Positions 1 through 64,000 of a stretch of 64,000 nucleotides of DNA are shown here, one piece after another. Source of the stretch: Dehalococcoidia bacterium (GTDB lineage Bacteria > Chloroflexota > Dehalococcoidia > E44-bin15); assembly GCA_035528575.1 (NCBI GenBank), contig DATKYK010000036.1, forward strand, positions 62,001-126,000, given 5' to 3'. A program made the translations under genes and the position numbers. Below the pieces are notes generated by a model. That model was not told where the DNA came from. It did no database searches and saw only the letters and a list, made by a program, of their open reading frames with translations. Each line of letters starts with the position of its first letter. The first letter of the stretch is position 1.

Positions 1-1163
1 TGCCCGGCGGAGCCAGGACGGAAATCCCCCCCATTGTCATCACCAACAGCAACCGTTATAGCGTTGCTGCTGAAGTCCTGAATATCATCCAGGTTGAAGG
101 GATAACGCCTATAGAAGCCGGTATAGACCTGGCTGTGGTGAAACTCACCAACTCTCCGTATTTCTCCACTACTCCGAGACAGATTATCAATATCAGCGGT
201 GACGTTGGACATATTATGGTTGATTACGACGCCACAGAGATAGCACGGGGTAACGCTATAGCAAATATAGAGCACGGAATTCATCAGCTTGAGATCAGCT
301 CTGAGGGCGTCGGCGATATAATACCCGCGGACATAAATTGGTTGCGGGATGAAATTGTATGGCCCCAGCCCGGTACCATAGCCCCACCATTCGCACCCGG
401 GTGGGTGTATAAGGTTGGACTTAATACTGTCATGTTCAAGGAAGCCATCTGCCAGAAGATTGCGTTTAAACCTACCCCTACCCCTACACCCACACCTACG
501 CCCACTCCCACACCCACACCCATACTTGCATCGAGCACCTCGGTAGCTATTGATTGCGCCAGTGCGCCAGAGGGCCAGACTGACGATGTCGAAATTACAA
601 TAGATACGGATGACCCGCAGGGCATAGGTTCAGCTACCATAACGCTTGCAGTCGATACCTCTTCTACCGAAGTAGTCCATATCGCAGATGGAGACCTTGG
701 CACAGTTTATTCTAATACGGTGGGCGGCATCACCACCATGTCAGCAGCCGTAGGGTATTCACCCGGGCCAACAGGCACTCTAACATTTGCGACAGTGACG
801 TTACTGAATAAGGGAGGCGCTGGAGAGTGCAGCGACCTAGATATCGAGGTCATATCAATGTTTGATGGGACGTTAGGCTTTCCCCAGCCAATAACCCCAT
901 TTCCGGTTACCGATTGTATTTGTATTGCGGACAGACTGGAGGGTGATGTTCACCCGCTGGGTGCTGGCAATGATATAATTGATTCGGCAGACTCTCAGTT
1001 GATAGCCCAGCATATAATGGGGGCTATAACGCTGAGCGGCGATGACCTCCTAGCCGCTGACGTAAATGACTACGGCAGTGTTGACGTAGCAGACCTGCAG
1101 TTGTTGGCGCAGTACCTTGTCGGTACGATTACAGCATTCCCCGGGGGAGAATATATTCCATAA
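1..1163 (+). CDS. Secreted cohesin/dockerin-type protein, 5' end outside window
   Basis: The frame is open from the first complete codon (position 3), so the true start lies upstream and the GTG at 135 is internal. The N-terminal part is not recognised. A Pro-Thr linker of eight PT dipeptides follows at about 472-525. Next comes a region (about 526-915) with cohesin-like features, including GIGSATITL and the late strand FATVTL. The C-terminus carries two dockerin type I repeats at about 940-1020 and 1060-1125, with Asp/Asn-rich calcium loops (GDVHPLGAGNDIID and ADVNDYGSVDVAD) each followed by a hydrophobic helix. Dockerins bind cohesins in cell-surface protein assemblies; holding both modules suggests an extracellular scaffold or surface protein. 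No catalytic domain is visible in the part present. The product ends GGEYIP and has no membrane anchor. Confidence 0.75.
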   Translation, partial: PGGARTEIPPIVITNSNRYSVAAEVLNIIQVEGITPIEAGIDLAVVKLTNSPYFSTTPRQIINISGDVGHIMVDYDATEIARGNAIANIEHGIHQLEISSEGVGDIIPADINWLRDEIVWPQPGTIAPPFAPGWVYKVGLNTVMFKEAICQKIAFKPTPTPTPTPTPTPTPTPILASSTSVAIDCASAPEGQTDDVEITIDTDDPQGIGSATITLAVDTSSTEVVHIADGDLGTVYSNTVGGITTMSAAVGYSPGPTGTLTFATVTLLNKGGAGECSDLDIEVISMFDGTLGFPQPITPFPVTDCICIADRLEGDVHPLGAGNDIIDSADSQLIAQHIMGAITLSGDDLLAADVNDYGSVDVADLQLLAQYLVGTITAFPGGEYIP

Positions 1164-1332
1164 GCAAGAATGGTCAGTCCAGGAGGCTTACACCTCCGAT
1201 GCCGATAGCGGCGCTGGCGCCCTGGGCATTTATGGTCTGGATGCCAATCAGGCATATATCATAACGCACACAGGCTGTGTCTGCGCCGACTGGGAGATGT
1301 GTCAGTAAGACCCTCAGTTTACCAAGCTTGCA

Positions 1333-1551
1333 CTAAGCTGCCACCAACCCTTTGTTTACTTTTCGCCCGTTCCTGCCCCCGGTTCTACCAGTCCGTCCAA
1401 GCCTCACCCTCCCCGGATTCATCTTGTCCATAGGCGAAAACTTCCTGTGCTGAACCCTGACCTGGGCTGAGGCTAGAGTTACATACCTTCTCACCATCTC
1501 CAGGCTGGTGTGGCCAAGGAGCTGCTGAAGTGAGAAGAAATCGCCGCCGTC
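1333..1551 (-). pseudogene. Tyrosine recombinase (XerC/D-type integrase) C-terminal remnant
   Basis: Read on the minus strand from 1551, an open stretch of 72 codons encodes the last part of a tyrosine recombinase: DGGDFFSLQQLLGHTSLEMV followed by RRYVTLASAQ and HRKFSPMDKM. The LGHTSLE motif and the nucleophilic Tyr of RRYV are both there. The preceding codon is TAA (1552-1554), and the catalytic Arg and HxxR boxes that should lie upstream are absent, so only the tail survives. It marks a former integrase gene next to other broken genes. The rest of the 1164-1617 gap shows no gene. Confidence 0.75.
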
Positions 1552-1617
1552 TTATGTTATCCCCACTCGCCACACACTGGTAGCTTGACAATAGTAAACT
1601 CCGCTTGCTAGAATCGA

Positions 1618-2292
1618 ATGCTACATTGTGATAGGGGGGAATGCAAAATACCAGGTGACATTTACGAGCGGCTAAAAAACGGCCTATTAGAGCTTGACAT
1701 GGATGCTGCAGTCGATGCTGCTAAGTCGGTAGCGCAGACAGGCGACCCCCAGGCTGTTAAAGGTGCTGTAGATGCGGTTACCGAGGCGTTACAAACTGTG
1801 GGTAAAAGGTTTCAAGACGGGGAGTGGTATCTGGCTGAACTGGTATATGCAGGTGAGATATCCAAGGAGACGATGAATATCCTGTCGCCCCTGATGGAGG
1901 CCGGAGCGATGGAGACAGCAGGGACCATAGTGATAGGCACTGTAGCGGGCGATTTGCACGACCTTGGCAAGAACATCTTCATAACCTATGCGAAGAGCGC
2001 AGGCTTTAATATGATCGATCTCGGCACCGACGTACCTACTCAGAAGTTCGTTGATGCCGTCAAGGAGCACAGTCCCCTTGCCCTCGGGATGTCCTGTCTC
2101 CTAACATCAACGGACATGGAGATAGGAAAGGTTATAGAAGAACTGAACAGGCAGAACCTCAGGGACAGGGTCAAAGTCGTCATAGGCGGAGCCGCGCTAA
2201 CGCAGCAGTTTGCCAAGGAAGCAGGTGTAGATGCCTTTGCGCCCGATGCAGTGACGGGCACGGACATAATCAAGAAATGGAGCGCCTCGTGA
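1618..2292 (+). CDS. B12-binding corrinoid protein of a methyltransferase system (MtaC/MtbC-like)
   Basis: A 224-residue corrinoid protein that carries a methyl group on cobalamin between a substrate-specific methyltransferase and a tetrahydrofolate- or CoM-type acceptor enzyme. Residues ~15-95 form the helical cap domain (IYERLKNGLLELDMDAA...). Residues ~100-220 are the Rossmann B12-binding domain with the DxHxxG cobalt-ligand motif DLHDLG at 112-117 (His114), then GADVPT-like and GGAALT segments. Length is normal for the family (~210-220). The first ~10 residues (MLHCDRGECK) are unlike the family, so the start is uncertain. Its stop overlaps the ATG of a truncated methyltransferase gene (2292), so the two were once co-translated. 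It may be an orphan now, or serve a methyltransferase elsewhere. Confidence 0.85.
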   Translation: MLHCDRGECKIPGDIYERLKNGLLELDMDAAVDAAKSVAQTGDPQAVKGAVDAVTEALQTVGKRFQDGEWYLAELVYAGEISKETMNILSPLMEAGAMETAGTIVIGTVAGDLHDLGKNIFITYAKSAGFNMIDLGTDVPTQKFVDAVKEHSPLALGMSCLLTSTDMEIGKVIEELNRQNLRDRVKVVIGGAALTQQFAKEAGVDAFAPDAVTGTDIIKKWSAS

Positions 2293-2477
2293 TGGACTTC
2301 AAAGAACGCGTTCTCACCGCATTGAATCATGAGGAGGCGGACCGCGTTCCGGTGATGGGTCTGATAGCGGAGCCAGCAACCAGCAACAAGATTCTGGGCA
2401 AACCTCCCTCACATTCCCTCGCAATCTTCTCAGGCTTACAGCCCTGCACTTTTTTGGTGAGCTCTGCCATAGAGTAG
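2292..2477 (+). pseudogene. Truncated uroporphyrinogen-decarboxylase-type methyltransferase (MtaA/MtbA-like)
   Basis: The ATG at 2292 overlaps the TGA of the corrinoid gene (TGATG). The first ~40 residues (MDFKERVLTALNHEEADRVP...) are the classic N-terminus of the URO-D superfamily methyltransferases that pair with corrinoid proteins. After about position 2414 the reading frame continues in unrelated sequence and stops at 2477, giving 61 codons instead of ~340. No further homologous sequence was seen downstream to 3000, so this is a deletion rather than a simple frameshift. Confidence 0.75.
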
Positions 2478-3036
2478 GCTCGATTCTTTCTGTCCACAAA
2501 ATTAGTGGATAGCCCGGGGCGTTAGCAGGATAGAAGCCGGCAGAGAGATATTGCAGGTTGCCCCGAACCCCATCGGGATCGCTCAAATCCAATCAGGTTA
2601 TCGACCATTATATTGGTTTTGATTGAGACTGTTTTGGCAATCTCTTCGGTTACGTTCTATGACTGGTATCGGTCATATCAAGGTGGCTCCCCTCTGGAAT
2701 CACCTTTGTAGGAAGAAAATGAGGAGGAGCCTGTTTCCCCCCACCCGGCCGCCCTGGGATGTTTTATTTGCCCCGAACTATCGGGGAAACCTTCGCCAGA
2801 GGTGGTTCCCCTCTGGACTCCCCTTTATAACCCTTGTCTGGTGAGACCCACGGGTAGCCTGGAGCATCGGCTCCGGGCGTTGTTGAGGATGATTCTCTAA
2901 CCTGTTCATAATCCCATACCCCCGTCCCCGGTCTAGGCCGAAGTGTCGGCCGACCTGTCGGCTCGGACTCGGGGGGACTTCCATTTGTAATCTGCAACAT
3001 AGAAACGGGCTTTAAGTGCGTGGAGCGGCGGAAATA
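2478..3036. other. Non-coding decayed region with dispersed repeats
   Basis: No credible gene on either strand; short open frames have no start signal or recognisable sequence. It contains two related ~30-bp segments (about 2680-2712 and 2801-2830, both with GGTGGYTCCCCTCTGGA) and one copy of a dispersed palindromic repeat (2854-2966). It looks like debris left after loss of the methyltransferase gene. Confidence 0.6.
2854..2966 (+). repeat. Dispersed ~110-bp palindromic intergenic repeat, copy 1
   Basis: Shares two blocks with 26992-27098: an opening GTAGsyTGGAGCATCsGCTCC and a closing 29-bp block (2934-2962; TAGGCCGAAG then GTCGGCCGAC) that differs at one base between the copies. The block contains the perfect palindrome GTCGGCCGAC. 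A degenerate inverted piece (GACGCTTCGGCC) also occurs near 23888. All lie between genes. Confidence 0.7.
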
Positions 3037-3066
3037 TTGCTTTTTGGAGCGTTTGCCTGTTATAAT
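3037..3066 (+). promoter_or_regulatory. Sigma-70-type promoter for the FAD oxidoreductase at 3097
   Basis: TTGCTT at 3037-3042, an 18-base spacer and a perfect TATAAT at 3061-3066. Transcription would begin near 3073, about 24 bases before the ATG at 3097. This argues against an upstream start at 3016. Confidence 0.65.
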
Positions 3067-3096
3067 ACCTCTACTTCAGCGGGAAAGGGGTACCAA

Positions 3097-4818
3097 ATGA
3101 GCGCAGATGAAAGGTATGATATTGTAATTGTAGGCGGTGGCTTCAACGGCGTCACAACCGCAGCCTATCTCGCCAAGTGCGGGCTGAGCGTGTGCGTGCT
3201 GGAGGAGAGGGTGGAGTGCGGCGGCGCGTGTGAGAGCACCGAGCCATTAGCCGGGGTGCGTATAAATCCCCATGCCATCTTGATGTATGGCGGACCGGCC
3301 CCCGGATTCGAACAGCTAGAGCTCTGGAAGTACGGCTTCCGAATGGACTGGAGTCCATTCATGGAGGATCTAACCAAGCAGGTGGGCAGGGGTGCTTTGA
3401 CCACCGAGGGGATGCTGCCGATGAGCGAAAAGGACATAATGGGCTGGGCCAGGATAACCGGCATGCTCACCGATCCCCCGTTCCTGTACGAGCTGCTGCG
3501 CGCCACCTTCTGGTGCCCGCCTCACCCCCCGGAGGTGGAGGTAAATGCGGAGACCATCCCCTTTATGCAGGTCTACAAGAAGCACGACCCTGGCCTGTGG
3601 ACCGAGGAGCTCCTTGAGATGACCCTGTTTGACCTCATGGACGAGTACTGTGAGACCGAGCACTTCAAGATACAGCAGGCGATGATATGCTGGTACTCAG
3701 GGTCCGCCGCTCACTGGGAGGGAATGGCCATCCCTACCCTCGCCTATAATATAACTCTCTGTCTAGCTGGTAGAGTCAGCGCTCCCCGCGGGGGCATGCA
3801 CGGCTATCTCCACTCCATCTTTCGCTGTGCCGTCGACCATGGTGCGGTGTTCCGCACCTGCTGCCCGGTTGATGAGATCATCGTCAGAAGCGGACGGGCG
3901 GTGGGGGTACGCCTCAGGGATGATGCCGCTACAGCGGAGAAGACGATATGGGCGGACAAGGCGGTGATCAGCGATGTTGACCTCAAGCAGACCTTTAATA
4001 AGCTCATCGGGCCGCAGCACGTGGACAAGAGCCTCCTGCAGCGCGTCAATGACATCAGTCTCAAGGGGGGGAGCATCTACGTTAGCCACATCCTCACCCG
4101 CGAGAAGCTCCGCGCCCGCCCCCAGTTCCGCAGCGAGCTTATGGGAGACGAGGCTGGTATCGGGCCCTACCCCTGCGACTCGCGGGAGATCTACTTTGAG
4201 CATGTAGCGGATGTGGATAGTCGTAAAGGCGACCCTACTGTGCCGCCGGAGAGGTTGATGTGGCTGGGAACCCCCTCCAACAGGTTCAACGTCCACCATC
4301 CGCAATGCACCCGACCCGGTCAATATGTTATGTCTCCTTTCTATGTCCTTGTTCCCCCGCCGGAGTATCACGTGGAGAGTCCGGATGCCATAGACAAGAA
4401 GAAAGAGGAGATGAACGCTTACATGCGTAAGGCCTTCAGCCAGGTGATAGAGAACCTCGATTCGGACAACATCGTTTACCACTGGGCCAACACCCCTTAT
4501 GAGTCGGAGTTTCGTAATACCGGTCTCATAGGCGGCACATACTGCGGCACCCGCCAATGCGATGACCAGTGGTGGACCCAGCGTCCCCTGCCCGAGATGG
4601 CTCGCTACCGCACCCCCATCGACGGGCTCTACCTGTGCCACCAGACGGCGGCGCACCCCGGCGGGCTGTGCCTGATGGCCAACACCTACAACCTGATGCA
4701 CAGCCTCATCGAGGATGGGATCGCCGAGCCGGGCGACTGGTGGTACCCGTCGCCATGGTACATACCGGAGAGGGGTAAAATATCGGCGGTGCCCCGTGAG
4801 GGTAAGGTAGCAGCGTAG
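3097..4818 (+). CDS. Phytoene-desaturase-like FAD-dependent oxidoreductase (CrtI superfamily)
   Basis: A 573-residue flavoprotein. The N-terminus carries the dinucleotide-binding fold YDIVIVGGGFNGVTTAAYLA with GxGxxG-type glycines at ~13-18 and the acidic residue after the second strand (VCVLEER), then the GG motif (ECGGACES). The middle (~100-450) matches CrtI/NADP-FAD amine-oxidoreductase-like proteins in length and pattern only loosely. The C-terminus has a second FAD contact region, DGLYLCHQTAAHPGGLCLMA, as in desaturases and retinol saturases. The reaction cannot be told from sequence, since this superfamily also includes non-carotenoid enzymes. No carotenoid genes lie nearby. The start at 3097 is chosen because of the GAAAGGGG ribosome site and the promoter ending at 3066. 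It is a single-gene transcript closed by the terminator at 4855. Confidence 0.8.
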   Translation: MSADERYDIVIVGGGFNGVTTAAYLAKCGLSVCVLEERVECGGACESTEPLAGVRINPHAILMYGGPAPGFEQLELWKYGFRMDWSPFMEDLTKQVGRGALTTEGMLPMSEKDIMGWARITGMLTDPPFLYELLRATFWCPPHPPEVEVNAETIPFMQVYKKHDPGLWTEELLEMTLFDLMDEYCETEHFKIQQAMICWYSGSAAHWEGMAIPTLAYNITLCLAGRVSAPRGGMHGYLHSIFRCAVDHGAVFRTCCPVDEIIVRSGRAVGVRLRDDAATAEKTIWADKAVISDVDLKQTFNKLIGPQHVDKSLLQRVNDISLKGGSIYVSHILTREKLRARPQFRSELMGDEAGIGPYPCDSREIYFEHVADVDSRKGDPTVPPERLMWLGTPSNRFNVHHPQCTRPGQYVMSPFYVLVPPPEYHVESPDAIDKKKEEMNAYMRKAFSQVIENLDSDNIVYHWANTPYESEFRNTGLIGGTYCGTRQCDDQWWTQRPLPEMARYRTPIDGLYLCHQTAAHPGGLCLMANTYNLMHSLIEDGIAEPGDWWYPSPWYIPERGKISAVPREGKVAA

Positions 4819-4854
4819 CGAATAATCGAAGTCTCAGATCAAGAAAGGATAATG

Positions 4855-4890
4855 GCCCCCGCTGTAAAAGGCAGCGGGGGCTTCTCTTTT
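4855..4890 (+). terminator. Rho-independent terminator
   Basis: Perfect 10-bp stem GCCCCCGCTG / CAGCGGGGGC (4855-4864 with 4872-4881), 7-base loop, then TTCTCTTTT. It ends the oxidoreductase transcript, and lies between convergent genes. Confidence 0.85.
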
Positions 4891-4895
4891 AGCGG

Positions 4896-5636
4896 TTAAG
4901 CGGCCCTTCTCCTCAGCGTCATCGCTGCCAGGAAGGATATAACCACGGCGAAAGCGGCAAGTATCCCTATCTCATAACCTACATCTATAAGGCTCTGGCC
5001 CTGGAGCATGATGTCTTGCATTCCGTTCACCGCGTATTTAAGCGGGAGAAATTTCGCTATCCACTGGAGGGCGGTATGCATCTGGCCCACGTCCCAAATA
5101 ACCCCGCAGAGGAGTATTTGCGGGAATATGATCAGGGGGATGAACTGAACCATCTGGAACTCGTTACGGGCAAAGGCGGAGATGAAGATGCCCAGATTAA
5201 CTCCCACAGTCACCACTAAGATTTGAAATACGCAGATCCGCCACAGAGACCCAGGCTCGTGATGTGCCTCCAGCACATATATAGTGAATAGTACCACGAC
5301 CAGGATCTGAATCACCGCTAATACAAAGAAGCCGAGCAGATAGCCAAGCACCATATCCAGGCGCGACGCCGGTGATGCCATCATGCGCTCCATGGTGCCC
5401 TGAGAGCGTTCACGGAGGAAGCTGATGCCGGTGATCAGGAAGCTCTGGAGTAGCCCCATGGTTGCCAGCAGCGCAGGGTAGGCACCGTCCAGAGCATGGC
5501 TTTCCTCAGGGAAGCTGTAGTTAAGGAGGGTCATTATCACCACCGGCACGACCAAGATGATCACTATTGTACGGCGGTCCCGGACTAACTGGCGCACCAC
5601 CCTGGCGGCAATGGTCACGGTATTACTCGGAATCAT
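4896..5636 (-). CDS. ABC-2 type exporter, permease subunit
   Basis: A 246-residue integral membrane protein with about six hydrophobic segments (IVIILVVPVVIMTLL, then GLLQSFLITGISFL, VLGYLLGFFVLAVIQILVVV, ILVVTVGVNLGIFISAFA, FIPLIIFPQILLCGVIW, and a last one IGILAAFAVVISFLAAM). The motif RERSQGTMERMMASP between the second and third segments is the ABC-2 family hallmark. It forms the membrane pore of an ATP-driven exporter; substrate unknown. The start is set at ATG 5636, preceded by AGGGAAAAGGG, rather than the TTG at 5660; it overlaps the 3' end of the ATPase gene (14 bases), so the two are translationally coupled. Confidence 0.85.
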   Translation of the reverse strand: MIPSNTVTIAARVVRQLVRDRRTIVIILVVPVVIMTLLNYSFPEESHALDGAYPALLATMGLLQSFLITGISFLRERSQGTMERMMASPASRLDMVLGYLLGFFVLAVIQILVVVLFTIYVLEAHHEPGSLWRICVFQILVVTVGVNLGIFISAFARNEFQMVQFIPLIIFPQILLCGVIWDVGQMHTALQWIAKFLPLKYAVNGMQDIMLQGQSLIDVGYEIGILAAFAVVISFLAAMTLRRRAA

Positions 5637-6387
5637 CACCCTTTTCCCTGTAGCGGACAAAATAGAGGAAGGCGTCTTCCAGGTTGGCTTCAGGCTCTCC
5701 GGTGGCCTCCCTCAGCTCGCGGGGGGTGCCCTGGGCGATTATCCTGCCCCCACGCAGGAAGGCCAGGCGGTCGCAGTGGGCGGCATCATCCATGGTATGG
5801 CTGGAGATGATTATGGTGACGCCCCTTCTGGTCAGCCTTTCGAAGTACTCCCAGAATGTAACCCGCAGCTTGGGGTCAACCCCTACCGTGGGCTCATCCA
5901 GGAATAAAAGCGGCGGCCTGTGGACTATGGCACAGGCGAGGCTGACCCGCTGCTTCATGCCCCCGCTCAGCTTTTGCACCGAGTCCCTGCGGCGGGGCCA
6001 CAGTCCCACCAGCTTGATCGCCTCATCAACCTGTTTGCGTCTTTTAGCCTTGTCCATCAGCCCGTAAATGCGGGCGAAGAAATCTACATTCTGGGCTATT
6101 GACAGCTCGGCATATAGCGAGGCGAGCTGCGGCATATAGCCCATGTTGCGAGACATTTGGCGGGAGGGAGGTCTTCCCAGCGTGCGGATAGTGCCGGACT
6201 GCGGCCTTAGCAAACCGACCAGGAGCCTGATAAGAGTCGTTTTCCCCGAGCCGTTGGGTCCGAGAATCCCAAAGCTTATGCCCCTTGGAATCTCCAGCGA
6301 CAGCCGGTCAACTGCCTTGATGTTTTTGTAATTGAAGGATAGATTATTTGCCTGTATTGCTAGGCCGGTGTATTTACGCTCTGGCAT
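5623..6387 (-). CDS. ABC-2 type exporter, ATP-binding subunit
   Basis: A 254-residue ABC ATPase (CcmA/DrrA-like). Walker A GPNGSGKTT at ~43-51, Q-loop region GYMPQLASLY, signature LSGGMKQRVSLA at ~140, Walker B PPLLFLDEP directly followed by TVGVDP (D-loop), and H-loop His in IIISSHTMDD. All catalytic elements are present, so it should be active. It powers export through the permease encoded immediately downstream and overlapping it. The start ATG at 6387 has only a weak ribosome site. The family includes drug, antibiotic and polysaccharide exporters; nothing here fixes the substrate. Confidence 0.9.
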   Translation of the reverse strand: MPERKYTGLAIQANNLSFNYKNIKAVDRLSLEIPRGISFGILGPNGSGKTTLIRLLVGLLRPQSGTIRTLGRPPSRQMSRNMGYMPQLASLYAELSIAQNVDFFARIYGLMDKAKRRKQVDEAIKLVGLWPRRRDSVQKLSGGMKQRVSLACAIVHRPPLLFLDEPTVGVDPKLRVTFWEYFERLTRRGVTIIISSHTMDDAAHCDRLAFLRGGRIIAQGTPRELREATGEPEANLEDAFLYFVRYREKGDDSE

Positions 6388-6925
6388 ATTCGCGGTATGG
6401 CCTCGACCCTATGATGTCTCACAGGATAGATAGAATTCACTGGTTTGTCAAATAAGTATACTCGCATGGTGTATAGGTGATATATCACTTCAAACATGAA
6501 GCAATAAGCCATCACAAATCACCAGTTCCCTAATCCCCTCAATCCCCGGTGGCGGTTGACCCGGCGCTCTTATTCCTACCGGAGTCCTACCACGACACTA
6601 AAATGAGCCTGTAAAAGCTTGATCTAACCGGTAGGATAGCCATCGTCATTGAGGTGGGGAGGAGTATCGGCAGGGGGACAGCGCTGGGCTTTTCTGGGTC
6701 TGGTTCTAACGTGGTCTTGTCAGGATTATAAAAAAATCTGCGAGCTGATTTGCTACTGGCTTACATATAAATACTTAGCAGAATATATGTATTGCTTCAC
6801 ATTCATGGATTATCTGGGAGTAGTCAGTAAGCTGAAATCGGGTATGGAGTCTACGTGGCGCTACTGTCGCCAAAGCCTCACCGTGCTTGCTTGTATGTTA
6901 GCTTGGTCTCTCTAGACAAGGGTGT
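6388..6925. other. Intergenic region with decayed duplicate of the SDR 5' region
   Basis: Between the exporter (reading left) and the histidine kinase 3' end. From about 6502 to 6711 it is a degenerate copy of 16315-16520, which is the promoter and 5' end of the short-chain dehydrogenase gene, including CAATAAGCC, the run to TAATCCCC, and GCGGTTGACC. The rest is AT-rich and shows no gene. Confidence 0.65.
6615..6731 (+). pseudogene. Short-chain dehydrogenase N-terminal fragment (decayed duplicate)
   Basis: In-frame codons from 6615 read KLDLTGRIAIVIEVGRSIGR, then GTALGF, ending at TAA 6729-6731. This aligns with LDKFALTGKVAVVTGAGRSIGR, then GIALGF, of the intact enzyme at 16415. The conserved TG of the cofactor motif has become IE and the gene is cut after ~35 codons. 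No ATG is present. Confidence 0.75.
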
Positions 6926-9283
6926 CTAAAATGTCAGCCCTTCAAGCGGGATCTCTACGATTATGGCTGTACCCTTGCCCAACTCCGATTCGATTTTCAG
7001 TGTGCCACCGAGTAATTGAGCTCGCTCTTGCATACCCATAATACCCAACTTCCCCGCGATGCTGAGGTCGCTTACCTGTGTTTGGGCCAGACCTTTTCCA
7101 TTATCTACGATGATCATCTTTATTTTCCCCGACCCCGACTCCAAGCGGATCACTACTTTTGATGCCTCGGCATGTCGCTTAACGTTGCCCAGAGCCTCTT
7201 GGCCAATACGGAACAGTATCAACTGGACCTCGTGCGGTAAGTCCTGCCTTTGCATGTCTAGCTGAACATCGGCGTCGATGTTGTCTTCTGTAATTAACTT
7301 GTCGGCCATCCATTCCATCGCCGCTACCAAACCCAGGTGATCCAGTATGGCCGGCCGCAACTCCTGAGCGTAGCGCCGCAAGCCGCCCAAGGTCTCCACA
7401 GCTAAATTATATGCCTCATTCAACTTCTCCCGCACTGGCTTAGCTAGCTTGTTCTTGGGCTCGGAGGCTATTGCGTCTAGCTGGTGTGTTAGCAGCAACA
7501 GGGATTGACTGGTATCATCATGCAGGTCTCGAGCGATACGCTTGCGCTCCTCCTCTTGGGCCACCAGAATTTTCTGGAGGTAGAAGTGCATGCCTTCCCG
7601 CATCTTCCTCTCCTCAGTGACATCTCTAGCTATACATTGGACACCCGTCGGCTGCCCGTTTCCGCTTCCAGTGATCAGCCTGATCGCTACCTCGATGATC
7701 GCCTTTGCCCCATCCTTCCTGATTATCTCTAGCTCGAAGCGCTGGCTGGCGGTTTCGCCCTCTATCTGCCTTCTCTGCATCTCCATAGCAATATCGAAGC
7801 TCGCCGGTGTCAAGTATTGCCGGATGTTCATAGTGGCAAGCTCACCGACTGTGTAACCGGTGAGGTCTGACGCCGCCTGATTAGCCTCAAGGATGAAGCC
7901 CTTCAAGTCACGAATAAAGATAGCCTCGCTGGCGCTGTCAAACAGGTCACGGTAACGCCTTTCCGATTCCTTAACCGCTTCTTCTGCCTGCTTGCGCTCG
8001 GTGATGTCCTGTAATGTCTCTATTGCCCCCATAACATTTCCCTTATGGTCTCTAAGTGGCGCTGCGGTAAAAAAAAGCCACCTCCCGCTCGTTCCGAAGT
8101 GAGGAAAGAAATCTTCAGCCTCGTATGCTCCCTCTATAAGAGCCGATTTACTATATTTTACGCCGTAATACCTTGCTATATCTTCATCAGGTACTTTATC
8201 CACTACAATGTCAGCCATGATCGGCCTTTCTTCGAAATAGAAAGGCGACCACTGTCTCTTGGTGCCGACTACTTCACTTGCAGAAATACCGGTGAGATTC
8301 TCACAAGCCCTGTTCCAGTGGGTGATTCTGTGCTCCTGGTCTATTACGAAGGTCGCTACCGAGCTTCCCTCGACTATTTGTGACAGTACATTCTCACTCT
8401 CCTGTAGCATCTTCTCTACCCACTTGCGCTCGGTTATATCTATGGAAATTTTCTGGACAGCTACAGGTTGCTCGCCATCGCTGATTATACTGATCATCGT
8501 CTCGATAATCGCTCCCGTCCCATCCTTTCTGACGAGCCCCAGTTCATAGCACTGGCTGGCGGTTTCGCCCTCTATCTTCCTTTGTTGCTTTTCCATAGCA
8601 ACCTTGAAGCTCTCAGGTATAAGGAGCTGGGAGATGTTCATATTTGTTAACTCATCGACCGTGTATCCAGTGAGGTCCGACGCTGCCTGATTGACCTCGA
8701 AAATATTGCCCTTCAGGTCGCGAATGATTATAGCATTGCTGGCGCTGTTAAAAAGCTCTCGGTAGCGCCTTTCTGACTCCTTGACTGCTTCTTCTGCCTG
8801 CTTGCGCTTGGTGATGTCCCTCAAGACAACGGCGTAACTAGGTTTGCCTTTATAGATGACCTCACGGATGCTAACCTCAATGGGGACCCAACGCCCACCC
8901 GCCACCGGGTGCACGAATTCCCAGAGTCTAGGTGTCTCCCCTCCTTCTGTGATCTCTTTAAAGATTTGTTTTGTCTGTTCTTGGTTCTCAGGTGGAACGA
9001 GTTTCCAGTAATTTGATCCAATTAGCTTCTCAGCGGGTATTCCCAGAATTTCAGACCATCTTTTATTGGCAAACCATATCCGATTGCCACGAACAATCAT
9101 ATATCCTTCCGTCATATGATCGACCAAAGCCCGGTATGTCTCCTCCGACTCCCGTAGCGCCTCCTCCACCTGTTTATGCTTGATCTCCAATGCTTCCAGT
9201 TTAGCAATTCGTTGCCGCAGTGTTACCAATTCATTCATGAGTTGGTCTTTCGTTTCATCCTTGTCCTGTCGAGTGCGGGTCAT
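6926..9283 (-). CDS. Cytosolic four-PAS sensor histidine kinase (NarL/HisKA_3 type)
   Basis: A 785-residue kinase with no membrane segment or signal peptide, so it senses a soluble cue. Order: coiled coil (~10-45), PAS1 (~45-160), PAS2 (~170-290), PAS3 (~295-425), PAS4 (~430-555), HisKA_3 dimerisation/phosphoacceptor domain with RIARDLHDDTSQS (~575-590), and HATPase_c with the N box (FRIGQEALGNVKRHAEA) and G1 box (DNGKGL). PAS2 and PAS4 are near-duplicates, both beginning ESERRYR and containing NQAASDLTGYTV, showing an internal duplication. No Cys or His heme/iron-sulfur signature is obvious in the PAS domains. It follows the response regulator gene (63-bp gap) and is probably co-transcribed; the pair lies divergent to the formate dehydrogenase operon, its likely target. 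Confidence 0.9.
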   Translation of the reverse strand: MTRTRQDKDETKDQLMNELVTLRQRIAKLEALEIKHKQVEEALRESEETYRALVDHMTEGYMIVRGNRIWFANKRWSEILGIPAEKLIGSNYWKLVPPENQEQTKQIFKEITEGGETPRLWEFVHPVAGGRWVPIEVSIREVIYKGKPSYAVVLRDITKRKQAEEAVKESERRYRELFNSASNAIIIRDLKGNIFEVNQAASDLTGYTVDELTNMNISQLLIPESFKVAMEKQQRKIEGETASQCYELGLVRKDGTGAIIETMISIISDGEQPVAVQKISIDITERKWVEKMLQESENVLSQIVEGSSVATFVIDQEHRITHWNRACENLTGISASEVVGTKRQWSPFYFEERPIMADIVVDKVPDEDIARYYGVKYSKSALIEGAYEAEDFFPHFGTSGRWLFFTAAPLRDHKGNVMGAIETLQDITERKQAEEAVKESERRYRDLFDSASEAIFIRDLKGFILEANQAASDLTGYTVGELATMNIRQYLTPASFDIAMEMQRRQIEGETASQRFELEIIRKDGAKAIIEVAIRLITGSGNGQPTGVQCIARDVTEERKMREGMHFYLQKILVAQEEERKRIARDLHDDTSQSLLLLTHQLDAIASEPKNKLAKPVREKLNEAYNLAVETLGGLRRYAQELRPAILDHLGLVAAMEWMADKLITEDNIDADVQLDMQRQDLPHEVQLILFRIGQEALGNVKRHAEASKVVIRLESGSGKIKMIIVDNGKGLAQTQVSDLSIAGKLGIMGMQERAQLLGGTLKIESELGKGTAIIVEIPLEGLTF

Positions 9284-9346
9284 GACTACCCCTTATAGGC
9301 TATTTTTAATAGCGGGCTACTAACGGTTAGCCTCCTTTTTGGATAC

Positions 9347-10012
9347 CTAAGGCAAATCCTCCAAGGTAAGCCAGCCTTCCCTTACCCCTTTAAGTATCGC
9401 CTCAGTACGCGAAGCGACATCCAATTTGTTGAAGATACTGGATAGGTGAGCTTTTACGGTACGGACACTGAGGAAGAGTTCTTTGGCTATATCCTTATTA
9501 CCCATGCCTCTAGCAGCCAATTTTAAGACCTGTAGCTCCCTGTCGCTAAGTTGTTTCTCTGCCCTGTGTTCACTACCCTCTCCCCGCGTCCTTACGCCGT
9601 ATTTTAGGACTTTGGCAATTATAGCAGGATGAAGTACTGACTCACCCGCGCTCACAGTACGAACAGCATCGACTAGCGCCTGGCCACGGGCGCTCTTTAA
9701 CAGGTAACCGGCTGCCCCTGCTTCCAGCAAGCCGATTACATAGCGATCATCATCATAGGCGGTTAGGATCAGCACCGCGGTAGCAGGGCTTATCTCCCTA
9801 ATACGCTTGGTTGCCTCGATTCCGTTAAGCTTTGGCATCACGATGTCCATTATCACTATATCTGGCTTCAACTTTGAACTCAGATTGACTGCCTCTTCTC
9901 CATCACCTGCCTCACCCACTACCTCTATATCTTCGTGACGTTCGAAGGTATTTCGCATTGCCTCTCGCAGCAACGGATGGTCATCGGCGATTACTACCCT
10001 GATCTTTATCAT
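9347..10012 (-). CDS. LuxR/NarL-family response regulator
   Basis: A 221-residue two-domain regulator. The receiver domain has acidic residues D10-D11, phosphoacceptor D56 (VIMDIVMP), the Thr of LILTAYDD and the Lys of LLKSARG. A linker leads to a C-terminal LuxR helix-turn-helix, LSDRELQVLKLAARG followed by NKDIAKELFLSVRTVKAHLS. All phosphorylation residues are intact. The start ATG at 10012 is preferred to TTG 10024 because GAGGACACCG precedes it. Cognate kinase is the adjacent gene (6926-9283). It faces the formate dehydrogenase operon, with a palindromic candidate site in between (10133-10160). Confidence 0.92.
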   Translation of the reverse strand: MIKIRVVIADDHPLLREAMRNTFERHEDIEVVGEAGDGEEAVNLSSKLKPDIVIMDIVMPKLNGIEATKRIREISPATAVLILTAYDDDRYVIGLLEAGAAGYLLKSARGQALVDAVRTVSAGESVLHPAIIAKVLKYGVRTRGEGSEHRAEKQLSDRELQVLKLAARGMGNKDIAKELFLSVRTVKAHLSSIFNKLDVASRTEAILKGVREGWLTLEDLP

Positions 10013-10132
10013 CGGTGTCCTCAAAACGGCTTCTTTAAGAAGGGCCGCTTTGTACTCTTGCCACGGGTTGATTTTACTGCATTGGGGCCTATTGTGGCAA
10101 CAGGACGAATTCTTTTTCTCCCTATCTGCATA

Positions 10133-10160
10133 GTGTACTTTAGTACACCCACCGGTGTAC
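10133..10160. promoter_or_regulatory. Palindromic candidate operator between two-component genes and formate dehydrogenase operon
   Basis: Perfect inverted repeat GTGTACT-TT-AGTACAC at 10133-10148, followed at 10155-10160 by a third GTGTAC half-site. It lies ~120 bases from the response regulator start and ~140 bases before the operon. A LuxR-type regulator commonly binds such short inverted repeats, so the adjacent regulator is the first candidate. This is inference. Confidence 0.45.
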
Positions 10161-10287
10161 CTCTGGCCATACCTAAAATTGGCCCCGAGGCTCTAGATTG
10201 GTGCCCAAAAGGTCGATGACTGGTAACTCAGAAGCTGGTATCGTATACATAGGAATAGGAGGAAAAGATAGAGGAAGGAGAATGAAA

Positions 10288-10686
10288 ATGGTTATGCAAA
10301 GTAAAACTAAACATAGGGCAAGGGTGATCAAGGAGGGAAAAACAAAGGAGGAAAAAGGTGTCAAGGTTGGTGCCCTAACAAGGGAAGTGGCTAAGCTTGT
10401 AGAGCCAGAAGAGGCCCCGAAAGCAAGAGAGTCCATTTCTACAGAGGTTCTCCAGGGGAAAGAGGTGATACTGGCAATACTCGAAAGGGCTGCTGAGGAG
10501 AGTGAGTTCTTAGCACGTTTGGCGGATGATCCAAGCGAGGCTCTGGCAGAGTATTACACCTTAACCTCTGAGGAGAGAGCCGCACTGGCTAGTGGCGATA
10601 TAAAGAAGATCGAGGGTTGGGTCGGCAAGCTGGATAGGCGACTGGCAACCTGGCTCTGGTGCCGGTTGAGCCAGGAAAAGTGGTAG
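10288..10686 (+). CDS. Small protein sharing the C-terminal tail domain of the formate dehydrogenase
   Basis: About 132 residues. The N-terminal half is highly charged and Lys-rich (KTKHRARVIKEGKTKEEKG) and looks disordered. The last ~75 residues match the extra C-terminal tail of the molybdoprotein encoded three genes downstream: both have FxARLAxxPxEAL, then SGDIxKIExWVGKLDxRLxTWL, and both end QEKW. The tail resembles short helical modules of the LTPEERAAL type seen in small accessory proteins, but no function is known to me. Start at ATG 10288 is chosen because GGAG lies 7 bases upstream; ATG 10282 is too close to it and the region before 10282 is probably leader. First gene of the operon; possibly an assembly or docking subunit. 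Confidence 0.7.
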   Translation: MVMQSKTKHRARVIKEGKTKEEKGVKVGALTREVAKLVEPEEAPKARESISTEVLQGKEVILAILERAAEESEFLARLADDPSEALAEYYTLTSEERAALASGDIKKIEGWVGKLDRRLATWLWCRLSQEKW

Positions 10687-10703
10687 ATAATGAGGCGTAA
10701 GAA

Positions 10704-11234
10704 ATGGTGAACACTTCAGCAGTGCAAGATACTCAAGTGCTCGAGCCGGGGCACGAAGCTACTTTTGAGGAGCGATTAAGTGAGATTTTATCCACTTATA
10801 GCGGCAATGGAAGCGAGCTTATTCCGATCCTGCAGAAAGTCCAGCAAGCCTTTGGCTATGTGCCGGAGACAGCTATAAAAGGTATAGCCAAATTCCTTCA
10901 TCTGCCAGAGGTCACTATTTTTGGGGTGGCTACATTTTATGCCCAGTTTAAGCTTGTCCCGACGGGTCGAAACATTGTTAAGGTGTGCCGAGGGACTGCC
11001 TGCTATGTACGCGGTGGTGCCCGCATTCTGCGGGAAGTAGAAAGCCAACTGGGTATAAAGCCTGGCGAAACTACACCAGATCTTGAATACAGTGTGGAGA
11101 CTGTAGCTTGTATCGGTGCCTGCGCACTCTCACCTGCTATGGTAATTAACGGTCATGTTCATGGCCGGCTAACACCACAAAAAGTGAAAGCTATTTTGGA
11201 TAGCAGCAGATCTAATGGCCCAAAGGATGAATAG
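10704..11234 (+). CDS. NuoE-like [2Fe-2S] subunit of NAD-linked formate dehydrogenase
   Basis: A 176-residue thioredoxin-fold ferredoxin of the NuoE/HoxE/FdsG type. N-terminal helical bundle (~20-80: ILSTYSGNGSELIPILQ, QQAFGYVPETAI), then the [2Fe-2S] ligands C95, C100, C136 and C140 (VCRGTACYVRGG and CIGACALSP). It relays electrons between the FMN of the NuoF-like partner and the rest of the complex in the cytosol. It sits 17 bases after the tail-domain gene and 23 before the NuoF-like gene. A second NuoE-like gene is at 40116 in the hydrogenase cluster; the two are clearly different paralogues. Confidence 0.9.
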   Translation: MVNTSAVQDTQVLEPGHEATFEERLSEILSTYSGNGSELIPILQKVQQAFGYVPETAIKGIAKFLHLPEVTIFGVATFYAQFKLVPTGRNIVKVCRGTACYVRGGARILREVESQLGIKPGETTPDLEYSVETVACIGACALSPAMVINGHVHGRLTPQKVKAILDSSRSNGPKDE

Positions 11235-11257
11235 ACTATTTAACAGTTGGAGGAGCT

Positions 11258-13207
11258 GTGATTAACTTTAAGGAGATTCAAGGCAACGCGGTATCGCAGT
11301 GGGATGCCATGCAACGCAGCGAAAAGCCTCGCATCTTGGTAGGTATGGGAACCTGTGGCATAGCAGCAGGTGCGGAAGATGTTATAGGGGCACTCACCGA
11401 AAAACTAGCTGAGTATAATGTTCAAGCAGATGTTACCCATGTTGGCTGTATAGGCCTATGCTTTGCCGAACCACTAATCGAGGTAATTATACCAGGCAAA
11501 CCGAGCGTATTCTATGGTAATCTTACACCCCAGCTTGTATCTGAAATCGTTGAGGACTATTTAATCGCCGGCAATCCACGTGCAGATCTAGCTCTGGGTA
11601 CCCGTGGTGAGGGGGCTTTAGAAGGCATTCCCAAGCTCTTTGACCTACCGGTGCTCAAGCCACAAGTCCGCATCTCCTTACGTAACTGTGGCAATATTAA
11701 CCCAGAAAACATCGATCAGTATATCGCTAATGGTGGCTATCTGGGCTTGGTCAATGCCGTAAAAATGAACCCCGGGGAAGTGATTGAAGAGGTCAAGAAA
11801 TCGGGGCTACGTGGCCGCGGTGGTGCCGGTTTTACCACCGGGGTTAAGTGGCAGTTCTGCCACGATGCGCCAGGTGATATTAAGTATGTAATATGTAACG
11901 CTGATGAAGGTGACCCAGGAGCATTTATGGATCGAGCACTCCTTGAAGGCGATCCACATTCTGTACTGGAAGGAATGCTCATTGGTGCCTATGCCATAGG
12001 TGCTACAGAAGGTTATATTTACATCCGAGCCGAGTATCCGTTGGCGATTAAGAGGCTCGGGGTTGCCATAGAGCAGATGAGGGAATATGGGCTACTGGGC
12101 GATAACATTTTGGGCTCAGGATTCGGCTTCCACCTTAAGATGAAAGAGGGGGCAGGTGCTTTCGTCTGTGGTGAGGAGACGGCACTTATGGCTTCCATCG
12201 AAGGTAGCAGAGGGATGCCCCGCTCCCGGCCCCCTTTCCCTGCCCAGTACGGTTTGTGGGGAAAGCCAACGAATATTAACAATGTGGAGACCTGGAGTAA
12301 TGTCTCAGCCATCCTAGAGAAGGGTGCCAAGTGGTATTCAGGCTATGGTACCGAGAAAAGCAAAGGCACAAAGAATTTCTCTCTGGCGGGTAAAGTCGTC
12401 CGTACAGGGCTCGTAGAGGTTCCGATGGGGATTACCCTGCGCGAGATCGTCTATGACATCGGTGGAGGCATCCCTGAGGGCAAAAGACTCAAGGCGGTTC
12501 AAACTGGCGGCCCATCAGGCGGTTTCATACCAGAGGATTTAATAGACCTTCCGGTTGACTATGAATCGTTAGCGAAGGCAGGTTCGATAATGGGCTCCGG
12601 AGGGATGGTGGTTATAGATGAGGACACCTGCATGGTCGATATGACTAGATTTTTCCTTACCTTCACTCAGGCCGAGTCCTGCGGCAAATGTATACCGTGT
12701 CGTTGGGGAACCAAACAAATACTAGATATTCTGGAGGACATAACAAATGGGAAGGGTAGATCGGGGGATATTGAATTGTTGCAGGAACTAGCTGAATCGG
12801 TTAAGGATGGTTCGCTATGCGGTTTGGGTCAAACAGCACCCAATCCCGTACTTACTAGCATTCGTTATTTCCGGCATGAATACGAGACCCATATAAATGA
12901 GAGACGATGCCCGGCATTGGCCTGTACGGAGTTGATCTCCTTCTATATCAATCCAGATACGTGTCAAGGTTGTGGTATATGTCTCAGGGCGTGTCCGACC
13001 GATGCCATATCCGGTGGTAAACGGATGGTGCACATTATAGATCAGAATGAGTGTATCAGGTGCGGTACTTGCCTCGAGGTTTGCCCGACCCGGTTTAGTG
13101 CTGTGTCGAAGGTTTCCGGCGAGGAAGTAACGGTTCCAAGCGAACCCATCGCGGTTACGGGAACGAAGTCAGCTGTAGGGGCTACCAGTGGATCTTCTGA
13201 TGAATGA
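11258..13207 (+). CDS. NuoF-like NADH/FMN-binding subunit of formate dehydrogenase
   Basis: A 649-residue diaphorase subunit. It begins with a thioredoxin-like ferredoxin domain (~20-110; GTCGIAAGA and GCIGLC, with only one Cys in the first motif). Next come the NADH/FMN domain (~150-420; [13 protein letters not shown] and [13 protein letters not shown]), the SLBB region, the 4Fe-4S ligands ESCGKCIPCRWG (~485), and a C-terminal ferredoxin with two 4Fe-4S sites (CQGCGICLRACP and CIRCGTCLEVCP). It oxidises or reduces NAD(H) and hands electrons to the molybdoprotein. Start is GTG at 11258 with GGAGG four bases before. The tail after the last cluster is Ser/Thr-rich. Its 3' end abuts the next gene, and the two are likely coupled. 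Confidence 0.92.
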   Translation: MINFKEIQGNAVSQWDAMQRSEKPRILVGMGTCGIAAGAEDVIGALTEKLAEYNVQADVTHVGCIGLCFAEPLIEVIIPGKPSVFYGNLTPQLVSEIVEDYLIAGNPRADLALGTRGEGALEGIPKLFDLPVLKPQVRISLRNCGNINPENIDQYIANGGYLGLVNAVKMNPGEVIEEVKKSGLRGRGGAGFTTGVKWQFCHDAPGDIKYVICNADEGDPGAFMDRALLEGDPHSVLEGMLIGAYAIGATEGYIYIRAEYPLAIKRLGVAIEQMREYGLLGDNILGSGFGFHLKMKEGAGAFVCGEETALMASIEGSRGMPRSRPPFPAQYGLWGKPTNINNVETWSNVSAILEKGAKWYSGYGTEKSKGTKNFSLAGKVVRTGLVEVPMGITLREIVYDIGGGIPEGKRLKAVQTGGPSGGFIPEDLIDLPVDYESLAKAGSIMGSGGMVVIDEDTCMVDMTRFFLTFTQAESCGKCIPCRWGTKQILDILEDITNGKGRSGDIELLQELAESVKDGSLCGLGQTAPNPVLTSIRYFRHEYETHINERRCPALACTELISFYINPDTCQGCGICLRACPTDAISGGKRMVHIIDQNECIRCGTCLEVCPTRFSAVSKVSGEEVTVPSEPIAVTGTKSAVGATSGSSDE

Positions 13208-13215
13208 GGTATGCG

Positions 13216-16179
13216 ATGATGGAAAAGAGTACATTAACCAGAACGGAAATCAGAACGGAGAAGATTACATTAAGCGTCGATGGCCAGTATGTAGAAGCCA
13301 GCGCGGGCATGACGGTGTTGGAGGCAGCCCGAAGCGCGGGTATCTACATCCCAACCCTCTGCTATGACCCTGACATGAATCCCTACGGAGCCTGCCGACT
13401 CTGTGTGGTTGAGATCGAGGGTATGCGTGGCTTGCCCACTTCCTGCACAACCCCGGTTACTAACGGAATGGTGGTACATACAGAGACACCCAGGGTAAAC
13501 CAGTCACGCCGCATCACCATGGAACTCATCATGGCCAATCATCATGGTGATTGTCTCACCTGCGCTAAGAACCAGCAGTGCGAGTTACAAAATATCGCAC
13601 GTTATCTGGACATCGATCAGGAGCACTTCGACAAACTGCGAAAGGGGACGCAGGTTCTTCCTATTGACCGTAGTCATCCGGCATTCGAGCGAGACCTCAA
13701 CAAATGTATCCTGTGCGGTAAATGTGTGCGTGCCTGCCACGAGATAGCCGGCGTCGGTGCCATTGGCTTAGCCTTCCGCGGCTACTCGGCGAGAGTGGTA
13801 ACCGCGGGCGATAAGCCGATACTGGAATCGATCTGCGAATCCTGCGGCGAGTGCCTGGCAAGGTGTCCAACCGGGGCCCTGGTTCCCAAGCATGAAAAGC
13901 AGGCCTTGCGTGAAGTTAAAACGATCTGTCCCTATTGCGGGGTTGGCTGTTCGCTGTATTTGGGCATTCGTGGCAATAAAGTCGTTAGCGTACGGGGAGA
14001 TATGGACAGCCCGGTAAACCACGGTGGCCTCTGCGTTAAAGGACGCTTCGGTTTCGACTTCGTGAGTCACCCTGACAGGTTGACCAAGCCCATGATTAGA
14101 AACCAAGGTCGGGGCAAGGACATAAAGGTTAATGGCAATTTCAGGGAGGTCTTCCACGAGGCCAGCTGGGATGAGGCCCTGGAACTGGTGGCGGAGAGGC
14201 TTTCCCAGGTCAAGGAGAAACACGGGCCGGATAGCATCGGGGTGCTTAGTTCTGCCAAGTTCACCAACGAGGAGAACTACTTAGTGCAGAAATTCGCTCG
14301 CGCTGTGCTGGGCACCAACAACGTTGATCACTGCGCCCGTCTCTGTCACGCCTCGACGGTGGTTGGTGCCATAGCCGCCTTCGGTGACGGGGCTATGAGC
14401 AACTCCATTGCTGATTTTGCCAAGTCCGATCTCCTCTTCATAATCGGCTCCAATACGACCGAGTGTCATCCCATTATCGGACGCACCATCCGCCAGGGGG
14501 TAAAGTCACGCGGCACAAAGATAATCGTTGCCGATCCTCGTGCCATTGAGCTTTCCAACCTGGCTACAGTTCACCTGCCCCATAAACCGGGATCGGATGT
14601 GGCCTTACTCAATGCCATGATGAATGTGATTATCTCCGAGGGCCTGCATGACACCACGTTCATTGAGGAGCGTACCGAGGGCTTTGAGGAACTAGCAGAG
14701 ACTGTCAAGGGTTACACTCCTGAGAGGGCCGAGGAGATAACCGGTGTTCCACAGGCTGACATAGTGAAGGCGGCCCGCCTCTTTGCCAGTGCCGAGAGGG
14801 CAGCGATCCTCTATGGCATGGGGATAACCCAGCACACCACGGGCACGGACAATGTCAAGAGCGTAGCCAACCTGTTGATGCTCACCGGCAATATGGGACG
14901 CGAAGGCACGGGGTTCAGTCCATTAAGAGGCCAGAATAATGTCCAGGGAGCGTGTGACATGGGTACCCTCCCCAACGTCTACCCTGGCTATCAGAAGGTA
15001 GATAGTCCCGATGTCAAGCTCAAGTTCGAATCAGCTTGGGGATGTTCCTTGAGCGAGAAGCCTGGGCTGCCAGTTACCGAGATGATGGAGGCTGCTTACC
15101 AGGGGAAAATTAAAGCCATGTATGTGGTGGGTGAAAATCCTCTAATGAGCGAACCTTCTTTGGACCATGCGAGGGAGGCGATGAAAAATCTCGAATTCCT
15201 GGTGGTTCAGGACATATTCCCTACTGATACGGCAGTGATTGCTGATGTCATATTACCCGCTGCCGTTTTTGCTGAAAAGGATGGCACCTTTACCAACACC
15301 GAGAGACGGGTACAGAAGCTGCGGAAAGCGGTTGACCCACCTGGAGATGCCAAGCCGGATTGGGAGATCCTCTCTGAACTGGCGGAGAGGATGGGGTATG
15401 CCTTTGATTACCAGAGTACAGAGAAGATAATGGAGGAGATTGCATCAGTTGCTCCTATATATGGCGGTATCCATCACCATCGGCTGGATGGTTATGGCCT
15501 GCAGTGGCCATGCCGTGACCGGGAACATCCGGGAACCCCTACACTTCACGAGGGCCAATTCACCCGTGGCCGTGGCAAGTTCCATGCCGTCGAATATAAG
15601 CCTCCGGCGGAGTCGATATCTGAAGGCTATCCCCTGATCCTCACTACTGGCAGGGTGCTGGAGCACTGGCATACAGGCAGCATGAGCCGGCGGTCTGAAG
15701 TGCTGGATGAGCTTCATCCCAGTGGCAAGGTTGATATTCATCCGGATGATGCGCTGAAGCTAGGGATTGTGGATGGCGACTCAGTAACCCTAGCCTCGGA
15801 GCGAGGGAAGATCGAGACTGAGGTTCATGTTACGGATAAGACCCCGCCAGGGCTTGCATTCATGGCCTTCCACTGGAGTGAGTCGCCGGCAAATGTCTTG
15901 ACCAGCACCGCCCTGGATCCGGTGGCTAAGATACCCGAGTTTAAGGTCTCAGCGGTCAGGGCAGTGCTTGCGGTGCTGGATAGAGCAACTCAAGACAATG
16001 ACTTTTTTGCTCGGCTTGCAGAAAATCCTGCCGAAGCGCTTAAGGAATACGAGCTAACTCCCGAGGAAAAGGCTGCCATAGTTAGTGGCGACATCCGTAA
16101 AATCGAGTCATGGGTAGGCAAGCTAGACGAGCGGCTACGAACTTGGCTCATCGCTAGGTTGCAGCAAGAAAAGTGGTAA
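13216..16179 (+). CDS. Formate dehydrogenase catalytic subunit, cysteine type, with extra C-terminal tail
   Basis: About 987 residues; oxidises formate to CO2 (or the reverse) at a molybdenum/tungsten bis-pyranopterin site. Order: NuoG-like [2Fe-2S] domain (~15-90; CYDPDMNPYGACRLCVVE), His-Cys 4Fe-4S motif (HHGDCLTCAKNQQC), two 4Fe-4S sites (CILCGKCVRAC, CESCGECLARCP), 4Fe-4S of the MopB domain (CPYCGVGCSL), then MopB and molydop_binding domains. The metal ligand is Cys377 in ARLCHASTV (codon TGT), with the catalytic His next to it, so this is not a selenoprotein. The last ~75 residues are not part of the family and copy the small protein at 10288. Start ATG 13216 follows GAGGT; an alternative is 13204. 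Assigned as NAD-linked soluble FDH because NuoE/NuoF partners precede it; no membrane subunit is present. Confidence 0.88.
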   Translation: MMEKSTLTRTEIRTEKITLSVDGQYVEASAGMTVLEAARSAGIYIPTLCYDPDMNPYGACRLCVVEIEGMRGLPTSCTTPVTNGMVVHTETPRVNQSRRITMELIMANHHGDCLTCAKNQQCELQNIARYLDIDQEHFDKLRKGTQVLPIDRSHPAFERDLNKCILCGKCVRACHEIAGVGAIGLAFRGYSARVVTAGDKPILESICESCGECLARCPTGALVPKHEKQALREVKTICPYCGVGCSLYLGIRGNKVVSVRGDMDSPVNHGGLCVKGRFGFDFVSHPDRLTKPMIRNQGRGKDIKVNGNFREVFHEASWDEALELVAERLSQVKEKHGPDSIGVLSSAKFTNEENYLVQKFARAVLGTNNVDHCARLCHASTVVGAIAAFGDGAMSNSIADFAKSDLLFIIGSNTTECHPIIGRTIRQGVKSRGTKIIVADPRAIELSNLATVHLPHKPGSDVALLNAMMNVIISEGLHDTTFIEERTEGFEELAETVKGYTPERAEEITGVPQADIVKAARLFASAERAAILYGMGITQHTTGTDNVKSVANLLMLTGNMGREGTGFSPLRGQNNVQGACDMGTLPNVYPGYQKVDSPDVKLKFESAWGCSLSEKPGLPVTEMMEAAYQGKIKAMYVVGENPLMSEPSLDHAREAMKNLEFLVVQDIFPTDTAVIADVILPAAVFAEKDGTFTNTERRVQKLRKAVDPPGDAKPDWEILSELAERMGYAFDYQSTEKIMEEIASVAPIYGGIHHHRLDGYGLQWPCRDREHPGTPTLHEGQFTRGRGKFHAVEYKPPAESISEGYPLILTTGRVLEHWHTGSMSRRSEVLDELHPSGKVDIHPDDALKLGIVDGDSVTLASERGKIETEVHVTDKTPPGLAFMAFHWSESPANVLTSTALDPVAKIPEFKVSAVRAVLAVLDRATQDNDFFARLAENPAEALKEYELTPEEKAAIVSGDIRKIESWVGKLDERLRTWLIARLQQEKW

Positions 16180-16367
16180 GGCCAATTCGGGTCGAAGAGG
16201 AAGTCGGCTTGCTCATGGAGCCTTGCCTCGCAGGTTGAGGGCTGGTACTTCCTTACGGAAATCCGCATCATTTCTTTACTACTCCGGCGGCTGCCGGGCC
16301 TTCGGCTCGCATATCAATAAGCCATTACCAATCGCCAGTTCCCTTATTCCCTAATCCCCGGTAGCGG
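16180..16367. other. Formate dehydrogenase operon end and SDR upstream region
   Basis: About 190 bases without a gene. CCGGCGGCTGCCGG near 16292-16305 can fold into a short hairpin but lacks a T-run. From ~16315 the sequence is the parent of the degenerate copy at 6502-6711. Confidence 0.5.
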
Positions 16368-16397
16368 TTGACCTGTAATGCCTCTTTTTGTTAAAAT
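16368..16397 (+). promoter_or_regulatory. Sigma-70-type promoter for the SDR gene
   Basis: TTGACC at 16368-16373, an 18-base spacer and TAAAAT at 16392-16397. Expected start of transcription near 16404, just before the ATG at 16415. The TTGACC is kept in the decayed copy near 6557. Confidence 0.6.
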
Positions 16398-16414
16398 TCT
16401 ACTGCCGTGCCAAG

Positions 16415-17185
16415 ATGATACTGGATAAGTTTGCTCTAACCGGTAAGGTGGCCGTCGTCACCGGGGCGGGAAGGAGTATAGGCAGGGGGATAGCTCTCGG
16501 CTTCGCCGAGGCCGGTGCCGATATAGTATGTGCTGCCCGTACTATTAGCGAGATAGAATCGGTAGCCTCAGAAATCCGTAACCTGGGTAGAAGGGCAATT
16601 GCTGTCCCCTGCGATGTCCGCGAGGCCGAACAGGTGGAGGGTATGGTGAGCAAGGCAGTGGAGGAGTTCGGCCGTATCGACATCCTGATTAACAATGCCG
16701 GGGCCGGCTACCTCAAGCCGGCGATAGAGACCAGCGAGCGCGCCTGGGAGTTCCAGATCAGGCAGAACCTGACCAGCGCTTTCCTCTGCAGCAAGGCAGT
16801 GGCCAAAGTCATGCTGGAGCAGAAAGCAGGCTCAATCGTCAATATCTCCAGCCGGGCGGGCGACCAGCCGGCGGTGGGCATGATTGCCTACGGTGTTTCC
16901 AAGGCTGGAATGAATCACCTCACCAGGACGATGGCGTTTGAACTGGCTCCCCATATAAGGGTGAACTGTATCAGCCCCGGCGCCGTCTGGACCGAAACCA
17001 GCGCCGAGACGCTGGGACCGGCGAAGGATAGGATTATCCGCGGCACCCCGCTGGATCGCATGGGCACTCCGGAGGATATAGCCCTGGCGGCAATATATCT
17101 GAGCTCTCCCGCATCTAGCTGGGTGACTGGAAAGATACTGGAGATAGATGGGGGAATCTACGGCCAGATTTTTAAGGCTGGCTAA
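16415..17185 (+). CDS. Short-chain dehydrogenase/reductase, FabG-like
   Basis: A 256-residue classical SDR. Cofactor motif TGAGRSIGRG at ~14-23, NNAG (INNAGAGY), catalytic Ser in NISSRAG, and YxxxK in YGVSK. The C-terminus TGKILEIDGGIYGQIF is typical of 3-oxoacyl reductase-like enzymes. It uses NAD(P)(H) on an unknown alcohol or ketone; acyl-CoA metabolism nearby makes a hydroxyacyl substrate possible but unproven. The start ATG 16415 is preferred to TTG 16388 because the promoter ends at 16397. A decayed copy of its 5' end lies at 6615 and a possible 3' remnant near 63262. Confidence 0.88.
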   Translation: MILDKFALTGKVAVVTGAGRSIGRGIALGFAEAGADIVCAARTISEIESVASEIRNLGRRAIAVPCDVREAEQVEGMVSKAVEEFGRIDILINNAGAGYLKPAIETSERAWEFQIRQNLTSAFLCSKAVAKVMLEQKAGSIVNISSRAGDQPAVGMIAYGVSKAGMNHLTRTMAFELAPHIRVNCISPGAVWTETSAETLGPAKDRIIRGTPLDRMGTPEDIALAAIYLSSPASSWVTGKILEIDGGIYGQIFKAG

Positions 17186-17284
17186 TGTGTGTTTACACTG
17201 GGTAAGCCAGACAAGGAGGTGTGATCAGGATTTTAAAGATCCAGGGAACATTGTGCAATACGATAAAGCTGGAAGGAGGTAGAC

Positions 17285-17848
17285 ATGGAAGAGCGCAACG
17301 ATTATAGCGGGGAGTTTATAAGGCATTTCAGATATGAAGATTTCTCCAAGGAACTACTGGGGAAACTGCTCTGTGAATACGGCAGGCTTTACGAGCTGAT
17401 GGACGGGCTATGGTATTCCACCGTAGCTGAGGAGGTAGGCCCGGAGAAGGCGTGGGAGTGGGAGATGAAGGTCTGGCGCAGGATAGTCCGGCATGTGCTC
17501 GGCGGACTGCAGAAAACCGCCAATATCCAGGGGAACGACCTCTACACCATGTTCAAAGCGGTGCAGCTGGATCCCTGTTACACCGACGGGCTGTACCAGT
17601 ATGACATCTATATCAGGGACCCTAAATATGCCATAATGACCATCTACCGCTGTCCCTCACTGCTCTATTTCGAGAAGACCGACCCGGGCAGGATCAAGCC
17701 GCTGTGTCATGACCTGGAGCCGCCGGCCTTCCAGGACTATGCCGATCATTTCAACCCCAAGATAAAGGTAAGCCCGCTGAAGCTGCCGCCGCGTAAAAGC
17801 CCGAACGAAGTCCCGGTCTGCATGTGGGAGTATAAGCTGGAGGATTAG
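17285..17848 (+). CDS. Unrecognised conserved protein, tandem family copy A
   Basis: 187 residues, cytosolic by composition (no signal or membrane segment). It is the most divergent of five copies of one family lying head to tail in four genes (17285-20423). Shared features are an N-terminal DYSGEF box, a central helical part (LCEYGRLYELMDGLWY), and three conserved cysteines in order: YRCPSLLYFE, LCHDLEPPAF and VCMWEYKLED. There is also a LKLPPRKSPNE loop before the last Cys. The three Cys suggest a metal or thiol site. The family may be one of the catalogued domains of unknown function (possibly DUF6125), which I could not check. A strong ribosome site (GGAAGGAGG) precedes ATG 17285. Confidence 0.75.
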   Translation: MEERNDYSGEFIRHFRYEDFSKELLGKLLCEYGRLYELMDGLWYSTVAEEVGPEKAWEWEMKVWRRIVRHVLGGLQKTANIQGNDLYTMFKAVQLDPCYTDGLYQYDIYIRDPKYAIMTIYRCPSLLYFEKTDPGRIKPLCHDLEPPAFQDYADHFNPKIKVSPLKLPPRKSPNEVPVCMWEYKLED

Positions 17849-17917
17849 CGAAGAAGGTATCTACCCGACTAGTTACTTCAGTAACAGTAACAATGAGCGG
17901 TAGTAATTTCCTACAAA

Positions 17918-18039
17918 GAGGCTGCTGAAAAAGAGGTGCAGGATACTTCCTGTCGGGGGTCTGGGGGTGTCCCCCAGCTTTAAAAATCCCCCAAGATTGG
18001 GGGATATAGGGGGTTGATTCAGACTTCTTCAGCAGTCTC
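17918..18039 (+). mobile_element. 122-bp MITE, copy 1
   Basis: Terminal inverted repeats GAGGCTGCTGAAAAAG at the left and CTTCTTCAGCAGTCTC at the right (14 of 16 bases complementary). Inside are two G-run/C-run hairpins (GGGGGTGTCCCCC and ATCCCCCAAGATTGGGGGAT). A second copy of exactly the same length lies inverted at 27128-27249. No coding capacity. It is inserted between paralogues A and B, ending 18 bases before the start of B. Confidence 0.85.
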
Positions 18040-18057
18040 CCAAAGAAAGAGGTTGCC

Positions 18058-18648
18058 TTGGGAGAGTTACACGACTATAGCGGAGAGTTTAACCCCGATC
18101 TGACCCTTCCCGATTTCTCCAGGGAGGCGCTTATAAGACTGCTGGTGGCAGCGGGCAAGCTCTATCTGGGGATAGATGGGGTCTGGACAGGCCTCATGAG
18201 GCAGAAGTACGGCGATAAGACGGCTTTCGATTACGATAAGGAGGTCTGGTTCTCAAAGGGGTTGGAGATCGATATACGTCAGACGGTGGAGGCGCTGAAT
18301 ATCAAGGGGGACGACATCCCCACCCTGTTCAAGTACCTCCAGTTCGGTCCGGCGTTCTCGGTGATATACGTTGGGCCCCCGCCCGGTTTTGAGCCGCGCG
18401 TTACGTTTGAGTTAAAGAGCAAGAACCACGGCATAATGACCGTTACCCGCTGCAATTCGCTGGAATACTTCGAGAGGCACAATGACACCGCTTTACAGAA
18501 GCTGGCATGTGAGGAGATAGACTTACCCGCGTTCAGGTGGATAGCGAAAAGGTTCAACCCCAAAATAGCGGTGGAGCCAATTAAGTTGCCTCCCCGCAAG
18601 AGCAAGGATGAGATCGCCTGCCAGTGGGAGTTCAAGTTTGACGCGTAG
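18058..18648 (+). CDS. Unrecognised conserved protein, tandem family copy B
   Basis: 196 residues with TTG start (18058) after AAGAAAGAGG. Its paralogues start with ATG, and the MITE ending at 18039 lies directly upstream, so the insertion has probably replaced the native promoter region. Same layout as the other copies: DYSGEFNPDL box, LLVAAGKLYLGIDGVW helix, three conserved Cys (VTRCNSLEYFERH, LACEEIDLPAF, IACQWEFKF) and LPPRKSKDE. It has about nine extra residues in the middle (PPPGFEPRVTFE). Function unknown. Three bases separate its TAG from the next possible ATG, so B and C are likely co-transcribed. Confidence 0.75.
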   Translation: MGELHDYSGEFNPDLTLPDFSREALIRLLVAAGKLYLGIDGVWTGLMRQKYGDKTAFDYDKEVWFSKGLEIDIRQTVEALNIKGDDIPTLFKYLQFGPAFSVIYVGPPPGFEPRVTFELKSKNHGIMTVTRCNSLEYFERHNDTALQKLACEEIDLPAFRWIAKRFNPKIAVEPIKLPPRKSKDEIACQWEFKFDA

Positions 18649-18730
18649 TTATGAGCCAGAAGGAGGATACTATGCCGGACCTGGAAGACTATAGCGGCCC
18701 GTTTAACCCCAACCTGAAGCTCACCGACTT
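18646..18730 (+). repeat. 85-bp exact direct repeat, copy 1 (start of fusion gene C)
   Basis: Identical over 85 bases to 19234-19318, spaced 588 bases. It covers the TAG/ATG junction, the ribosome site AGAAGGAGG and the first ~19 codons of the paralogue. It marks a very recent duplication or gene conversion. Confidence 0.9.
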
Positions 18731-19823
18731 CTCCAAAGAGGCGCTGTTGCGGCTGCTGGTGGCAGCGGGCAAGATGTACCTGGGGTCGGACGGCATGTGG
18801 ACCACCGTTATCCGCAAGAGATATGGCGATGATGTAGCCCTTTCCTGCTCCAAGGAGGTGTGGAACACCATCGGCCAGCAGGAGCTGCGCCGCCCTACAG
18901 AGGCGATGAACATCGGGGTGGGCGATATCGCCTCCCTGTTCAAGTTCTTTCAGGTCGACCCCGGGTTCGCCGTGATGTTCGATATCGACTTCGAGCTCAG
19001 CGATGACGGGAAATATGGCCTGATGACGGTGAAGCGCTGCCCGTCGCTGGAATACTTCGAGCGCCATGGCGATGAGTGGTTGATGAACCTGGCCTGCAAT
19101 GAGCTGGATAGGCCTATGCTCCCGGAGACGGCACGCCATTTCAACCCGGAGATAAAAACCAGGCCGCTTAAGCTGCCCCCGCGAAAGAGCAAGGATGAGA
19201 TCGCCTGCCAGTGGGAGTTCAAGCTTGGAAGTATAGTTATGAGCCAGAAGGAGGATACTATGCCGGACCTGGAAGACTATAGCGGCCCGTTTAACCCCAA
19301 CCTGAAGCTCACCGACTTTTCCAAGGAGGCGCTGGTCAGGTTGCTTGTCGCAGCAGGCAAGATGTACCTGGGGGCTGACGGGATGTGGACTTCGGTTATC
19401 CGCAAGAGATACGGTGATGACGCGGCGCTCTCATGTTCCAAGGAGGTCTGGGATACTAACTGGAAGCAGGAGATGCGTAGGCCGACGGAGGCGATGAATA
19501 TCCACGGGAACGATATCGCCAGCATGTTCAAGTACTTTCAGATCGATCCCGGTTTTGCCGTGATGTTCGATATCAATTACGAACTTAAGGATGGCGGTAA
19601 CTACGGCTTGATGACGGTGACAAAATGCCGCACGCTGGAGTACTGCGAGCGGCACGGCGACGACTGGCTGCTGAACCTGGCATGTAATGAGCTGGACAAG
19701 CCCCTGATTGCGGAGACAGCTCGTACCTTCAATCCCAAGATAACGACAAACATTCTAAAGCTGCCTCCACGAAAGAGCAAGGATGATATCGCCTGCCAGT
19801 GGGAGTTCAGACTAGAGACATAG
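18672..19823 (+). CDS. Two-copy fusion of the tandem family (copies C1 and C2)
   Basis: 383 residues made of two complete family copies joined in frame: C1 to about 19230 and C2 from about 19260. At the B/C1 junction a TAG ends the first copy; at C1/C2 the same TAGTTATGAGCC string is out of frame (GGA AGT ATA GTT ATG), so translation runs through. The ribosome site AGAAGGAGG and ATG (19260) of C2 are retained inside the fusion, so a separate C2 protein may also be made. Each half keeps the DYSGPFNPNLKL box, LPPRKSKD loop and three Cys (KRC/TKC, LACNEL, IACQWEF). Start ATG 18672 is chosen for its AGGAGG site rather than 18651. C2 is closer to copy D (TKCRTLEYCERH in both). Confidence 0.75.
   Translation: MPDLEDYSGPFNPNLKLTDFSKEALLRLLVAAGKMYLGSDGMWTTVIRKRYGDDVALSCSKEVWNTIGQQELRRPTEAMNIGVGDIASLFKFFQVDPGFAVMFDIDFELSDDGKYGLMTVKRCPSLEYFERHGDEWLMNLACNELDRPMLPETARHFNPEIKTRPLKLPPRKSKDEIACQWEFKLGSIVMSQKEDTMPDLEDYSGPFNPNLKLTDFSKEALVRLLVAAGKMYLGADGMWTSVIRKRYGDDAALSCSKEVWDTNWKQEMRRPTEAMNIHGNDIASMFKYFQIDPGFAVMFDINYELKDGGNYGLMTVTKCRTLEYCERHGDDWLLNLACNELDKPLIAETARTFNPKITTNILKLPPRKSKDDIACQWEFRLET
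19234..19318 (+). repeat. 85-bp exact direct repeat, copy 2 (fusion junction)
   Basis: Exact second copy of 18646-18730. Here the TAG is out of frame with the preceding copy, which produces the C1-C2 fusion. Confidence 0.9.
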
Positions 19824-19859
19824 CTTTTCAGCTAGTAATAAATATAGAAGGAGGAAAGT

Positions 19860-20423
19860 ATGGGAGACCTACCCGATATGAGCGGCCCTTTCGACCCCAA
19901 CTTCAAGCCGCGCGACCTTACCTCAGAGGCGCTGGAGAAGCTTCTGGTTATGGCTGGCCAGCTGTATCTGGGGGCCGACGGGATGTGGACCACCGTCATC
20001 CGCAAGAGGTACGGCGATGACGTAGCCGTCTCGTGTTCCAAGGAGGTGTGGGACACCAACTGGAAGCATGAGATCGATCGCCCCCGGAAGTGGATGAACA
20101 TCCAGGGGAATGACATCGCTGCCCTGTTCAAGTGCTGGCAGGTCGACCCCGGCTTTGCCGCGATGTTCGATATCGACTTCGAGGTCAGTGAGGATGGGAA
20201 GCATGGTAAACTGACGGTGACCAAGTGCCGCACGCTGGAGTACTGCGAGCGGCACAATGATACCTGGCTGCAGAACCTGGCGTGCAACGAGCTGGACGGG
20301 CCCCTGATCCCGCTGAGCGCCGAGTATGTCAATCCTAAGATAAAGTGTAAGGCGACGAAGCTGCCGCCGCGAAAGAGCCCGGACGAGATCCCCTGCCAGT
20401 GGGAGTTCTGGATGGAAGACTAG
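19860..20423 (+). CDS. Unrecognised conserved protein, tandem family copy D
   Basis: 187 residues, last of the array, ATG 19860 after AGAAGGAGG. Same architecture: DMSGPFDPNFKP box, LLVMAGQLYLGADGMW, TNWKHEIDRP, three Cys (VTKCRTLEYCERH, LACNELDGP, IPCQWEFWMED) and LPPRKSPDE. Extra Cys in KIKCKATK is not shared. Close in sequence to C2. The spacing from C (36 bases) and the terminator after it suggest A to D form one transcription unit apart from the MITE break. Function not known; the preserved Cys, Trp and Pro-Arg-Lys pattern in all five copies shows selection on the protein. Confidence 0.75.
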   Translation: MGDLPDMSGPFDPNFKPRDLTSEALEKLLVMAGQLYLGADGMWTTVIRKRYGDDVAVSCSKEVWDTNWKHEIDRPRKWMNIQGNDIAALFKCWQVDPGFAAMFDIDFEVSEDGKHGKLTVTKCRTLEYCERHNDTWLQNLACNELDGPLIPLSAEYVNPKIKCKATKLPPRKSPDEIPCQWEFWMED

Positions 20424-20437
20424 AACCAGGGCACAAC

Positions 20438-20476
20438 AAAAAGCCAGCGTTTCAATGAAATGGGCGCTGGCTTTTT
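20438..20476. terminator. Bidirectional terminator between convergent genes
   Basis: Perfect 12-bp stem AAAAAGCCAGCG / CGCTGGCTTTTT (20438-20449 with 20465-20476), with A-run on one side and T-run on the other, so it serves both the tandem family (plus) and the acyl-CoA dehydrogenase (minus). Confidence 0.88.
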
Positions 20477-20493
20477 ATTAATTCGCGGGGGAA

Positions 20494-21645
20494 TTACATA
20501 GGCTGGAATTCCTTGCCGATTATCTCCCTGGCGATATTTAGCTTCATTATCTCGGCGGTGCCGTCCCCGATCTCGCAGCCGATCACGTTCCTCAGCCGTT
20601 GCTCTGCGGGGCACTCCTCGCTGAAGCCTATCTGTCCGTGGACGAGCAGCGCCTCGTGGCAGGCTTCCATGGCAGCGCGGGCGCCATACCACTTGGCCAT
20701 TGAGGCTTCCTTGAGGTTGCGTTCGCCCTTGTCCCTGAGCCCCATGGCCCGGTAGCAGAGGAGGCGGGCGGCCTCGAGTTTGGTGGCCTGCTCGGCTATG
20801 TTGAAGGATATAGCCTGGAATTTGGCCAGGGGTCGCCCGAAGGCGGTGCGCTGCTTGGCATACTCGATGGCCTCCTCCAGCGCGCCCTCGGCCTGACCAA
20901 TGGCCTGCAGCGTCAGTGCCACCCGCACCACACCGATCACGTCCATGGCCAGGTAAAAGCCCTGGCCCTCCACCCCCAGCAGGTGATCGGCGGGTATGCG
21001 CATATCGTCGAAGAAGAATGAGGCGCGCTGTGCCGAGGGCCAGCCCATATCGGGGATAGCGGACTTGGTAAGCCCGGGCGTGTCGATGGGAAGGAGGAAG
21101 GCGCTTACCCCCCTGGCCCCGGCTTCGGGGTCGGTCTTAGCGAACATAACCCCGATCTTGGCCTGCATACCCCAGCTAACCGAGGTCTTCTCCCCGTTTA
21201 TGACGTAGTAGTCGCCGTCCTTCACCGCCCTGGTCTTTAGGGCCACGGCGTCAGAGCCGCAGTCTGGCTCGGTCAGGCACAGGCAGGCGAGTATATCGCC
21301 CTGGATAAGAGGCTTGAACCACCTGTCCTGCAGGTAATCGGGCGCATATGAGAGCGCCTGGCCCAGGAAGCCGCAGGAGCCTATCGGCAGTACGCCGACG
21401 GTGAAATCCGCCTTTGACAGCTCCTCGATGGCAATGCCTACGGTAACCCAGCTGACCGTCTGGCCTCCGTACTTCTCGGGGACATTCATCGCCAGGAGCC
21501 CCAAGTCGGCCATCTTTTTTACGATTTTCATGTCAACTTTAGTCTTCTTGGCGCGCTCCCTGGCGCTGGGTGCCAGTTCCTTCCGGGCGAACTCCTGGAC
21601 CTGTCGCCGGAAAAGCTCCTCTTCATCGCTGAAAACAAATGACAT
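20494..21645 (-). CDS. Acyl-CoA dehydrogenase, with Asp in place of the usual catalytic Glu
   Basis: A 383-residue FAD enzyme, normal length, that would oxidise an acyl-CoA to the 2-enoyl-CoA and pass electrons to ETF. N-terminal helical domain starts FSDEEELFRRQVQEFARKEL; the middle beta domain carries CLTEPDCGSDAVALKTRA and VINGEKTSVSWG; the C-terminal helical domain has AFGRPLAKFQAISFNIA (FAD contacts) and RLLCYRAM. At the place of the usual YEGTSE the sequence is IGDGTAEI (Asp361), so the base is Asp or lies elsewhere. Such change is known in some acyl-CoA dehydrogenase subfamilies. ATG 21645 follows GGAAGGAG. It is the last gene of an operon with the two mutase subunits, so its substrate may be the mutase product or precursor. 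Confidence 0.9.
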   Translation of the reverse strand: MSFVFSDEEELFRRQVQEFARKELAPSARERAKKTKVDMKIVKKMADLGLLAMNVPEKYGGQTVSWVTVGIAIEELSKADFTVGVLPIGSCGFLGQALSYAPDYLQDRWFKPLIQGDILACLCLTEPDCGSDAVALKTRAVKDGDYYVINGEKTSVSWGMQAKIGVMFAKTDPEAGARGVSAFLLPIDTPGLTKSAIPDMGWPSAQRASFFFDDMRIPADHLLGVEGQGFYLAMDVIGVVRVALTLQAIGQAEGALEEAIEYAKQRTAFGRPLAKFQAISFNIAEQATKLEAARLLCYRAMGLRDKGERNLKEASMAKWYGARAAMEACHEALLVHGQIGFSEECPAEQRLRNVIGCEIGDGTAEIMKLNIAREIIGKEFQPM

Positions 21646-21700
21646 GCTATTCTCCTTCCTTGATTAAACGGGGCTGGTAAAATTTAGGGATAATCCGGGA

Positions 21701-22114
21701 TCATTTCTCCTGTGCTGCTGATACCTGCTCATTAACGAAGTCGATCACCGTGCCGGTCAGCGTATGTGGCTGGAAGGCCCCCTTGACCCCCAGTGCCTTG
21801 AGCGCGGGGAAGTCTTTTGGGGGAATTACACCCCCTGCTGCCAGGGAGATGTGCTGCGCCCCCTTCTCCTTCAGCAGCGCTATTATCTGCTCTGCCAGTG
21901 CCATGTGGCGGCCGAGGTGACTGCTCAGGAAGATAAAATCGACATCCTCCTGGATCGCGGCGGCGACAATGGTTTCCGGTGTCTGGTAAAGGCCGGTGTA
22001 TATGGTCTCCATGCCGGCATCCCGAAGTCTCACCATCAGGATGGAGAGCCCCCTGACATGGGTATCCGGCCCTGCCTTTGCCAGTAAAATCCGTATTTTT
22101 CGCTTCGATGTCAC
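21701..22114 (-). CDS. B12-binding small subunit of an acyl-CoA mutase
   Basis: A 137-residue cobalamin domain, the separate C-terminal domain of methylmalonyl-CoA-mutase-type enzymes. KIRILLAKAG at the first strand is followed by the cobalt-ligand motif DTHVRG (D17, H19, G22). Then come TGLYQTPETIVAAAIQEDVD, LSSHLG (base-contact region) and AAGGVIPPKD. It holds adenosylcobalamin for the radical chemistry in the large subunit. GTG start at 22114, ten bases after the large subunit stop. The LSSHLG motif differs from the more usual LSILSGAH, but the DxHxxG is intact. Length matches stand-alone small subunits (~135). Confidence 0.88.
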   Translation of the reverse strand: MTSKRKIRILLAKAGPDTHVRGLSILMVRLRDAGMETIYTGLYQTPETIVAAAIQEDVDFIFLSSHLGRHMALAEQIIALLKEKGAQHISLAAGGVIPPKDFPALKALGVKGAFQPHTLTGTVIDFVNEQVSAAQEK

Positions 22115-22124
22115 CTGACAGTTC

Positions 22125-23789
22125 CTAAACCGTGGAAAACCAATCGGGCGGGATGAGGCAACTCTTGTCCTCGCCCAGCTCTTCCTTGAGTATGCCGAAG
22201 ACCTCGGCGGTGGTACAGTGAGCCTTGGCCGCCTCGACCATTACGGGCATCATATCTCTATCACCGGTGACGGCCTCCCTGTACTCGGCCAGCACCTCAT
22301 GGACCCGCCCGCTATCTCGCTCGGCCCGCAGCTTCTGCAGCCGCTCACTCATTATCCTGTGTGTTCTCATCGGGTCCTGCTCGAAGATATCGATGGGAGC
22401 TTCCTCACCTTCCTCGGGCTGAAACCGGTTGAGTCCGACGATAACCTGTTTGCCGCTATCAAGGTCATAGGACTGTTTCACATTGGCGGCGGCGATCTCT
22501 CGCTGCAGGTAGCCCCTCTCCAGGGCAGCGATATAACCGCCCATCGCTTCGATTTTTTCAAGGTATTCCCGGATGGCTTTCTCCATCTCATGGGTCAGGT
22601 ACTCTATATAGTAGGAGCCGGCGAGCGGGTCTGCCACACTAACGATCCCGGTCTCGTGCTCGATAACCTTACCGGTGAGCAGGGCGATGCGTGCCGCCTC
22701 TTCGGTGGGCGCGCTGAACGCCTCGTCCATGCAGGTGATGTTGAGACCGCTGGCACCTCCGAAGATGGCAGATATCGCCTGAAGGCCGGAGCGGAATATG
22801 TTGAGCTGCGGGTGCTGTGCCGGGAGGGTGGAGGCCGATGTCTTTACCTGGATGCGCATGCGCAGGTTCTTGTCGGATTTGGCGTGAAACCGCTCCCTCA
22901 TTACCTGTGCCCATACCTTGCGGGCAGCACGAAACTTGGCCACCTCCTCGAAGAAGTCGCTGTAGCAGGCGAAGAAGAAGGTGAGGTGGGGAGACAGCTC
23001 GTCTATATCAAGGCCTTTTTCCAGACAGCCCTGTACCACCTCTATCATGTCGGCGATGGCAAAAGCGGCCTCCTGGGGCGCGGTGCAACCTGCCTCGCGG
23101 CTGGAGTATGCCTGAACATCGCAGGCTCTGAAACGGGGCATTTCTGCGGTGACGAATTTCAGTGTATCGACTATGAGCCTGAGGCAGGCGCGCGGCGGAA
23201 AAAGGTGGACACCCTCGCCGATGGGTCCGTGCAGCGAATCGTTCAGGGTGGCCCCCAGCAGGTTGCTTCGCGGTATACCGCGATTGTCGGCAATTGCGAT
23301 ATAGTGAGACACCCGCCAGTTAGGGGCATAGGAGAGTGCCCCGTGATAAACCCCCTCGAGTGGGATCCCCTCCAGGATGGCTTCGCTGTCCTCGATCGAG
23401 TTGCAGGGCGGGCCGGATACACCAACCCACTGGGCCATGCGGGGGTCATCGGAATCGAAGCCGTAGGCGCTGGTCATATCCATGGTGAGGTTGTAGCTGG
23501 GCATGCCGCTGGGGGACGCCATCCCGTAGTTAAACAGGTATTTGATCCGTTTGTTGGTCTCCTCGGGCAGGCCGAAGCCCAGCACCGGCCGCTGGGCGAA
23601 TATGATACCCCGCGAACCGCTGTATATGCCTCGGGTAAAGGGGTATTCCCCGGGGTTGCCTATATACTTGGTGTAGTCCAGGTCCTTGATATCTTGCGGC
23701 GTGTAGACGCCCTTGATTGGAATGCCGCCACTGGTGTATCTGGGCTCCTCCTGAGGCTCGGGGGATTTACCTTTAGGTCCCTTTTCCAT
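22125..23789 (-). CDS. Divergent acyl-CoA mutase large subunit (methylmalonyl-CoA mutase family)
   Basis: A 554-residue TIM-barrel subunit, normal length for a split mutase. Family landmarks are clear: GEYPFTRGIY, GFGLPEETNKR, GFDSDDPRM, SIEDSEAILEGIPL, FPPRACLRLIVD, REAGCTAPQEAAFAIADM, FFEEVAKFRAARKVWA, DPLAGSYYIE. But the residues that define known substrates are changed. The Tyr89 region TMY is SGS (57-59), Gln197 is Leu182, Arg207 is Glu192, and His244 is Ser229 (P. shermanii numbering, aligned by eye from memory). It should still bind an acyl-CoA and B12, but methylmalonyl-CoA is an unlikely substrate. First gene of the operon with the small subunit and acyl-CoA dehydrogenase. ATG 23789 has only a weak ribosome site. 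Confidence 0.85.
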   Translation of the reverse strand: MEKGPKGKSPEPQEEPRYTSGGIPIKGVYTPQDIKDLDYTKYIGNPGEYPFTRGIYSGSRGIIFAQRPVLGFGLPEETNKRIKYLFNYGMASPSGMPSYNLTMDMTSAYGFDSDDPRMAQWVGVSGPPCNSIEDSEAILEGIPLEGVYHGALSYAPNWRVSHYIAIADNRGIPRSNLLGATLNDSLHGPIGEGVHLFPPRACLRLIVDTLKFVTAEMPRFRACDVQAYSSREAGCTAPQEAAFAIADMIEVVQGCLEKGLDIDELSPHLTFFFACYSDFFEEVAKFRAARKVWAQVMRERFHAKSDKNLRMRIQVKTSASTLPAQHPQLNIFRSGLQAISAIFGGASGLNITCMDEAFSAPTEEAARIALLTGKVIEHETGIVSVADPLAGSYYIEYLTHEMEKAIREYLEKIEAMGGYIAALERGYLQREIAAANVKQSYDLDSGKQVIVGLNRFQPEEGEEAPIDIFEQDPMRTHRIMSERLQKLRAERDSGRVHEVLAEYREAVTGDRDMMPVMVEAAKAHCTTAEVFGILKEELGEDKSCLIPPDWFSTV

Positions 23790-24148
23790 CTGGCTAATCT
23801 GTCTCTGCTGATGTGTGTCTACTCATGGCAACCAGGTAATCATCTTACAATTTGTGACTGTGGTTTGTCAACCAGATAAACGGGGGGACGCTTCGGCCCA
23901 GGTTGGGGGGGGCCCCCACGCCTTGAGCCGGAGTGTTGGCTGGCATATTGGCCTCGGAGCAGAAATGCATTCCAGGGCAGGCGGAACAAAGGGGGAGTGC
24001 AGAGGGGGATTCCCCTCTGACGGGGGTATGGGGGTGTCCCCCAGAAAAACCTTTCAGGGTGGGTGGGTGGGAAAAGACAGGCCGCTCGCAATGACATCCA
24101 CAGCAGGCTAGTGGTCATGTTAAAAATGTAATGGACGAGTAAACTGGG
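23790..24148. other. Intergenic region with G/C-run debris
   Basis: No gene. It contains a fragment resembling the MITE interior (GGGGGTATGGGGGTGTCCCC near 24021-24040) and an inverted piece of the palindromic repeat (GACGCTTCGGCC near 23888). Confidence 0.5.
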
Positions 24149-24178
24149 TTGACAATCAGGCACCATCAAGTGTATTGT
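24149..24178 (+). promoter_or_regulatory. Sigma-70-type promoter for the beta-helix protein
   Basis: TTGACA at 24149-24154, 18-base spacer, TATTGT at 24173-24178. The leader to ATG 24284 would be about 100 bases. Confidence 0.5.
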
Positions 24179-24283
24179 TTGACGAACACTGATAGTTTAG
24201 CCGTCTACGGGCAATTAATAGACTTTCAAATGTAATCCGGGCGCTTTAATGGGAGCATAGTAATAGCTTAATGCAGTAAGAGA

Positions 24284-26848
24284 ATGAAGAGTAGTGGGTT
24301 GAGTTGTTCTATATGGAGGTTCACTGCCATTTCGATGGTAGCAGCGCTGGCGCTGGTGTTCTCGCTGGCAACAGTAATAATTCCGGCAAGTCCAGCGCAG
24401 GCTTTGAACATTGAAGTAATGAATACCAACGACAGCGGTCTCGGTTCGCTCCGACAGGCGATTGCTGACTCCATTACCGGTGGCACGATTAACTTCTCTG
24501 ACACGCTCACGGGCAGCACCATCACCCTGACCAGCGGTCAACTTACTATTGATAAAAGCCTTACCATCACCGGTCCCGGCGAGGCCTTTCTTGAAATCAG
24601 CGGCAATAATACCTCTCGCGTGTTTTATATAAACCAATCCACGGTCGATATGTCCGGCATGACAATCCGCAACGGCAACACCTCAGAAAACGGAGGCGGC
24701 CTATATAACAACGGTGGCAACGTGACTATGACCAGCTGCAACATAAGTGAAAATGAGGCTACTGATTATGGAGGCGGCATTTATAGAGACGGGGGCGATG
24801 TGACACTGACCAACTGCACCGTCAGCGACAACACCGCCTATGGAGATGGTGATGGTGATGGCGGCGGCATTTTTAACAGGGGGGATACGGGAGGTGGGCT
24901 GATGATGACCAGCTGCACCGTCAGCGGAAACTATGCTGAGTACAATGGCGGCGGCATTTATAACGAGGATACCCTGACGATGACCAACTGCACCGTCAGC
25001 GACAACACCGCCTATGGAGATGCCATCGGCGGCGACAGGGGCGGCGGCATTTATAACGATGGTCTTCTGACGATGACCAGCTGCAACGTCAGCGACAACA
25101 CCGCAGGCGAAAACGGCGGCGGCATTTATAATTACATGGGCAATGTTACGATGACCAGCTGCACCGTCAGCGGCAACACCGCTGAGGGAAATGGCGGCGG
25201 CGGCTATGGCGGCGGCATTTATAATTTCATGGGCAATGTTACGATGACCAGCTGCACCGTCAGCGGAAACACCGCCGTAGATGGCGGCGGCCTACATAAC
25301 AAAGGTGGCAATGTGACTATGACCAGCTGCACCATAAGTGAAAATGAGGCTAATTCTTTGGGAGGCGGCATTTATAGAGATGGGGGCGATGTGACGATGA
25401 CCAGCTGCACCGTCAGCGGAAACACCGCCAATCAAAGCGGCGGCGGCATTTTTAATGGATACGAGGATACCCTGACGATGACCAGCTGCACCGTCAGCGG
25501 CAACACCGCTGAGGGAAATGGCGGCGGCGGCTATGGCGGCGGCATTTATAATTACAAGGGCAATGTTACGATGACCAGCTGCAACGTCAGCGACAACACC
25601 GCACAAAATGGCGGCGGCATTTATAATTACATGGGCAATGTTACGATGACCAGCTGCACCATCAGCGGCAACACCGCTAGTTACAGGGGCGGCGGCATTG
25701 ATAACGAAGACGAGATGACGATGACCGACTGCACCATCAGCGGCAACATCGCAGCCGATAGCGGCGGCGGCATTTTTAATGGATTCGAGATGACGATGGT
25801 GATGGTGAGGTGCACCGTCAGCGGCAACACTGCCGGGGACGCGATGAGCGGCGGCGGAATTTTTAACAACGGTGAGCTGACGATGACCAACTGCACAGTC
25901 AGCGGAAACACCTCCGACGAGGGCGGCGGCATTTATAATATAGGCAATTTGACGATGATCAACTGCACCATAAGCGACAACACCGCCGACGAGGGCGGCG
26001 GCATTAATAATGATGATTCTGTTTTAAATTTAACGATGACGTGTACCATCGTCTATGGCAACACACCCGACGATATCGATGGCGGCTATACTGATGCAGG
26101 CGAAAACATCGTCGGTGACCCGGACGGCGACCCTGACCCCCTCCTCGGTCAGCTTCGGGATAATGGAGGTCCCACCTTCACACACGCTCTGGGGATTGGC
26201 AGCCTGGCAATCGACGGCTGCACCGGCGGAAACTGTACCGTGGCCACCGACCAGCGCGGCGTCTCCCGCCCGCAGGGAGATGAGTGCGACATCGGCGCCT
26301 ATGAAGTAGGTGATTGCTGCGATGAGGTAGCTACAGCCACCGCAACGGGCACAGTCGAGCTTTGTGTGTCCTCAGGCGTAATGGAAAACCTGACAGCAGT
26401 AGGTGAAGGTTCGCTGGCCTGCCCCGAGGAGGGAAAACCGAATCTTGAATTCACACATGGCTTCCTCTCGTTCAATGTAACAGGCTTCACAGGCGACACG
26501 GTGACCATCAATATCACCCTACCCCAGGCTGTCCCGGTGGGAACCGAGTACTGGAAGTGCCAAAACAACACATGGGTGGATGTGACATCGCTTCTGGGTG
26601 ACGATGACGGCGACAACGTGCTGACCCTCACAATCACCGATGGCGGGCTGGGGGACGCCGATGGGACCGCTAACTGGGTGATCGAGGAGCCGGGAGCCCC
26701 TGCTCAACCGGGAAGAGCACTGATCGTCGGGGGGGAGGTTTACCCGGTGGACAGGTTGCAGATACTTATGCCGTGGCTGGGGCTGGCGGCGCTGATGGCG
26801 TTGGCCATGGCGGTCGTGGTGATAATGAAGAGGAGGCGTACGGCGTAG
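24284..26848 (+). CDS. Large secreted beta-helix repeat protein with C-terminal membrane anchor
   Basis: 854 residues. Signal peptide at 1-40 (hydrophobic ISMVAALALVFSLATVII, cleavage after SPAQA). Residues ~45-120 are an N-terminal cap typical of polymorphic surface proteins (GSLRQAIADSITGGTINF). Then about 17 repeats of the type MTSCTVSGNTA-x-GGGIYN form a right-handed parallel beta-helix to ~600. Next is the closing motif QRGVSRPQGDECDIGAYE, followed by a small beta domain (~680-800; VPVGTEYWKCQNNTWVDVT) that resembles choice-of-anchor type U. The end is a transmembrane helix plus KRRRTA, the sorting tail of a surface-anchored protein. Probably an adhesin or surface layer component. Own promoter and terminator. 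Confidence 0.85.
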   Translation: MKSSGLSCSIWRFTAISMVAALALVFSLATVIIPASPAQALNIEVMNTNDSGLGSLRQAIADSITGGTINFSDTLTGSTITLTSGQLTIDKSLTITGPGEAFLEISGNNTSRVFYINQSTVDMSGMTIRNGNTSENGGGLYNNGGNVTMTSCNISENEATDYGGGIYRDGGDVTLTNCTVSDNTAYGDGDGDGGGIFNRGDTGGGLMMTSCTVSGNYAEYNGGGIYNEDTLTMTNCTVSDNTAYGDAIGGDRGGGIYNDGLLTMTSCNVSDNTAGENGGGIYNYMGNVTMTSCTVSGNTAEGNGGGGYGGGIYNFMGNVTMTSCTVSGNTAVDGGGLHNKGGNVTMTSCTISENEANSLGGGIYRDGGDVTMTSCTVSGNTANQSGGGIFNGYEDTLTMTSCTVSGNTAEGNGGGGYGGGIYNYKGNVTMTSCNVSDNTAQNGGGIYNYMGNVTMTSCTISGNTASYRGGGIDNEDEMTMTDCTISGNIAADSGGGIFNGFEMTMVMVRCTVSGNTAGDAMSGGGIFNNGELTMTNCTVSGNTSDEGGGIYNIGNLTMINCTISDNTADEGGGINNDDSVLNLTMTCTIVYGNTPDDIDGGYTDAGENIVGDPDGDPDPLLGQLRDNGGPTFTHALGIGSLAIDGCTGGNCTVATDQRGVSRPQGDECDIGAYEVGDCCDEVATATATGTVELCVSSGVMENLTAVGEGSLACPEEGKPNLEFTHGFLSFNVTGFTGDTVTINITLPQAVPVGTEYWKCQNNTWVDVTSLLGDDDGDNVLTLTITDGGLGDADGTANWVIEEPGAPAQPGRALIVGGEVYPVDRLQILMPWLGLAALMALAMAVVVIMKRRRTA
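25148..25226 (+). repeat. 79-bp exact internal repeat of the beta-helix gene, copy 1
   Basis: Identical to 25475-25553 and encodes one helical turn plus a GNGGGGYGGGIYN insertion. It shows recent repeat duplication within the gene. Confidence 0.85.
25475..25553 (+). repeat. 79-bp exact internal repeat of the beta-helix gene, copy 2
   Basis: Second exact copy of 25148-25226, 327 bases downstream and in the same frame. Confidence 0.85.
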
Positions 26849-26873
26849 GCGCTCCAAGAATAGACGAGAAGAT

Positions 26874-26909
26874 AACGGGGGTTAGGATATATTTCCAATC
26901 CCCGTTTTA
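26874..26909 (+). terminator. Probable terminator of the beta-helix gene
   Basis: Stem AACGGGG / CCCCGTT around an AT-rich loop, followed by TTATTT. A second hairpin (GCCCCTG / CAGGGGT followed by CTTTGTTT) lies at about 26950-26987. Confidence 0.6.
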
Positions 26910-26991
26910 TTTGCCAGACAAAAGGCTATAAACCTTCCACGAAGGAGGGGCCCCTGAGGCCTATATTGTGGGCAGGGGTCTTTGTTTATGT

Positions 26992-27098
26992 GTAGGTTGG
27001 AGCATCCGCTCCGACTCTGTGTTTCCCCGCGTCAGATTCCAGAGATTCTGAGAGAGACCCCGATGTAGGCCGAAGCGTCGGCCGACCTGTCGGCCTCG
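26992..27098 (+). repeat. Dispersed palindromic intergenic repeat, copy 2
   Basis: Same two blocks as 2854-2966, ending in the 29-bp block at 27066-27094 with GTCGGCCGAC. Confidence 0.7.
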
Positions 27099-27127
27099 GG
27101 GGTGGCAATCCCCACATTGAATTTAGT

Positions 27128-27249
27128 GAGATTGCTGAAATATTCTTGATCAACCCCCTAAATCCCCCAATCTTGGGGGACTTTTAAATCTGGGGGATAC
27201 CCCCAGACCCCCAGCAGGAAGTATCCTGCACCTCTTTTTCAGCAATCTC
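27128..27249 (-). mobile_element. 122-bp MITE, copy 2
   Basis: Inverted copy of 17918-18039, same length. Ends GAGATTGCTGAAA and TTTCAGCAATCTC are perfectly complementary. Interior shares CCCCCAATCTTGGGGG and the AGGAAGTATCCTGCACCTC block. It lies just 3' of hypB. AGTGA occurs close to both ends but a clean target duplication cannot be fixed by eye. Confidence 0.85.
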
Positions 27250-27269
27250 TCAGTGATTGGGGGACTGAT

Positions 27270-27938
27270 TTAGCGATTTTTGGGGTTTTTAAAAAGGCGC
27301 ATCTGGTTCCGGAGCCAGGCGAGCCACCGGTCCACACCCTGGCCGGTGGTACAGGAGACCTCGAAGATTTCCGCCCTGTCGTTCAGGTTTTTAACCGCTT
27401 TTTTATAGGCCATCGTATCGAATTGCAGGTGCGGAAGCAGGTCGATCTTGTTTATGAGCACGACATCCGCTACGGTGAACATCAGCGGATATTTTAATGG
27501 CTTATCATCTCCCTCGGGGGTGCTGGCGATCACCAGGTTCTTGTGCGCGCCGATGGCGAATTCCGCGGTGCAGATCAGGTTGCCCACGTTCTCAATGAAT
27601 AGTAGCTCGATATCCTGAAGCTGCATGCTATCGAGCGCCCGCTGGGTCATATTGGCGTCGAGGTGACATTCCCCGCCGGTGTTTATCTGGAGCACCGGCA
27701 CGTTCTCACTACCTATTGTCTCCGCATCTATGCTGGAGCTTACATCGCCCTCGATAACGCCGATCCTGGTCTCCCCTTTCAGCCGCTTTATTGTTTCCAG
27801 GATGAGGCTGGTCTTGCCGGCGCCCGGCGAAGACATCACGTTCGCCGCAAATACGCTGTTTTTATCCAGCAACTGGCGGTTTTGCTTGGCGATCTGCTCA
27901 TTAGCGCCCAAAATGTCTTTAAGAACCTTTATTTCCAT
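27270..27938 (-). CDS. hypB: Hydrogenase nickel-insertion GTPase HypB
   Basis: 222 residues. A SIMIBI-class GTPase that, with HypA, loads nickel into the hydrogenase large subunit. P-loop SSPGAGKTS at ~36-44, the metal-site segment GGECHLDANM, ENVGNLIC, and base motif NKIDLL. There is no N-terminal His-rich stretch or CxxCGC metal-store motif, so it is the short form. ATG 27938 follows GAGGTGGAAGAGC; the ATG at 27953 is less likely. It overlaps the 3' end of hypA by 20 bases. Last gene of the cluster, with the MITE copy 2 just beyond. Confidence 0.95.
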   Translation of the reverse strand: MEIKVLKDILGANEQIAKQNRQLLDKNSVFAANVMSSPGAGKTSLILETIKRLKGETRIGVIEGDVSSSIDAETIGSENVPVLQINTGGECHLDANMTQRALDSMQLQDIELLFIENVGNLICTAEFAIGAHKNLVIASTPEGDDKPLKYPLMFTVADVVLINKIDLLPHLQFDTMAYKKAVKNLNDRAEIFEVSCTTGQGVDRWLAWLRNQMRLFKNPKNR

Positions 27939-28281
27939 GCTCTTCCACCTCAATGCTCTCTACGAACAGCTCGTTGCCGCCGACAAGCTGTATACTGTTG
28001 CCTTTGCAGGACGGGCAGGTCCAGTCCATCTCCACGATCTCGAATTCTTTACCGCAGTCCCGGCATCGACCGGTTGTGGCAATAGTCTTGAAGGTCAGCT
28101 CGGCGTTTTCCATGATTGTACCTTTGGTCATATGGTCGAAATAGAACTGCACGCAGTCGCCCACAAAGCCGGTCAGCTCTCCAACGACCAGATTTATTCT
28201 GCCCACCTTCCTGGCGCCGGCCTTCTCCGCATGTTCCCTGACAAGCCCGATCACGGCCTCTGTTATGGCCAGTTCATGCAT
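27919..28281 (-). CDS. hypA: Hydrogenase nickel chaperone HypA
   Basis: 120 residues. The N-terminal MHE carries the nickel-binding His2; the zinc-ribbon has CRDC and CPSC (~73-76 and ~88-91). Delivers nickel to the large subunit with HypB. It follows hypE with a 1-base gap and overlaps hypB. C-terminal IEVEEHGNKGS is acidic and ordinary. No odd features. Confidence 0.95.
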   Translation of the reverse strand: MHELAITEAVIGLVREHAEKAGARKVGRINLVVGELTGFVGDCVQFYFDHMTKGTIMENAELTFKTIATTGRCRDCGKEFEIVEMDWTCPSCKGNSIQLVGGNELFVESIEVEEHGNKGS

Positions 28282-28282
28282 T

Positions 28283-29296
28283 TTAACATATCCTGGGAAG
28301 CGGGTCGCCGACCAGCATATCTACTATTCGGGAGGCCCCAATCGTGGTCCTCATTACAACCCGTCCCGGTTTTTTTGCACTTACCTCACCAATTGTGACG
28401 GCCTCTCTTCCGTAGGGGTTCCTGCGCATCGCTTTAAGGATTATATCTGCATCCTCCGCCTTGACTATCGCCACCAGCTTACCTTCATTGGCTATATAAA
28501 GCGGGTCAAGGCCCAGCATCTCGCAGGCAGCGAGCACCTCTTCACGCACCGGGACCCTTTCCTCCTCGATCCTTATGCTTACCCCCGACTGCTCTGCCAG
28601 TTCATTAAGGGTAGTAGCCAGCCCTCCCCTGGTGGGGTCTCGCAGGCAACGAATATTTAGGCTGGCGTTGAGCATCTCAGCTACCAGGCGGTTAAGCGGG
28701 GCACAATCGCTCTCCAGCTGTGTGGAAAAGCTCAAACCTTCCCGGCGGCTGAGCACCGCTATTCCATGCTCGCCGATGGCTCCGCTTAAAAGCACCCTGT
28801 CTCCCGGCCTGGCGTTACTTCCGGAGATATCGACCCCATCAGGTATTACGCCGATGCCCGAGGTATTTATAAAGAGCCTGTCGGCGCTGCCCCGGTTCAC
28901 CACCTTGGTATCTCCGGTGGCGATTTTCACCCCCGCTTCCTGAGATGCTCTCTTAACAGACCCAACGATTTCCTCTAGCTCGCTCATGGGGAGGCCCTCC
29001 TCGATTACGAAGGAAAGGCTTAAATAGAGCGGTCTGGCACCTGACATGGCCAGGTCATTAACCGTGCCACAGACGGCGAGCTTTCCAATATCACCGCCGG
29101 GGAAGAAGACCGGGCTTACCACGTAGCTATCGGTGGTAAAGGCCAGCCTGCCGCTGAAATCAATTACCGCCGAATCATCGAGCTTATCCAGAACCGGGTT
29201 GGCGAGTGCCTCGACAAAGCTTTTCGCCACCAGTTCATGAGCCAGCTTCCCACCGCTGCCGTGGGCCAGCAGTATCTTTTTAGACTCTCCCTGCAT
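28283..29296 (-). CDS. hypE: Hydrogenase maturation carbamoyl dehydratase HypE
   Basis: 337 residues of the PurM/HypE fold. It starts with KKILLAHGSGGKLAHELV (the GSGG loop) and ends with PRIC, whose C-terminal Cys carries the thiocarbamoyl and is dehydrated with ATP to the cyanide ligand of the NiFe site. DSYVVSPVFFPGGDIG and LRDPTRGGLATTLNELA are the family signatures for ATP and phosphate binding. Partner is HypF (30745). 59 bases after hypD; 1 base before hypA. Confidence 0.96.
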   Translation of the reverse strand: MQGESKKILLAHGSGGKLAHELVAKSFVEALANPVLDKLDDSAVIDFSGRLAFTTDSYVVSPVFFPGGDIGKLAVCGTVNDLAMSGARPLYLSLSFVIEEGLPMSELEEIVGSVKRASQEAGVKIATGDTKVVNRGSADRLFINTSGIGVIPDGVDISGSNARPGDRVLLSGAIGEHGIAVLSRREGLSFSTQLESDCAPLNRLVAEMLNASLNIRCLRDPTRGGLATTLNELAEQSGVSIRIEEERVPVREEVLAACEMLGLDPLYIANEGKLVAIVKAEDADIILKAMRRNPYGREAVTIGEVSAKKPGRVVMRTTIGASRIVDMLVGDPLPRIC

Positions 29297-29355
29297 CGCT
29301 ACTCCCTAACGAGCTCCCCTGTCACGGGACCTTTTTTAAAACACTCCCATTACCT

Positions 29356-30438
29356 TTACTCCCCATAATTGTAATAGGCGGCGCAGGTGCCCTCGGAAGA
29401 GACCATGCACGGCCCTACCGGATACTGTGGGGTGCAGACACTGCCGAAGAGCTGACAATCGAGGGGCGTCTTAACCCCCCGCAGGATGTCGCCGCAGATG
29501 CAGCCCTCGGGCTCATAGGGCGGGCCGGGGTGGATGTCAAAAGCGAGCCCGGCATCGAAGTGCTGATACCCGGCTCTAATCTTTAGGCCGCTATGGGGAA
29601 TCTCCCCCATCCCCCGCCAGGAGGCAGGGCCAGTCTCAAATACCTGCTCCATAAGTCTAATAGCCTCCCGGTTGCCCTCGGGACGCACACCCCTTCGATA
29701 GGCGATCTCTACTTCAGAGCGTCCCGTTTCAACCTGAGCCACCAGCATGGAGACGCACTGCAATATGTCCAGCGGTTCAAAACCGGAGACGACACAGGGG
29801 ATGTGATAATCCCGGGCGATGAACTCCCAGGGGTGGGAGCCGATAACGGCGCTCACGTGTCCGGGACATACCAGACCCTGAAGCTCCACCTCGCCCGAGT
29901 CCAGAATGGCCCGTATAACCGGGGGGCAAAGCTTGTGAAGCGAAAGGACATAGAAATTACTTATCCGCTTGTCCTCTGCCTGAAGGATAGCGGCGGCGAC
30001 GGTGGGGGCGGTGGTCTCAAACCCGATGCCAAGGAATACCACAGCCTTGCTGGGATTATCCTCAGCTATTTTTAGGGCGTCCGAGGTCGAATATACCATG
30101 CGGACGTCGGCGCCATCAGCCTTTAGTTCCTGCAGGCTGGTGCGGCTGCCGGGGACCTTGAGCATATCGCCAAAGGTGGTGATGATTACATCCGGGATTT
30201 GAGCCAGGGCGATTGCCTTATCCAGATCGGCGTTTGCGGTAACACAAACGGGGCAACCGGGGCCGGATACCATTTCAATGGTATTGGGTAAAACCTGGCG
30301 GATGCCATATCTGAAGATGGTTACCGTATGGCCCCCGCAGAACTCCATGAAACGTGACGGGGTTTTCGCACTGTGTTGAATCTGTGAAATCAGCCCCTGG
30401 GCCAGGTCAGAGCGCCGGTACTCGGTAATAAATCTCAA
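29356..30438 (-). CDS. hypD: Hydrogenase maturation Fe(CN)2CO scaffold HypD
   Basis: 360 residues. Receives the cyanide ligands on iron with HypC. Motifs: FCGGHT (Cys for iron coordination), GPGCPVCVT, GFETTAPT, CPGHVSAVIG, and the C-terminal 4Fe-4S motif CICGDILRGVKTPLDCQLFG with further Cys. All are present and the length is usual. GTG/ATG start overlaps hypC by four bases, so HypC and HypD, which form a complex, are translationally coupled. Confidence 0.96.
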   Translation of the reverse strand: MRFITEYRRSDLAQGLISQIQHSAKTPSRFMEFCGGHTVTIFRYGIRQVLPNTIEMVSGPGCPVCVTANADLDKAIALAQIPDVIITTFGDMLKVPGSRTSLQELKADGADVRMVYSTSDALKIAEDNPSKAVVFLGIGFETTAPTVAAAILQAEDKRISNFYVLSLHKLCPPVIRAILDSGEVELQGLVCPGHVSAVIGSHPWEFIARDYHIPCVVSGFEPLDILQCVSMLVAQVETGRSEVEIAYRRGVRPEGNREAIRLMEQVFETGPASWRGMGEIPHSGLKIRAGYQHFDAGLAFDIHPGPPYEPEGCICGDILRGVKTPLDCQLFGSVCTPQYPVGPCMVSSEGTCAAYYNYGE

Positions 30439-30665
30439 CCTTCCTCCCCACCCACCTCAGCTATTTCCTCCAGGAGCCTCAGGGTTTCCTCAGCCTCTTC
30501 TTGGTCCAGGACATTTATGGCATAGCCGGTATGGACCAGCACATAGTCCCCTACTTCGGCTTCCGGGGTGAGCCACAGGCTGATGCGGCGGCTGATGCCA
30601 CCGATCTCAGCCTCAGCCTCCTTATCTTCTATAGATTTAATTAGAACCGGGATGGCAAGGCACAT
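30435..30665 (-). CDS. hypC: Hydrogenase maturation chaperone HypC
   Basis: 76 residues starting MCLAIP, the hallmark with Cys2 that binds iron and the hydrogenase large subunit. The Thr-Gly-Tyr-Ala segment (VHTGYAINVLD) is typical. Carries Fe from HypD to the large subunit. Overlaps hypD by four bases and follows hypF by 79 bases. Confidence 0.95.
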   Translation of the reverse strand: MCLAIPVLIKSIEDKEAEAEIGGISRRISLWLTPEAEVGDYVLVHTGYAINVLDQEEAEETLRLLEEIAEVGGEEG

Positions 30666-30744
30666 ATTTCGTTTTCCGCACTCTTACAGTTCACCCATTT
30701 TTAAATTCGTTTTTGCTATAGATTACGCCTTCTACCTTACCATA

Positions 30745-33084
30745 TTAACTTAAACGAGAAAAATTAGCGATTACTGCCTGTCCCAAGGAGATTCCACCAT
30801 CATTGCAGGGCACCAGATGGTGGGTTATGACGCTGAAGCCTTCCCCCTGTAAAGCAGCGGTAGCCAACCTGAGGAGCAGGCGGTTCTGGAAAACGCCGCC
30901 GCTCAATGCTACCTTATTTATACCGCTCTCCATTGCGATCGATTTGCACGTTTCGAGGACCATTAGAGCCACAGTTTGATGAAACCTGAGCGATATAATG
31001 GGGATAGGGGTTTGATTCATAACATCCTCGGCTATCGCTGCGATTAGTTCCCCTAACTTTATAACCCTCATTCCCTGATGCTCGACAACAGAAAAGGGAT
31101 AGGGTTTCCCCTCGAACTCATCCCCTTCATCCGCAGCCAGTATCTCCAGCTCGATGGCGGCCTGGGCTTCGTATTCTATCTCTTCCCTCACCCCGGCCAG
31201 GGCGGAAACGGCATCGAAAAGCCGCCCCGCACTAGAGGTAAGAGGGCAGTTTATCCTTCGCGTTAGCTGCTGTTTAAGCAGGTCAAGCTCGGCGGAATGG
31301 AGCTTGCTGACGGGAAGACCGTCCAACGATAATTTCTGGTCCTGCTCTCCCAGTAAAGTGTAGATATAGCTTAGCGCCATGCGATAAGGCTTCTTAATCG
31401 CCGCCTCACCTCCGAGCAGGGGCACATACTCCAGGTGCCCCGCCCTCTGGAAGCGGCGCAGGTCAGCTATCAGGAACTCACCTCCCCAGAGCGTGCCGTC
31501 GCTGCCGTACCCCGCCCCATCGAAGGCAACCCCGATAACGGGTGATTCGACCCCGTTCTCCACCAGGCAGCTGGCGATATGGGCGTGGTGATGTTGCACC
31601 GGGATAAGGCTTAAACCCTGCTCTGCACCCAGCTCGAGGGCGTATTTGGTGGAGAGGTATTCCGGGTGCATATCATAGGCGACAGCCTCCGGGGCGATGC
31701 GAAACAGCTTTTTATAAAGATCGATAGTGTTTTCAAAGTGTTCCAGTGTCTCCTCGTTCTCCATATCCCCGATATGCTGGCTGAGGAAGGCATGCTCCCC
31801 TCTGGTGAGACAGAAGGTGTTCTTTTGATCAGCCCCGCAGGCAAGGATTTGCTTTGATAGAAAAGGTAGTAAAATTGGATATGGTGCGTATCCCCGGGCG
31901 CGCCTCATAACCCGGGGCACTCCTTCCACTATAGAGACGCTATCGTCGTAACGTGCGTAAATATCGCGGTTATGAAGCAGGAAATAATCGGCAATCCCTC
32001 CAAGTCTCCTTAGCGCCTCATCGTTATCTTTGGCGATGGGTTCCTCGCTGAGGTTGCCACTGGTCATCACCAGGGGGATAGCGCTCTCCCTTAGCAGCAG
32101 GTGGTGTAGCGGGGTATAGGGCAGCATGACCCCCAGGTACCTCAGATTTGGAGCCACTGACGTTGAGATATCGGATGAGCTCTGCAGCCACCTCAGGAGA
32201 ACGATGGGTGACTCTGGAGAGTTAAGCAGCTTCCTCTCCTCGGGCGACACCAGGCAGTGCCTTTCAATATCTTCCAGGGTGGCTACCATAACGGCAAATG
32301 GTTTGGAGGGGCGCCTTTTTCTGCTCCTTAACAGGGCTATCGCTTCCTCACTGGTGGCGTCGCAGGCAAGCTGAAATCCGCCCAGGCCGCGGATCGCCAG
32401 GATTCTCCCTGCCTTAAGCAGTTCGCTGGCTGCCGAAGTAGCATCCTCACCCCCCACCGGGTTACCTTGGCTATCGACCAGTGCCAGGCTGGGGCCACAC
32501 TGGGGGCAGGCGTTGGGCTGGGCATGAAACCTGCGGTCCAGGGGATCGTCGTATTCCTGCTGACACCGGGGGCACATCTGGAACCTATGCATGGTGGTCT
32601 TGGGGCGGTCATAGGGTATATCCTCGATGATGGTAAATCGCGGGCCACAACTGGTGCAGTTGGTAAAGGGATAGCGGTAGCGGCGGTCGGTAGGGGAGAG
32701 GATCTCCCTGAGGCAGTCCTCGCAGGTAGCGATATCCGGCGAAACTAGCTGATATTTTCCTTCCTGGCTCAGGCTCTGGTATATTTCGAATTTCTCGTAC
32801 CCGGTGTAGCTCTTCGAGGGCTGGAAGGTGACGGCGACATTTTCAATTCGAGCCAGGGGAGGGGCTTTCGCTTCGATGTCCGTGATGAAATTCCTTATCC
32901 TCTCCCTATCTCCTTCCACCTCGATCTCGACATTTCCCGAGGTGTTACGCACCCAGCCTTTTAAACTGTGCTCGTGAGCCAGCCGGTAAACAAAGGGTCT
33001 AAAGCCTACCCCCTGCACTACCCCCCGCACACTTATCCTGGCCGCTTTTCCCTCGTTGATGAGCACCACAGGGGCTACTCCCAT
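30745..33084 (-). CDS. hypF: Carbamoyltransferase HypF
   Basis: 779 residues. Makes the carbamoyl adenylate from carbamoyl phosphate and ATP and passes it to HypE. Order: acylphosphatase domain with GVVQGVGFRPFVYRLA (~20-35), zinc-finger domain with CEDCLREI, CTSCGPRF, CPRCQQEY and CPQCGPSL (~120-205), YrdC-like domain (~210-400; KRRPSKPFAVM), and the Kae1-like domain with HHHAHIASCL. All active motifs seem intact. Follows metV by 7 bases, so the maturation genes are read as part of the same unit. Confidence 0.95.
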   Translation of the reverse strand: MGVAPVVLINEGKAARISVRGVVQGVGFRPFVYRLAHEHSLKGWVRNTSGNVEIEVEGDRERIRNFITDIEAKAPPLARIENVAVTFQPSKSYTGYEKFEIYQSLSQEGKYQLVSPDIATCEDCLREILSPTDRRYRYPFTNCTSCGPRFTIIEDIPYDRPKTTMHRFQMCPRCQQEYDDPLDRRFHAQPNACPQCGPSLALVDSQGNPVGGEDATSAASELLKAGRILAIRGLGGFQLACDATSEEAIALLRSRKRRPSKPFAVMVATLEDIERHCLVSPEERKLLNSPESPIVLLRWLQSSSDISTSVAPNLRYLGVMLPYTPLHHLLLRESAIPLVMTSGNLSEEPIAKDNDEALRRLGGIADYFLLHNRDIYARYDDSVSIVEGVPRVMRRARGYAPYPILLPFLSKQILACGADQKNTFCLTRGEHAFLSQHIGDMENEETLEHFENTIDLYKKLFRIAPEAVAYDMHPEYLSTKYALELGAEQGLSLIPVQHHHAHIASCLVENGVESPVIGVAFDGAGYGSDGTLWGGEFLIADLRRFQRAGHLEYVPLLGGEAAIKKPYRMALSYIYTLLGEQDQKLSLDGLPVSKLHSAELDLLKQQLTRRINCPLTSSAGRLFDAVSALAGVREEIEYEAQAAIELEILAADEGDEFEGKPYPFSVVEHQGMRVIKLGELIAAIAEDVMNQTPIPIISLRFHQTVALMVLETCKSIAMESGINKVALSGGVFQNRLLLRLATAALQGEGFSVITHHLVPCNDGGISLGQAVIANFSRLS

Positions 33085-33091
33085 GAACTGT

Positions 33092-33742
33092 TTATAGCGT
33101 TATCTTGCCCGGTCTTGCCACTGCCTGGTGATCCTTGGCAGGCTGGATTTCCTCTAATACATAGAGTCTCCCCAGTTTATCCAGGCGCTCTATAATGAGC
33201 GCCCAGGCGCAGTCCTTATTCGGGTCGACCTCGCACTTGCCGTTTTGCGAACCGCCGCAGGGGCCGTTGAGCAGGCTTTTGGCACACCTGGAAATCGGGC
33301 AAATGCCCCCGGTCAGGCCCAGGACGCAGTCGCCGCAGGCGGCACACCTCTCTTCCAGGGTGCCCGCTTCCCTTTCCTGAGAACCCATGAAGACGGTATT
33401 CTGCGCTGGAAATACTGGAAGCTCGGGGTAGAGACTGGCTATAGTCTGCGGCCCTAGTCCGCAGGCCAGCGAGAGCACTGCCTCTACATCGCCATCTATC
33501 ATGTCCTTAAGCGCAACCGCGGTCAAGTGGGAATCGCATTGCTTCACCAGCGTGTTCACTTTGAAGGCGAACTCCTTATTTCGCAGCTTGCCGCCAAGAT
33601 CGAGCAATTGGCTCAAGGTCCCCGCCTCTCTTATGCCTCGCGGTGGCTGGGTGCAGCCATCACAACCAACGATCAGGATGTTTTTATAGGGGGAGACAAA
33701 ATCCAGGATCTCATCCAAAGGCTTCTGCGTCGTAACTATCAT
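33092..33742 (-). CDS. metV: MetV, iron-sulfur/zinc partner of methylene-tetrahydrofolate reductase
   Basis: 216 residues. N-terminal part (~1-110) resembles the MetV flavin-linked domain (NILIVGCDGCTQPPRGIREA), and the C-terminal part (~125-205) is the MTHFR C-terminal Cys-rich domain with CAACGDCVLGLTGGICPISR, then NGPCGG and CEVDPNKDCAW. In acetogens MetV forms a complex with MetF, in some with HdrABC-MvhD, for reduction of methylene-tetrahydrofolate. Here no metF gene is in the window; partners MvhD and HdrABC are. It overlaps the double-MvhD gene upstream by four bases (ATGA), suggesting a tight partnership with that protein. Confidence 0.88.
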   Translation of the reverse strand: MIVTTQKPLDEILDFVSPYKNILIVGCDGCTQPPRGIREAGTLSQLLDLGGKLRNKEFAFKVNTLVKQCDSHLTAVALKDMIDGDVEAVLSLACGLGPQTIASLYPELPVFPAQNTVFMGSQEREAGTLEERCAACGDCVLGLTGGICPISRCAKSLLNGPCGGSQNGKCEVDPNKDCAWALIIERLDKLGRLYVLEEIQPAKDHQAVARPGKITL

Positions 33743-34935
33743 GCTGACTCCCTTACATAAATATCGGCAATTTTTTCGCTGAACTGCGCTAGTTCCCTCT
33801 TAAACGCCTCCGGGTATCGTGGCGCTACGGTGCAGAAGTTGAGTTGCTCGCCACGGCCTATTTCACCCAGCCTTTTCTGGAGTGCCTCTACCGGACGCTG
33901 GGCTTTCCCACCCGCCTTCTCCAGCTTGCAGTCATCTTCGGCGCAGGCAGCCACTAAAACGCCATCGACGCCGGTATGGAAAGCCTCCACTATATGAGAG
34001 GTATCAACCCTGGCGGCACAGGGCAGGTAGATATAGCGCGTGTGCTTGTCGGGCTCGTCCTCAAGCTCAGGGAATACAGCCCACTGGCAGCAAAATACCA
34101 GAATCCTGGGCGGGGCCATTTCTGCTGCGAACTGGGAAATCAACATTGAAATGCGATCCTTCTCCCAATTCTCCAGGTCCAGGGCGAAGGCCGGGCACAT
34201 CGAGACGCACAGGCCGCAGCCGTGACAGGCGTCCATATCGATCTTAACGATCCCCGGGCTCACCAGCCTGGGCGCATCCCAGGGGCAGTAAAAGACACAA
34301 TTGCCGCAGCCGATGCACAGGTCTTCTTTCACCTGTACCTTCAGGCTATTCCGCTTCAGGGTTATCGCCTCTTTGCCGTAGCCGAGCTGCTCCAACAAGA
34401 TGTTGAGAGCGGCGATTCGACGTCCCTCGACGGGGCTTCCCCGCTGATATCGGCAGTAATCCTCATCGCAGGCGAGGACATGGATTTTCTTTATTCCCGT
34501 AGTTATAGCCTTGAGGAATACCTCTACGGTAATACGCCCCACGCAGGGCACGGATAGCGGGATGAACTTTGTCACCCCGAATTGCCTCTCGATCCCGGCA
34601 AGGTCGGGGGCGCTTCCTTTACACATAATCACCAGTGTGTCACTGTCATATTTCTGCTTTGCCCGATCCAGATACCCGGTCAGGGAATCTAAGTCATAAT
34701 AGATGATGTCGATGACCTTGGAAGGACATGCTGAATAGCAGAGGCCGCATACCTGGCACTTTTCTATTTCCAGGATGGCCTTGCCCGTTTCGGCATCCTT
34801 TTTTATTGCCTCATAAGGGCAAACGGAGTAGCAGATCGCGCACGTGCTACAAGATTCCTCCGTTACTTTGACGGCCACCATTTCTTCAGTGATTTGCTCG
34901 CTCAATTTACCTCCTCTCTCCTTATTATCGTTCAT
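33739..34935 (-). CDS. Double MvhD-ferredoxin electron-transfer protein
   Basis: 398 residues with two repeats of the module [2x 4Fe-4S ferredoxin + MvhD domain]. Ferredoxin 1: CSTCAICYSVCP and CQVCGLCYSACP (~29-70). MvhD-like 1 (~95-190): CKGSAPDLAG, PCVGRI, ACDEDYCRYQRG. Ferredoxin 2: CIGCGNCVFYCP and CHGCGLCVSMCP (~210-255). MvhD-like 2 (~280-370): FCCQWAVFPE, PCAARVDTSH, ACAEDDCKLEKG. MvhD normally joins hydrogenase and HdrA. This one carries up to four 4Fe-4S and perhaps two [2Fe-2S] centres and could be a hub. It overlaps metV by four bases. ATG 34935 overlaps the stop of a 22-codon micro-ORF; an alternative TTG at 34905 has a better ribosome site (GAGGAGGTAAA). Confidence 0.85.
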   Translation of the reverse strand: MNDNKERGGKLSEQITEEMVAVKVTEESCSTCAICYSVCPYEAIKKDAETGKAILEIEKCQVCGLCYSACPSKVIDIIYYDLDSLTGYLDRAKQKYDSDTLVIMCKGSAPDLAGIERQFGVTKFIPLSVPCVGRITVEVFLKAITTGIKKIHVLACDEDYCRYQRGSPVEGRRIAALNILLEQLGYGKEAITLKRNSLKVQVKEDLCIGCGNCVFYCPWDAPRLVSPGIVKIDMDACHGCGLCVSMCPAFALDLENWEKDRISMLISQFAAEMAPPRILVFCCQWAVFPELEDEPDKHTRYIYLPCAARVDTSHIVEAFHTGVDGVLVAACAEDDCKLEKAGGKAQRPVEALQKRLGEIGRGEQLNFCTVAPRYPEAFKRELAQFSEKIADIYVRESA

Positions 34936-35000
34936 TGGACACTCACTTTGGTACCGCTGGGCGGGCCAAGCCCGGTGATTTTGTCGATAAACTCACTCAT
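34932..35000 (-). CDS. 22-codon micro-ORF bridging protease and double-MvhD genes
   Basis: MSEFIDKITGLGPPSGTKVS followed by VQ and TGA. Its ATG (35000) overlaps the protease stop as ATGA, and its own stop overlaps the ATG of the double-MvhD gene as ATGA. GGAGGAG stands 6 bases before its ATG. The two tight overlaps and ribosome site suggest that it is translated, as a coupler or as a real small protein. No homologue is recognised. Confidence 0.5.
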   Translation of the reverse strand: MSEFIDKITGLGPPSGTKVSVQ

Positions 35001-35446
35001 AGATTCTCCTCCTCCATTATTCTCCGGGCAATAAGGGGTATTTTTTCCATAACCTCTTTGGTACACTCCTCGCCAAAGTTGGTATTATCCTTTATCTCGA
35101 CAGCGTAGATGATGACTGATTGGGGCATCTTGTACCCCAGTCCCTTCCCTAGTTTGAACGCACTGGCGATATCGAGGCCGTGAGATGTGGCGTGTTCCAG
35201 GGTCGGTTGCAAATCCTCCAGCTCCAGCTTATACAGTTCCCCAGGTTGGCCCCCTTCAGTCATAACCGAATCGATAATGATAAGCTTATCGTAACCGGCT
35301 ACATCATCGAGCAGCCCCAGGGCGCCGGAACAGGCCTCGATCACTTCCAGTTCAGGATTTCTTTCCTTGATCTGCTGGGCTATCTTGAGGCCGGCGCCAT
35401 CGTCGGTTACGATCGGGTTCCCGATTCCCAAAACGAGCGTCTTCAC
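34997..35446 (-). CDS. Hydrogenase maturation endopeptidase (HycI/HybD type)
   Basis: 149 residues from GTG 35446. It removes the C-terminal extension of the large subunit after nickel insertion. KTLVLGIGNPIVTDDGAG is the signature, with nickel-sensing acidic residues (Asp of TDDG, Asp of IIIDSV) and His in ATSHGLD. Target is MvhA (45798), which has a 27-residue extension after its last metal-ligand motif. A longer frame to 35530 exists but overlaps the nfu gene and has no family similarity, so GTG 35446 is favoured. Confidence 0.88.
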   Translation of the reverse strand: MKTLVLGIGNPIVTDDGAGLKIAQQIKERNPELEVIEACSGALGLLDDVAGYDKLIIIDSVMTEGGQPGELYKLELEDLQPTLEHATSHGLDIASAFKLGKGLGYKMPQSVIIYAVEIKDNTNFGEECTKEVMEKIPLIARRIMEEENL

Positions 35447-35519
35447 CTTTAATTTTGCCCTTCTTATATTGCCAATTCCCTGGGCCCAATGCACTAGAAG
35501 CGGACTGCGAAGGATATAA

Positions 35520-35738
35520 TCAGACGGCAATCACTTCTTTGATCTCGGGTATCTGCTCTTTGAGCACGCGCTCAATCCCCTGATGCAACGTCTGGGTTGC
35601 CATCGGGCAGCCGCTGCAGGCGCCTGTCAGCTTCAGCGTGACCGTACCATCGGTCACATCCACCAGCTCGACATCGCCGCCATCTGCCTGTAATGACGGC
35701 CTTATCTCAGTTAGAGCTGCTTCTACCTTCTCCCGCAT
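35520..35738 (-). CDS. NifU-like (Nfu) iron-sulfur cluster scaffold
   Basis: 72 residues: MREKVEAALTEIRPSLQADG, GGDVELVDV and CSGCPMATQTL, the whole C-terminal NifU domain. Assembles or delivers 4Fe-4S clusters through CxxC. Start ATG 35738 follows AAGGAGG. Its place inside a cluster with some 20 or more predicted clusters per complex makes a role in loading these proteins likely. The gap of 86 bases before it holds no other gene. Confidence 0.93.
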   Translation of the reverse strand: MREKVEAALTEIRPSLQADGGDVELVDVTDGTVTLKLTGACSGCPMATQTLHQGIERVLKEQIPEIKEVIAV

Positions 35739-35824
35739 GGTATACCTCCTTATATTGCTGTATATATATTGGCGACGCTTTTCATCTTGTTTCCTCATCA
35801 GGATTCTAAGGACGTTAATCCGAT

Positions 35825-36658
35825 TTAAAATTGCTCGATTAGCTCTGAGATCTGCTCCATAGAGAAGACGGGGCCATCCTGGCAGATATACTTCTCACCC
35901 ACATTACATCGTGCACACTTGCCCAAACCGCACTTCATCTTGCCCTCTAGCGTGGTTATGATTTGGTTATCGGCGAAGCCCAGCTTCCTTAGCTCAATAA
36001 GGGTGAAGTGGATCATGATAGGCGGGCCGCAGGTAATGGCAATGGCATTCTCCGGTGAGAGCTTGAGTTCACTCACCACTGCGGGAATCAGGGCTACTCT
36101 ACCGGTCCATTTATCGTCACCGGCATCGACGGTGAGCTCCAGCTTTGTCCCGGGTGCCGTTGCCCAGGCATCGAACTCAGGTGCGAAGACCAGGTCCTGA
36201 GGGCTGCGCGCTCCATTGATGATGACCAGGTCTCCATAGTTATCTCTATTGTCGAGAATGGTGGTGATTATCGGACGCAATGGCGCAAAGCCGATGCCGC
36301 CGCCGATAATGAATATGATTTTCCCCTTATAGTCATCAAGCGGGAAGTGGTTGCCAAAGGGTCCCCGCACCCCCACGATCGCCCCCGGCTCAAGCTGGTG
36401 AAGGGAAGCGGTAACGGTGCCAACCTGCCTTATGGCAACCTCCAGGCCGTCTTTGCGGTGCGATACTGAGGTTAGGCCAAAGGGCGCCTCGCCCACTCCG
36501 AAGGCGGAGACGAAGATGAACTGCCCCGGCTTATAGTCGAAACTGTCTCTGATATCGGGGTCATTCAGCTCTAGCTTAAATAGCTTAACATCAGGTGTGA
36601 GGTTAATCACATCTTGTATTGTAGCTAAATAGGGCAGAAGCGGATTCTCAGGCTTCAC
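35825..36658 (-). CDS. NAD(P)H/FAD oxidoreductase subunit (HydG/FlxA-like)
   Basis: 277 residues of the ferredoxin-NADP reductase superfamily: FAD domain (~5-105; KPGQFIFVSAFGVGEAPFGL), NAD(P) domain (~105-230; FIIGGGIGFAPLRPII), and C-terminal [2Fe-2S] motif CGLGKCARCNVGEKYICQDG. Equivalent to the gamma subunit of sulfhydrogenases, FlxA of Flx-Hdr systems, and dihydroorotate dehydrogenase electron-transfer subunits. It exchanges electrons between NAD(P)H and the iron-sulfur subunit. GTG 36658 overlaps the 3' end of the HydB-like gene, its probable partner, by 11 bases. Confidence 0.88.
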   Translation of the reverse strand: MKPENPLLPYLATIQDVINLTPDVKLFKLELNDPDIRDSFDYKPGQFIFVSAFGVGEAPFGLTSVSHRKDGLEVAIRQVGTVTASLHQLEPGAIVGVRGPFGNHFPLDDYKGKIIFIIGGGIGFAPLRPIITTILDNRDNYGDLVIINGARSPQDLVFAPEFDAWATAPGTKLELTVDAGDDKWTGRVALIPAVVSELKLSPENAIAITCGPPIMIHFTLIELRKLGFADNQIITTLEGKMKCGLGKCARCNVGEKYICQDGPVFSMEQISELIEQF

Positions 36659-37646
36659 TTTTTACTCCAAGCTGCTGAACATCCTGTATTATCTCACGAA
36701 TATCGATGTTTACCGGGCAGGCCCTGACACATCGGCCACAGCCGACGCAGCCCAAGGCTCCAAACTGCTCGGGAAAGTAAAATAGCTTGTGGGCGAACCT
36801 CTGCCTGAGTCGAAACCCCTTGGTGGAGCGGGGGTCATAGCCGCCAGCAATGCGGGTGAACCCCGGGGACTGGCAGCTCTCCCAGCTACGCACCCGCTCG
36901 ATCCTGGCTTTATCGGTGTAGTCCCGAACATCGAAGCAGTAGCATGTGGGGCAGACATAGGCGCAGATATTGCAATGGATGCATCTATCGGCCAGCCGGT
37001 CCCAGAAGGGGTCGTCGAAGGCTCGTCTCATCTTCTCCGAAATACCCTCGCTGGGGACTTCTGAGGGGGCCGGAGCCGGGGGAGGTGATACATCCGTCGT
37101 GGTTATCAGTTTGTCAGGCAACAGGGCTTTACCCTTATCCGTAAGCACCTGAACGATATAGCCGTCCGCTACCTCGGTGAGCAGGATATCCAAATTAGCT
37201 GGGTCGTGGGGACCGCTGCCCATGCTGGTGCAGAAGCACTCGGGGCAAGCGGTGAGGCAGGCTAGACCGATGAGGGTAGTTTTATCACGGTGTTGCCGGT
37301 ACAATGCATCCGCCGGCTCCTCTAGGAAGGGGTAATCGTTCATGGCCATACCCCGGGCATCGCAGGGGCGAACGCCAAATATCGCTGTTTCTCTCTCTAT
37401 AGCTGCTGGTATTAATTCTACCTGCCCGTTCTTCCTGTTAATATAGAACAGGGTTTCAGAAGGAGGGAAGAACCACTCTTTGGGAGATAAGGTGGTATTG
37501 TCGAAGTCGAAGACGATATCCTCTACCCGGTCGATCTTGCGGGAAAGGAGCAAATCATCCACCTTGATAGGCGCTACTAGATTGCGTTCGTCCATCAATT
37601 GACCCAACCAGGTGAGCAGGTCTTTCTTAGATATAAATTGTGTCAC
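36648..37646 (-). CDS. 4Fe-4S dicluster subunit (HydB/AsrA/FlxB-like)
   Basis: About 332 residues from GTG 37646. The N-terminal region (~1-190) is of the HydB/anaerobic sulfite reductase A type, with EDIVFDFDNTTLSPKEWFFP and GVRPCDARGMAM. C-terminal ferredoxin: CNICAYVCPTCYCFDVRDYT and CVGCGRCVRACPVNIDIREI. It links the NAD(P)H-flavin subunit to the rest. A longer frame to 37802 overlaps the HoxU-like gene and encodes low-complexity sequence, so it is rejected; GTG 37646 has GAGGACGGG upstream. Confidence 0.85.
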   Translation of the reverse strand: MTQFISKKDLLTWLGQLMDERNLVAPIKVDDLLLSRKIDRVEDIVFDFDNTTLSPKEWFFPPSETLFYINRKNGQVELIPAAIERETAIFGVRPCDARGMAMNDYPFLEEPADALYRQHRDKTTLIGLACLTACPECFCTSMGSGPHDPANLDILLTEVADGYIVQVLTDKGKALLPDKLITTTDVSPPPAPAPSEVPSEGISEKMRRAFDDPFWDRLADRCIHCNICAYVCPTCYCFDVRDYTDKARIERVRSWESCQSPGFTRIAGGYDPRSTKGFRLRQRFAHKLFYFPEQFGALGCVGCGRCVRACPVNIDIREIIQDVQQLGVKSEA

Positions 37647-37662
37647 TTCCCCGTCCTCTAAT

Positions 37663-38235
37663 CTATGTCGGCAATACCAGTTTGCCTTCTTCGAATCTGA
37701 TGGCTCGGGTAGGGCAAATATAGGCACAGGCCTGACACTTGATACACTCCTCGGAGGGAACATAGAAGGGGGTGGCAACCCTCCTTTTAGTCCCCCGACC
37801 AACGAAGCTTATTATGCTCTTCTCCGATATTTCCTGGCAGGCCCGTACACACAGGCCGCAGAGGATGCAATTTTTATCTTCGAGTGCGAACCTGGTTTGG
37901 GCGACTCCCATTTCACTGGCTAAACTCTGTATCCTCTCGGAATCGGGACAGCTGGCGAGAAGCAGCTCCATTATCCCTTTGCGTAGCTTCCTGACACTCT
38001 CGGAGTCGGTCTTTACCTCCAGTCCCTCCTCCACGGGGAAGAGACACGAGGCCACAAGTCTGACTCGCCCCCTTTGATTTACCTCCACGGTGCACAGACG
38101 GCAGGCCCCGTAAGGGGAAATGGCCTCGTGGTAGCAGAGGGCGGGTATCTCGATACCGACGCGGCTTGCCGCCTCCAGTATGGTTTCCCCTTCTCTTGCC
38201 CCTATTTCTCTGCCGTCGATAGTTAAGGTTACCAT
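37663..38235 (-). CDS. HoxU/NuoG-N-like 2Fe-2S/4Fe-4S subunit
   Basis: 190 residues. [2Fe-2S] plant-type ferredoxin domain (~1-75; CYHEAISPYGACRLCTVE, then ASCLFPVEEG), a NuoG-type helical segment without the usual His-Cys3 cluster (LLLASCPDSE keeps one Cys), and two 4Fe-4S sites, CILCGLCVRAC and CIKCQACAYICP. It matches the N-terminus of NuoG and HoxU of soluble NAD hydrogenases and would connect NuoF to the hydrogenase/Hdr part. Four bases after the NuoF-like gene; 16 bases before the HydB-like start. Confidence 0.9.
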   Translation of the reverse strand: MVTLTIDGREIGAREGETILEAASRVGIEIPALCYHEAISPYGACRLCTVEVNQRGRVRLVASCLFPVEEGLEVKTDSESVRKLRKGIMELLLASCPDSERIQSLASEMGVAQTRFALEDKNCILCGLCVRACQEISEKSIISFVGRGTKRRVATPFYVPSEECIKCQACAYICPTRAIRFEEGKLVLPT

Positions 38236-38238
38236 GAT

Positions 38239-40116
38239 TTACCGCTTTGCCACTGCCCCGAGCTTGCAGACATCGTAGCATGCTCCACATTTAATGCACT
38301 TGCTCTGATCCAGGATTACCGGCTGCTTTTTCGCTACCAGGGTTATCGCTTGCTCTGGACAGGCCTTTACACACAGAGCACATCCAGGACACTTCTCCTC
38401 GATAATGGAATACTGGATCAGCTCCTGGCAAACGGCAGCAGGACATCTCTTTTCCTTGATGTGTGCCTCATATTCATCTCTGAAGTGACGAAGAGTGGTC
38501 AGGACAGGGTTGGCCGCTGTTGTTCCTAAAGTGCAAAGAGAACCATCACGGAGGACACCGGCTAGATCCTCCAGTATCTCGATATCCCCTTCCTTTCCCT
38601 TTCCCTGAGTGATGCCGGTTAGTATCTGTCCCATTCGCTTTATCCCTTCTCGACAGGGTACACACTTGCCACAGGATTCCTCTTCAAGGAAGGTTAGGAA
38701 ATACCTGGCTATATCTACCATACAGGTGTCCTCATCCATTACTATCATCCCGCCGGAACCCATCATCGACCCGGCTTTGGTCAGCGCATCGAAATCTACC
38801 GGTAGATGGAGAAGCCCCTCAGGGATGCAGCCCCCCGAAGGTCCCCCGGTTTGCACTGCCTTGAATTTCTTCCCCCCGGGGATTCCTCCACCGATATCGT
38901 AGATTATTTCCCTCAAGGTTGTTCCCATGGGGACCTCTATCAAGCCGGTGTTATTTACCTTTCCTACCAGTGAGAATATCATGGTGCCTTTGGTCCCCTC
39001 CGTTCCCATTTGGGAGTACCAATCGGCACCCTTATTTATTATCAGGGGAACGCTGGCCCAGGTCTTGACATTATTGAGATTGCTTGGCCTATCCCATAAG
39101 CCCTTATCCACGGTATGAATGTACTTTGCTCTTGGCTCTCCTATCTTACCCTCGAGTGAAGCCATTAGCGCCGTCGATTCCCCGCAGACAAAGGCCCCCC
39201 CGCCCCTATTTATGCTTACGCTGAAATCGAAGCCGGACCCGAGGATGTTTTCACCCAGCAATCCATACTCTGCTGCCTGCTCGATCGCTCTTTCGATATG
39301 TCTTACTGCCAGGGGATATTCATTGCGGACATAGATGTAGCCTTCATGGGAGCCTATGGCATAGGCACCGATGATCATCCCCTCCAGAACACTGTGGGGA
39401 TTTCCTTCAAGGAGGCTCCTGTCCTGATAAGCACCGGGGTCTCCCTCATCGGCATTGCAGATGACGTATTTGATAGCACCTCTGGCGTGGCGGCAGGATT
39501 CCCACTTTCTGTAGGTGGGGAACCCTGCACCCCCCCGCCCCCGCAGGCCCGACTGTTTTACCTCCTCGATAATCTCCTCCGGGGACATCTGGAAAAGGGC
39601 CTTAGCCAGAGCGGAATAACCGCCGATAGCGATGTAATCATCGATTTCGGTGGGGTCGATCTCTCCATTGGCTCCGAGAAGGATCCGCGTTTGTTTCTTA
39701 TAGAAGGGCACATCATCTTCATATACTATCTTCTTACCTGTTGCCGGGTCAGTATAAAGCAACCTCTCCACTATGTTATCATTGACCAGGCTTTCGGAAA
39801 CGATCTCCGGGATATCTTCTTTGGTTATTTGCTGATAGAAAATCTTTTTTGGTCGCAGGACCACCAGTGGCCCCCTTTCGCAAAAACCGTGGCAGCCGGT
39901 CGCCTTTACCTCTACCTTATCCCCCAAACCCTGCTGCTTGATCTCTTCCCTAAAAGCATCCACCACCTCTTCGGCACCGGCAGCACGACAGCCTGTCCCG
40001 GCGCATAGCACTACGCAGGGTTTATCGGGGTCCCTCTTGGCAACTATTGACTGCCCCAGAGCTTCCAGTTCGAGGGGACTGTTTATCCTTTTTCCCAGCA
40101 CTTTTTCTGGCACCAT
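38239..40116 (-). CDS. NuoF-like NADH/FMN subunit of the hydrogenase complex
   Basis: 625 residues. Thioredoxin-fold [2Fe-2S] domain (~20-120; [12 protein letters not shown] and GCHGFC, four Cys, complete), NADH/FMN domain ([32 protein letters not shown]), SLBB, 4Fe-4[13 protein letters not shown], and C-terminal ferredoxin [12 protein letters not shown] and [11 protein letters not shown]. It binds NAD(H) and FMN and is the diaphorase of HndC/HoxF type. A second such protein is at 11258 with the formate dehydrogenase; in that one the first ferredoxin motif has lost Cys. One-base overlap with the NuoE-like gene. Confidence 0.93.
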
Positions 40117-40592
40117 TAGCCCTCGTTAGCCTCTGATTGATACCTTTTCAATATTTTATCGAGCTTGGCAGAGTCCACCTTGCTCTCATATTTGCTATCG
40201 ATAACCACAACCGGACCTAAAGCGCAACACCCCAAACAATTCACCGCTTCCAGCGTGAAGCTGAAGTCCGGCGAAGTCTCACCAGGCTTTATGCCTAAAT
40301 CTCTCTCCAGTTTTTGTGCCAGCCTCTCCCCACCCCTTACGTGGCAAGCAGTGCCCAGGCAGACCATGATTATATGACGTCCTCTAGGCTCCAGACTGAA
40401 AGCCTTAAAAAAGGTGGCCACGCTGAATACCTGGCTAAGGGGGAGCTCTAAGGCCTGGCTGACCTTAATCAGCGCTTCCTGAGGCAGATAGTTGCATTCG
40501 GCCTGGATATCCTGCAATAGAGAGATCAGCAAACCCTGCCTGCCTTTGTAGGGCTCTATTATGGAGTCGATTTTACCCAGATCGATGTTCAT
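40116..40592 (-). CDS. NuoE-like [2Fe-2S] subunit of the hydrogenase complex
   Basis: 158 residues. Helical N-terminus ([30 protein letters not shown]) followed by [2Fe-2S] motifs [12 protein letters not shown] and CLGCCALGP. Accepts electrons from the FMN of its NuoF partner encoded next to it. Overlaps the preceding 4Fe-4S dicluster gene by four bases. Its paralogue is at 10704. Confidence 0.92.
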
Positions 40593-41455
40593 CCTAGCCC
40601 AGGAAAAGCCTCTTCTTTCTTATAGGTTGCGAAGGGAGCTGGGGTTTCGGCGTCCATTCCCGCATGGAAATTGAAAAGCTCCCTCACCTCTTTCTCCAGC
40701 TTGCGGTTGAGCAGGCTGAGCGGGATATTTACCGGGCAAACCCGCTCGCATTCATTGCAGGCGATGCAGCGCCCGGCCAGATGAAAAGCGCGTATGGTAT
40801 TCCATACCTCGTTTTCCTCCGGGGCTATCCTGATGCCTACCCACAAGGGGTCCAGTCGCTCAACGAAACACTCGGGGCAATAGCAACCGGGGCAAACTTG
40901 ACGGCAGGCGTAGCAGCGTATACATCGGCTGAATTGCTCTTCCCAGAACGCTCGTCTCTCCTTCGCTGATTGGCCTTCCATCCCAGAAACATCGGCATAG
41001 GCCTCCGCTACATCCGGCTCCGACGCCGGCGGTTCTCCCACCAGAAAGTCATAGATTACCGGTGTATGCTGTTGGCAGACCTGGCAGGCGGTCTGCAGTT
41101 CTTCACTGGTCTTATCCCGATCAGTCTTCACTATTCCGGGACATGCTACCCCGATGATAAACAGCTTATCCCGCTGAATCTGGCTCTCATTGAGAAGCAG
41201 ATTGATAGCCCGGGAATCGCAGGGCTTGACCACGATGGCAGTAGCTTTATCTTTGCGGTTGAGCAGGTACTTGGCTAGATTATGGGTGCAGGTCTGGTCG
41301 AAGATAAGCCGATCGACCTCTTCTGGCCTATAGGCGAACAGTGGACGTGCGCCGACTCCGTCAGTAGCACGCTCGTAGCCGATGATGCAATCTACAGTTT
41401 CTCTCTCAAGGAGCTCTTTAGCTTTGTTACGGATCTGTTCGCTTAAGTCCATCAC
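40589..41455 (-). CDS. 4Fe-4S dicluster protein (FlxC-like) between MvhD and NuoE genes
   Basis: 288 residues. N-terminal domain (~1-130: DCIIGYERATDGVGARPLFA, VKPCDSRAINLLL, CPGIVKTD) is like the FrhB/FdhB-related proteins of HdrABC-FlxABCD loci. Then CQVCQQHTP, and two 4Fe-4S sites CIRCYACRQVCPGCYCPECF and CIACNECERVCPVN. Similar in layout to the HydB-like subunit at 36648, so the two are distant paralogues. Probably joins the Hdr and NADH modules. Both flanking overlaps are four bases. Confidence 0.78.
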   Translation of the reverse strand: MMDLSEQIRNKAKELLERETVDCIIGYERATDGVGARPLFAYRPEEVDRLIFDQTCTHNLAKYLLNRKDKATAIVVKPCDSRAINLLLNESQIQRDKLFIIGVACPGIVKTDRDKTSEELQTACQVCQQHTPVIYDFLVGEPPASEPDVAEAYADVSGMEGQSAKERRAFWEEQFSRCIRCYACRQVCPGCYCPECFVERLDPLWVGIRIAPEENEVWNTIRAFHLAGRCIACNECERVCPVNIPLSLLNRKLEKEVRELFNFHAGMDAETPAPFATYKKEEAFPGLG

Positions 41456-41880
41456 CCGGTTCCTTTAACCAAGGTCATTTCCCTTGGTCCCAGCTTATGG
41501 AGTTCATCGGTAAATGAGGAAACCACCTGGGCCCATTTCTTCCCCTCGGAGGCAGACACCCACTCCACTCGATACCTTTCCTTTTCAATGCCTATGTACT
41601 CCAGGAAAGTGCGAAGCAGAGCAAGGCGGCGGCGAGCATAGTAGTTACCTTCAGTGTAGTGGCAGTCGCCGGGATGGCAGCCAGCGATCAGGACACCATC
41701 GGCCCCCTGCTGGAAGCTTTTAACCACTAGCAGGGGATCGACCCTCCCCGAGCAGGGCACGCGGATAATGCGGATATTCGGGGGGTAGCAGATGCGGCTG
41801 GTGCCAGCCAGGTCGGCACCGGCGTAGCTGCACCAGTTACACAGGAAACCGACTATCTTGGGTTGATATTCTATTGCCAT
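41452..41880 (-). CDS. mvhD: MvhD, hydrogenase/Hdr linking iron-sulfur subunit
   Basis: 142 residues. FLCNWCSYAGADLAG, PCSGRVDP and GCHPGDCHY are the classic MvhD motifs binding one [2Fe-2S] cluster. It carries electrons from the hydrogenase MvhAG to HdrA. The gene overlaps hdrA by 10 bases, so the two are translated together. Length is normal (~140). The double-MvhD protein at 33739 is a separate relative. Confidence 0.94.
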   Translation of the reverse strand: MAIEYQPKIVGFLCNWCSYAGADLAGTSRICYPPNIRIIRVPCSGRVDPLLVVKSFQQGADGVLIAGCHPGDCHYTEGNYYARRRLALLRTFLEYIGIEKERYRVEWVSASEGKKWAQVVSSFTDELHKLGPREMTLVKGTG

Positions 41881-43862
41881 AGTGATGTTACCTGGGCCAG
41901 TAATTGTTGCTGGGTGAAGCCACGTAGGTCAGCGGCCCCAAAACGGCAACTGGCAACACACAGGCCACAGCCCTTGCACATGGTCTCATTAACTACCGCG
42001 ATGGTACGGCCATCCCGGGTGACCTGGGTGTCGATAGCATTGAAGGGGCATACCTGGGTGCAGAGAAGACAGCCACTACACTTCATAGGATCGATAGTGG
42101 CTACCATGGGATCAGTGGTCAGGACATCCTGGCTAAAGAGAGCTGTGACTTTAGCAGCGGCACTGCCACCTTGGGCGACGCTTTCCGGGATATCCCGTGG
42201 GCCGACACAGGAGCCAGCGAGAAATATGCCATCGGTGTTAGTTTCCACCGGGCGTAGCTTGGGGTGCGCCTCGATGAAGAAGTTATAGGTGTCGTAGCTG
42301 ATATTAAGTCTCTGGGCCAGGTCGGCAGCGCCAATGCTGGGCTCCATCCCTGTGGCGAGCACGACTAGATCAGCGGCAATCTCTACCGGTCGCCCGATGA
42401 GAGAGTCCTCGCCTAATACTATTAGCTTCTTGCCTTCCTCGTAGATTTTGGATACTCGACCACGCAGGTATATGGTGCCATACTCCTCCTGAGCGCGCCG
42501 GGAAAACTCATCGAAATCCTTGCCCCCTGCCCTAATATCGATATAGAAATTATAGCACTGCACATCGGGGTCATGCTCTTTGAGCATGATGGCCTGTTTT
42601 GCCATATACATACAGCAGACCTTGCTGCAGTAGGGCCGTCCCTTCTGTTCGTCCCGCGAGCCCACGCAGCTTACAAAGACCACCGTCTTCGGTGGCAGCC
42701 CGTCAGAGGGGCGGATTACCTCCCCATCGGTGGGGCCCGAGGCGCTTAGCAGTCTCTCTAGGTGCAGGCCGGTGATGACATCGGGATACCTGCCGCTTCC
42801 GTATTCATGGTAGACACTGTGGTCGAAGGTCTGATAGCCGGTAGCAACGATAATGGTACCAAACCTCTCCGAGATGACTTGGTCTTCCTGCTCGTAATCG
42901 ATGGCACTTACCGGGCAGAGCTGCTGGCAGATATTGCAGTCGGGTAATTCCTTGCCCTCTTCCTTGGCTTTCAGGTAATTGAAATGGGCACAGTGCTCGG
43001 TGTCGATGACCGGCTTGAGCGGGACCGCCTGGGGGAAGGGGACGTAGATTGCGCTGCGTTTCCCCATCTCCAAGTTAAACTCCGATGGTGCTCGCTCCGG
43101 GCACTTTTGCCAGCAGGTGCCACAGCCAGTGCATTTGGTATGGTCTACCCTCCTCGCTTTCTGCAGGATGTTTACTTCGAAATTACCCACAAAGCCCCTT
43201 ACATCCTGTACCTCAGCATAGGTGAGGAGGGTGATATTGGGTTGCTGCGCCACATCGACCATTTTGGGGGCGAGAATACAGGCCGAGCAGTCCAGGGTGG
43301 GAAATGTCTTATCCAGCTGAGCCATGCGCCCCCCAATGCTAGGTTCACGCTCTACTAAGACTACCTCGTAGTCGGCATTGGCGATGTCCAGGGCTGCCTG
43401 GATCCCGGCGATGCCACCCCCGATGACAAGTGCTCGTTTGGTGACCCCAACCTGCCCGGGGGAAAGGGGTTCAAGGGCGGCAACCTTGGCTACTGCCATC
43501 CGGATCAGTTCGATAGCCTTTTCGGTGGCTGCTTCCTTATCATCCCCGTGTACCCAGCTGCAATGCTCTCGTATATTGGCTATCTCTAGAAGGTAGGGAT
43601 TAATACCCGCTGAGGCAACGGTTTTGCGGAAGGTATTCTCGTGCATTCGGGGTGAGCAGCTGCCAATAACCACCCGATCCAGCCGATTCTCAATTATGGC
43701 ATCGTGGATGGATGCCTGCCCTGGTTCACTGCAGGTATAGGTATTATCATCGATAAAGGTTACCATTGGCATGCTCTTGGCAGCCTCTAGCACTTTGGAG
43801 ACATCCACCGTGCCGCCGATGTTGGTTCCACAGTGGCATATAAAAACCCCGGTCCTAGCCAT
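41871..43862 (-). CDS. hdrA: HdrA, FAD-containing electron-bifurcating heterodisulfide-reductase subunit
   Basis: 663 residues. N-terminal Cys domain (FICHCGTNIGG, CSEPGQ, CSPRMHENTF); FAD fold ALVIGGGIAGIQAALDIANA with EREPSIGGRMAQL and the Cys-rich TLDCSACILAPKM; inserted ferredoxin CTGCGTCWQKCP with more Cys (CNICQQLCPVSAIDYE); second FAD contact AGSCVGPRDIPES; C-terminal two 4Fe-4S sites CSGCLLCTQVCPFNAID and CKGCGLCVASCRFG. HdrA is where electrons from MvhD split to ferredoxin and to HdrBC. In a bacterium the HdrBC acceptor is not CoM-S-S-CoB and remains unknown. Overlaps hdrB by 8 bases and mvhD by 10. Confidence 0.94.
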   Translation of the reverse strand: MARTGVFICHCGTNIGGTVDVSKVLEAAKSMPMVTFIDDNTYTCSEPGQASIHDAIIENRLDRVVIGSCSPRMHENTFRKTVASAGINPYLLEIANIREHCSWVHGDDKEAATEKAIELIRMAVAKVAALEPLSPGQVGVTKRALVIGGGIAGIQAALDIANADYEVVLVEREPSIGGRMAQLDKTFPTLDCSACILAPKMVDVAQQPNITLLTYAEVQDVRGFVGNFEVNILQKARRVDHTKCTGCGTCWQKCPERAPSEFNLEMGKRSAIYVPFPQAVPLKPVIDTEHCAHFNYLKAKEEGKELPDCNICQQLCPVSAIDYEQEDQVISERFGTIIVATGYQTFDHSVYHEYGSGRYPDVITGLHLERLLSASGPTDGEVIRPSDGLPPKTVVFVSCVGSRDEQKGRPYCSKVCCMYMAKQAIMLKEHDPDVQCYNFYIDIRAGGKDFDEFSRRAQEEYGTIYLRGRVSKIYEEGKKLIVLGEDSLIGRPVEIAADLVVLATGMEPSIGAADLAQRLNISYDTYNFFIEAHPKLRPVETNTDGIFLAGSCVGPRDIPESVAQGGSAAAKVTALFSQDVLTTDPMVATIDPMKCSGCLLCTQVCPFNAIDTQVTRDGRTIAVVNETMCKGCGLCVASCRFGAADLRGFTQQQLLAQVTSLWQ

Positions 43863-44754
43863 GGCTAACCTCTGCTATAGCGATTCCTTCATCTGCCAGT
43901 CCCTTATCTCTAAGCATGGGTAGTGGGCTGGTGAAGTGCTTGTCGAGGAGCAGTTGCTTGGGCGAGAAGCCCAGGGCAAGCCCCACAAGCTGGGTGAAGT
44001 AAAGCACCGGCAACTCAAACTCATCGCTATATTTCTTTTTCATATCCTTCTGGTAGGCGTCCAGGTTGTTATGGCACATGGGGCAAGCCACCGCCACACA
44101 GTCGGCACCTGCCTGCTTTGCCTGGGAGAGTATGCGATGTGAAAGCTTTAACACCATTTCAGGTTTGGTGATAGGCAGGCTGGCACCGCAGCACTCTGTC
44201 TTAAAACCCCAGTCCACAGTTACAGCGCCCAGCCTCTCCATCAGCCGATCCATAATCTGAGGGTCCTCAACATCATCTAGATCGACTATTTCGCGGGGGC
44301 GAACCAGCAGGCAACCGTAGTAACAGGCAATCTTCAAGCTGCCGAGCGGTCTGCTCGGGGTTATGGCATCCCTTTTCTCGTATAAGACTTTAAGCAGGTG
44401 AAAAACCTCGGTGGTATTGTGAAACTCATTACCGAGAAGGTTATTAATCAAATCCAGCTTTTCTTTGTCTATTAGTGCGTGGGCAGCATGCTTCAAACGT
44501 GAGAAGCACAGGGCACAGGCAGCCACTATGGGAAGCCCCATTTTCTCCGCCTTCTGTAGGTCACGGGCGGGTAGGGCGATGCTTAAAAGTTCATTGATGG
44601 TATGAGCTGAGGAGGCTCCACAGCAGGTCCAATCCTCCAGTTCCTGCAGTTTAAGTCCCAACTTCGCACATACCAAACGGGCCGATACGTCGTACTCCTT
44701 TTCTGTGGAGTGCAGGGTACAGCCGGGATAATATGCGAAGGTATCCGGTATCAT
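43855..44754 (-). CDS. hdrB: HdrB, CCG-domain catalytic subunit
   Basis: 299 residues with two CCG domains, each ligating a noncubane 4Fe-4S cluster: YYPGCTLHSTEKEY ... WTCCGASSAHT with CALCF, and YYGCLLVRP ... TECCGASLPI with CPMCHNNLD. All Cys of both motifs are there. It would cleave a disulfide or reduce another acceptor using electrons from HdrA through HdrC. Overlaps hdrC by 4 bases. Usual length. Confidence 0.93.
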   Translation of the reverse strand: MIPDTFAYYPGCTLHSTEKEYDVSARLVCAKLGLKLQELEDWTCCGASSAHTINELLSIALPARDLQKAEKMGLPIVAACALCFSRLKHAAHALIDKEKLDLINNLLGNEFHNTTEVFHLLKVLYEKRDAITPSRPLGSLKIACYYGCLLVRPREIVDLDDVEDPQIMDRLMERLGAVTVDWGFKTECCGASLPITKPEMVLKLSHRILSQAKQAGADCVAVACPMCHNNLDAYQKDMKKKYSDEFELPVLYFTQLVGLALGFSPKQLLLDKHFTSPLPMLRDKGLADEGIAIAEVSHG

Positions 44755-45338
44755 TCTGCATCCCTTTTATGAGGCTCATTCTCCATGGCCTTTACCTTGG
44801 CGGATAGATTTCTAATTTCAGCAGCCCCTTTAACCCTGGGTGGCAAAACGGGTGCTTTGCCCCTTGCGAACATAGCTGGCAGCGTCGTGATTTTGGCGAA
44901 AGGTTGTCTGCTCAGCAAATTGTATGAAACACCGAGAGAAAGCTCATGGATACGGCCGAAGCGCTGGATAATGACGAGGAAGAGCCTGTGGAAGAGTTCG
45001 ATGCCTTTTTCAGCCGGTTTGCTTTTCTCAGCAGCAGCAAGCAACCGCAGCGATTCCATCACCCGGGCAATATCTATCTCGTTGGGGCAGCGGGCGGAGC
45101 AGGTCTGGCAGGAGATACAGAGCCATATAGTAGAGCTCTCCAGGACTCTCTCCTTTAGTCCGAGCTGTATGGCCCGCATAACCTGGCGCGGGCCCATGTC
45201 CATGACGTAGGACGCGGGACATCCGGCGCTACATTTTCCGCACTGGTAACAGCGCAGCACCTTCTGCCCGCTTCGGCTTTCTACAAAATTCTGCAGTTCA
45301 CTTGAGGGCGAAGGGTTAATCGCATCAGTTATACTCAT
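44751..45338 (-). CDS. hdrC: HdrC, two 4Fe-4S ferredoxin subunit
   Basis: 195 residues with CYQCGKCSAGCP and CISCQTCSARCP, the two 4Fe-4S sites of HdrC, and no transmembrane segment, so it belongs to the cytosolic HdrABC type and not HdrDE. It hands electrons from HdrA to HdrB. The gene starts ATG 45338, first of the second part of the cluster, 460 bases after mvhA. Confidence 0.92.
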   Translation of the reverse strand: MSITDAINPSPSSELQNFVESRSGQKVLRCYQCGKCSAGCPASYVMDMGPRQVMRAIQLGLKERVLESSTIWLCISCQTCSARCPNEIDIARVMESLRLLAAAEKSKPAEKGIELFHRLFLVIIQRFGRIHELSLGVSYNLLSRQPFAKITTLPAMFARGKAPVLPPRVKGAAEIRNLSAKVKAMENEPHKRDAE

Positions 45339-45490
45339 TCAGTTCGACTCGTAAATGGATATGCTTTAGCCAAAACGACACCGGCTAATCCAACCCCTTA
45401 AACTTGCCTCTGTTACACAATTACAGCGTGGTGAAGGAAAGTCCTTCGTTGAGCGCGCGGTAGCGGTAATCGCTAGCAAGCGGAGAAAGA

Positions 45491-45730
45491 TCATAGCTCT
45501 ATATAACGTCTCACTGCCTTTGGTATAGTCTTCAAAATATTATTGCACTCCTTTGGACAGAGATAGCAAACATAGTTGTATATTGTAAATAGGGGGTTCT
45601 TCTCATAGTTTTCAACATCGCTATTTATTATCTGCCGGGAGGCCTACTCGGGGACCAAAGGAAGGCAAGCAATCGCAGCATCGCTGTACTTAATGTCCTC
45701 TCCCGCAGGGCACGATTTCCGACAGGGAGG
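45491..45730 (-). pseudogene. Degraded GltD-like N-terminal iron-sulfur domain
   Basis: One minus-strand frame of 80 codons reads PPCRKSCPAGEDIKYSDAAI, an in-frame TAG, then NPLFTIYNYVCYLCPKECN. This matches the CxxxCPxGxDI ... NPFP..GRVCP..CE pattern of the GltD-type Fer4_20 domain, interrupted by one stop. It has no start codon and fills the gap between mvhA and hdrC. The remainder of 45339-45797 shows no gene. Confidence 0.55.
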
Positions 45731-45797
45731 TAGAGATATCTATCCAGTGTTCGTAAAATACTTCCTCAACACGCTCTCTTATTCCCCGCTCTCCTCT

Positions 45798-47261
45798 CTA
45801 TTGGCCTCTGCGTAATCTCTTCACCAAGTCCCCTTGGGAGTCATATATATTTAGCTCAAGGGGCATCCTCCCCGGCAGTGAATGGGTGGCGCAGGCGTGA
45901 CAGGGGTCATAGGCGCGGAAGCCCATCTCGATCATGTTGAGGATCCCCTCGGGGACCTCGCCCTTGTGGATCAGCAACTTGGCTGCTTTTTCCACCGACA
46001 TGTTAATCGCCGCCGAGTTATTTTGCGTGGCTACGATCAGGTTGCACTTGGTAATGATTCCCTTGTCATCGGTTTCATAGTGGTGGATCAGGGTTCCTCG
46101 CGGCGCCTCCACTATACCCACTCCCTCTTTGGGGGTCTGGGTGGGCAGGTTTACGATGTCGGGAGAGGTTATCTCGGGGTCATTTGCCAGTTGCTGCACC
46201 CGTTCAGCGGCGTATAGCGCCTCCACCAGTCGGGCCCAGTGGAACGCAAGGGTATTGTGAACCGGCTTGCCGCCTAATGTGGAAAACAGCTTTTCATAGG
46301 CCTCCTGAGCCAGCGGCGTGGCCATGCCGTCGGCGACATTGAGGCGGGCGAGTGGAGCCACTCGAAAGACACCGCTGTCCTCCCCATCCACGAATCCCTT
46401 CCATCCGACATCCTTTAGGAAAGAAAATCTCACGTAGGTCCAGGGCTCAGCGTGCTCCCTGATGTGACTTAAGTATTCCTGTGGCTTGAACTTGGCGAAC
46501 TCTTTGCCGTTCGGGTCCACAACGCGGATATCGCCGTCGTAGAAGTTCACCTTGTTATTCGCATCCACCATCCCCATGTAATATGTTCGGTGCTTATAGA
46601 CATCCCCGGTGACCAGGTCAACATAGTCTTTATTTCCAAGCACGATATCATCGAAAAGCTTAAGTGCGAATTGGCAGAACTCAACGCCGTAGTCCCCGGC
46701 TTCAATGATGGTCTTCTTTTCATCCTCACTGATTCCCTTTGATACGCCACCGGGCAGGCCGCAGGTGGGGGAGACTGGCTTGCCACCGATTATACGCAGA
46801 ACGTTGCGCATCCTTTTTCTTACCTCGATGACCTTGCCGCCGGCTTCCATTCCCGCCTTGGCAATGACACCGAGTATATTCCTCTCCCCCGCAGGCGCGG
46901 TGGGGCCGACAACGAAGTCGGGGCCGCCGAGGAAGAAGAAGTTCAGTATGTGGTCCTCGCACTGGAAGGCGTTATACATCAGCTCCCTTATCTTTTTCGC
47001 CGCCGAAGTCGGCTCCACTTTAAAGAGGTCGTCAAGGGCCTTGGTCCCCGCCATGTGGTGGGCGGTGGGACACACCCCGCAAATCATCGTGGTTATTCGG
47101 GGCACCTCCTCGGCGGGCCTTCCCTCACAGAACTTCTCGAAGCCACGAAGCTCTGGTATCTGAAGGTAAGCCCTAGCCACCTCGCCAGCATCATCGAGGA
47201 ATATCTCTATCTTGCCGTGGCCCTCAAGCCGGGTTATCGGATCTATGGTTATCTTTTTCAT
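45798..47261 (-). CDS. mvhA: [NiFe] hydrogenase large subunit (MvhA, group 3c-like)
   Basis: 487 residues. The nickel-iron site ligands are C61 and C64 (MICGVCPTAHH) and C454 and C457 (DPCHACATH). Twenty-seven residues follow His460 (SLPGRMPLELN...), the extension removed by the protease (34997). N-terminus KITIDPITRLEGHGKIEIFL is the L0 motif. It heterolytically splits or makes H2 in the cytosol, passing electrons to MvhG and MvhD. The L1 motif has Met instead of Arg before ICGVC. It follows mvhG by 21 bases. Confidence 0.95.
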   Translation of the reverse strand: MKKITIDPITRLEGHGKIEIFLDDAGEVARAYLQIPELRGFEKFCEGRPAEEVPRITTMICGVCPTAHHMAGTKALDDLFKVEPTSAAKKIRELMYNAFQCEDHILNFFFLGGPDFVVGPTAPAGERNILGVIAKAGMEAGGKVIEVRKRMRNVLRIIGGKPVSPTCGLPGGVSKGISEDEKKTIIEAGDYGVEFCQFALKLFDDIVLGNKDYVDLVTGDVYKHRTYYMGMVDANNKVNFYDGDIRVVDPNGKEFAKFKPQEYLSHIREHAEPWTYVRFSFLKDVGWKGFVDGEDSGVFRVAPLARLNVADGMATPLAQEAYEKLFSTLGGKPVHNTLAFHWARLVEALYAAERVQQLANDPEITSPDIVNLPTQTPKEGVGIVEAPRGTLIHHYETDDKGIITKCNLIVATQNNSAAINMSVEKAAKLLIHKGEVPEGILNMIEMGFRAYDPCHACATHSLPGRMPLELNIYDSQGDLVKRLRRGQ

Positions 47262-47282
47262 GCTATCTATAACTCCTCTGCC

Positions 47283-48260
47283 CTACATTCTCTTTCTTAC
47301 CAGAAGCGAAGCGGGGAGGCTAAACCTGTAGAATGTTCCCGCCGGGTCGGCAATCCCCTCGATCAACTTTGTGACACCTTCTTCCGTCATCTTTTCCTCC
47401 TCCTCAATCCCGAGAATGGAGACGATCATGGAAAGCCCTTTTGCCCCCTGGTCGGTAACGCCATCCACCGGGCCGAAGCAACCGCGGCATGGCTGGTTGG
47501 CTCTAATGCAGGTCTCCCCACACCCGGAACGGCTAGCCGGCCCCATGCAGATCAATCCCTGGTCAAGGAAGCATTTCTCCGGGTCAATCTTGATTTGCCA
47601 CGGCCGCTTTATCTCCTTGATCGACAGTTTATCCGGCCTTGAGTCCTTTCTCGGACAACTATCACACAGGGCTATATTCGGGGCAAGCACCGCCCCTTTC
47701 TCCGGGAGTTTTCCCTCGAGGATGGCGGTTACTGCGTTCATTATCAAATCCGGCGGCGGCGGACACCCCGGCAGGTAGTAATCTACGTCGATGGTCTGGT
47801 CCAGTGTTTTTACCGTATCGTAGAATTCGGGCAGGGTGAGCTCGCCAACATCAACCGTGGTCTTAACTTGTGGGGTGACTCCCTCCGGATTTTCCATGGT
47901 GGGGACTTCTATATATTGCCTTTGAAATATCGTCTCACGGTTCCAGAAGTTTGCCAGCCCCGGTATCCCGCCGAGATGGGCGCAGGCACCGAAGGCAACG
48001 ATAAGCCCGGATTTTTGTCTCAGCAGCTTTACCATCTCCTCCTGCTCTTCTGTCCTCACTGCCCCGTTGATAAAGCTCACCGCTATCTCGCCGTCGGCCA
48101 TCGCCTCGACATCCTTTCGCTTAAAGTCCAGTGCCACTGGCCATAGAACGATGTCAACGGCGTCCGCTACCTTGAGAATATCTTCATTGAGGTCAACCAC
48201 CGTCTCCTCACAGCCACCGCATGAAGCGCACCAGTAAAAAGCCACCTTCGGTTTAGCCAT
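47283..48260 (-). CDS. mvhG: [NiFe] hydrogenase small subunit (MvhG)
   Basis: 325 residues. No Tat signal, so cytosolic. Proximal 4Fe-4S: FYWCASCGGCEE, the conserved ACAHLGG, and PGCPPPPD. Further clusters: CDSCPRKD, CFLDQGLICMGP, CGETCIRANQPCRGCFGP. Carries electrons from the NiFe site to MvhD. Start ATG 48260, preceded by GGGGGTAGAA. First gene of the 21-kb cluster; a palindromic regulator site lies 42 bases upstream. Confidence 0.94.
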   Translation of the reverse strand: MAKPKVAFYWCASCGGCEETVVDLNEDILKVADAVDIVLWPVALDFKRKDVEAMADGEIAVSFINGAVRTEEQEEMVKLLRQKSGLIVAFGACAHLGGIPGLANFWNRETIFQRQYIEVPTMENPEGVTPQVKTTVDVGELTLPEFYDTVKTLDQTIDVDYYLPGCPPPPDLIMNAVTAILEGKLPEKGAVLAPNIALCDSCPRKDSRPDKLSIKEIKRPWQIKIDPEKCFLDQGLICMGPASRSGCGETCIRANQPCRGCFGPVDGVTDQGAKGLSMIVSILGIEEEEKMTEEGVTKLIEGIADPAGTFYRFSLPASLLVRKRM

Positions 48261-48301
48261 TTCTACCCCCTTTGTTATTTTAACAGTATAAAGGAAAGCC
48301 G

Positions 48302-48320
48302 TTGGTGATAAAAGTCACAA
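48302..48320 (-). promoter_or_regulatory. Rex- or Crp/Fnr-like operator upstream of the hydrogenase cluster
   Basis: On the minus strand TTGTGA-N6-TCACCA, followed by A. This differs by one base in the right arm from the Rex arms TTGTGA/TCACAA and also fits TGTGA-N6-TCAC of Crp/Fnr. Downstream on the minus strand are TATACT (48290-48285) and TAAAAT (48282-48277). With the latter as -10, the site would be centred near -41; with the former near -33. No regulator gene is nearby. Confidence 0.5.
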
Positions 48321-49107
48321 AAAACCGACACCCGAGAATAGCTCACGAAGTGGCGGTTCTACTACTATGTTGCGGAAGTGATAAACTACAGGCAACGCTT
48401 GTTGGATTGACTTGGTATTTTATAATTGACGCCTCGCTCAATTCATATTCTTCAGCAGCCAGCTTGCCTGCTCATGGCCTTTTGGCTGATAGGTCTATAC
48501 CGTGTTTAGGGCAAGATGCCTTTACCATCCTTGACTACCTTAATACTTAATAATAGATAAGCTTGTTAATTCATTTACATTCTAGCATTGTAGGCAGAAG
48601 TCGTCAATGCTACCCAATAATATAATATGGAACACCTTGAATGGTTTGCCGGCCCTACCGATGCCGGTCACAAAGTGAATAGTATGCTTTTTGTAGTTAA
48701 AGCGGTATTGAGGTAGGCTGTGGGGGATATAACAGGGGGGCCACCCATTATCGGGTAGCCCTCTATAATCTGCCTGGCTGGGCTTTTTAGCTCACACTTT
48801 CTTCAAACTAAGAGGTACATCTGAAAGAGGTTCTGTGTTTTTTGTAATATTAAGGAGAGAATTCAATGCTACTTTCCTAATACTCGTGAGTACGAGTTTG
48901 AGCCAGTAATCCCAAAAACCCATAGTGTAGTGCTTACAGCCGATAATTATAATCCATCGTATATATCCAATATATCCAAAATGCGATGCCAAGTGTTGGT
49001 GGCGTTAAATCTACGGCTCGCATTTTTCAGTTTTTATCACGGTGCACCTCCATTGATTTATGGACATCTGGACCATAGGTTTCAAATAGAGATTTAAATA
49101 AGTTTAC
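48321..49107. other. Intergenic region, no gene seen
   Basis: About 790 bases between mvhG upstream region and the exporter 3' end. A hairpin (GGGCCACCC / GGGTAGCCC-like) lies near 48738-48765. A 66-codon minus-strand frame at 48792 has no recognisable sequence. Nothing else is supported. Confidence 0.5.
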
Positions 49108-52062
49108 TCATGGGGATTCTGCACGCAATTCTCCTGGCTCTATAGGAGAGTAGTTACGCTTATCCTCAATGATCTCACCATCAAGAAGTCGTATAACGCG
49201 ATCGGCTATTTGCTCAATAAGAGGATTATTGGTGGCAATAATAACAGTCTTGTTATACTTATGGTTTATTTTGCGCAGTATGCTCAGGATTCGCTTTCCG
49301 GTCTCAAAATCAAGTTCGCCGGTCGGTTCATCGCACAGAAGTATAGGCGGATCCTTTGCCAAGGCCACTGCTATCGCTAACCGCTGCTGTTCGCTGCCGG
49401 AGAGCTTATTCGGATAATGGTCAGCATGCTCTTGGAGCCCTAAGAGCTTCAACACTTTCAGGGCATTTCTCGGCCTTTTGACTAATGTAATGGCAAACTC
49501 GACGTTTCCCCTAACTGTTAGCGTTGGTACCAGGTTAAAAGACTGGAAAATGAAGCCGATGATGTTACGCCGGTAAGCGGTTGAACCTTTATTATTGAGC
49601 TTGGTAGCCATGATTCCATTCGATTTGATACTCCCTGAGGTAGGAGATTCGATCCCGCCAACCAGGTTCAACAAGGTGGTCTTGCCCGAGCCATTTGGCC
49701 CTACGATGACTACAAATTCCCCACGTGCCACATCGAGCGTAACGTTCTTAAGCGCTCTCACTTCACCATCCCCAATCCTATATGATCGCGAAACACCCCT
49801 CATTCGCAACGCGAACTCTATCGCCTTGCCAGGTGCCAATTCAGGTATCCCTACAGCACCCCGGGGTGTCCACAACCGCTCCAGGAAGGCAGGGGCCCAC
49901 CAGTTCCACTTTCCCATGATGCGCATCAGCGCAGGGGCCATAAAGACCCGTATGATCGCAGCATCAATGAAGATGGCCAGAGCTAGTGTTACACCGATAA
50001 TCTTCAAAAAAAGCACATCGCCTATAACTAGGCTGCCAAAGACTACGACCATAATAGCAGCAGCACCTGTGATTACCCGGCCTGTCCGCGCTAACCCAAT
50101 ACCCACGCTTCTGGTGTTATCCCCGGTTTTCACCCATGCCTCCCTCATCCTGCTGAGTAGGAATACCTCGTAATCAATGCTTAATCCAAAAATAACGCAG
50201 AAAGCCATTATCGGTATAACAGGTTCTATACCTCCGGTTGATGTGAAATTAAGCACGCCGCTGAAATGGCCCTGTTGAAAAATGAAGACGACAATGCCAT
50301 AGGCGGCAGCGACACTAGCTACATTGAGCACGATAGCCTTGATTGGCAGCAGTATAGATTTAAACAGCCATAATAGGGCCAGAAAAGTAGTTGATCCAAT
50401 AATAAGCAGGATCCATGGGAAATAGCTATATGCCTGATCCATCGAATCTAAATGAAGAGCCGTACAACCAGTAACATGAATTGTTAATCCATCAGGCTCA
50501 AGCTCGCGTATGTAGGTCACTAATTCTTCAGCCTCAGGGGAAAGAGGATCGCTCTTGGTATATACCTGGACCAGGGTTGCTTGGTCCGTGGTTAATTGAC
50601 TAAGAATACCCTTTATTTGTGGATCTTGAATTGAGTCGGGATCGGCATACATGAACTGGTATTGTTCATTGGTTATCGATGGGTCCAGGTTGACTATACT
50701 CTCGATACGGCTAACCTCCTTGTGCTCTTCCACCTCCCGGGTGAAATCATAGAGAGCAGCCACCTTATCTGTATCGAGGATGGTGCTGCGGGTAGTAACA
50801 GCAATCTGGACAGGTGCCAGCTCACCAGCGCCGAATCCCTCACTTAGAACTTCAAAACCCTGCCTCGCCTCGCTTGATTCTGTAACGTCACTGGCTGCCG
50901 TGTTTTGTATATTAAGGCTTAATACCGGCCATGAGAGTAATCCGATAAGCGGTATTACTATTAAGAGAACTATAGCTGGGTGCCTCATCTCCCACCGTGC
51001 CAGCCTATACCAGAATTTACCCTCTCGTTGGGATGGCCGGAAGATGGCCAGCCGGTTTATACGGGGCCCTACGACAGATAGAATGGCAGGGACTAGTGTC
51101 AAACCTGCTGCCAGTGCCATTATAAGCACTGACACCCCACCAATACCAAGGGATCTAAACGCACTCATATTGTAGCTTATGAGCGCGCCAAAACCGATCA
51201 TGCTGGTGAGTGCTGCATAGAATATGGCCTTGCCTGATGTATCAACGGTAGTAGCCAGGCTCTCCTCTATTCCCTTCCCCGCTCTCAACTCCTGCCGAAA
51301 GCGGGTTACCATAATCAGGGCATAATCTATGCTAATAGCGAGCCCAATAAACACTATTACAATCATGCTTGAAGTGGATATCGGAGTAAATTGGACCATG
51401 ATAAATACCAATGCCATGGAAAGTGCTACGCTGGCAGCACCTATGGCTAGGGGGAGCCCGGCAGCCACAAGGCTACCAAAGACTAGGATGAGGATGATGG
51501 CTACAAGAGGGAAAGTATATATCTCCGCCTTTTTCCAGTCAGTCATAACAGACTGTTCAACATCATACCATAGGGCTGCTTCGCCAGTGACGTACGTGGT
51601 AAGATGGGGCTGCGGCTGAAGCCCCTCCCTGATATCGGATACCAACATAGTACCCTCACTTAGGTCTCCATCTACACCAATGACCGCATAAGTAACATGA
51701 CCATCAGCGGAGATAAACCGTGGGTCACCAGTACTACGATAGGTAATGGGAGAGTCTATTTTTTCAATATCCTGCAGGCCGACTAGAGCCTGATCCATCT
51801 CATCCATAAACTGTGGATTATCGGCCCGCAAGCTATCACTGGTAAATACTATCGAAAGTACGGTGGGTCTGATGCCAAACTCTTGCTCGAGAATTCTGTA
51901 TCCATCGGCAGCCTCTCCCGACGTTGTATGGTTGGAACCGGGAGCAAGGGCATTCATCGCCATTGGTCCCACGACTGCACCCACGACAAGTAGAGCACAC
52001 CAGACGTATATAACCGCTCGGCGGTGCCTAAAGACAAAATACCCCAGGCTCTTAAATGACAT
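49108..52062 (-). CDS. MMPL/RND exporter fused to a C-terminal ABC ATPase domain
   Basis: 984 residues. Residues ~1-740 are a full MMPL/HAE3-type RND permease: two halves each with one N-terminal TM, a large external loop and five TMs, including the motifs GLAISIDYALIMVTR and GLSIDYEVFLLSRMR. Residues ~750-965 are an ABC ATPase of the LolD/MacB type: Walker A GPNGSGKTT (~788), Q-loop FIFQSFNLVPTL, signature LSGSEQQRLAIA, Walker B ILLCDEPTGELD. The H-loop His is missing (IIATNNPLIEQ instead of VTHD) and the signature has Ser for Gly, so hydrolysis may be weak. RND pumps use proton motive force and do not carry ABC domains; the fusion is in one frame without a stop. Upstream neighbours unrelated. 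Substrate unknown, possibly lipid. Confidence 0.88.
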   Translation of the reverse strand: MSFKSLGYFVFRHRRAVIYVWCALLVVGAVVGPMAMNALAPGSNHTTSGEAADGYRILEQEFGIRPTVLSIVFTSDSLRADNPQFMDEMDQALVGLQDIEKIDSPITYRSTGDPRFISADGHVTYAVIGVDGDLSEGTMLVSDIREGLQPQPHLTTYVTGEAALWYDVEQSVMTDWKKAEIYTFPLVAIILILVFGSLVAAGLPLAIGAASVALSMALVFIMVQFTPISTSSMIVIVFIGLAISIDYALIMVTRFRQELRAGKGIEESLATTVDTSGKAIFYAALTSMIGFGALISYNMSAFRSLGIGGVSVLIMALAAGLTLVPAILSVVGPRINRLAIFRPSQREGKFWYRLARWEMRHPAIVLLIVIPLIGLLSWPVLSLNIQNTAASDVTESSEARQGFEVLSEGFGAGELAPVQIAVTTRSTILDTDKVAALYDFTREVEEHKEVSRIESIVNLDPSITNEQYQFMYADPDSIQDPQIKGILSQLTTDQATLVQVYTKSDPLSPEAEELVTYIRELEPDGLTIHVTGCTALHLDSMDQAYSYFPWILLIIGSTTFLALLWLFKSILLPIKAIVLNVASVAAAYGIVVFIFQQGHFSGVLNFTSTGGIEPVIPIMAFCVIFGLSIDYEVFLLSRMREAWVKTGDNTRSVGIGLARTGRVITGAAAIMVVVFGSLVIGDVLFLKIIGVTLALAIFIDAAIIRVFMAPALMRIMGKWNWWAPAFLERLWTPRGAVGIPELAPGKAIEFALRMRGVSRSYRIGDGEVRALKNVTLDVARGEFVVIVGPNGSGKTTLLNLVGGIESPTSGSIKSNGIMATKLNNKGSTAYRRNIIGFIFQSFNLVPTLTVRGNVEFAITLVKRPRNALKVLKLLGLQEHADHYPNKLSGSEQQRLAIAVALAKDPPILLCDEPTGELDFETGKRILSILRKINHKYNKTVIIATNNPLIEQIADRVIRLLDGEIIEDKRNYSPIEPGELRAESP

Positions 52063-52680
52063 CTTAGATTGCCCTCGCTACGTTCAGAATCCCATCCATA
52101 TGGCCACTTCTAGATGGTTAGCTTAAGTCCTACAAAATGCGACATTACCAGAGGGGAAAAGCCTCCAGCGATGGGCTTTTAAGCCTCGCTTGAAGGTTTA
52201 TTTTGGGCAAAACCATAGATTCACCATACTTCTTTAGCCGATATTCTTTTTTGTGTGAATCCCCAGTTTTACCCGCTGTGATTGTGGCTACTTGCAAGAA
52301 GCGCCTATGGTGCAAGGCTCATATATTAGGCTAACACAAGATTCGCCATTTGTCTGTCGGGAAAGTCTGTATTTTTTGTGGGGAAAGTCTGTATATTTTT
52401 TTGTGGGGAAAACCCTGACAAAAATGTGGATTTTTGTAGGGAGGCTTTGACACATGTCAATACCGTAGTGCGGGCTGTCAGGTATAAGGGTTGGCTGGAT
52501 GCAGGCTGGGGGCATTAGGCGAGGGGCAATAAAAATCATGTGGATGGCCATTATTGTCAGATAAGAAGCGGCCATATTCATGGATCGGTAGATATTAATA
52601 TAGATTCCTAACATGAGTACGTCTTGACAGAGTACTCTAAGAGGGCCATACTACGGCCAAGCGTAGAACAGGGGGAAGGC
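52063..52680. other. Divergent intergenic region with short tandem repeat and palindrome
   Basis: No gene. A 22-25-bp unit beginning GGGAAAGTCTGTAT is repeated at 52359 and 52381 with a third partial at 52406. TTGACA-CA-TGTCAA, a perfect 6-bp inverted repeat, is at 52447-52460, between the divergent exporter and epimerase genes. Confidence 0.55.
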
Positions 52681-53622
52681 ATGAAAAATGTCGCTATCAC
52701 GGGCGTAGGGGGATACCTCGGTGGTCGATTGCTCAACAGGCTTGAGCAGGAAGGTGAAGTGGAGCGCATCATCGGCCTCGATGTCAGGGAGCCAGGCGCT
52801 GCCTCTTCTAAGCTGAAATTTTACCAGCAGGATGTGCGAAAGCCATTTGCCGATATTTTCGCCGATAACCAGATCGACACCGCACTGCACCTGGCCTTTC
52901 AGGTCACACCCATTCACGATGAGGCTGGCACCCATAGCATTAATATCCAGGGGTCGCAGAACTTCCTCGAAGCCTGCAAGAAGGCATCGGTAAGTCAACT
53001 CTTCTACATGAGCAGCCATACCACTTATGGGGCACATGCCGATAATCCCGAATCGATTCCCGAGGACGCGCCGCTGCGGCCTACCCCCGATTTCCTCTAC
53101 CCCAATGACAAGGCCAAAGTCGATCTGATGTTTCAGGACTTCATGGCAAAGAACCCGGATACCCGTGTTACCATCGTGCGTACTGTCACCGTAACCGGCC
53201 CCCACATCGTTGCCGGGGGACTGACCGTCCTTTTTACCCCGGTAATGATTCGGGCCAGCGGACACGACCCTCAATGGCAGTTTATCCACGAGGACGACCT
53301 GGTAGAGCTGGTCACCATCCTGCTCAAAAAGAAGCTAGGAGGGGTCTTCAATGTCGCCGGCGAGGGAGGGCTGCGCTATACCGAGATGATAAAGGCTGTA
53401 GGCAAACGGTCGATTGCGCTCCCGGCAGGCCTGCTATCACGGTTCACACGCCTTTCCTGGAATCTGCACCTCCAGTCACGGTCCCCGGGCGGCATGGAGA
53501 TTCTAAAGTACCCCATAGTTGTCAACACCGAAAAGGTGCGTAAAGCGACCGGCTACCAGTTCCGCTACTCCGGCCCAGAGGCATTCAAGGCCTTCCTTGA
53601 AACGATGCGGAAAATTACTTGA
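52681..53622 (+). CDS. NAD-dependent epimerase/dehydratase-like extended SDR
   Basis: 313 residues. N-terminal NAD motif NVAITGVGGYLGGRLLNRL (TGxxGYLG), Asp after the second strand (GLDVRE), LHLAFQVTP, YMSSHTTYG (catalytic Ser/Thr region), and YPNDKAK (YxxxK). Then RTVTVTGPHIVAGG. Resembles UDP-glucose 4-epimerase-type proteins of short length; the actual sugar or steroid substrate is unknown. ATG 52681 has GGGGGAAGGC; the TTG at 52624 is unlikely. Stands alone. Confidence 0.82.
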   Translation: MKNVAITGVGGYLGGRLLNRLEQEGEVERIIGLDVREPGAASSKLKFYQQDVRKPFADIFADNQIDTALHLAFQVTPIHDEAGTHSINIQGSQNFLEACKKASVSQLFYMSSHTTYGAHADNPESIPEDAPLRPTPDFLYPNDKAKVDLMFQDFMAKNPDTRVTIVRTVTVTGPHIVAGGLTVLFTPVMIRASGHDPQWQFIHEDDLVELVTILLKKKLGGVFNVAGEGGLRYTEMIKAVGKRSIALPAGLLSRFTRLSWNLHLQSRSPGGMEILKYPIVVNTEKVRKATGYQFRYSGPEAFKAFLETMRKIT

Positions 53623-53797
53623 GAACCTGGGATCTCATACGAGTTCTTTCATTGAAACGAGCTGTAAAAGTATAGAGTGAGGGCCTATCTTGTCAAAAAG
53701 AGGCAGGCTGACTGAGGGTAATCAATCGATAGATAGTCCCAGCGGGTATAGAGGCAACCAGGGTAGATGCTTTAGGAGGGAGCGCCAGCCTGGCGGC

Positions 53798-54247
53798 TCA
53801 TTTACGTTTGCCGAGGAATATCCTTTCGAGCGATACTTCCATTCTCAGGAAGATGTCCGAGACTCTTATCATTTTATGTACTAATGGTATAGAGGCGTTA
53901 AATGGTTTAAGTGATGGGCCGATTAACGGTATGGATATTCGTGTTATAAGTGGATAGAATGGCTTCATGATTGGCGTTGCAATTATGCCCATTAAGGATA
54001 TCAAACTCAATGCAAGCTTGGATTCGGCTAGATGACCCGTAAATCTAATCCAGGAGGGTAGCAGTGGCGCCACCTTTTCGACTGTTATCACGATATCATC
54101 ATGCGTTCCCTTGCGTGCTATCATATCTTTTATGGCACCCTGTGGTAGAGCAATGAGTAATGGGTCCCCCATCTTCAAAACAGGTATTAAAAGCGGTGCC
54201 AGGTTTACTTTCTCTAGCTCGTCCAGGATATCCGTTATCTGTACCAT
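53798..54247 (-). CDS. Unrecognised hydrophobic 149-residue protein
   Basis: No known family recognised. N-terminus MVQITDILDELEKVNLAPLL, then a middle rich in Leu/Ile/Pro (SLISLMGIIATPIMKPFYPL, ISIPLIGPSLKPF) that could be a membrane-associated helix pair, and a basic end (LGKRK). It starts 2 bases after the stop of the Fe-S oxidoreductase gene, so it belongs to that operon and may anchor the complex to the membrane. The pattern suggests a real gene, but function is open. Confidence 0.65.
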   Translation of the reverse strand: MVQITDILDELEKVNLAPLLIPVLKMGDPLLIALPQGAIKDMIARKGTHDDIVITVEKVAPLLPSWIRFTGHLAESKLALSLISLMGIIATPIMKPFYPLITRISIPLIGPSLKPFNASIPLVHKMIRVSDIFLRMEVSLERIFLGKRK

Positions 54248-54249
54248 TT

Positions 54250-55488
54250 TTATACCCCCATAGCTTCGGCGACCAGTTCAGTTATATCCTTAACCTCGAT
54301 CGTCTCTTTCGCCCTCTCCATAACATCCATGAAGTGCGTCTTGCAGAATGGGCATGCTGATGCTAGAACGGTTGCGCCGGTTTCCTTTATAAACGGGATC
54401 TTGGCAGCACCTATATCTAGTGCGAGTTCCGGGTTGGCGATTTTAACCCCGCCACCGGCACCGCAGCACCATGCCGCGTGCTCGGTGGGATACATCTCCA
54501 CCAGATCAATCCCCGGGATCGATTTTAAAACTACTCTCGGCTCATCATAGATATCCATTTCCCTTCCGAGATGACATGGGTCGTGATAGGTTACCTTTGA
54601 ATTAATTGGCTTTTTGAACTTTATCTTTCCACCTGAAATCAGCTCGGCCAGTAACTGGCTAATATGTAAAACCTTGAATGGTAGCTCTCCAGCCAACTGT
54701 GGCCAGTCCTTGCTTATTCCCATGTAGCCTTCAGCACACGAAGTAACAAGCCTTTTAACCTTCTTTTCCTTTAGTAAATCCACGTTGTGTGTAATCATTT
54801 TCTCTGCCAGGTCCACATTTCCATTCCTGAGCAGTATCGAACCGCAGCACCATTCATCCGGAAGTACCGCAAATTTGATCCCCGCTCTTTTTAGTATTTT
54901 TAAGGTTGCATGAGCTATCTCCTGTCTGCTGTAAGCTATGCTACAGCCCACGAAGAGAACGGTGTCAGCGGTTTGGGGTATATCGAGGCCTTCTGCCCAT
55001 TTCGTCCTGTTTGCATGTGGTGCTCCATAGGGGTTGTAGTTTTTTTCGATGCTTCCAGCCATTTTCTTAAGTGGCTCCGGCTGAAGACCGAGGTCAACGC
55101 AATCAGCGCGCATCGCTTCCACAATAGCGACTGATTGAATAGGCTCCAATTCTGCTCCAAGCGGGCGCATGATCCTGGGCAGCAAGGTCTTGAGGGCACT
55201 TCCGCCCATCTGGGCTATCATATTGCCCATAGGTTTGCATATCTCTTCACATGAGGCGCATGTAGTGCAATTATAGACACAATCGGCGACCTCTTTGGAG
55301 TATTTCAGCGACCCCTCCAGGAGATAGAAGGCCATTATATTGTGGCCTCTGGATGAGCTATCTTCGAACCTAAGCTGTTCGTAAGTAGGACAGGTTTTAT
55401 AGAATCCGCCTTCGTCAGTCACAGTCCCTGTGCACATAGCGCAGTGATTACATGTCCATATTTCCCGTTTGTATTCCTCAATTCTCAT
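54250..55488 (-). CDS. Fe-S oxidoreductase subunit, GlcF/LutA-like
   Basis: 412 residues. N-terminal ferredoxin with two 4Fe-4S sites (CNHCAMCTG with Cys of TCPTYEQL; CTTCASCEEICKP) and two CCG domains (DEWCCGSILLRNG and AAWCCGAGGGVK), like glycolate oxidase iron-sulfur subunits. It would take electrons from the FAD subunit encoded upstream and pass them to a quinone or soluble carrier. Its ATG overlaps the stop of that gene. Confidence 0.88.
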   Translation of the reverse strand: MRIEEYKREIWTCNHCAMCTGTVTDEGGFYKTCPTYEQLRFEDSSSRGHNIMAFYLLEGSLKYSKEVADCVYNCTTCASCEEICKPMGNMIAQMGGSALKTLLPRIMRPLGAELEPIQSVAIVEAMRADCVDLGLQPEPLKKMAGSIEKNYNPYGAPHANRTKWAEGLDIPQTADTVLFVGCSIAYSRQEIAHATLKILKRAGIKFAVLPDEWCCGSILLRNGNVDLAEKMITHNVDLLKEKKVKRLVTSCAEGYMGISKDWPQLAGELPFKVLHISQLLAELISGGKIKFKKPINSKVTYHDPCHLGREMDIYDEPRVVLKSIPGIDLVEMYPTEHAAWCCGAGGGVKIANPELALDIGAAKIPFIKETGATVLASACPFCKTHFMDVMERAKETIEVKDITELVAEAMGV

Positions 55489-56993
55489 TATTCTTCCTCC
55501 AGGCCAAGCCCATGGACCCCTGGATTCATTATATTGTTGGGATCAAGCGTTTTCTTAATCGCCTTCATGAACGAGATATATTCCGGCTTGAATCTCTTTG
55601 TTAGAAATTGACTCTCTTTACCGATCCGGTAAAGCGCTGCATAACCGGTATCCATGTAGGACTCTACTATCTCGCAATACATGTCTTGAGCCTGTTTTAG
55701 CTTCTCGGGTTCCATGAAGTCAGCGGGCGTCATTGCGAATGTATTGGCAACCCCGCCTCTACCGAGAAGTTGAGCGAAAAGGAAGAAGTGCTCTGCCCCT
55801 ATTAAAGGTATAGAGCCGCTTAACGCATCTTCATCTCTATGCATGATATCCAGCGCCTTTCCCACCACCTTCTGCCACTGGGGAAGATGGGCTATAGAAC
55901 AGGTATCGGTGCCGTTTGGCCCCATGACTTTACCAAATGTTCCCCCTCCCATCCACTCTGTCTGATTGATTATGGATATGCCCAGAGCGCGAGTCAATCC
56001 TTCCACCGGTAAAGCTATACCACCGAACTCTTTGGCCATTTTGTCTATTGCCTTTTTCTGTGCTTTGAATATGTCTTTGTCATAGGCCTCGGTGGCAAAG
56101 ATGGCAATATCTCTCTCTCCTATTAGAGGTTTAATTATTTTCTTAAGAGAATCAGGAAGGGTGTAATAGGCAATGCCCCATAGATCCGTGACATAGCCGT
56201 GCCATTCCAGCTTGAATACGAATTTGATCTGGGAATCTGTATCGGGAAAGGTGTAGGCGAGGGTATCGGAGAACTCAGGGATTGGGTATGTTCTGAGGGT
56301 GAACTCTGTTATCACCCCGAACGCCCCGGCTGCTCCAAGGAAAATGCCGACCAGATCGGGACCGTTACAATATCTGTAGTACCAGTCCTTTACCATGGTA
56401 TTGGCCAGTGAGCCGGTCTCTATTATATCCCCGTTTGGTAGAACTACCTGCAGGTTAAGAATATTCTCATTGAGCCATCCATACTTCGGGCTGTTTATCG
56501 AGAAGCAGTTACCACCAATACCCCCTCCCAGGGTAGCTCCAAGGAAACCATGCGGCCCCTGACAGCCAGCGGTAACCCCCTTTTTGGCGAGCTCGTGATG
56601 TAGCTCACCCCACCTTATGCCAGGCTGAACCCTTACCGCGTTTAACCCCTCTTGAAAATCGAGGACACGGTTCATATCCGTCATATCGAGGATCATACCG
56701 CCTGTTTTCTTGAGAGGGGTCGTAGCGCCGGTCATGTCCGAGCCTCCCCCTCTGGCGATTACAGGAATTTTATGCTTGTTTGCCAGCTTAAGGATTTTTG
56801 AGATCTCCTCGGCGGAGTGGGGTTTGATAACTATATCGGGTGGCCCATATTTATCGGATAAGGGATGAAAGAAGGTACCGGCAAAATCCTCTATTGCGTA
56901 GGTCCATCTGATGACATCATCTGCCCGCACATACTTTGCCCCGACTATTTCTTCTAAACCCTTTACAATGTTTTTACTTACAACCGCTTCCAT
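55488..56993 (-). CDS. FAD-linked oxidase, GlcD-like
   Basis: 501 residues of the PCMH/VAO flavoprotein type. FAD-binding motifs PVIARGGGSDMTGATTPLKK, VRVQPGIRWGELH, GFLGATLGGGIGGNCF, and GIFLGAAGAFGVITEFTLR; the C-terminal FAD-oxidase domain ends SFMKAIKKTLDPNNIMNPG. Would oxidise a 2-hydroxy acid (glycolate, lactate or another) with GlcF as electron acceptor. Start ATG 56993 has GGGGGTGAAAAA; a TATAAT (minus strand 57032-57027) is 34 bases before it. First gene of a three-gene operon. Confidence 0.9.
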   Translation of the reverse strand: MEAVVSKNIVKGLEEIVGAKYVRADDVIRWTYAIEDFAGTFFHPLSDKYGPPDIVIKPHSAEEISKILKLANKHKIPVIARGGGSDMTGATTPLKKTGGMILDMTDMNRVLDFQEGLNAVRVQPGIRWGELHHELAKKGVTAGCQGPHGFLGATLGGGIGGNCFSINSPKYGWLNENILNLQVVLPNGDIIETGSLANTMVKDWYYRYCNGPDLVGIFLGAAGAFGVITEFTLRTYPIPEFSDTLAYTFPDTDSQIKFVFKLEWHGYVTDLWGIAYYTLPDSLKKIIKPLIGERDIAIFATEAYDKDIFKAQKKAIDKMAKEFGGIALPVEGLTRALGISIINQTEWMGGGTFGKVMGPNGTDTCSIAHLPQWQKVVGKALDIMHRDEDALSGSIPLIGAEHFFLFAQLLGRGGVANTFAMTPADFMEPEKLKQAQDMYCEIVESYMDTGYAALYRIGKESQFLTKRFKPEYISFMKAIKKTLDPNNIMNPGVHGLGLEEE

Positions 56994-57063
56994 TTTTTCA
57001 CCCCCTATTTAGGATGGTCTACTATTATTATATTCCTATTAATATTGTACATGACCAGCATTA

Positions 57064-58269
57064 TTATCCTTTATACTGACCTTTTACCTTGGACACGCAC
57101 CACACCCCGCCATTCTCCATTTCCGCGACGCACCGGTTACAGTGATCGCACTGCGATGCCTGCCAGTCGCCCCTCTCCATCCTCCGGACCAGGTCAGGCT
57201 CCCTGATCAGGGCTCTGCCTATCTCAACGAAATCGAAACCTTCCTGCATGGCCTTTTCCATATTGTCGCTGGAGCAGATGCCCCCGATCAAGACACAGGG
57301 GATACTCACCGCATCTTTTATTTTTCGTGCCTCATTGAGGAAAAACATCTCTTCAAAGGGATAAGTTTGAACTAAGATACTGCCAAACAGTCGTAAGCCT
57401 ACCTTTTCAAACACACTTTTCGGACCTTGGATCCACTCCTTGAGCGGTATCCTTCCCCGCATCATATAGAACGGCGTCTTGGCGGTAAATCCACCGCTGG
57501 GAACGAGGGCGCTTGCCCCCTCGGCCTCATATCGCTTGGCTACCTCGATAGCCTCGTCTAGCTCCAGGCCACCCTTGAAACCGTCACTGACGTTCATCTT
57601 GATTAAAATGGGGAAGTCCGGTCCAACAGTCTCTCGTACGTGTTTTATCACTGCGGCAGGAAATCGCATGCGGTTCTCTAGAGACCCGCCGTATCTGTCC
57701 TTTCGCATATTTGTATATGGAGAGAGAAACTGACTGAGAAGGTAACCATGCCCGCCATGAATCTCCACGGCGTCGAAGCCGGCCTGGATGGCAAGTTGAG
57801 CAGCTTTACCAAAATCCTCCTTTACCCTGTTAATCTCCTCCTCTGTCATTTCGTGGGCAAATGCGTAGCGAAACGTACAGAACTTGCGGGAAGCGCCGAT
57901 CGGTCGCCGGCCAATCACGTTTTTATTGGAGAAATAACCGCAGTGTCCAAGCTGTATATTGACCGCAGCACCCTCACGGTGCACAGCGTCTGTTATTTTC
58001 TTAAGATCCGGTACAATCTCTTCACGCATCCATATCTCATGGCCAAAGGCACGACCATCGAAGGACACTGAGCAATAGGCTACGGTGGTCATCGCAGCGC
58101 CGCCAGCTGCGACTTCGCGGTGGTGGTCTATTAGTGCATCAGAGGGGGCTCCTCCGGGACACATGCCCTCGAAACAGCCAGATCTAATAATTCGATTGCG
58201 CAGCTCCAGCCCACCGATCTTGCCTGGAGTGAGAACCTTGAGCTGCTTATTGCCTATAATGTCCTTCAT
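57064..58269 (-). CDS. Old Yellow Enzyme homologue, single-domain, with 4Fe-4S motif
   Basis: 401 residues: FMN TIM barrel of the NADH:flavin oxidoreductase family, GRIPL, GGHGYLLSQFLSPYTNMRKD, EIGRALIREPDLV, and the 4Fe-4S Cys set in CDHCNRCVAEMENGGVWC. It ends after that motif, without the second FAD/NADPH domain of the related 640-residue enzyme at 58498. It reduces activated C=C bonds of enoates or enones; a partner must supply electrons. Own start ATG 58269. The two OYE genes may be in one unit with a 228-base gap. Confidence 0.88.
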   Translation of the reverse strand: MKDIIGNKQLKVLTPGKIGGLELRNRIIRSGCFEGMCPGGAPSDALIDHHREVAAGGAAMTTVAYCSVSFDGRAFGHEIWMREEIVPDLKKITDAVHREGAAVNIQLGHCGYFSNKNVIGRRPIGASRKFCTFRYAFAHEMTEEEINRVKEDFGKAAQLAIQAGFDAVEIHGGHGYLLSQFLSPYTNMRKDRYGGSLENRMRFPAAVIKHVRETVGPDFPILIKMNVSDGFKGGLELDEAIEVAKRYEAEGASALVPSGGFTAKTPFYMMRGRIPLKEWIQGPKSVFEKVGLRLFGSILVQTYPFEEMFFLNEARKIKDAVSIPCVLIGGICSSDNMEKAMQEGFDFVEIGRALIREPDLVRRMERGDWQASQCDHCNRCVAEMENGGVWCVSKVKGQYKG

Positions 58270-58497
58270 ATTCTGCCTTTCTTAGCCCCGGCACAGATAC
58301 CCTGGCCATATTTATTTGGTTTCTACGCAGGGCAACGCCTTGCTGCGATGGGCATCCTGCCAGAGAATCGCTCCAACATATATCACACGCGTCACTATAT
58401 TGTCAACCTGCCGGATATATAACGGTGACCTCTCCGCGTTGCGCTTGATACGCGACGCAATTGATGACGGTTACCGTGTCGGCCTTAGCCAAATGGC

Positions 58498-60420
58498 CTA
58501 AATCCTCTCCGCCACCCTGGCCGCATCGAAGGTTGCGGAGGAGGCATCGCGGGGCTTTTCGCAGTCGCCTATACTGTATACCTTCGGCACCAACCCTTTA
58601 AGCTCTTGAGCCAGCTTATTCTCCGACTGCGCGCCAACCGCCAGTATGACGGTTTCCGCCGGCAGGAAAACGATTTCTCCCTCCCAGCCGATTACCACAC
58701 TGCCCGGGGCAATCTCCAGCACCGGGGTGTTCAGGTATAGGGGTATGCCCAGCTCTAGGAGCCGCCTTAAAAGTATCTTGAAGGCGAAGGTGTTCTGCGG
58801 CCCCTTCCTTCCACCAAGTTTACCCCGGCTGACGATGCTCACCTGTTTCCCCTGCTCCGCCAGCATTATGGCCACTTCTATAGCGTTAAAGCGTGCGCCT
58901 AAAACCACTACCCTGCCCTTGGCCTCTACCTTACCGGTGAAAATATCGTTTGACTGCACCACGTTCCTGCCGGTAGCACCTGGTATATCCAGTCCCAGAG
59001 GCACGGCTCCGGTGGCTACCACCACCGCATCGGGCTTCATCGCAAGTACCTGTTCCCTGGTAACCTCGGTGCCAAGTATGACGGGGACGCCGGCCTTGTC
59101 CAGGGAGCGCTTAAGGTAATCGGTGAAATTGGCAAAGCCTTCCTTGCCCGGCACGGCTGCAGCGATGTTCCACTGCCCACCCAGCTCGCTTTCCTTCTCA
59201 TAGAGGGAGACCTGGTGTCCCCGCTCGGCAATAAGCACCGCCGCCTGCATGCCGGCCAGCCCTCCGCCGACTACCACCACCTTTTTGGGCTTCTCCACCG
59301 CTGGAGGTGATGGTATGCTCTCTCGATAAAGCCACGGGTTTACCGTGCAGGAAAGCGGCAGCTTTAGCGACACGCAGTTATTGCAGTGCAGGCACCAGCG
59401 GATCTCGTCCCGTCGACCCTCCTTGAGCTTTCTGGGCAGCTCGGGGTCGGCGAGCAGCGGTCGGCCCATAGCGACGAAGTCCACCCTGCCACTCTCGATT
59501 ATATGCTCGGCCAGTTCCGGGCTTATCTTGCCCACGGCTATAACCGGCACCTTGACCGCGCTTTTTATCTTCTCTGCCAGCGGTAGTATAGGGGCCTCGG
59601 GATATGCGAAGCAGGGTATATTGAGTCCGGATAGATACTCCAGCCCTGCGGATACGTGGAAGGCATCGGCACCAGCCTGCTCAAGCGTAGCTGCCTGGCG
59701 CATCGCCTCATCTATGGTGACCCCGCCTGGCACATCGTCGCTGGCGCTTATTCTCACTATCAACGGGAAATCGGGGCCCAGCTTCTCCCTGATCCGCTCC
59801 AGTGTCCGGCGGGGAAAACGTATCCGGTTCTCCTCGCTGCCCCCGTACTTGTCTGTCCTCAAATTCATGAGCGGGGACATAAAACCGCCTATCAGACAGC
59901 CATGGCAGGCGTGCAGCTCCACCGCATCGGCGCCCGCCTCCCTGGCCCGGCGCGCCGCCTCCGAGTAGTCCTCCACGTAGCCATCTATAGCATCCTCAGT
60001 TACCTCGGTATAAGGCAAATCACCGGTCATCCATGATGTCACCGATGGAACCATTACCGGCACGCCTGGAGCAGCAAAGCCGCCAGCCACGATCAGAAGT
60101 CCGGGATGCATAAGCTGGACGGCGACCTTGGCACCACCCTCGTGGATCACCTGGAAAAGCTGTCTGAGGCCCGGGATAAACTTATCATCATAGATACCCA
60201 GTGAGTAAAGCGCTTTAGCCTCAATGTTCGGCGAGGCACACTGGGCGATGACGAGGCCAACACCACCCGCTGCCCTCGGTCGGTAGTAATCGAGCAGGTT
60301 ATCGGTGACACCCCCCTCACTATCAAGAAGGACAGTGCCCAGGGGGGCCATAATAAGCCTGTTCTCCAGGTGCATTTTACCGATGTTACCGGGCTGGAAT
60401 AGTGCTGAATACTTTTTCAT
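58498..60420 (-). CDS. Old Yellow Enzyme/2,4-dienoyl-CoA reductase-type multidomain flavoprotein
   Basis: 640 residues: N-terminal FMN barrel (~1-340; GHVxL-type start KIHLENRLIMAPLG, ELHACHGCLIGGFMSPLMNL), 4Fe-4S (RWCLHCNNCVSLKLPLSCTV), then an FAD domain (KKVVVVGGGLAGMQAAVLIA, EKESELGGQW) and NAD(P)-domain. Layout is that of FadH/BaiCD, which reduces conjugated C=C bonds with NAD(P)H, through FAD, 4Fe-4S and FMN. ATG 60420 follows GAAGGAGG. Substrate not known. Confidence 0.9.
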   Translation of the reverse strand: MKKYSALFQPGNIGKMHLENRLIMAPLGTVLLDSEGGVTDNLLDYYRPRAAGGVGLVIAQCASPNIEAKALYSLGIYDDKFIPGLRQLFQVIHEGGAKVAVQLMHPGLLIVAGGFAAPGVPVMVPSVTSWMTGDLPYTEVTEDAIDGYVEDYSEAARRAREAGADAVELHACHGCLIGGFMSPLMNLRTDKYGGSEENRIRFPRRTLERIREKLGPDFPLIVRISASDDVPGGVTIDEAMRQAATLEQAGADAFHVSAGLEYLSGLNIPCFAYPEAPILPLAEKIKSAVKVPVIAVGKISPELAEHIIESGRVDFVAMGRPLLADPELPRKLKEGRRDEIRWCLHCNNCVSLKLPLSCTVNPWLYRESIPSPPAVEKPKKVVVVGGGLAGMQAAVLIAERGHQVSLYEKESELGGQWNIAAAVPGKEGFANFTDYLKRSLDKAGVPVILGTEVTREQVLAMKPDAVVVATGAVPLGLDIPGATGRNVVQSNDIFTGKVEAKGRVVVLGARFNAIEVAIMLAEQGKQVSIVSRGKLGGRKGPQNTFAFKILLRRLLELGIPLYLNTPVLEIAPGSVVIGWEGEIVFLPAETVILAVGAQSENKLAQELKGLVPKVYSIGDCEKPRDASSATFDAARVAERI

Positions 60421-60446
60421 CGTGACCTCCTTCAGATGTTAAAAAG

Positions 60447-60497
60447 TGGAACTGAGGGGATTCGACCCCCTGACATCATCCGTGCAAGGGAGATTCC
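60447..60497 (-). pseudogene. 3' half of a tRNA-Ala(UGC)-like gene
   Basis: Minus-strand 60497-60447 has, with exact tRNA spacing: anticodon arm with loop CTTGCAC (anticodon TGC), 5-base variable loop, T stem AGGGG/CCCCT with 7-base loop GTCGAAT (G in place of the universal T54), and 3' acceptor strand with A73. The D arm and 5' acceptor are absent and one pair of the anticodon stem is broken. It cannot be functional. Confidence 0.65.
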
Positions 60498-60581
60498 AGA
60501 TCAGTCCTAGTTCGGGTACTTATTATAACCTCCGTTCGTAACATGAGCAAGCCCGTGTGCTGGACACCGCATAAAAGTTAT

Positions 60582-60610
60582 TTGACGGCATTCTCAATTC
60601 ATGATATACT
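60582..60610 (+). promoter_or_regulatory. Sigma-70-type promoter for the zinc-ribbon gene
   Basis: TTGACG at 60582-60587, 17-base spacer, TATACT at 60605-60610. Leader of about 100 bases to ATG 60721. Confidence 0.65.
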
Positions 60611-60720
60611 TAAGCATCTGGTTAATAGTTTGTTTTTCTTAACCTCTGTAATTCCCCGCGGATTCCATAGGCCACGGACGACCAAGCTTCGACCAAGTTA
60701 TCAAGGAAAGGAGGTTGTCC

Positions 60721-61029
60721 ATGGACTATGTTGACAAGACCCTCGAGTGCCAGGATTGCGGTGCAAGTTTCACTTTTAGTGCAGACGAGCAGTCGCTATT
60801 CGCGTCCAGGGGCTATACCAATGAGCCCAAGCGTTGTAATGAATGCCGAGCGTCTAGGAAGCAACAGCGCAACGGAGATAGCTACGGCTATCAGCAGAGA
60901 AGGGAAATGTATCCCGCGGTCTGCGCCGAATGTGGTGTAAACACGCAGGTACCTTTTCAGCCCCGGCAGGGGCGGCCCGTATACTGTGGCGAATGCTACT
61001 CTAAAGCCAGGCTAGTGTCCAGCAGATAA
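60721..61029 (+). CDS. Zinc-ribbon protein with two CxxC/CxxC sites
   Basis: 102 residues. First ribbon CQDCGASFTFSADEQSLFAS followed by CNEC (the zf-trcl pattern), linker rich in Arg/Gln/Tyr, second ribbon CAECGVNTQVPFQPRQGRPV followed by CGEC. Four Cys pairs (eight Cys) predict two zinc sites. Role unknown; related proteins are short nucleic-acid or stress-related ones. ATG 60721 has AAAGGAGG six bases before. Single-gene unit between promoter 60582 and terminator 61047. Confidence 0.88.
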   Translation: MDYVDKTLECQDCGASFTFSADEQSLFASRGYTNEPKRCNECRASRKQQRNGDSYGYQQRREMYPAVCAECGVNTQVPFQPRQGRPVYCGECYSKARLVSSR

Positions 61030-61046
61030 TAAGGGCAACAAAAAAG

Positions 61047-61081
61047 GGAGAGGGCACTTTCATTATGCCCTCTCCTTCTTG
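61047..61081 (+). terminator. Rho-independent terminator
   Basis: Perfect 10-bp stem GGAGAGGGCA/TGCCCTCTCC (61047-61056 with 61066-61075), 9-base loop, then TTCTTGT. Confidence 0.85.
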
Positions 61082-61149
61082 TATTGCTGCCGCCCGTAGG
61101 GTCGAGACGAGACTTGACTGTCTTAGGTTAAAGATATAGGATTGTGCTC

Positions 61150-61962
61150 ATGAATCCAGTTGAACCCTTAGTGAACCAAAAAGATTTAAAAGGGGAGGAA
61201 TCTCCTCAGGTTATAAAGCAGCCACGTAATTATAAGTTGAGGTGGCTCACTGTATCTGTCACCTTTATAGTGGTTTTAACACTGATAGCATCTATAGTAG
61301 TATCCGCTTTATATGTGCCTGAGGTAGCTATTTATATCCCTATTCTCACAATAGGGCTGGCGCTGGCCCTACAGAAGTATATAGCCAGTTTTTTTGCCTA
61401 CTTCTATATCAACTTTACCCGAATTTATGACCCGGGGGATAGGATTCGCCTGGGAAATGTAAAGGGGGATGTGCGAAGGGTGGGACTGCTCCATACTACA
61501 CTCGAAGAGGTGGGCGAGGATGAAAAGCTGGGAGGTGAACTCACCGGCAGATTGCTGCACGTGCCCAACCTGGTAATTTTAGACCTGCCGGTGTTAAATT
61601 ACTCCAAGGATTACTCGATAAATGATGAGACCATCTCCTCCGACTACATGTTTGACGAGGTTCGCATTCCCATAACCACCGATAGCGATGCGCAGGCAGC
61701 TAGTGAGCTTCTGGATAGTATTCTAAAGAAACAGGACAAGGCGTGCGTTAGGGAAGTACGCAGGACGTTCAAGAAAAACTACCCCAATTTCCTCAAAGAG
61801 GCTATTTCTGGGCACAGGGTGCAGGTTTACGTTGAACCGACGCATATCTGGATAAAGGGCAAGTTTGTAGCACCGCTGAGAGGTCGCAACGTTCTGCGGA
61901 GCAAGATCTTGTTGCAGTTTTTCAAGGAGATTGGTGACAGGCCTGACATTAAGCTGGCATAG
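61150..61962 (+). CDS. Small mechanosensitive channel of MscS type, short form
   Basis: 270 residues. Two hydrophobic segments (about 34-60 WLTVSVTFIVVLTLIASIVV and 60-85 YVPEVAIYIPILTIGLALAL), the pore-lining position KYIASFFAYFYINFTR, and the beta domain PGDRIRLGNVKGDVRRVG, then LHVPN. Length and number of TMs are less than E. coli MscS (three), though the pore motif is present. Opens on membrane tension. ATG 61150 is chosen over GTG 61144. Alone, no partner genes. Confidence 0.8.
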   Translation: MNPVEPLVNQKDLKGEESPQVIKQPRNYKLRWLTVSVTFIVVLTLIASIVVSALYVPEVAIYIPILTIGLALALQKYIASFFAYFYINFTRIYDPGDRIRLGNVKGDVRRVGLLHTTLEEVGEDEKLGGELTGRLLHVPNLVILDLPVLNYSKDYSINDETISSDYMFDEVRIPITTDSDAQAASELLDSILKKQDKACVREVRRTFKKNYPNFLKEAISGHRVQVYVEPTHIWIKGKFVAPLRGRNVLRSKILLQFFKEIGDRPDIKLA

Positions 61963-62035
61963 GTCATGGTAGAGAAGACATGATGGGAGGCGAAGACTCA
62001 CCACCTCGTTCTACGGTTATCATCCTGTGTCAATA

Positions 62036-62845
62036 TTAACCGTACAGGTCTCGCATTTGTTTCCCCACTAGTTTTACCACAGTCTTGCGCGGCATGAGCT
62101 TGCCGGTCGTGAACATGTTCCATCGATTCCTTCTCCCTGCGATGTGGCTTGGCCTTTTCCCCAATGCCTCTAGCGCCTCAGTTACAGTTGGCTCTACTTC
62201 CATAATCGGCGTAAGCTTCATTCGTCGTTCCAGGTTTGGCTTCGATTGCTCAAAGGCCGGTGTGCGGGTTATCCCCGGCATGAATCCGAGAACATCGACG
62301 CCGTACTCTTCTAACTCCTCCCACAAGCCCTCTGCCAGAATCAGGTTATAGGCTTTGGTGGCAGCGTAGTTGGCAACATAGGCTGAGCCTTGAAGAGCGG
62401 ATGCGGATGAAAGCAGGATTATCCCCCCTCTTTGGCGAGCTTGCATTTTTGAGGCGAATTCATGGACTAATATTAATGTTGCCTGCACGTTGACTGCTAC
62501 CATTTTCAATTTATCATCCAGGCTTTTGTCGAGGAATAGTCCCACCGGCCCGAAAGCAGCGTTGCTCACCAGCAAACCTATATCAAGGCCGTCTGTATGT
62601 TCACGAATCGTATCTATAAACTGCGGTTGTGACAGGTCTGTGACGACATTTATGATTTCCTGACCGGTGCGATTTTGAATTTCTTTACCGGCCTCTATAA
62701 GCTCATCTGCGAGCATGTCGATGATAACCAAGTTTATTCCTCGCGCTGCGATCTGTCGTGAGAACTCCGCACCCAACCCTCGGGCCGCACCCGTTACCAG
62801 TGCCCATGGCCCGTATCTGGACTTGAAGGTTTGTGATTCGGACAT
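62036..62845 (-). CDS. Short-chain dehydrogenase/reductase (KR/HSD-like)
   Basis: 269 residues. TGAARGLGAEFSRQIAARG (TGxxxGxG), VSNAAFGPVG (NAG variant NAA), LLSSASALQG (catalytic Ser), YAATKAY (YxxxK), and EYGVDVLGFMPGITRTPAFE. The C-terminus has a longer basic tail (RKTVVKLVGKQMRDLYG) resembling the hydroxysteroid/3-ketoacyl-CoA reductase subfamily. Uses NAD(P)H on an unknown oxo substrate. Operator-like repeats lie in its leader (62869-62901). Confidence 0.85.
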   Translation of the reverse strand: MSESQTFKSRYGPWALVTGAARGLGAEFSRQIAARGINLVIIDMLADELIEAGKEIQNRTGQEIINVVTDLSQPQFIDTIREHTDGLDIGLLVSNAAFGPVGLFLDKSLDDKLKMVAVNVQATLILVHEFASKMQARQRGGIILLSSASALQGSAYVANYAATKAYNLILAEGLWEELEEYGVDVLGFMPGITRTPAFEQSKPNLERRMKLTPIMEVEPTVTEALEALGKRPSHIAGRRNRWNMFTTGKLMPRKTVVKLVGKQMRDLYG

Positions 62846-62868
62846 CTAGTATCTCCCTTCTACACCTT

Positions 62869-62901
62869 TTCACGTGAACTTTGTGACAGGTTATGTTGTG
62901 A
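62869..62901 (-). promoter_or_regulatory. Operator-like repeats before the SDR gene
   Basis: Perfect palindrome TTCACGTGAA at 62869-62878, and the half-site GTTCAC is repeated on the minus strand (62902 side and 62879 side) with TTTGTGAC between. They lie 24-57 bases from the ATG. Likely a repressor site; regulator not in the window. Confidence 0.4.
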
Positions 62902-62967
62902 ACTGTACTTTATATATAGTTGATCGGTAAATATCCTCAAATATAGGTAAGTCTAACTAGGCCGGGG

Positions 62968-63303
62968 TTGAAAAGTCAACTTCACGAAGCCTGCGCCGTC
63001 TCTCATAATGGCGGGCGCTGTTTCATTGTCATCACCAGGGAGAATCATGGCTATAGGTTCCCCGCGTGCACAAGTCCAGGCGCTACGTCGAAGATAAATA
63101 ACGCGAGGCTGCTTTCCACAATACCATTTATGAGAACCAGAATAGCTATGAAAAGTGGCATTACATATGAATTATTGGACCGTTTGGGTGGGCGATTATC
63201 AATAGGAGGAAACTTTCCTTCGAATTCAATATGCAAGAGCGGGAGCATCTGGGCTGCTGATGAAATTTTTACGGGGCGGAATCTTTGGCCAGATCTTCAA
63301 TAG
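62968..63303 (+). pseudogene. Possible SDR remnant
   Basis: No intact gene. Near 63262-63300 one frame reads RGGIFGQIFNR, the typical last residues of the SDR at 16415 (DGGIYGQIFKAG); an upstream stretch about 63013-63075 has weak similarity to an SDR N-terminus. Heavily decayed. Confidence 0.3.
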
Positions 63304-63315
63304 ACCCTTAACCCT

Positions 63316-64000
63316 CTAACTCATCTTCGAAAGAAGTCTCTTGATAAGCTGTTTAGGCCCGTCGAAGTCATATGTTCGGTAAAGTTCTATCAAGCTTGCA
63401 CGTTCAGATCCCTCAGCGTGAATATGTGTGATACTTTCTTCACCAGCCATGAGTGCCACCGTCTCCCGCAGGATTAAGAACAGTTTAAATCTCTCTTCAC
63501 CAGGTATTGCAGCACTCAGATACTTGTTTATGTACTTTCTTAACTCCTCGTTATCATAATCATCGCCACTCGGTGCAGTAATCGCCAGTCCTCCAGCTAA
63601 GTCTATTAAGGAGTGCACAACATTCAGATAGTTAGCGTTAGAATAAAGCTTACCTATGTTTGTGCAAATAGAGTTCGGTATGTAGATACCGGTTTCTTCG
63701 TGCTTTATTCCTTCATATGCAGCCATCTTGGCGCACATTTTTAAAATTTCTGAGTATGTGAGGATATCAACGATGTCTTTCTGAATATGAGGCGCTCCCT
63801 CCACGCCATTTGCTTCTGCCACAAGTTTTGCAAGCCCAATTAAATAATCGGCGAGGCCCACCCTGTATGACACAGCGGAAAAACGATGCCAAAGAGCAAA
63901 CATTAGGGCAAGCCAGGTCGCTTTTTCCACGTCTTTATAAACGAAAACACGTTCCCACGGAACAAACACGTCATCGAGAATCGTCAGGCTTTCCAGCACA
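63316..64000 (-). CDS. HpaB / 4-hydroxybutyryl-CoA-dehydratase family flavoprotein, C-terminal half
   Basis: The frame is open to the window edge; about 228 residues of an expected ~480 are present. DDVFVPWERVFV, WHRFSAVSYRVGLADYLIGL, GIYIPNSICTNIGKLYSNAN, AGGLAITAPSG, and HIHAEGSERASLIELYRTYD are family motifs. 4-hydroxybutyryl-CoA dehydratase binds a 4Fe-4S cluster with His292 and Cys299 (HRQSYGGC type); here the His is kept but the Cys position is Tyr (HRFSAVSY), so the iron-sulfur cluster may be absent and a flavin-only hydroxylase or other reaction is likelier. Proper assignment needs the N-terminal half. Confidence 0.82.
   Translation of the reverse strand, partial: VLESLTILDDVFVPWERVFVYKDVEKATWLALMFALWHRFSAVSYRVGLADYLIGLAKLVAEANGVEGAPHIQKDIVDILTYSEILKMCAKMAAYEGIKHEETGIYIPNSICTNIGKLYSNANYLNVVHSLIDLAGGLAITAPSGDDYDNEELRKYINKYLSAAIPGEERFKLFLILRETVALMAGEESITHIHAEGSERASLIELYRTYDFDGPKQLIKRLLSKMS

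Follow-up and report, generated by a model that had tools for sequence, protein, structure and literature searches.

Can a proton-driven pump of the MMPL/RND type carry an ABC ATPase in its own polypeptide chain, and if it does, what does the ATPase do there? An earlier note on this DNA, made from the sequence alone, raised the question by describing such a pump joined to a LolD/MacB-like ATPase with a changed signature and without the H-loop His, and by suggesting that the ATPase plays a regulatory or ATP-sensing role instead of driving. In the window, that is, the whole 64,000-nucleotide stretch of DNA that was analyzed, the two parts do occupy one gene (table below), which starts at an ATG and runs for 984 codons with zero internal stops. 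Two stretches of the protein match Pfam MMPL (PF03176, E=1.3e-85), and aa 771-914 match ABC_tran (E=7.7e-33). The description of the ATPase also holds. The best PDB matches of the nucleotide-binding domain (NBD) are MJ0796, MacB, and LolD (1f3o, 1l2t, 7arh, and 5lj9; E ~6e-57 to 5e-40), which belong to the same fold family by sequence. We consider it probable that the fusion is genuine and in frame, that transport by the pump is still proton-driven, and that the orphan NBD drives nothing.

Features of the MMPL-ABC fusion gene, in positions of the window
Feature	Position	Strand	Basis
Whole fusion gene, MMPL/RND pump with C-terminal ABC NBD	49108..52062	-	984 aa, single frame, Pfam
MMPL/RND pump half, aa 1-736	49855..52062	-	Pfam, MmpL3 structure alignment
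Fusion junction, about aa 736-742	49837..49857	-	Pump relatives end, NBD relatives begin
NBD half, aa 742-984, MacB/LolD/MJ0796 type	49111..49839	-	Pfam ABC_tran, PDB matches, 29 aligned relatives
Walker A GPNGSGKTT, aa 788-796, intact	49675..49701	-	PDB and relatives' alignments
Q-loop Gln840, intact, next residue F->S	49543..49545	-	Relatives' alignment
Signature LSGS, aa 887-890	49393..49404	-	LSGG in 54/55 NBDs compared
Walker B ILLCDE, aa 907-912, catalytic Glu912, intact	49327..49344	-	Relatives' alignment
H-loop, Asn945 instead of His	49228..49230	-	His in 54/55 NBDs compared

The junction falls about where the earlier note had placed it, near 49820, and both halves are open through it. 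The closest full-length relative of the pump, which is encoded in genome G194, is 57% identical, unfused, and without an ABC domain; its terminus reads ...FLQRLWGPRESHHEASK, compared with ...FLERLWTPRGAVGIP in the fusion protein, and the N-terminus of the NBD relatives has the form M-S-x-P...GEAGD. Alignment with 29 relatives leaves a linker of a few residues between the pump and the captured ATPase. Because this alignment extends from the leader at the N-terminus of the relatives to the tail at their C-terminus, the ATPase gene must have been captured practically whole. An AlphaFold2 model of the whole fusion, for which four sequences served as input, was discarded (mean pLDDT 45, pTM 0.27), and scans for promoters and terminators, whose counts did not rise above the chance level, were set aside.

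Several features of the pump half are those of an ordinary MMPL protein. Its best structural matches in the PDB are MmpL3, and it has Asp-Tyr pairs (D246-Y247 and D630-Y631) at the positions of the MmpL3 proton relay. The two MMPL halves are common to the fusion and to MmpL3 and other MMPL/HAE-3 RND transporters (Mycobacterium MmpL3, PDB 6ajf and 7c2m), both relay pairs are shared with MmpL3, and the alignment holds throughout to the pump end, ...LMRxxGxxxWWAP. To our knowledge, the known members of the MMPL/HAE-3 group lack an NBD and have a C-terminal tail that is short or unrelated. The closest pump of all, in genome G001, is 74% identical; its contig ends at aa 592, and the remainder is absent from the assembly. 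Measured against this relative, the pump half has a dN/dS of 0.13; it is evolving under purifying selection and looks normal. Judged by its motifs, it should work like other MMPL proteins, with proton-driven transport as the predicted activity. A Dehalococcoidia bin supplies the closest named match, a pump with 40% identity, so the host is probably a member of that class.

The NBD half has kept some of its motifs and lost others. When 55 distinct NBDs from all loci compared are considered, the fusion among them, the Walker A Lys, Q-loop Gln, catalytic Glu, and D-loop Asp are present in 55/55, and the D-loop of the fusion NBD is intact; the signature Gly and the H-loop His are each lost in the fusion NBD only, which bears out both changes described earlier. 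Out of 53 columns that are invariant in all others in the alignment with 29 relatives, the fusion NBD breaks 8, namely S790N, L827S, F841S, E852G, G890S (signature), R899V, H945N (H-loop), and W981A. The number of such broken columns is 0-3 in most relatives, and the outgroup L136 reaches 8, none of them catalytic. In the alignment to MJ0796, the best in the PDB (E ~6e-57 and ~2e-56 for 1f3o/1l2t), the H-loop changes from TH to TN and the signature from LSGG to LSGS, with an indel near neither. Unlike the MJ0796, LolD, and MacB domains, this NBD is fused to an RND pump, and it is without the H-loop His, the second Gly of the signature, and the Arg that is conserved in IARAL. The residues on either side of Asn945 keep one and the same frame in the alignment. 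Correcting the frame would therefore not restore the His, whose recovery by correction the earlier note had named as a possible refutation.

What would these changes mean for the ATPase? Because Walker A, the Q-loop, and Walker B are intact, the NBD is predicted still to bind ATP, and because the H-loop His is missing and the signature carries G->S, it would most likely hydrolyze ATP poorly or not at all. With H-loop substitutions, reported ATPase activities are <0.1% in HlyB, <2% in HisP and MalK, and 8% in MsbA, and Pdr5 is the reported exception, in which ATPase activity survives loss of the His (PMC6222333). For His->Asn at the H-loop itself, we found no ATPase figure in the literature searched. 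The changed signature position appears, in our own reading, to correspond to Gly551 of CFTR, where G551S has been described as a mild disease allele of unclear mechanism (PMC6749054). The degenerate sites of TAP1/TAP2 and Pdr5 resemble the fusion in that they keep ATP-binding motifs and have lost residues of the signature or the H-loop (PMC6222333, PMC8421411), but one site still works in those ABC transporters, which are heterodimers or pseudo-dimers, whereas the fusion is without an ABC membrane domain. Poor ATP hydrolysis is the expected effect of these changes, which makes the NBD an unlikely driver of transport, and to this extent the role proposed in the earlier note stands; its other part, a regulatory or ATP-sensing function of the NBD, is possible, but the orphaning of the NBD, its faster amino-acid replacement, and its lost catalytic and conserved residues fit an inactive, slowly decaying passenger about as well.

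The ATPase has also lost its partner. Its nearest relatives, which are 56-65% identical, come from G006 and G012, both from the same family, and from further families of the class. All those examined are stand-alone ATPases, one of which, in G208, carries a receiver domain. The ATPase gene in these relatives is followed within a few bases by a gene for a ~790-aa permease with FtsX and MacB_PCD domains. Such MacB/FtsX-type exporter ATPases from the same phylum (e.g., L065, L073, and L074) share the N- and C-terminal ends of the fusion NBD and differ from it in being unfused to a pump, in having the permease next to them, and in their intact LSGG and H-loop TH. No ortholog of the permease of the G006 system was found in the genome that encodes the fusion, in which the best match (E=8e-13) is to other FtsX proteins, and no permease remnant was matched downstream (48260-49107) or elsewhere in the 64-kb window. 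Thus, with its cognate permease absent from the genome and no remnant downstream, the fusion NBD is an orphan. The genome does carry several other MacB-type NBDs and FtsX proteins. A match in C25 with two stops, considered as an unfused MMPL-ABC pair, was rejected as an ordinary FtsX-ABC operon. The ~850 bases at 48261-49107 that separate the fusion gene from a hydrogenase-like operon contain no convincing gene and have a lower G+C, about 0.40-0.44.

The fusion is unusual, in keeping with the earlier note, which had called it unexpected. No second MMPL-ABC fusion was found among ~740 distinct genomes of the phylum (a class sample of 393 and a phylum sample of 400). Scoring in these samples was limited to the top two candidates of each genome, so that a fusion whose pump is very different could escape. 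Nor was one found in two complete small orders (15 genomes in its own order and 15 in that of G194), in GTDB 220 contigs, or in viral contigs, and among the best 5000 of 72,556 plasmid records none covers 80% of the fusion query. An earlier report of an MMPL-ABC fusion was likewise not found in a literature search limited to open-licence papers.

Based on these comparisons, we propose that a proton-driven MMPL (HAE-3/MmpL3-like) pump gained an entire MacB/FtsX-type ATPase subunit at its cytoplasmic C-terminus and that the exporter permease was lost from the genome, leaving the NBD orphaned. The proton relay of the pump half would still power transport. The NBD lies on the cytoplasmic side, directly after the amphipathic tail of the pump; it would bind ATP and turn over little or none, and hence would not power the pump. 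If it is active at all, it might pair two pump subunits as an ATP-binding clamp or act as an ATP-responsive gate. We regard a decaying passenger and a nonhydrolyzing ATP clamp or sensor as about equally probable roles for the NBD.

That the fusion was accidental and the NBD is functionless and drifting towards loss has a substantial chance of being correct, just short of even. Such an accident would be harmless because the NBD is located on the cytoplasmic tail, and the loss of the cognate permease, the broken invariant columns, several of them catalytic, and the want of the fusion in any second genome searched are all consistent with it. The terminal branch of the NBD, moreover, is the longest of its clade (0.77 substitutions per site vs 0.03-0.34), and its dN/dS on trios is roughly doubled, at about 0.2 vs 0.09-0.17 in relatives, a contrast that is rough because dS is near saturation. 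On the other hand, Walker A, the Q-loop, Walker B, the catalytic Glu, and the D-loop are all retained, third codon positions are still the most divergent, and there is neither a stop nor a frameshift over 243 NBD codons; neutral simulation yields an open frame in 9% of runs at 0.1 substitutions per site and in 0.8% at 0.2. Taken together, branch length, dN/dS, third positions, and simulation indicate that the NBD was constrained over most of its history and evolved under looser constraint on the fusion branch, which is a single sequence. The argument from the open frame is biased, in that the gene was noticed for being open, and if the fusion is recent, the open frame and the retained motifs weigh little against a passenger. 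As a passenger, the NBD would illustrate the decay of an ABC ATPase after its permease is lost, in which ATP-binding motifs persist and turnover residues do not.

A slightly less probable alternative, to which we give rather less than an even chance, is that the NBD was kept by selection as a nonhydrolyzing ATP sensor or dimerization clamp that would gate the proton-driven pump, with a logic comparable to that of the degenerate ATP sites in asymmetric ABC transporters. The pattern of lost turnover residues and kept ATP-binding motifs, the average constraint still present on the NBD, and the cytoplasmic C-terminus, which is the right side for an NBD, are consistent with such a role, as is the precedent of TAP1, in which a natural H-loop change occurs at a nonhydrolytic ATP site (PMC6222333). 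Against it, no second case was found, and a homodimer would have both sites degenerate, whereas in TAP and Pdr5 one site still works. An ATP-gated RND pump in the full sense, with a built-in nonhydrolyzing ABC ATPase as ATP sensor or dimer clamp, seems unlikely to us; if true, it would join the two great transporter energy classes in one chain. Should the NBD regulate the pump, the gene would represent a natural secondary transporter placed under ATP control through gene fusion and would offer a test of NBD coupling to a non-ABC membrane protein.

We think it improbable that the NBD works in trans with an ABC permease or has a normal NBD of another operon as its partner. Candidate partners exist in the other MacB-type NBDs and FtsX proteins of the genome, but the permease family that belongs with this NBD is missing, the other FtsX systems have NBDs of their own (as in C25), and F841S and E852G, at positions conserved in all relatives, lie next to the Q-loop. 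That the genome, which is metagenome-assembled, holds a chimera or sequencing errors at this place, both foreseen in the earlier note as a false join or a frameshift, is very improbable: the 45 contigs, the estimated contamination of 3.9%, and the uniqueness of the fusion in the data searched would fit, but a chimera needs an in-frame join of the end of one gene to the start of another and, if made to a relative's operon, should bring a permease behind the NBD, the GC3 is similar in the two halves (0.49 and 0.50) with no GC step seen at the junction, the contig extends well beyond the window on both sides, no frame correction is needed anywhere, and errors would require that three separate near-invariant residues (G890S, R899V, and H945N) were all miscalled.

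Other fusions were encountered among the relatives of each half. Long frames of pump relatives (1048-1549 aa) were considered as NBD fusions and rejected; three have a CrtC/lipocalin domain and none has an NBD. In L139 (786-4265, minus strand), the MMPL pump reads on into a lipobox-like stretch and then a CrtC/lipocalin domain (Pfam PF07143 and PF17186), and L137 (2756-7402, minus strand) and L138 look similar by eye, so that a different C-terminal MMPL fusion exists in the same phylum. On the ATPase side, L068 of G208 (3445-4890, plus strand) combines an N-terminal response-regulator receiver domain (Response_reg, E=7e-26) with an ATPase of the same subfamily (ABC_tran, E=3e-37); it lies upstream of its permease, and its signature and H-loop are intact. 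In G001, a tyrosine-recombinase-like gene (L009, 2542-3276, minus strand) adjoins the 74% identical pump gene. Both the pump and the NBD are patchy in the family, which may reflect horizontal transfer.
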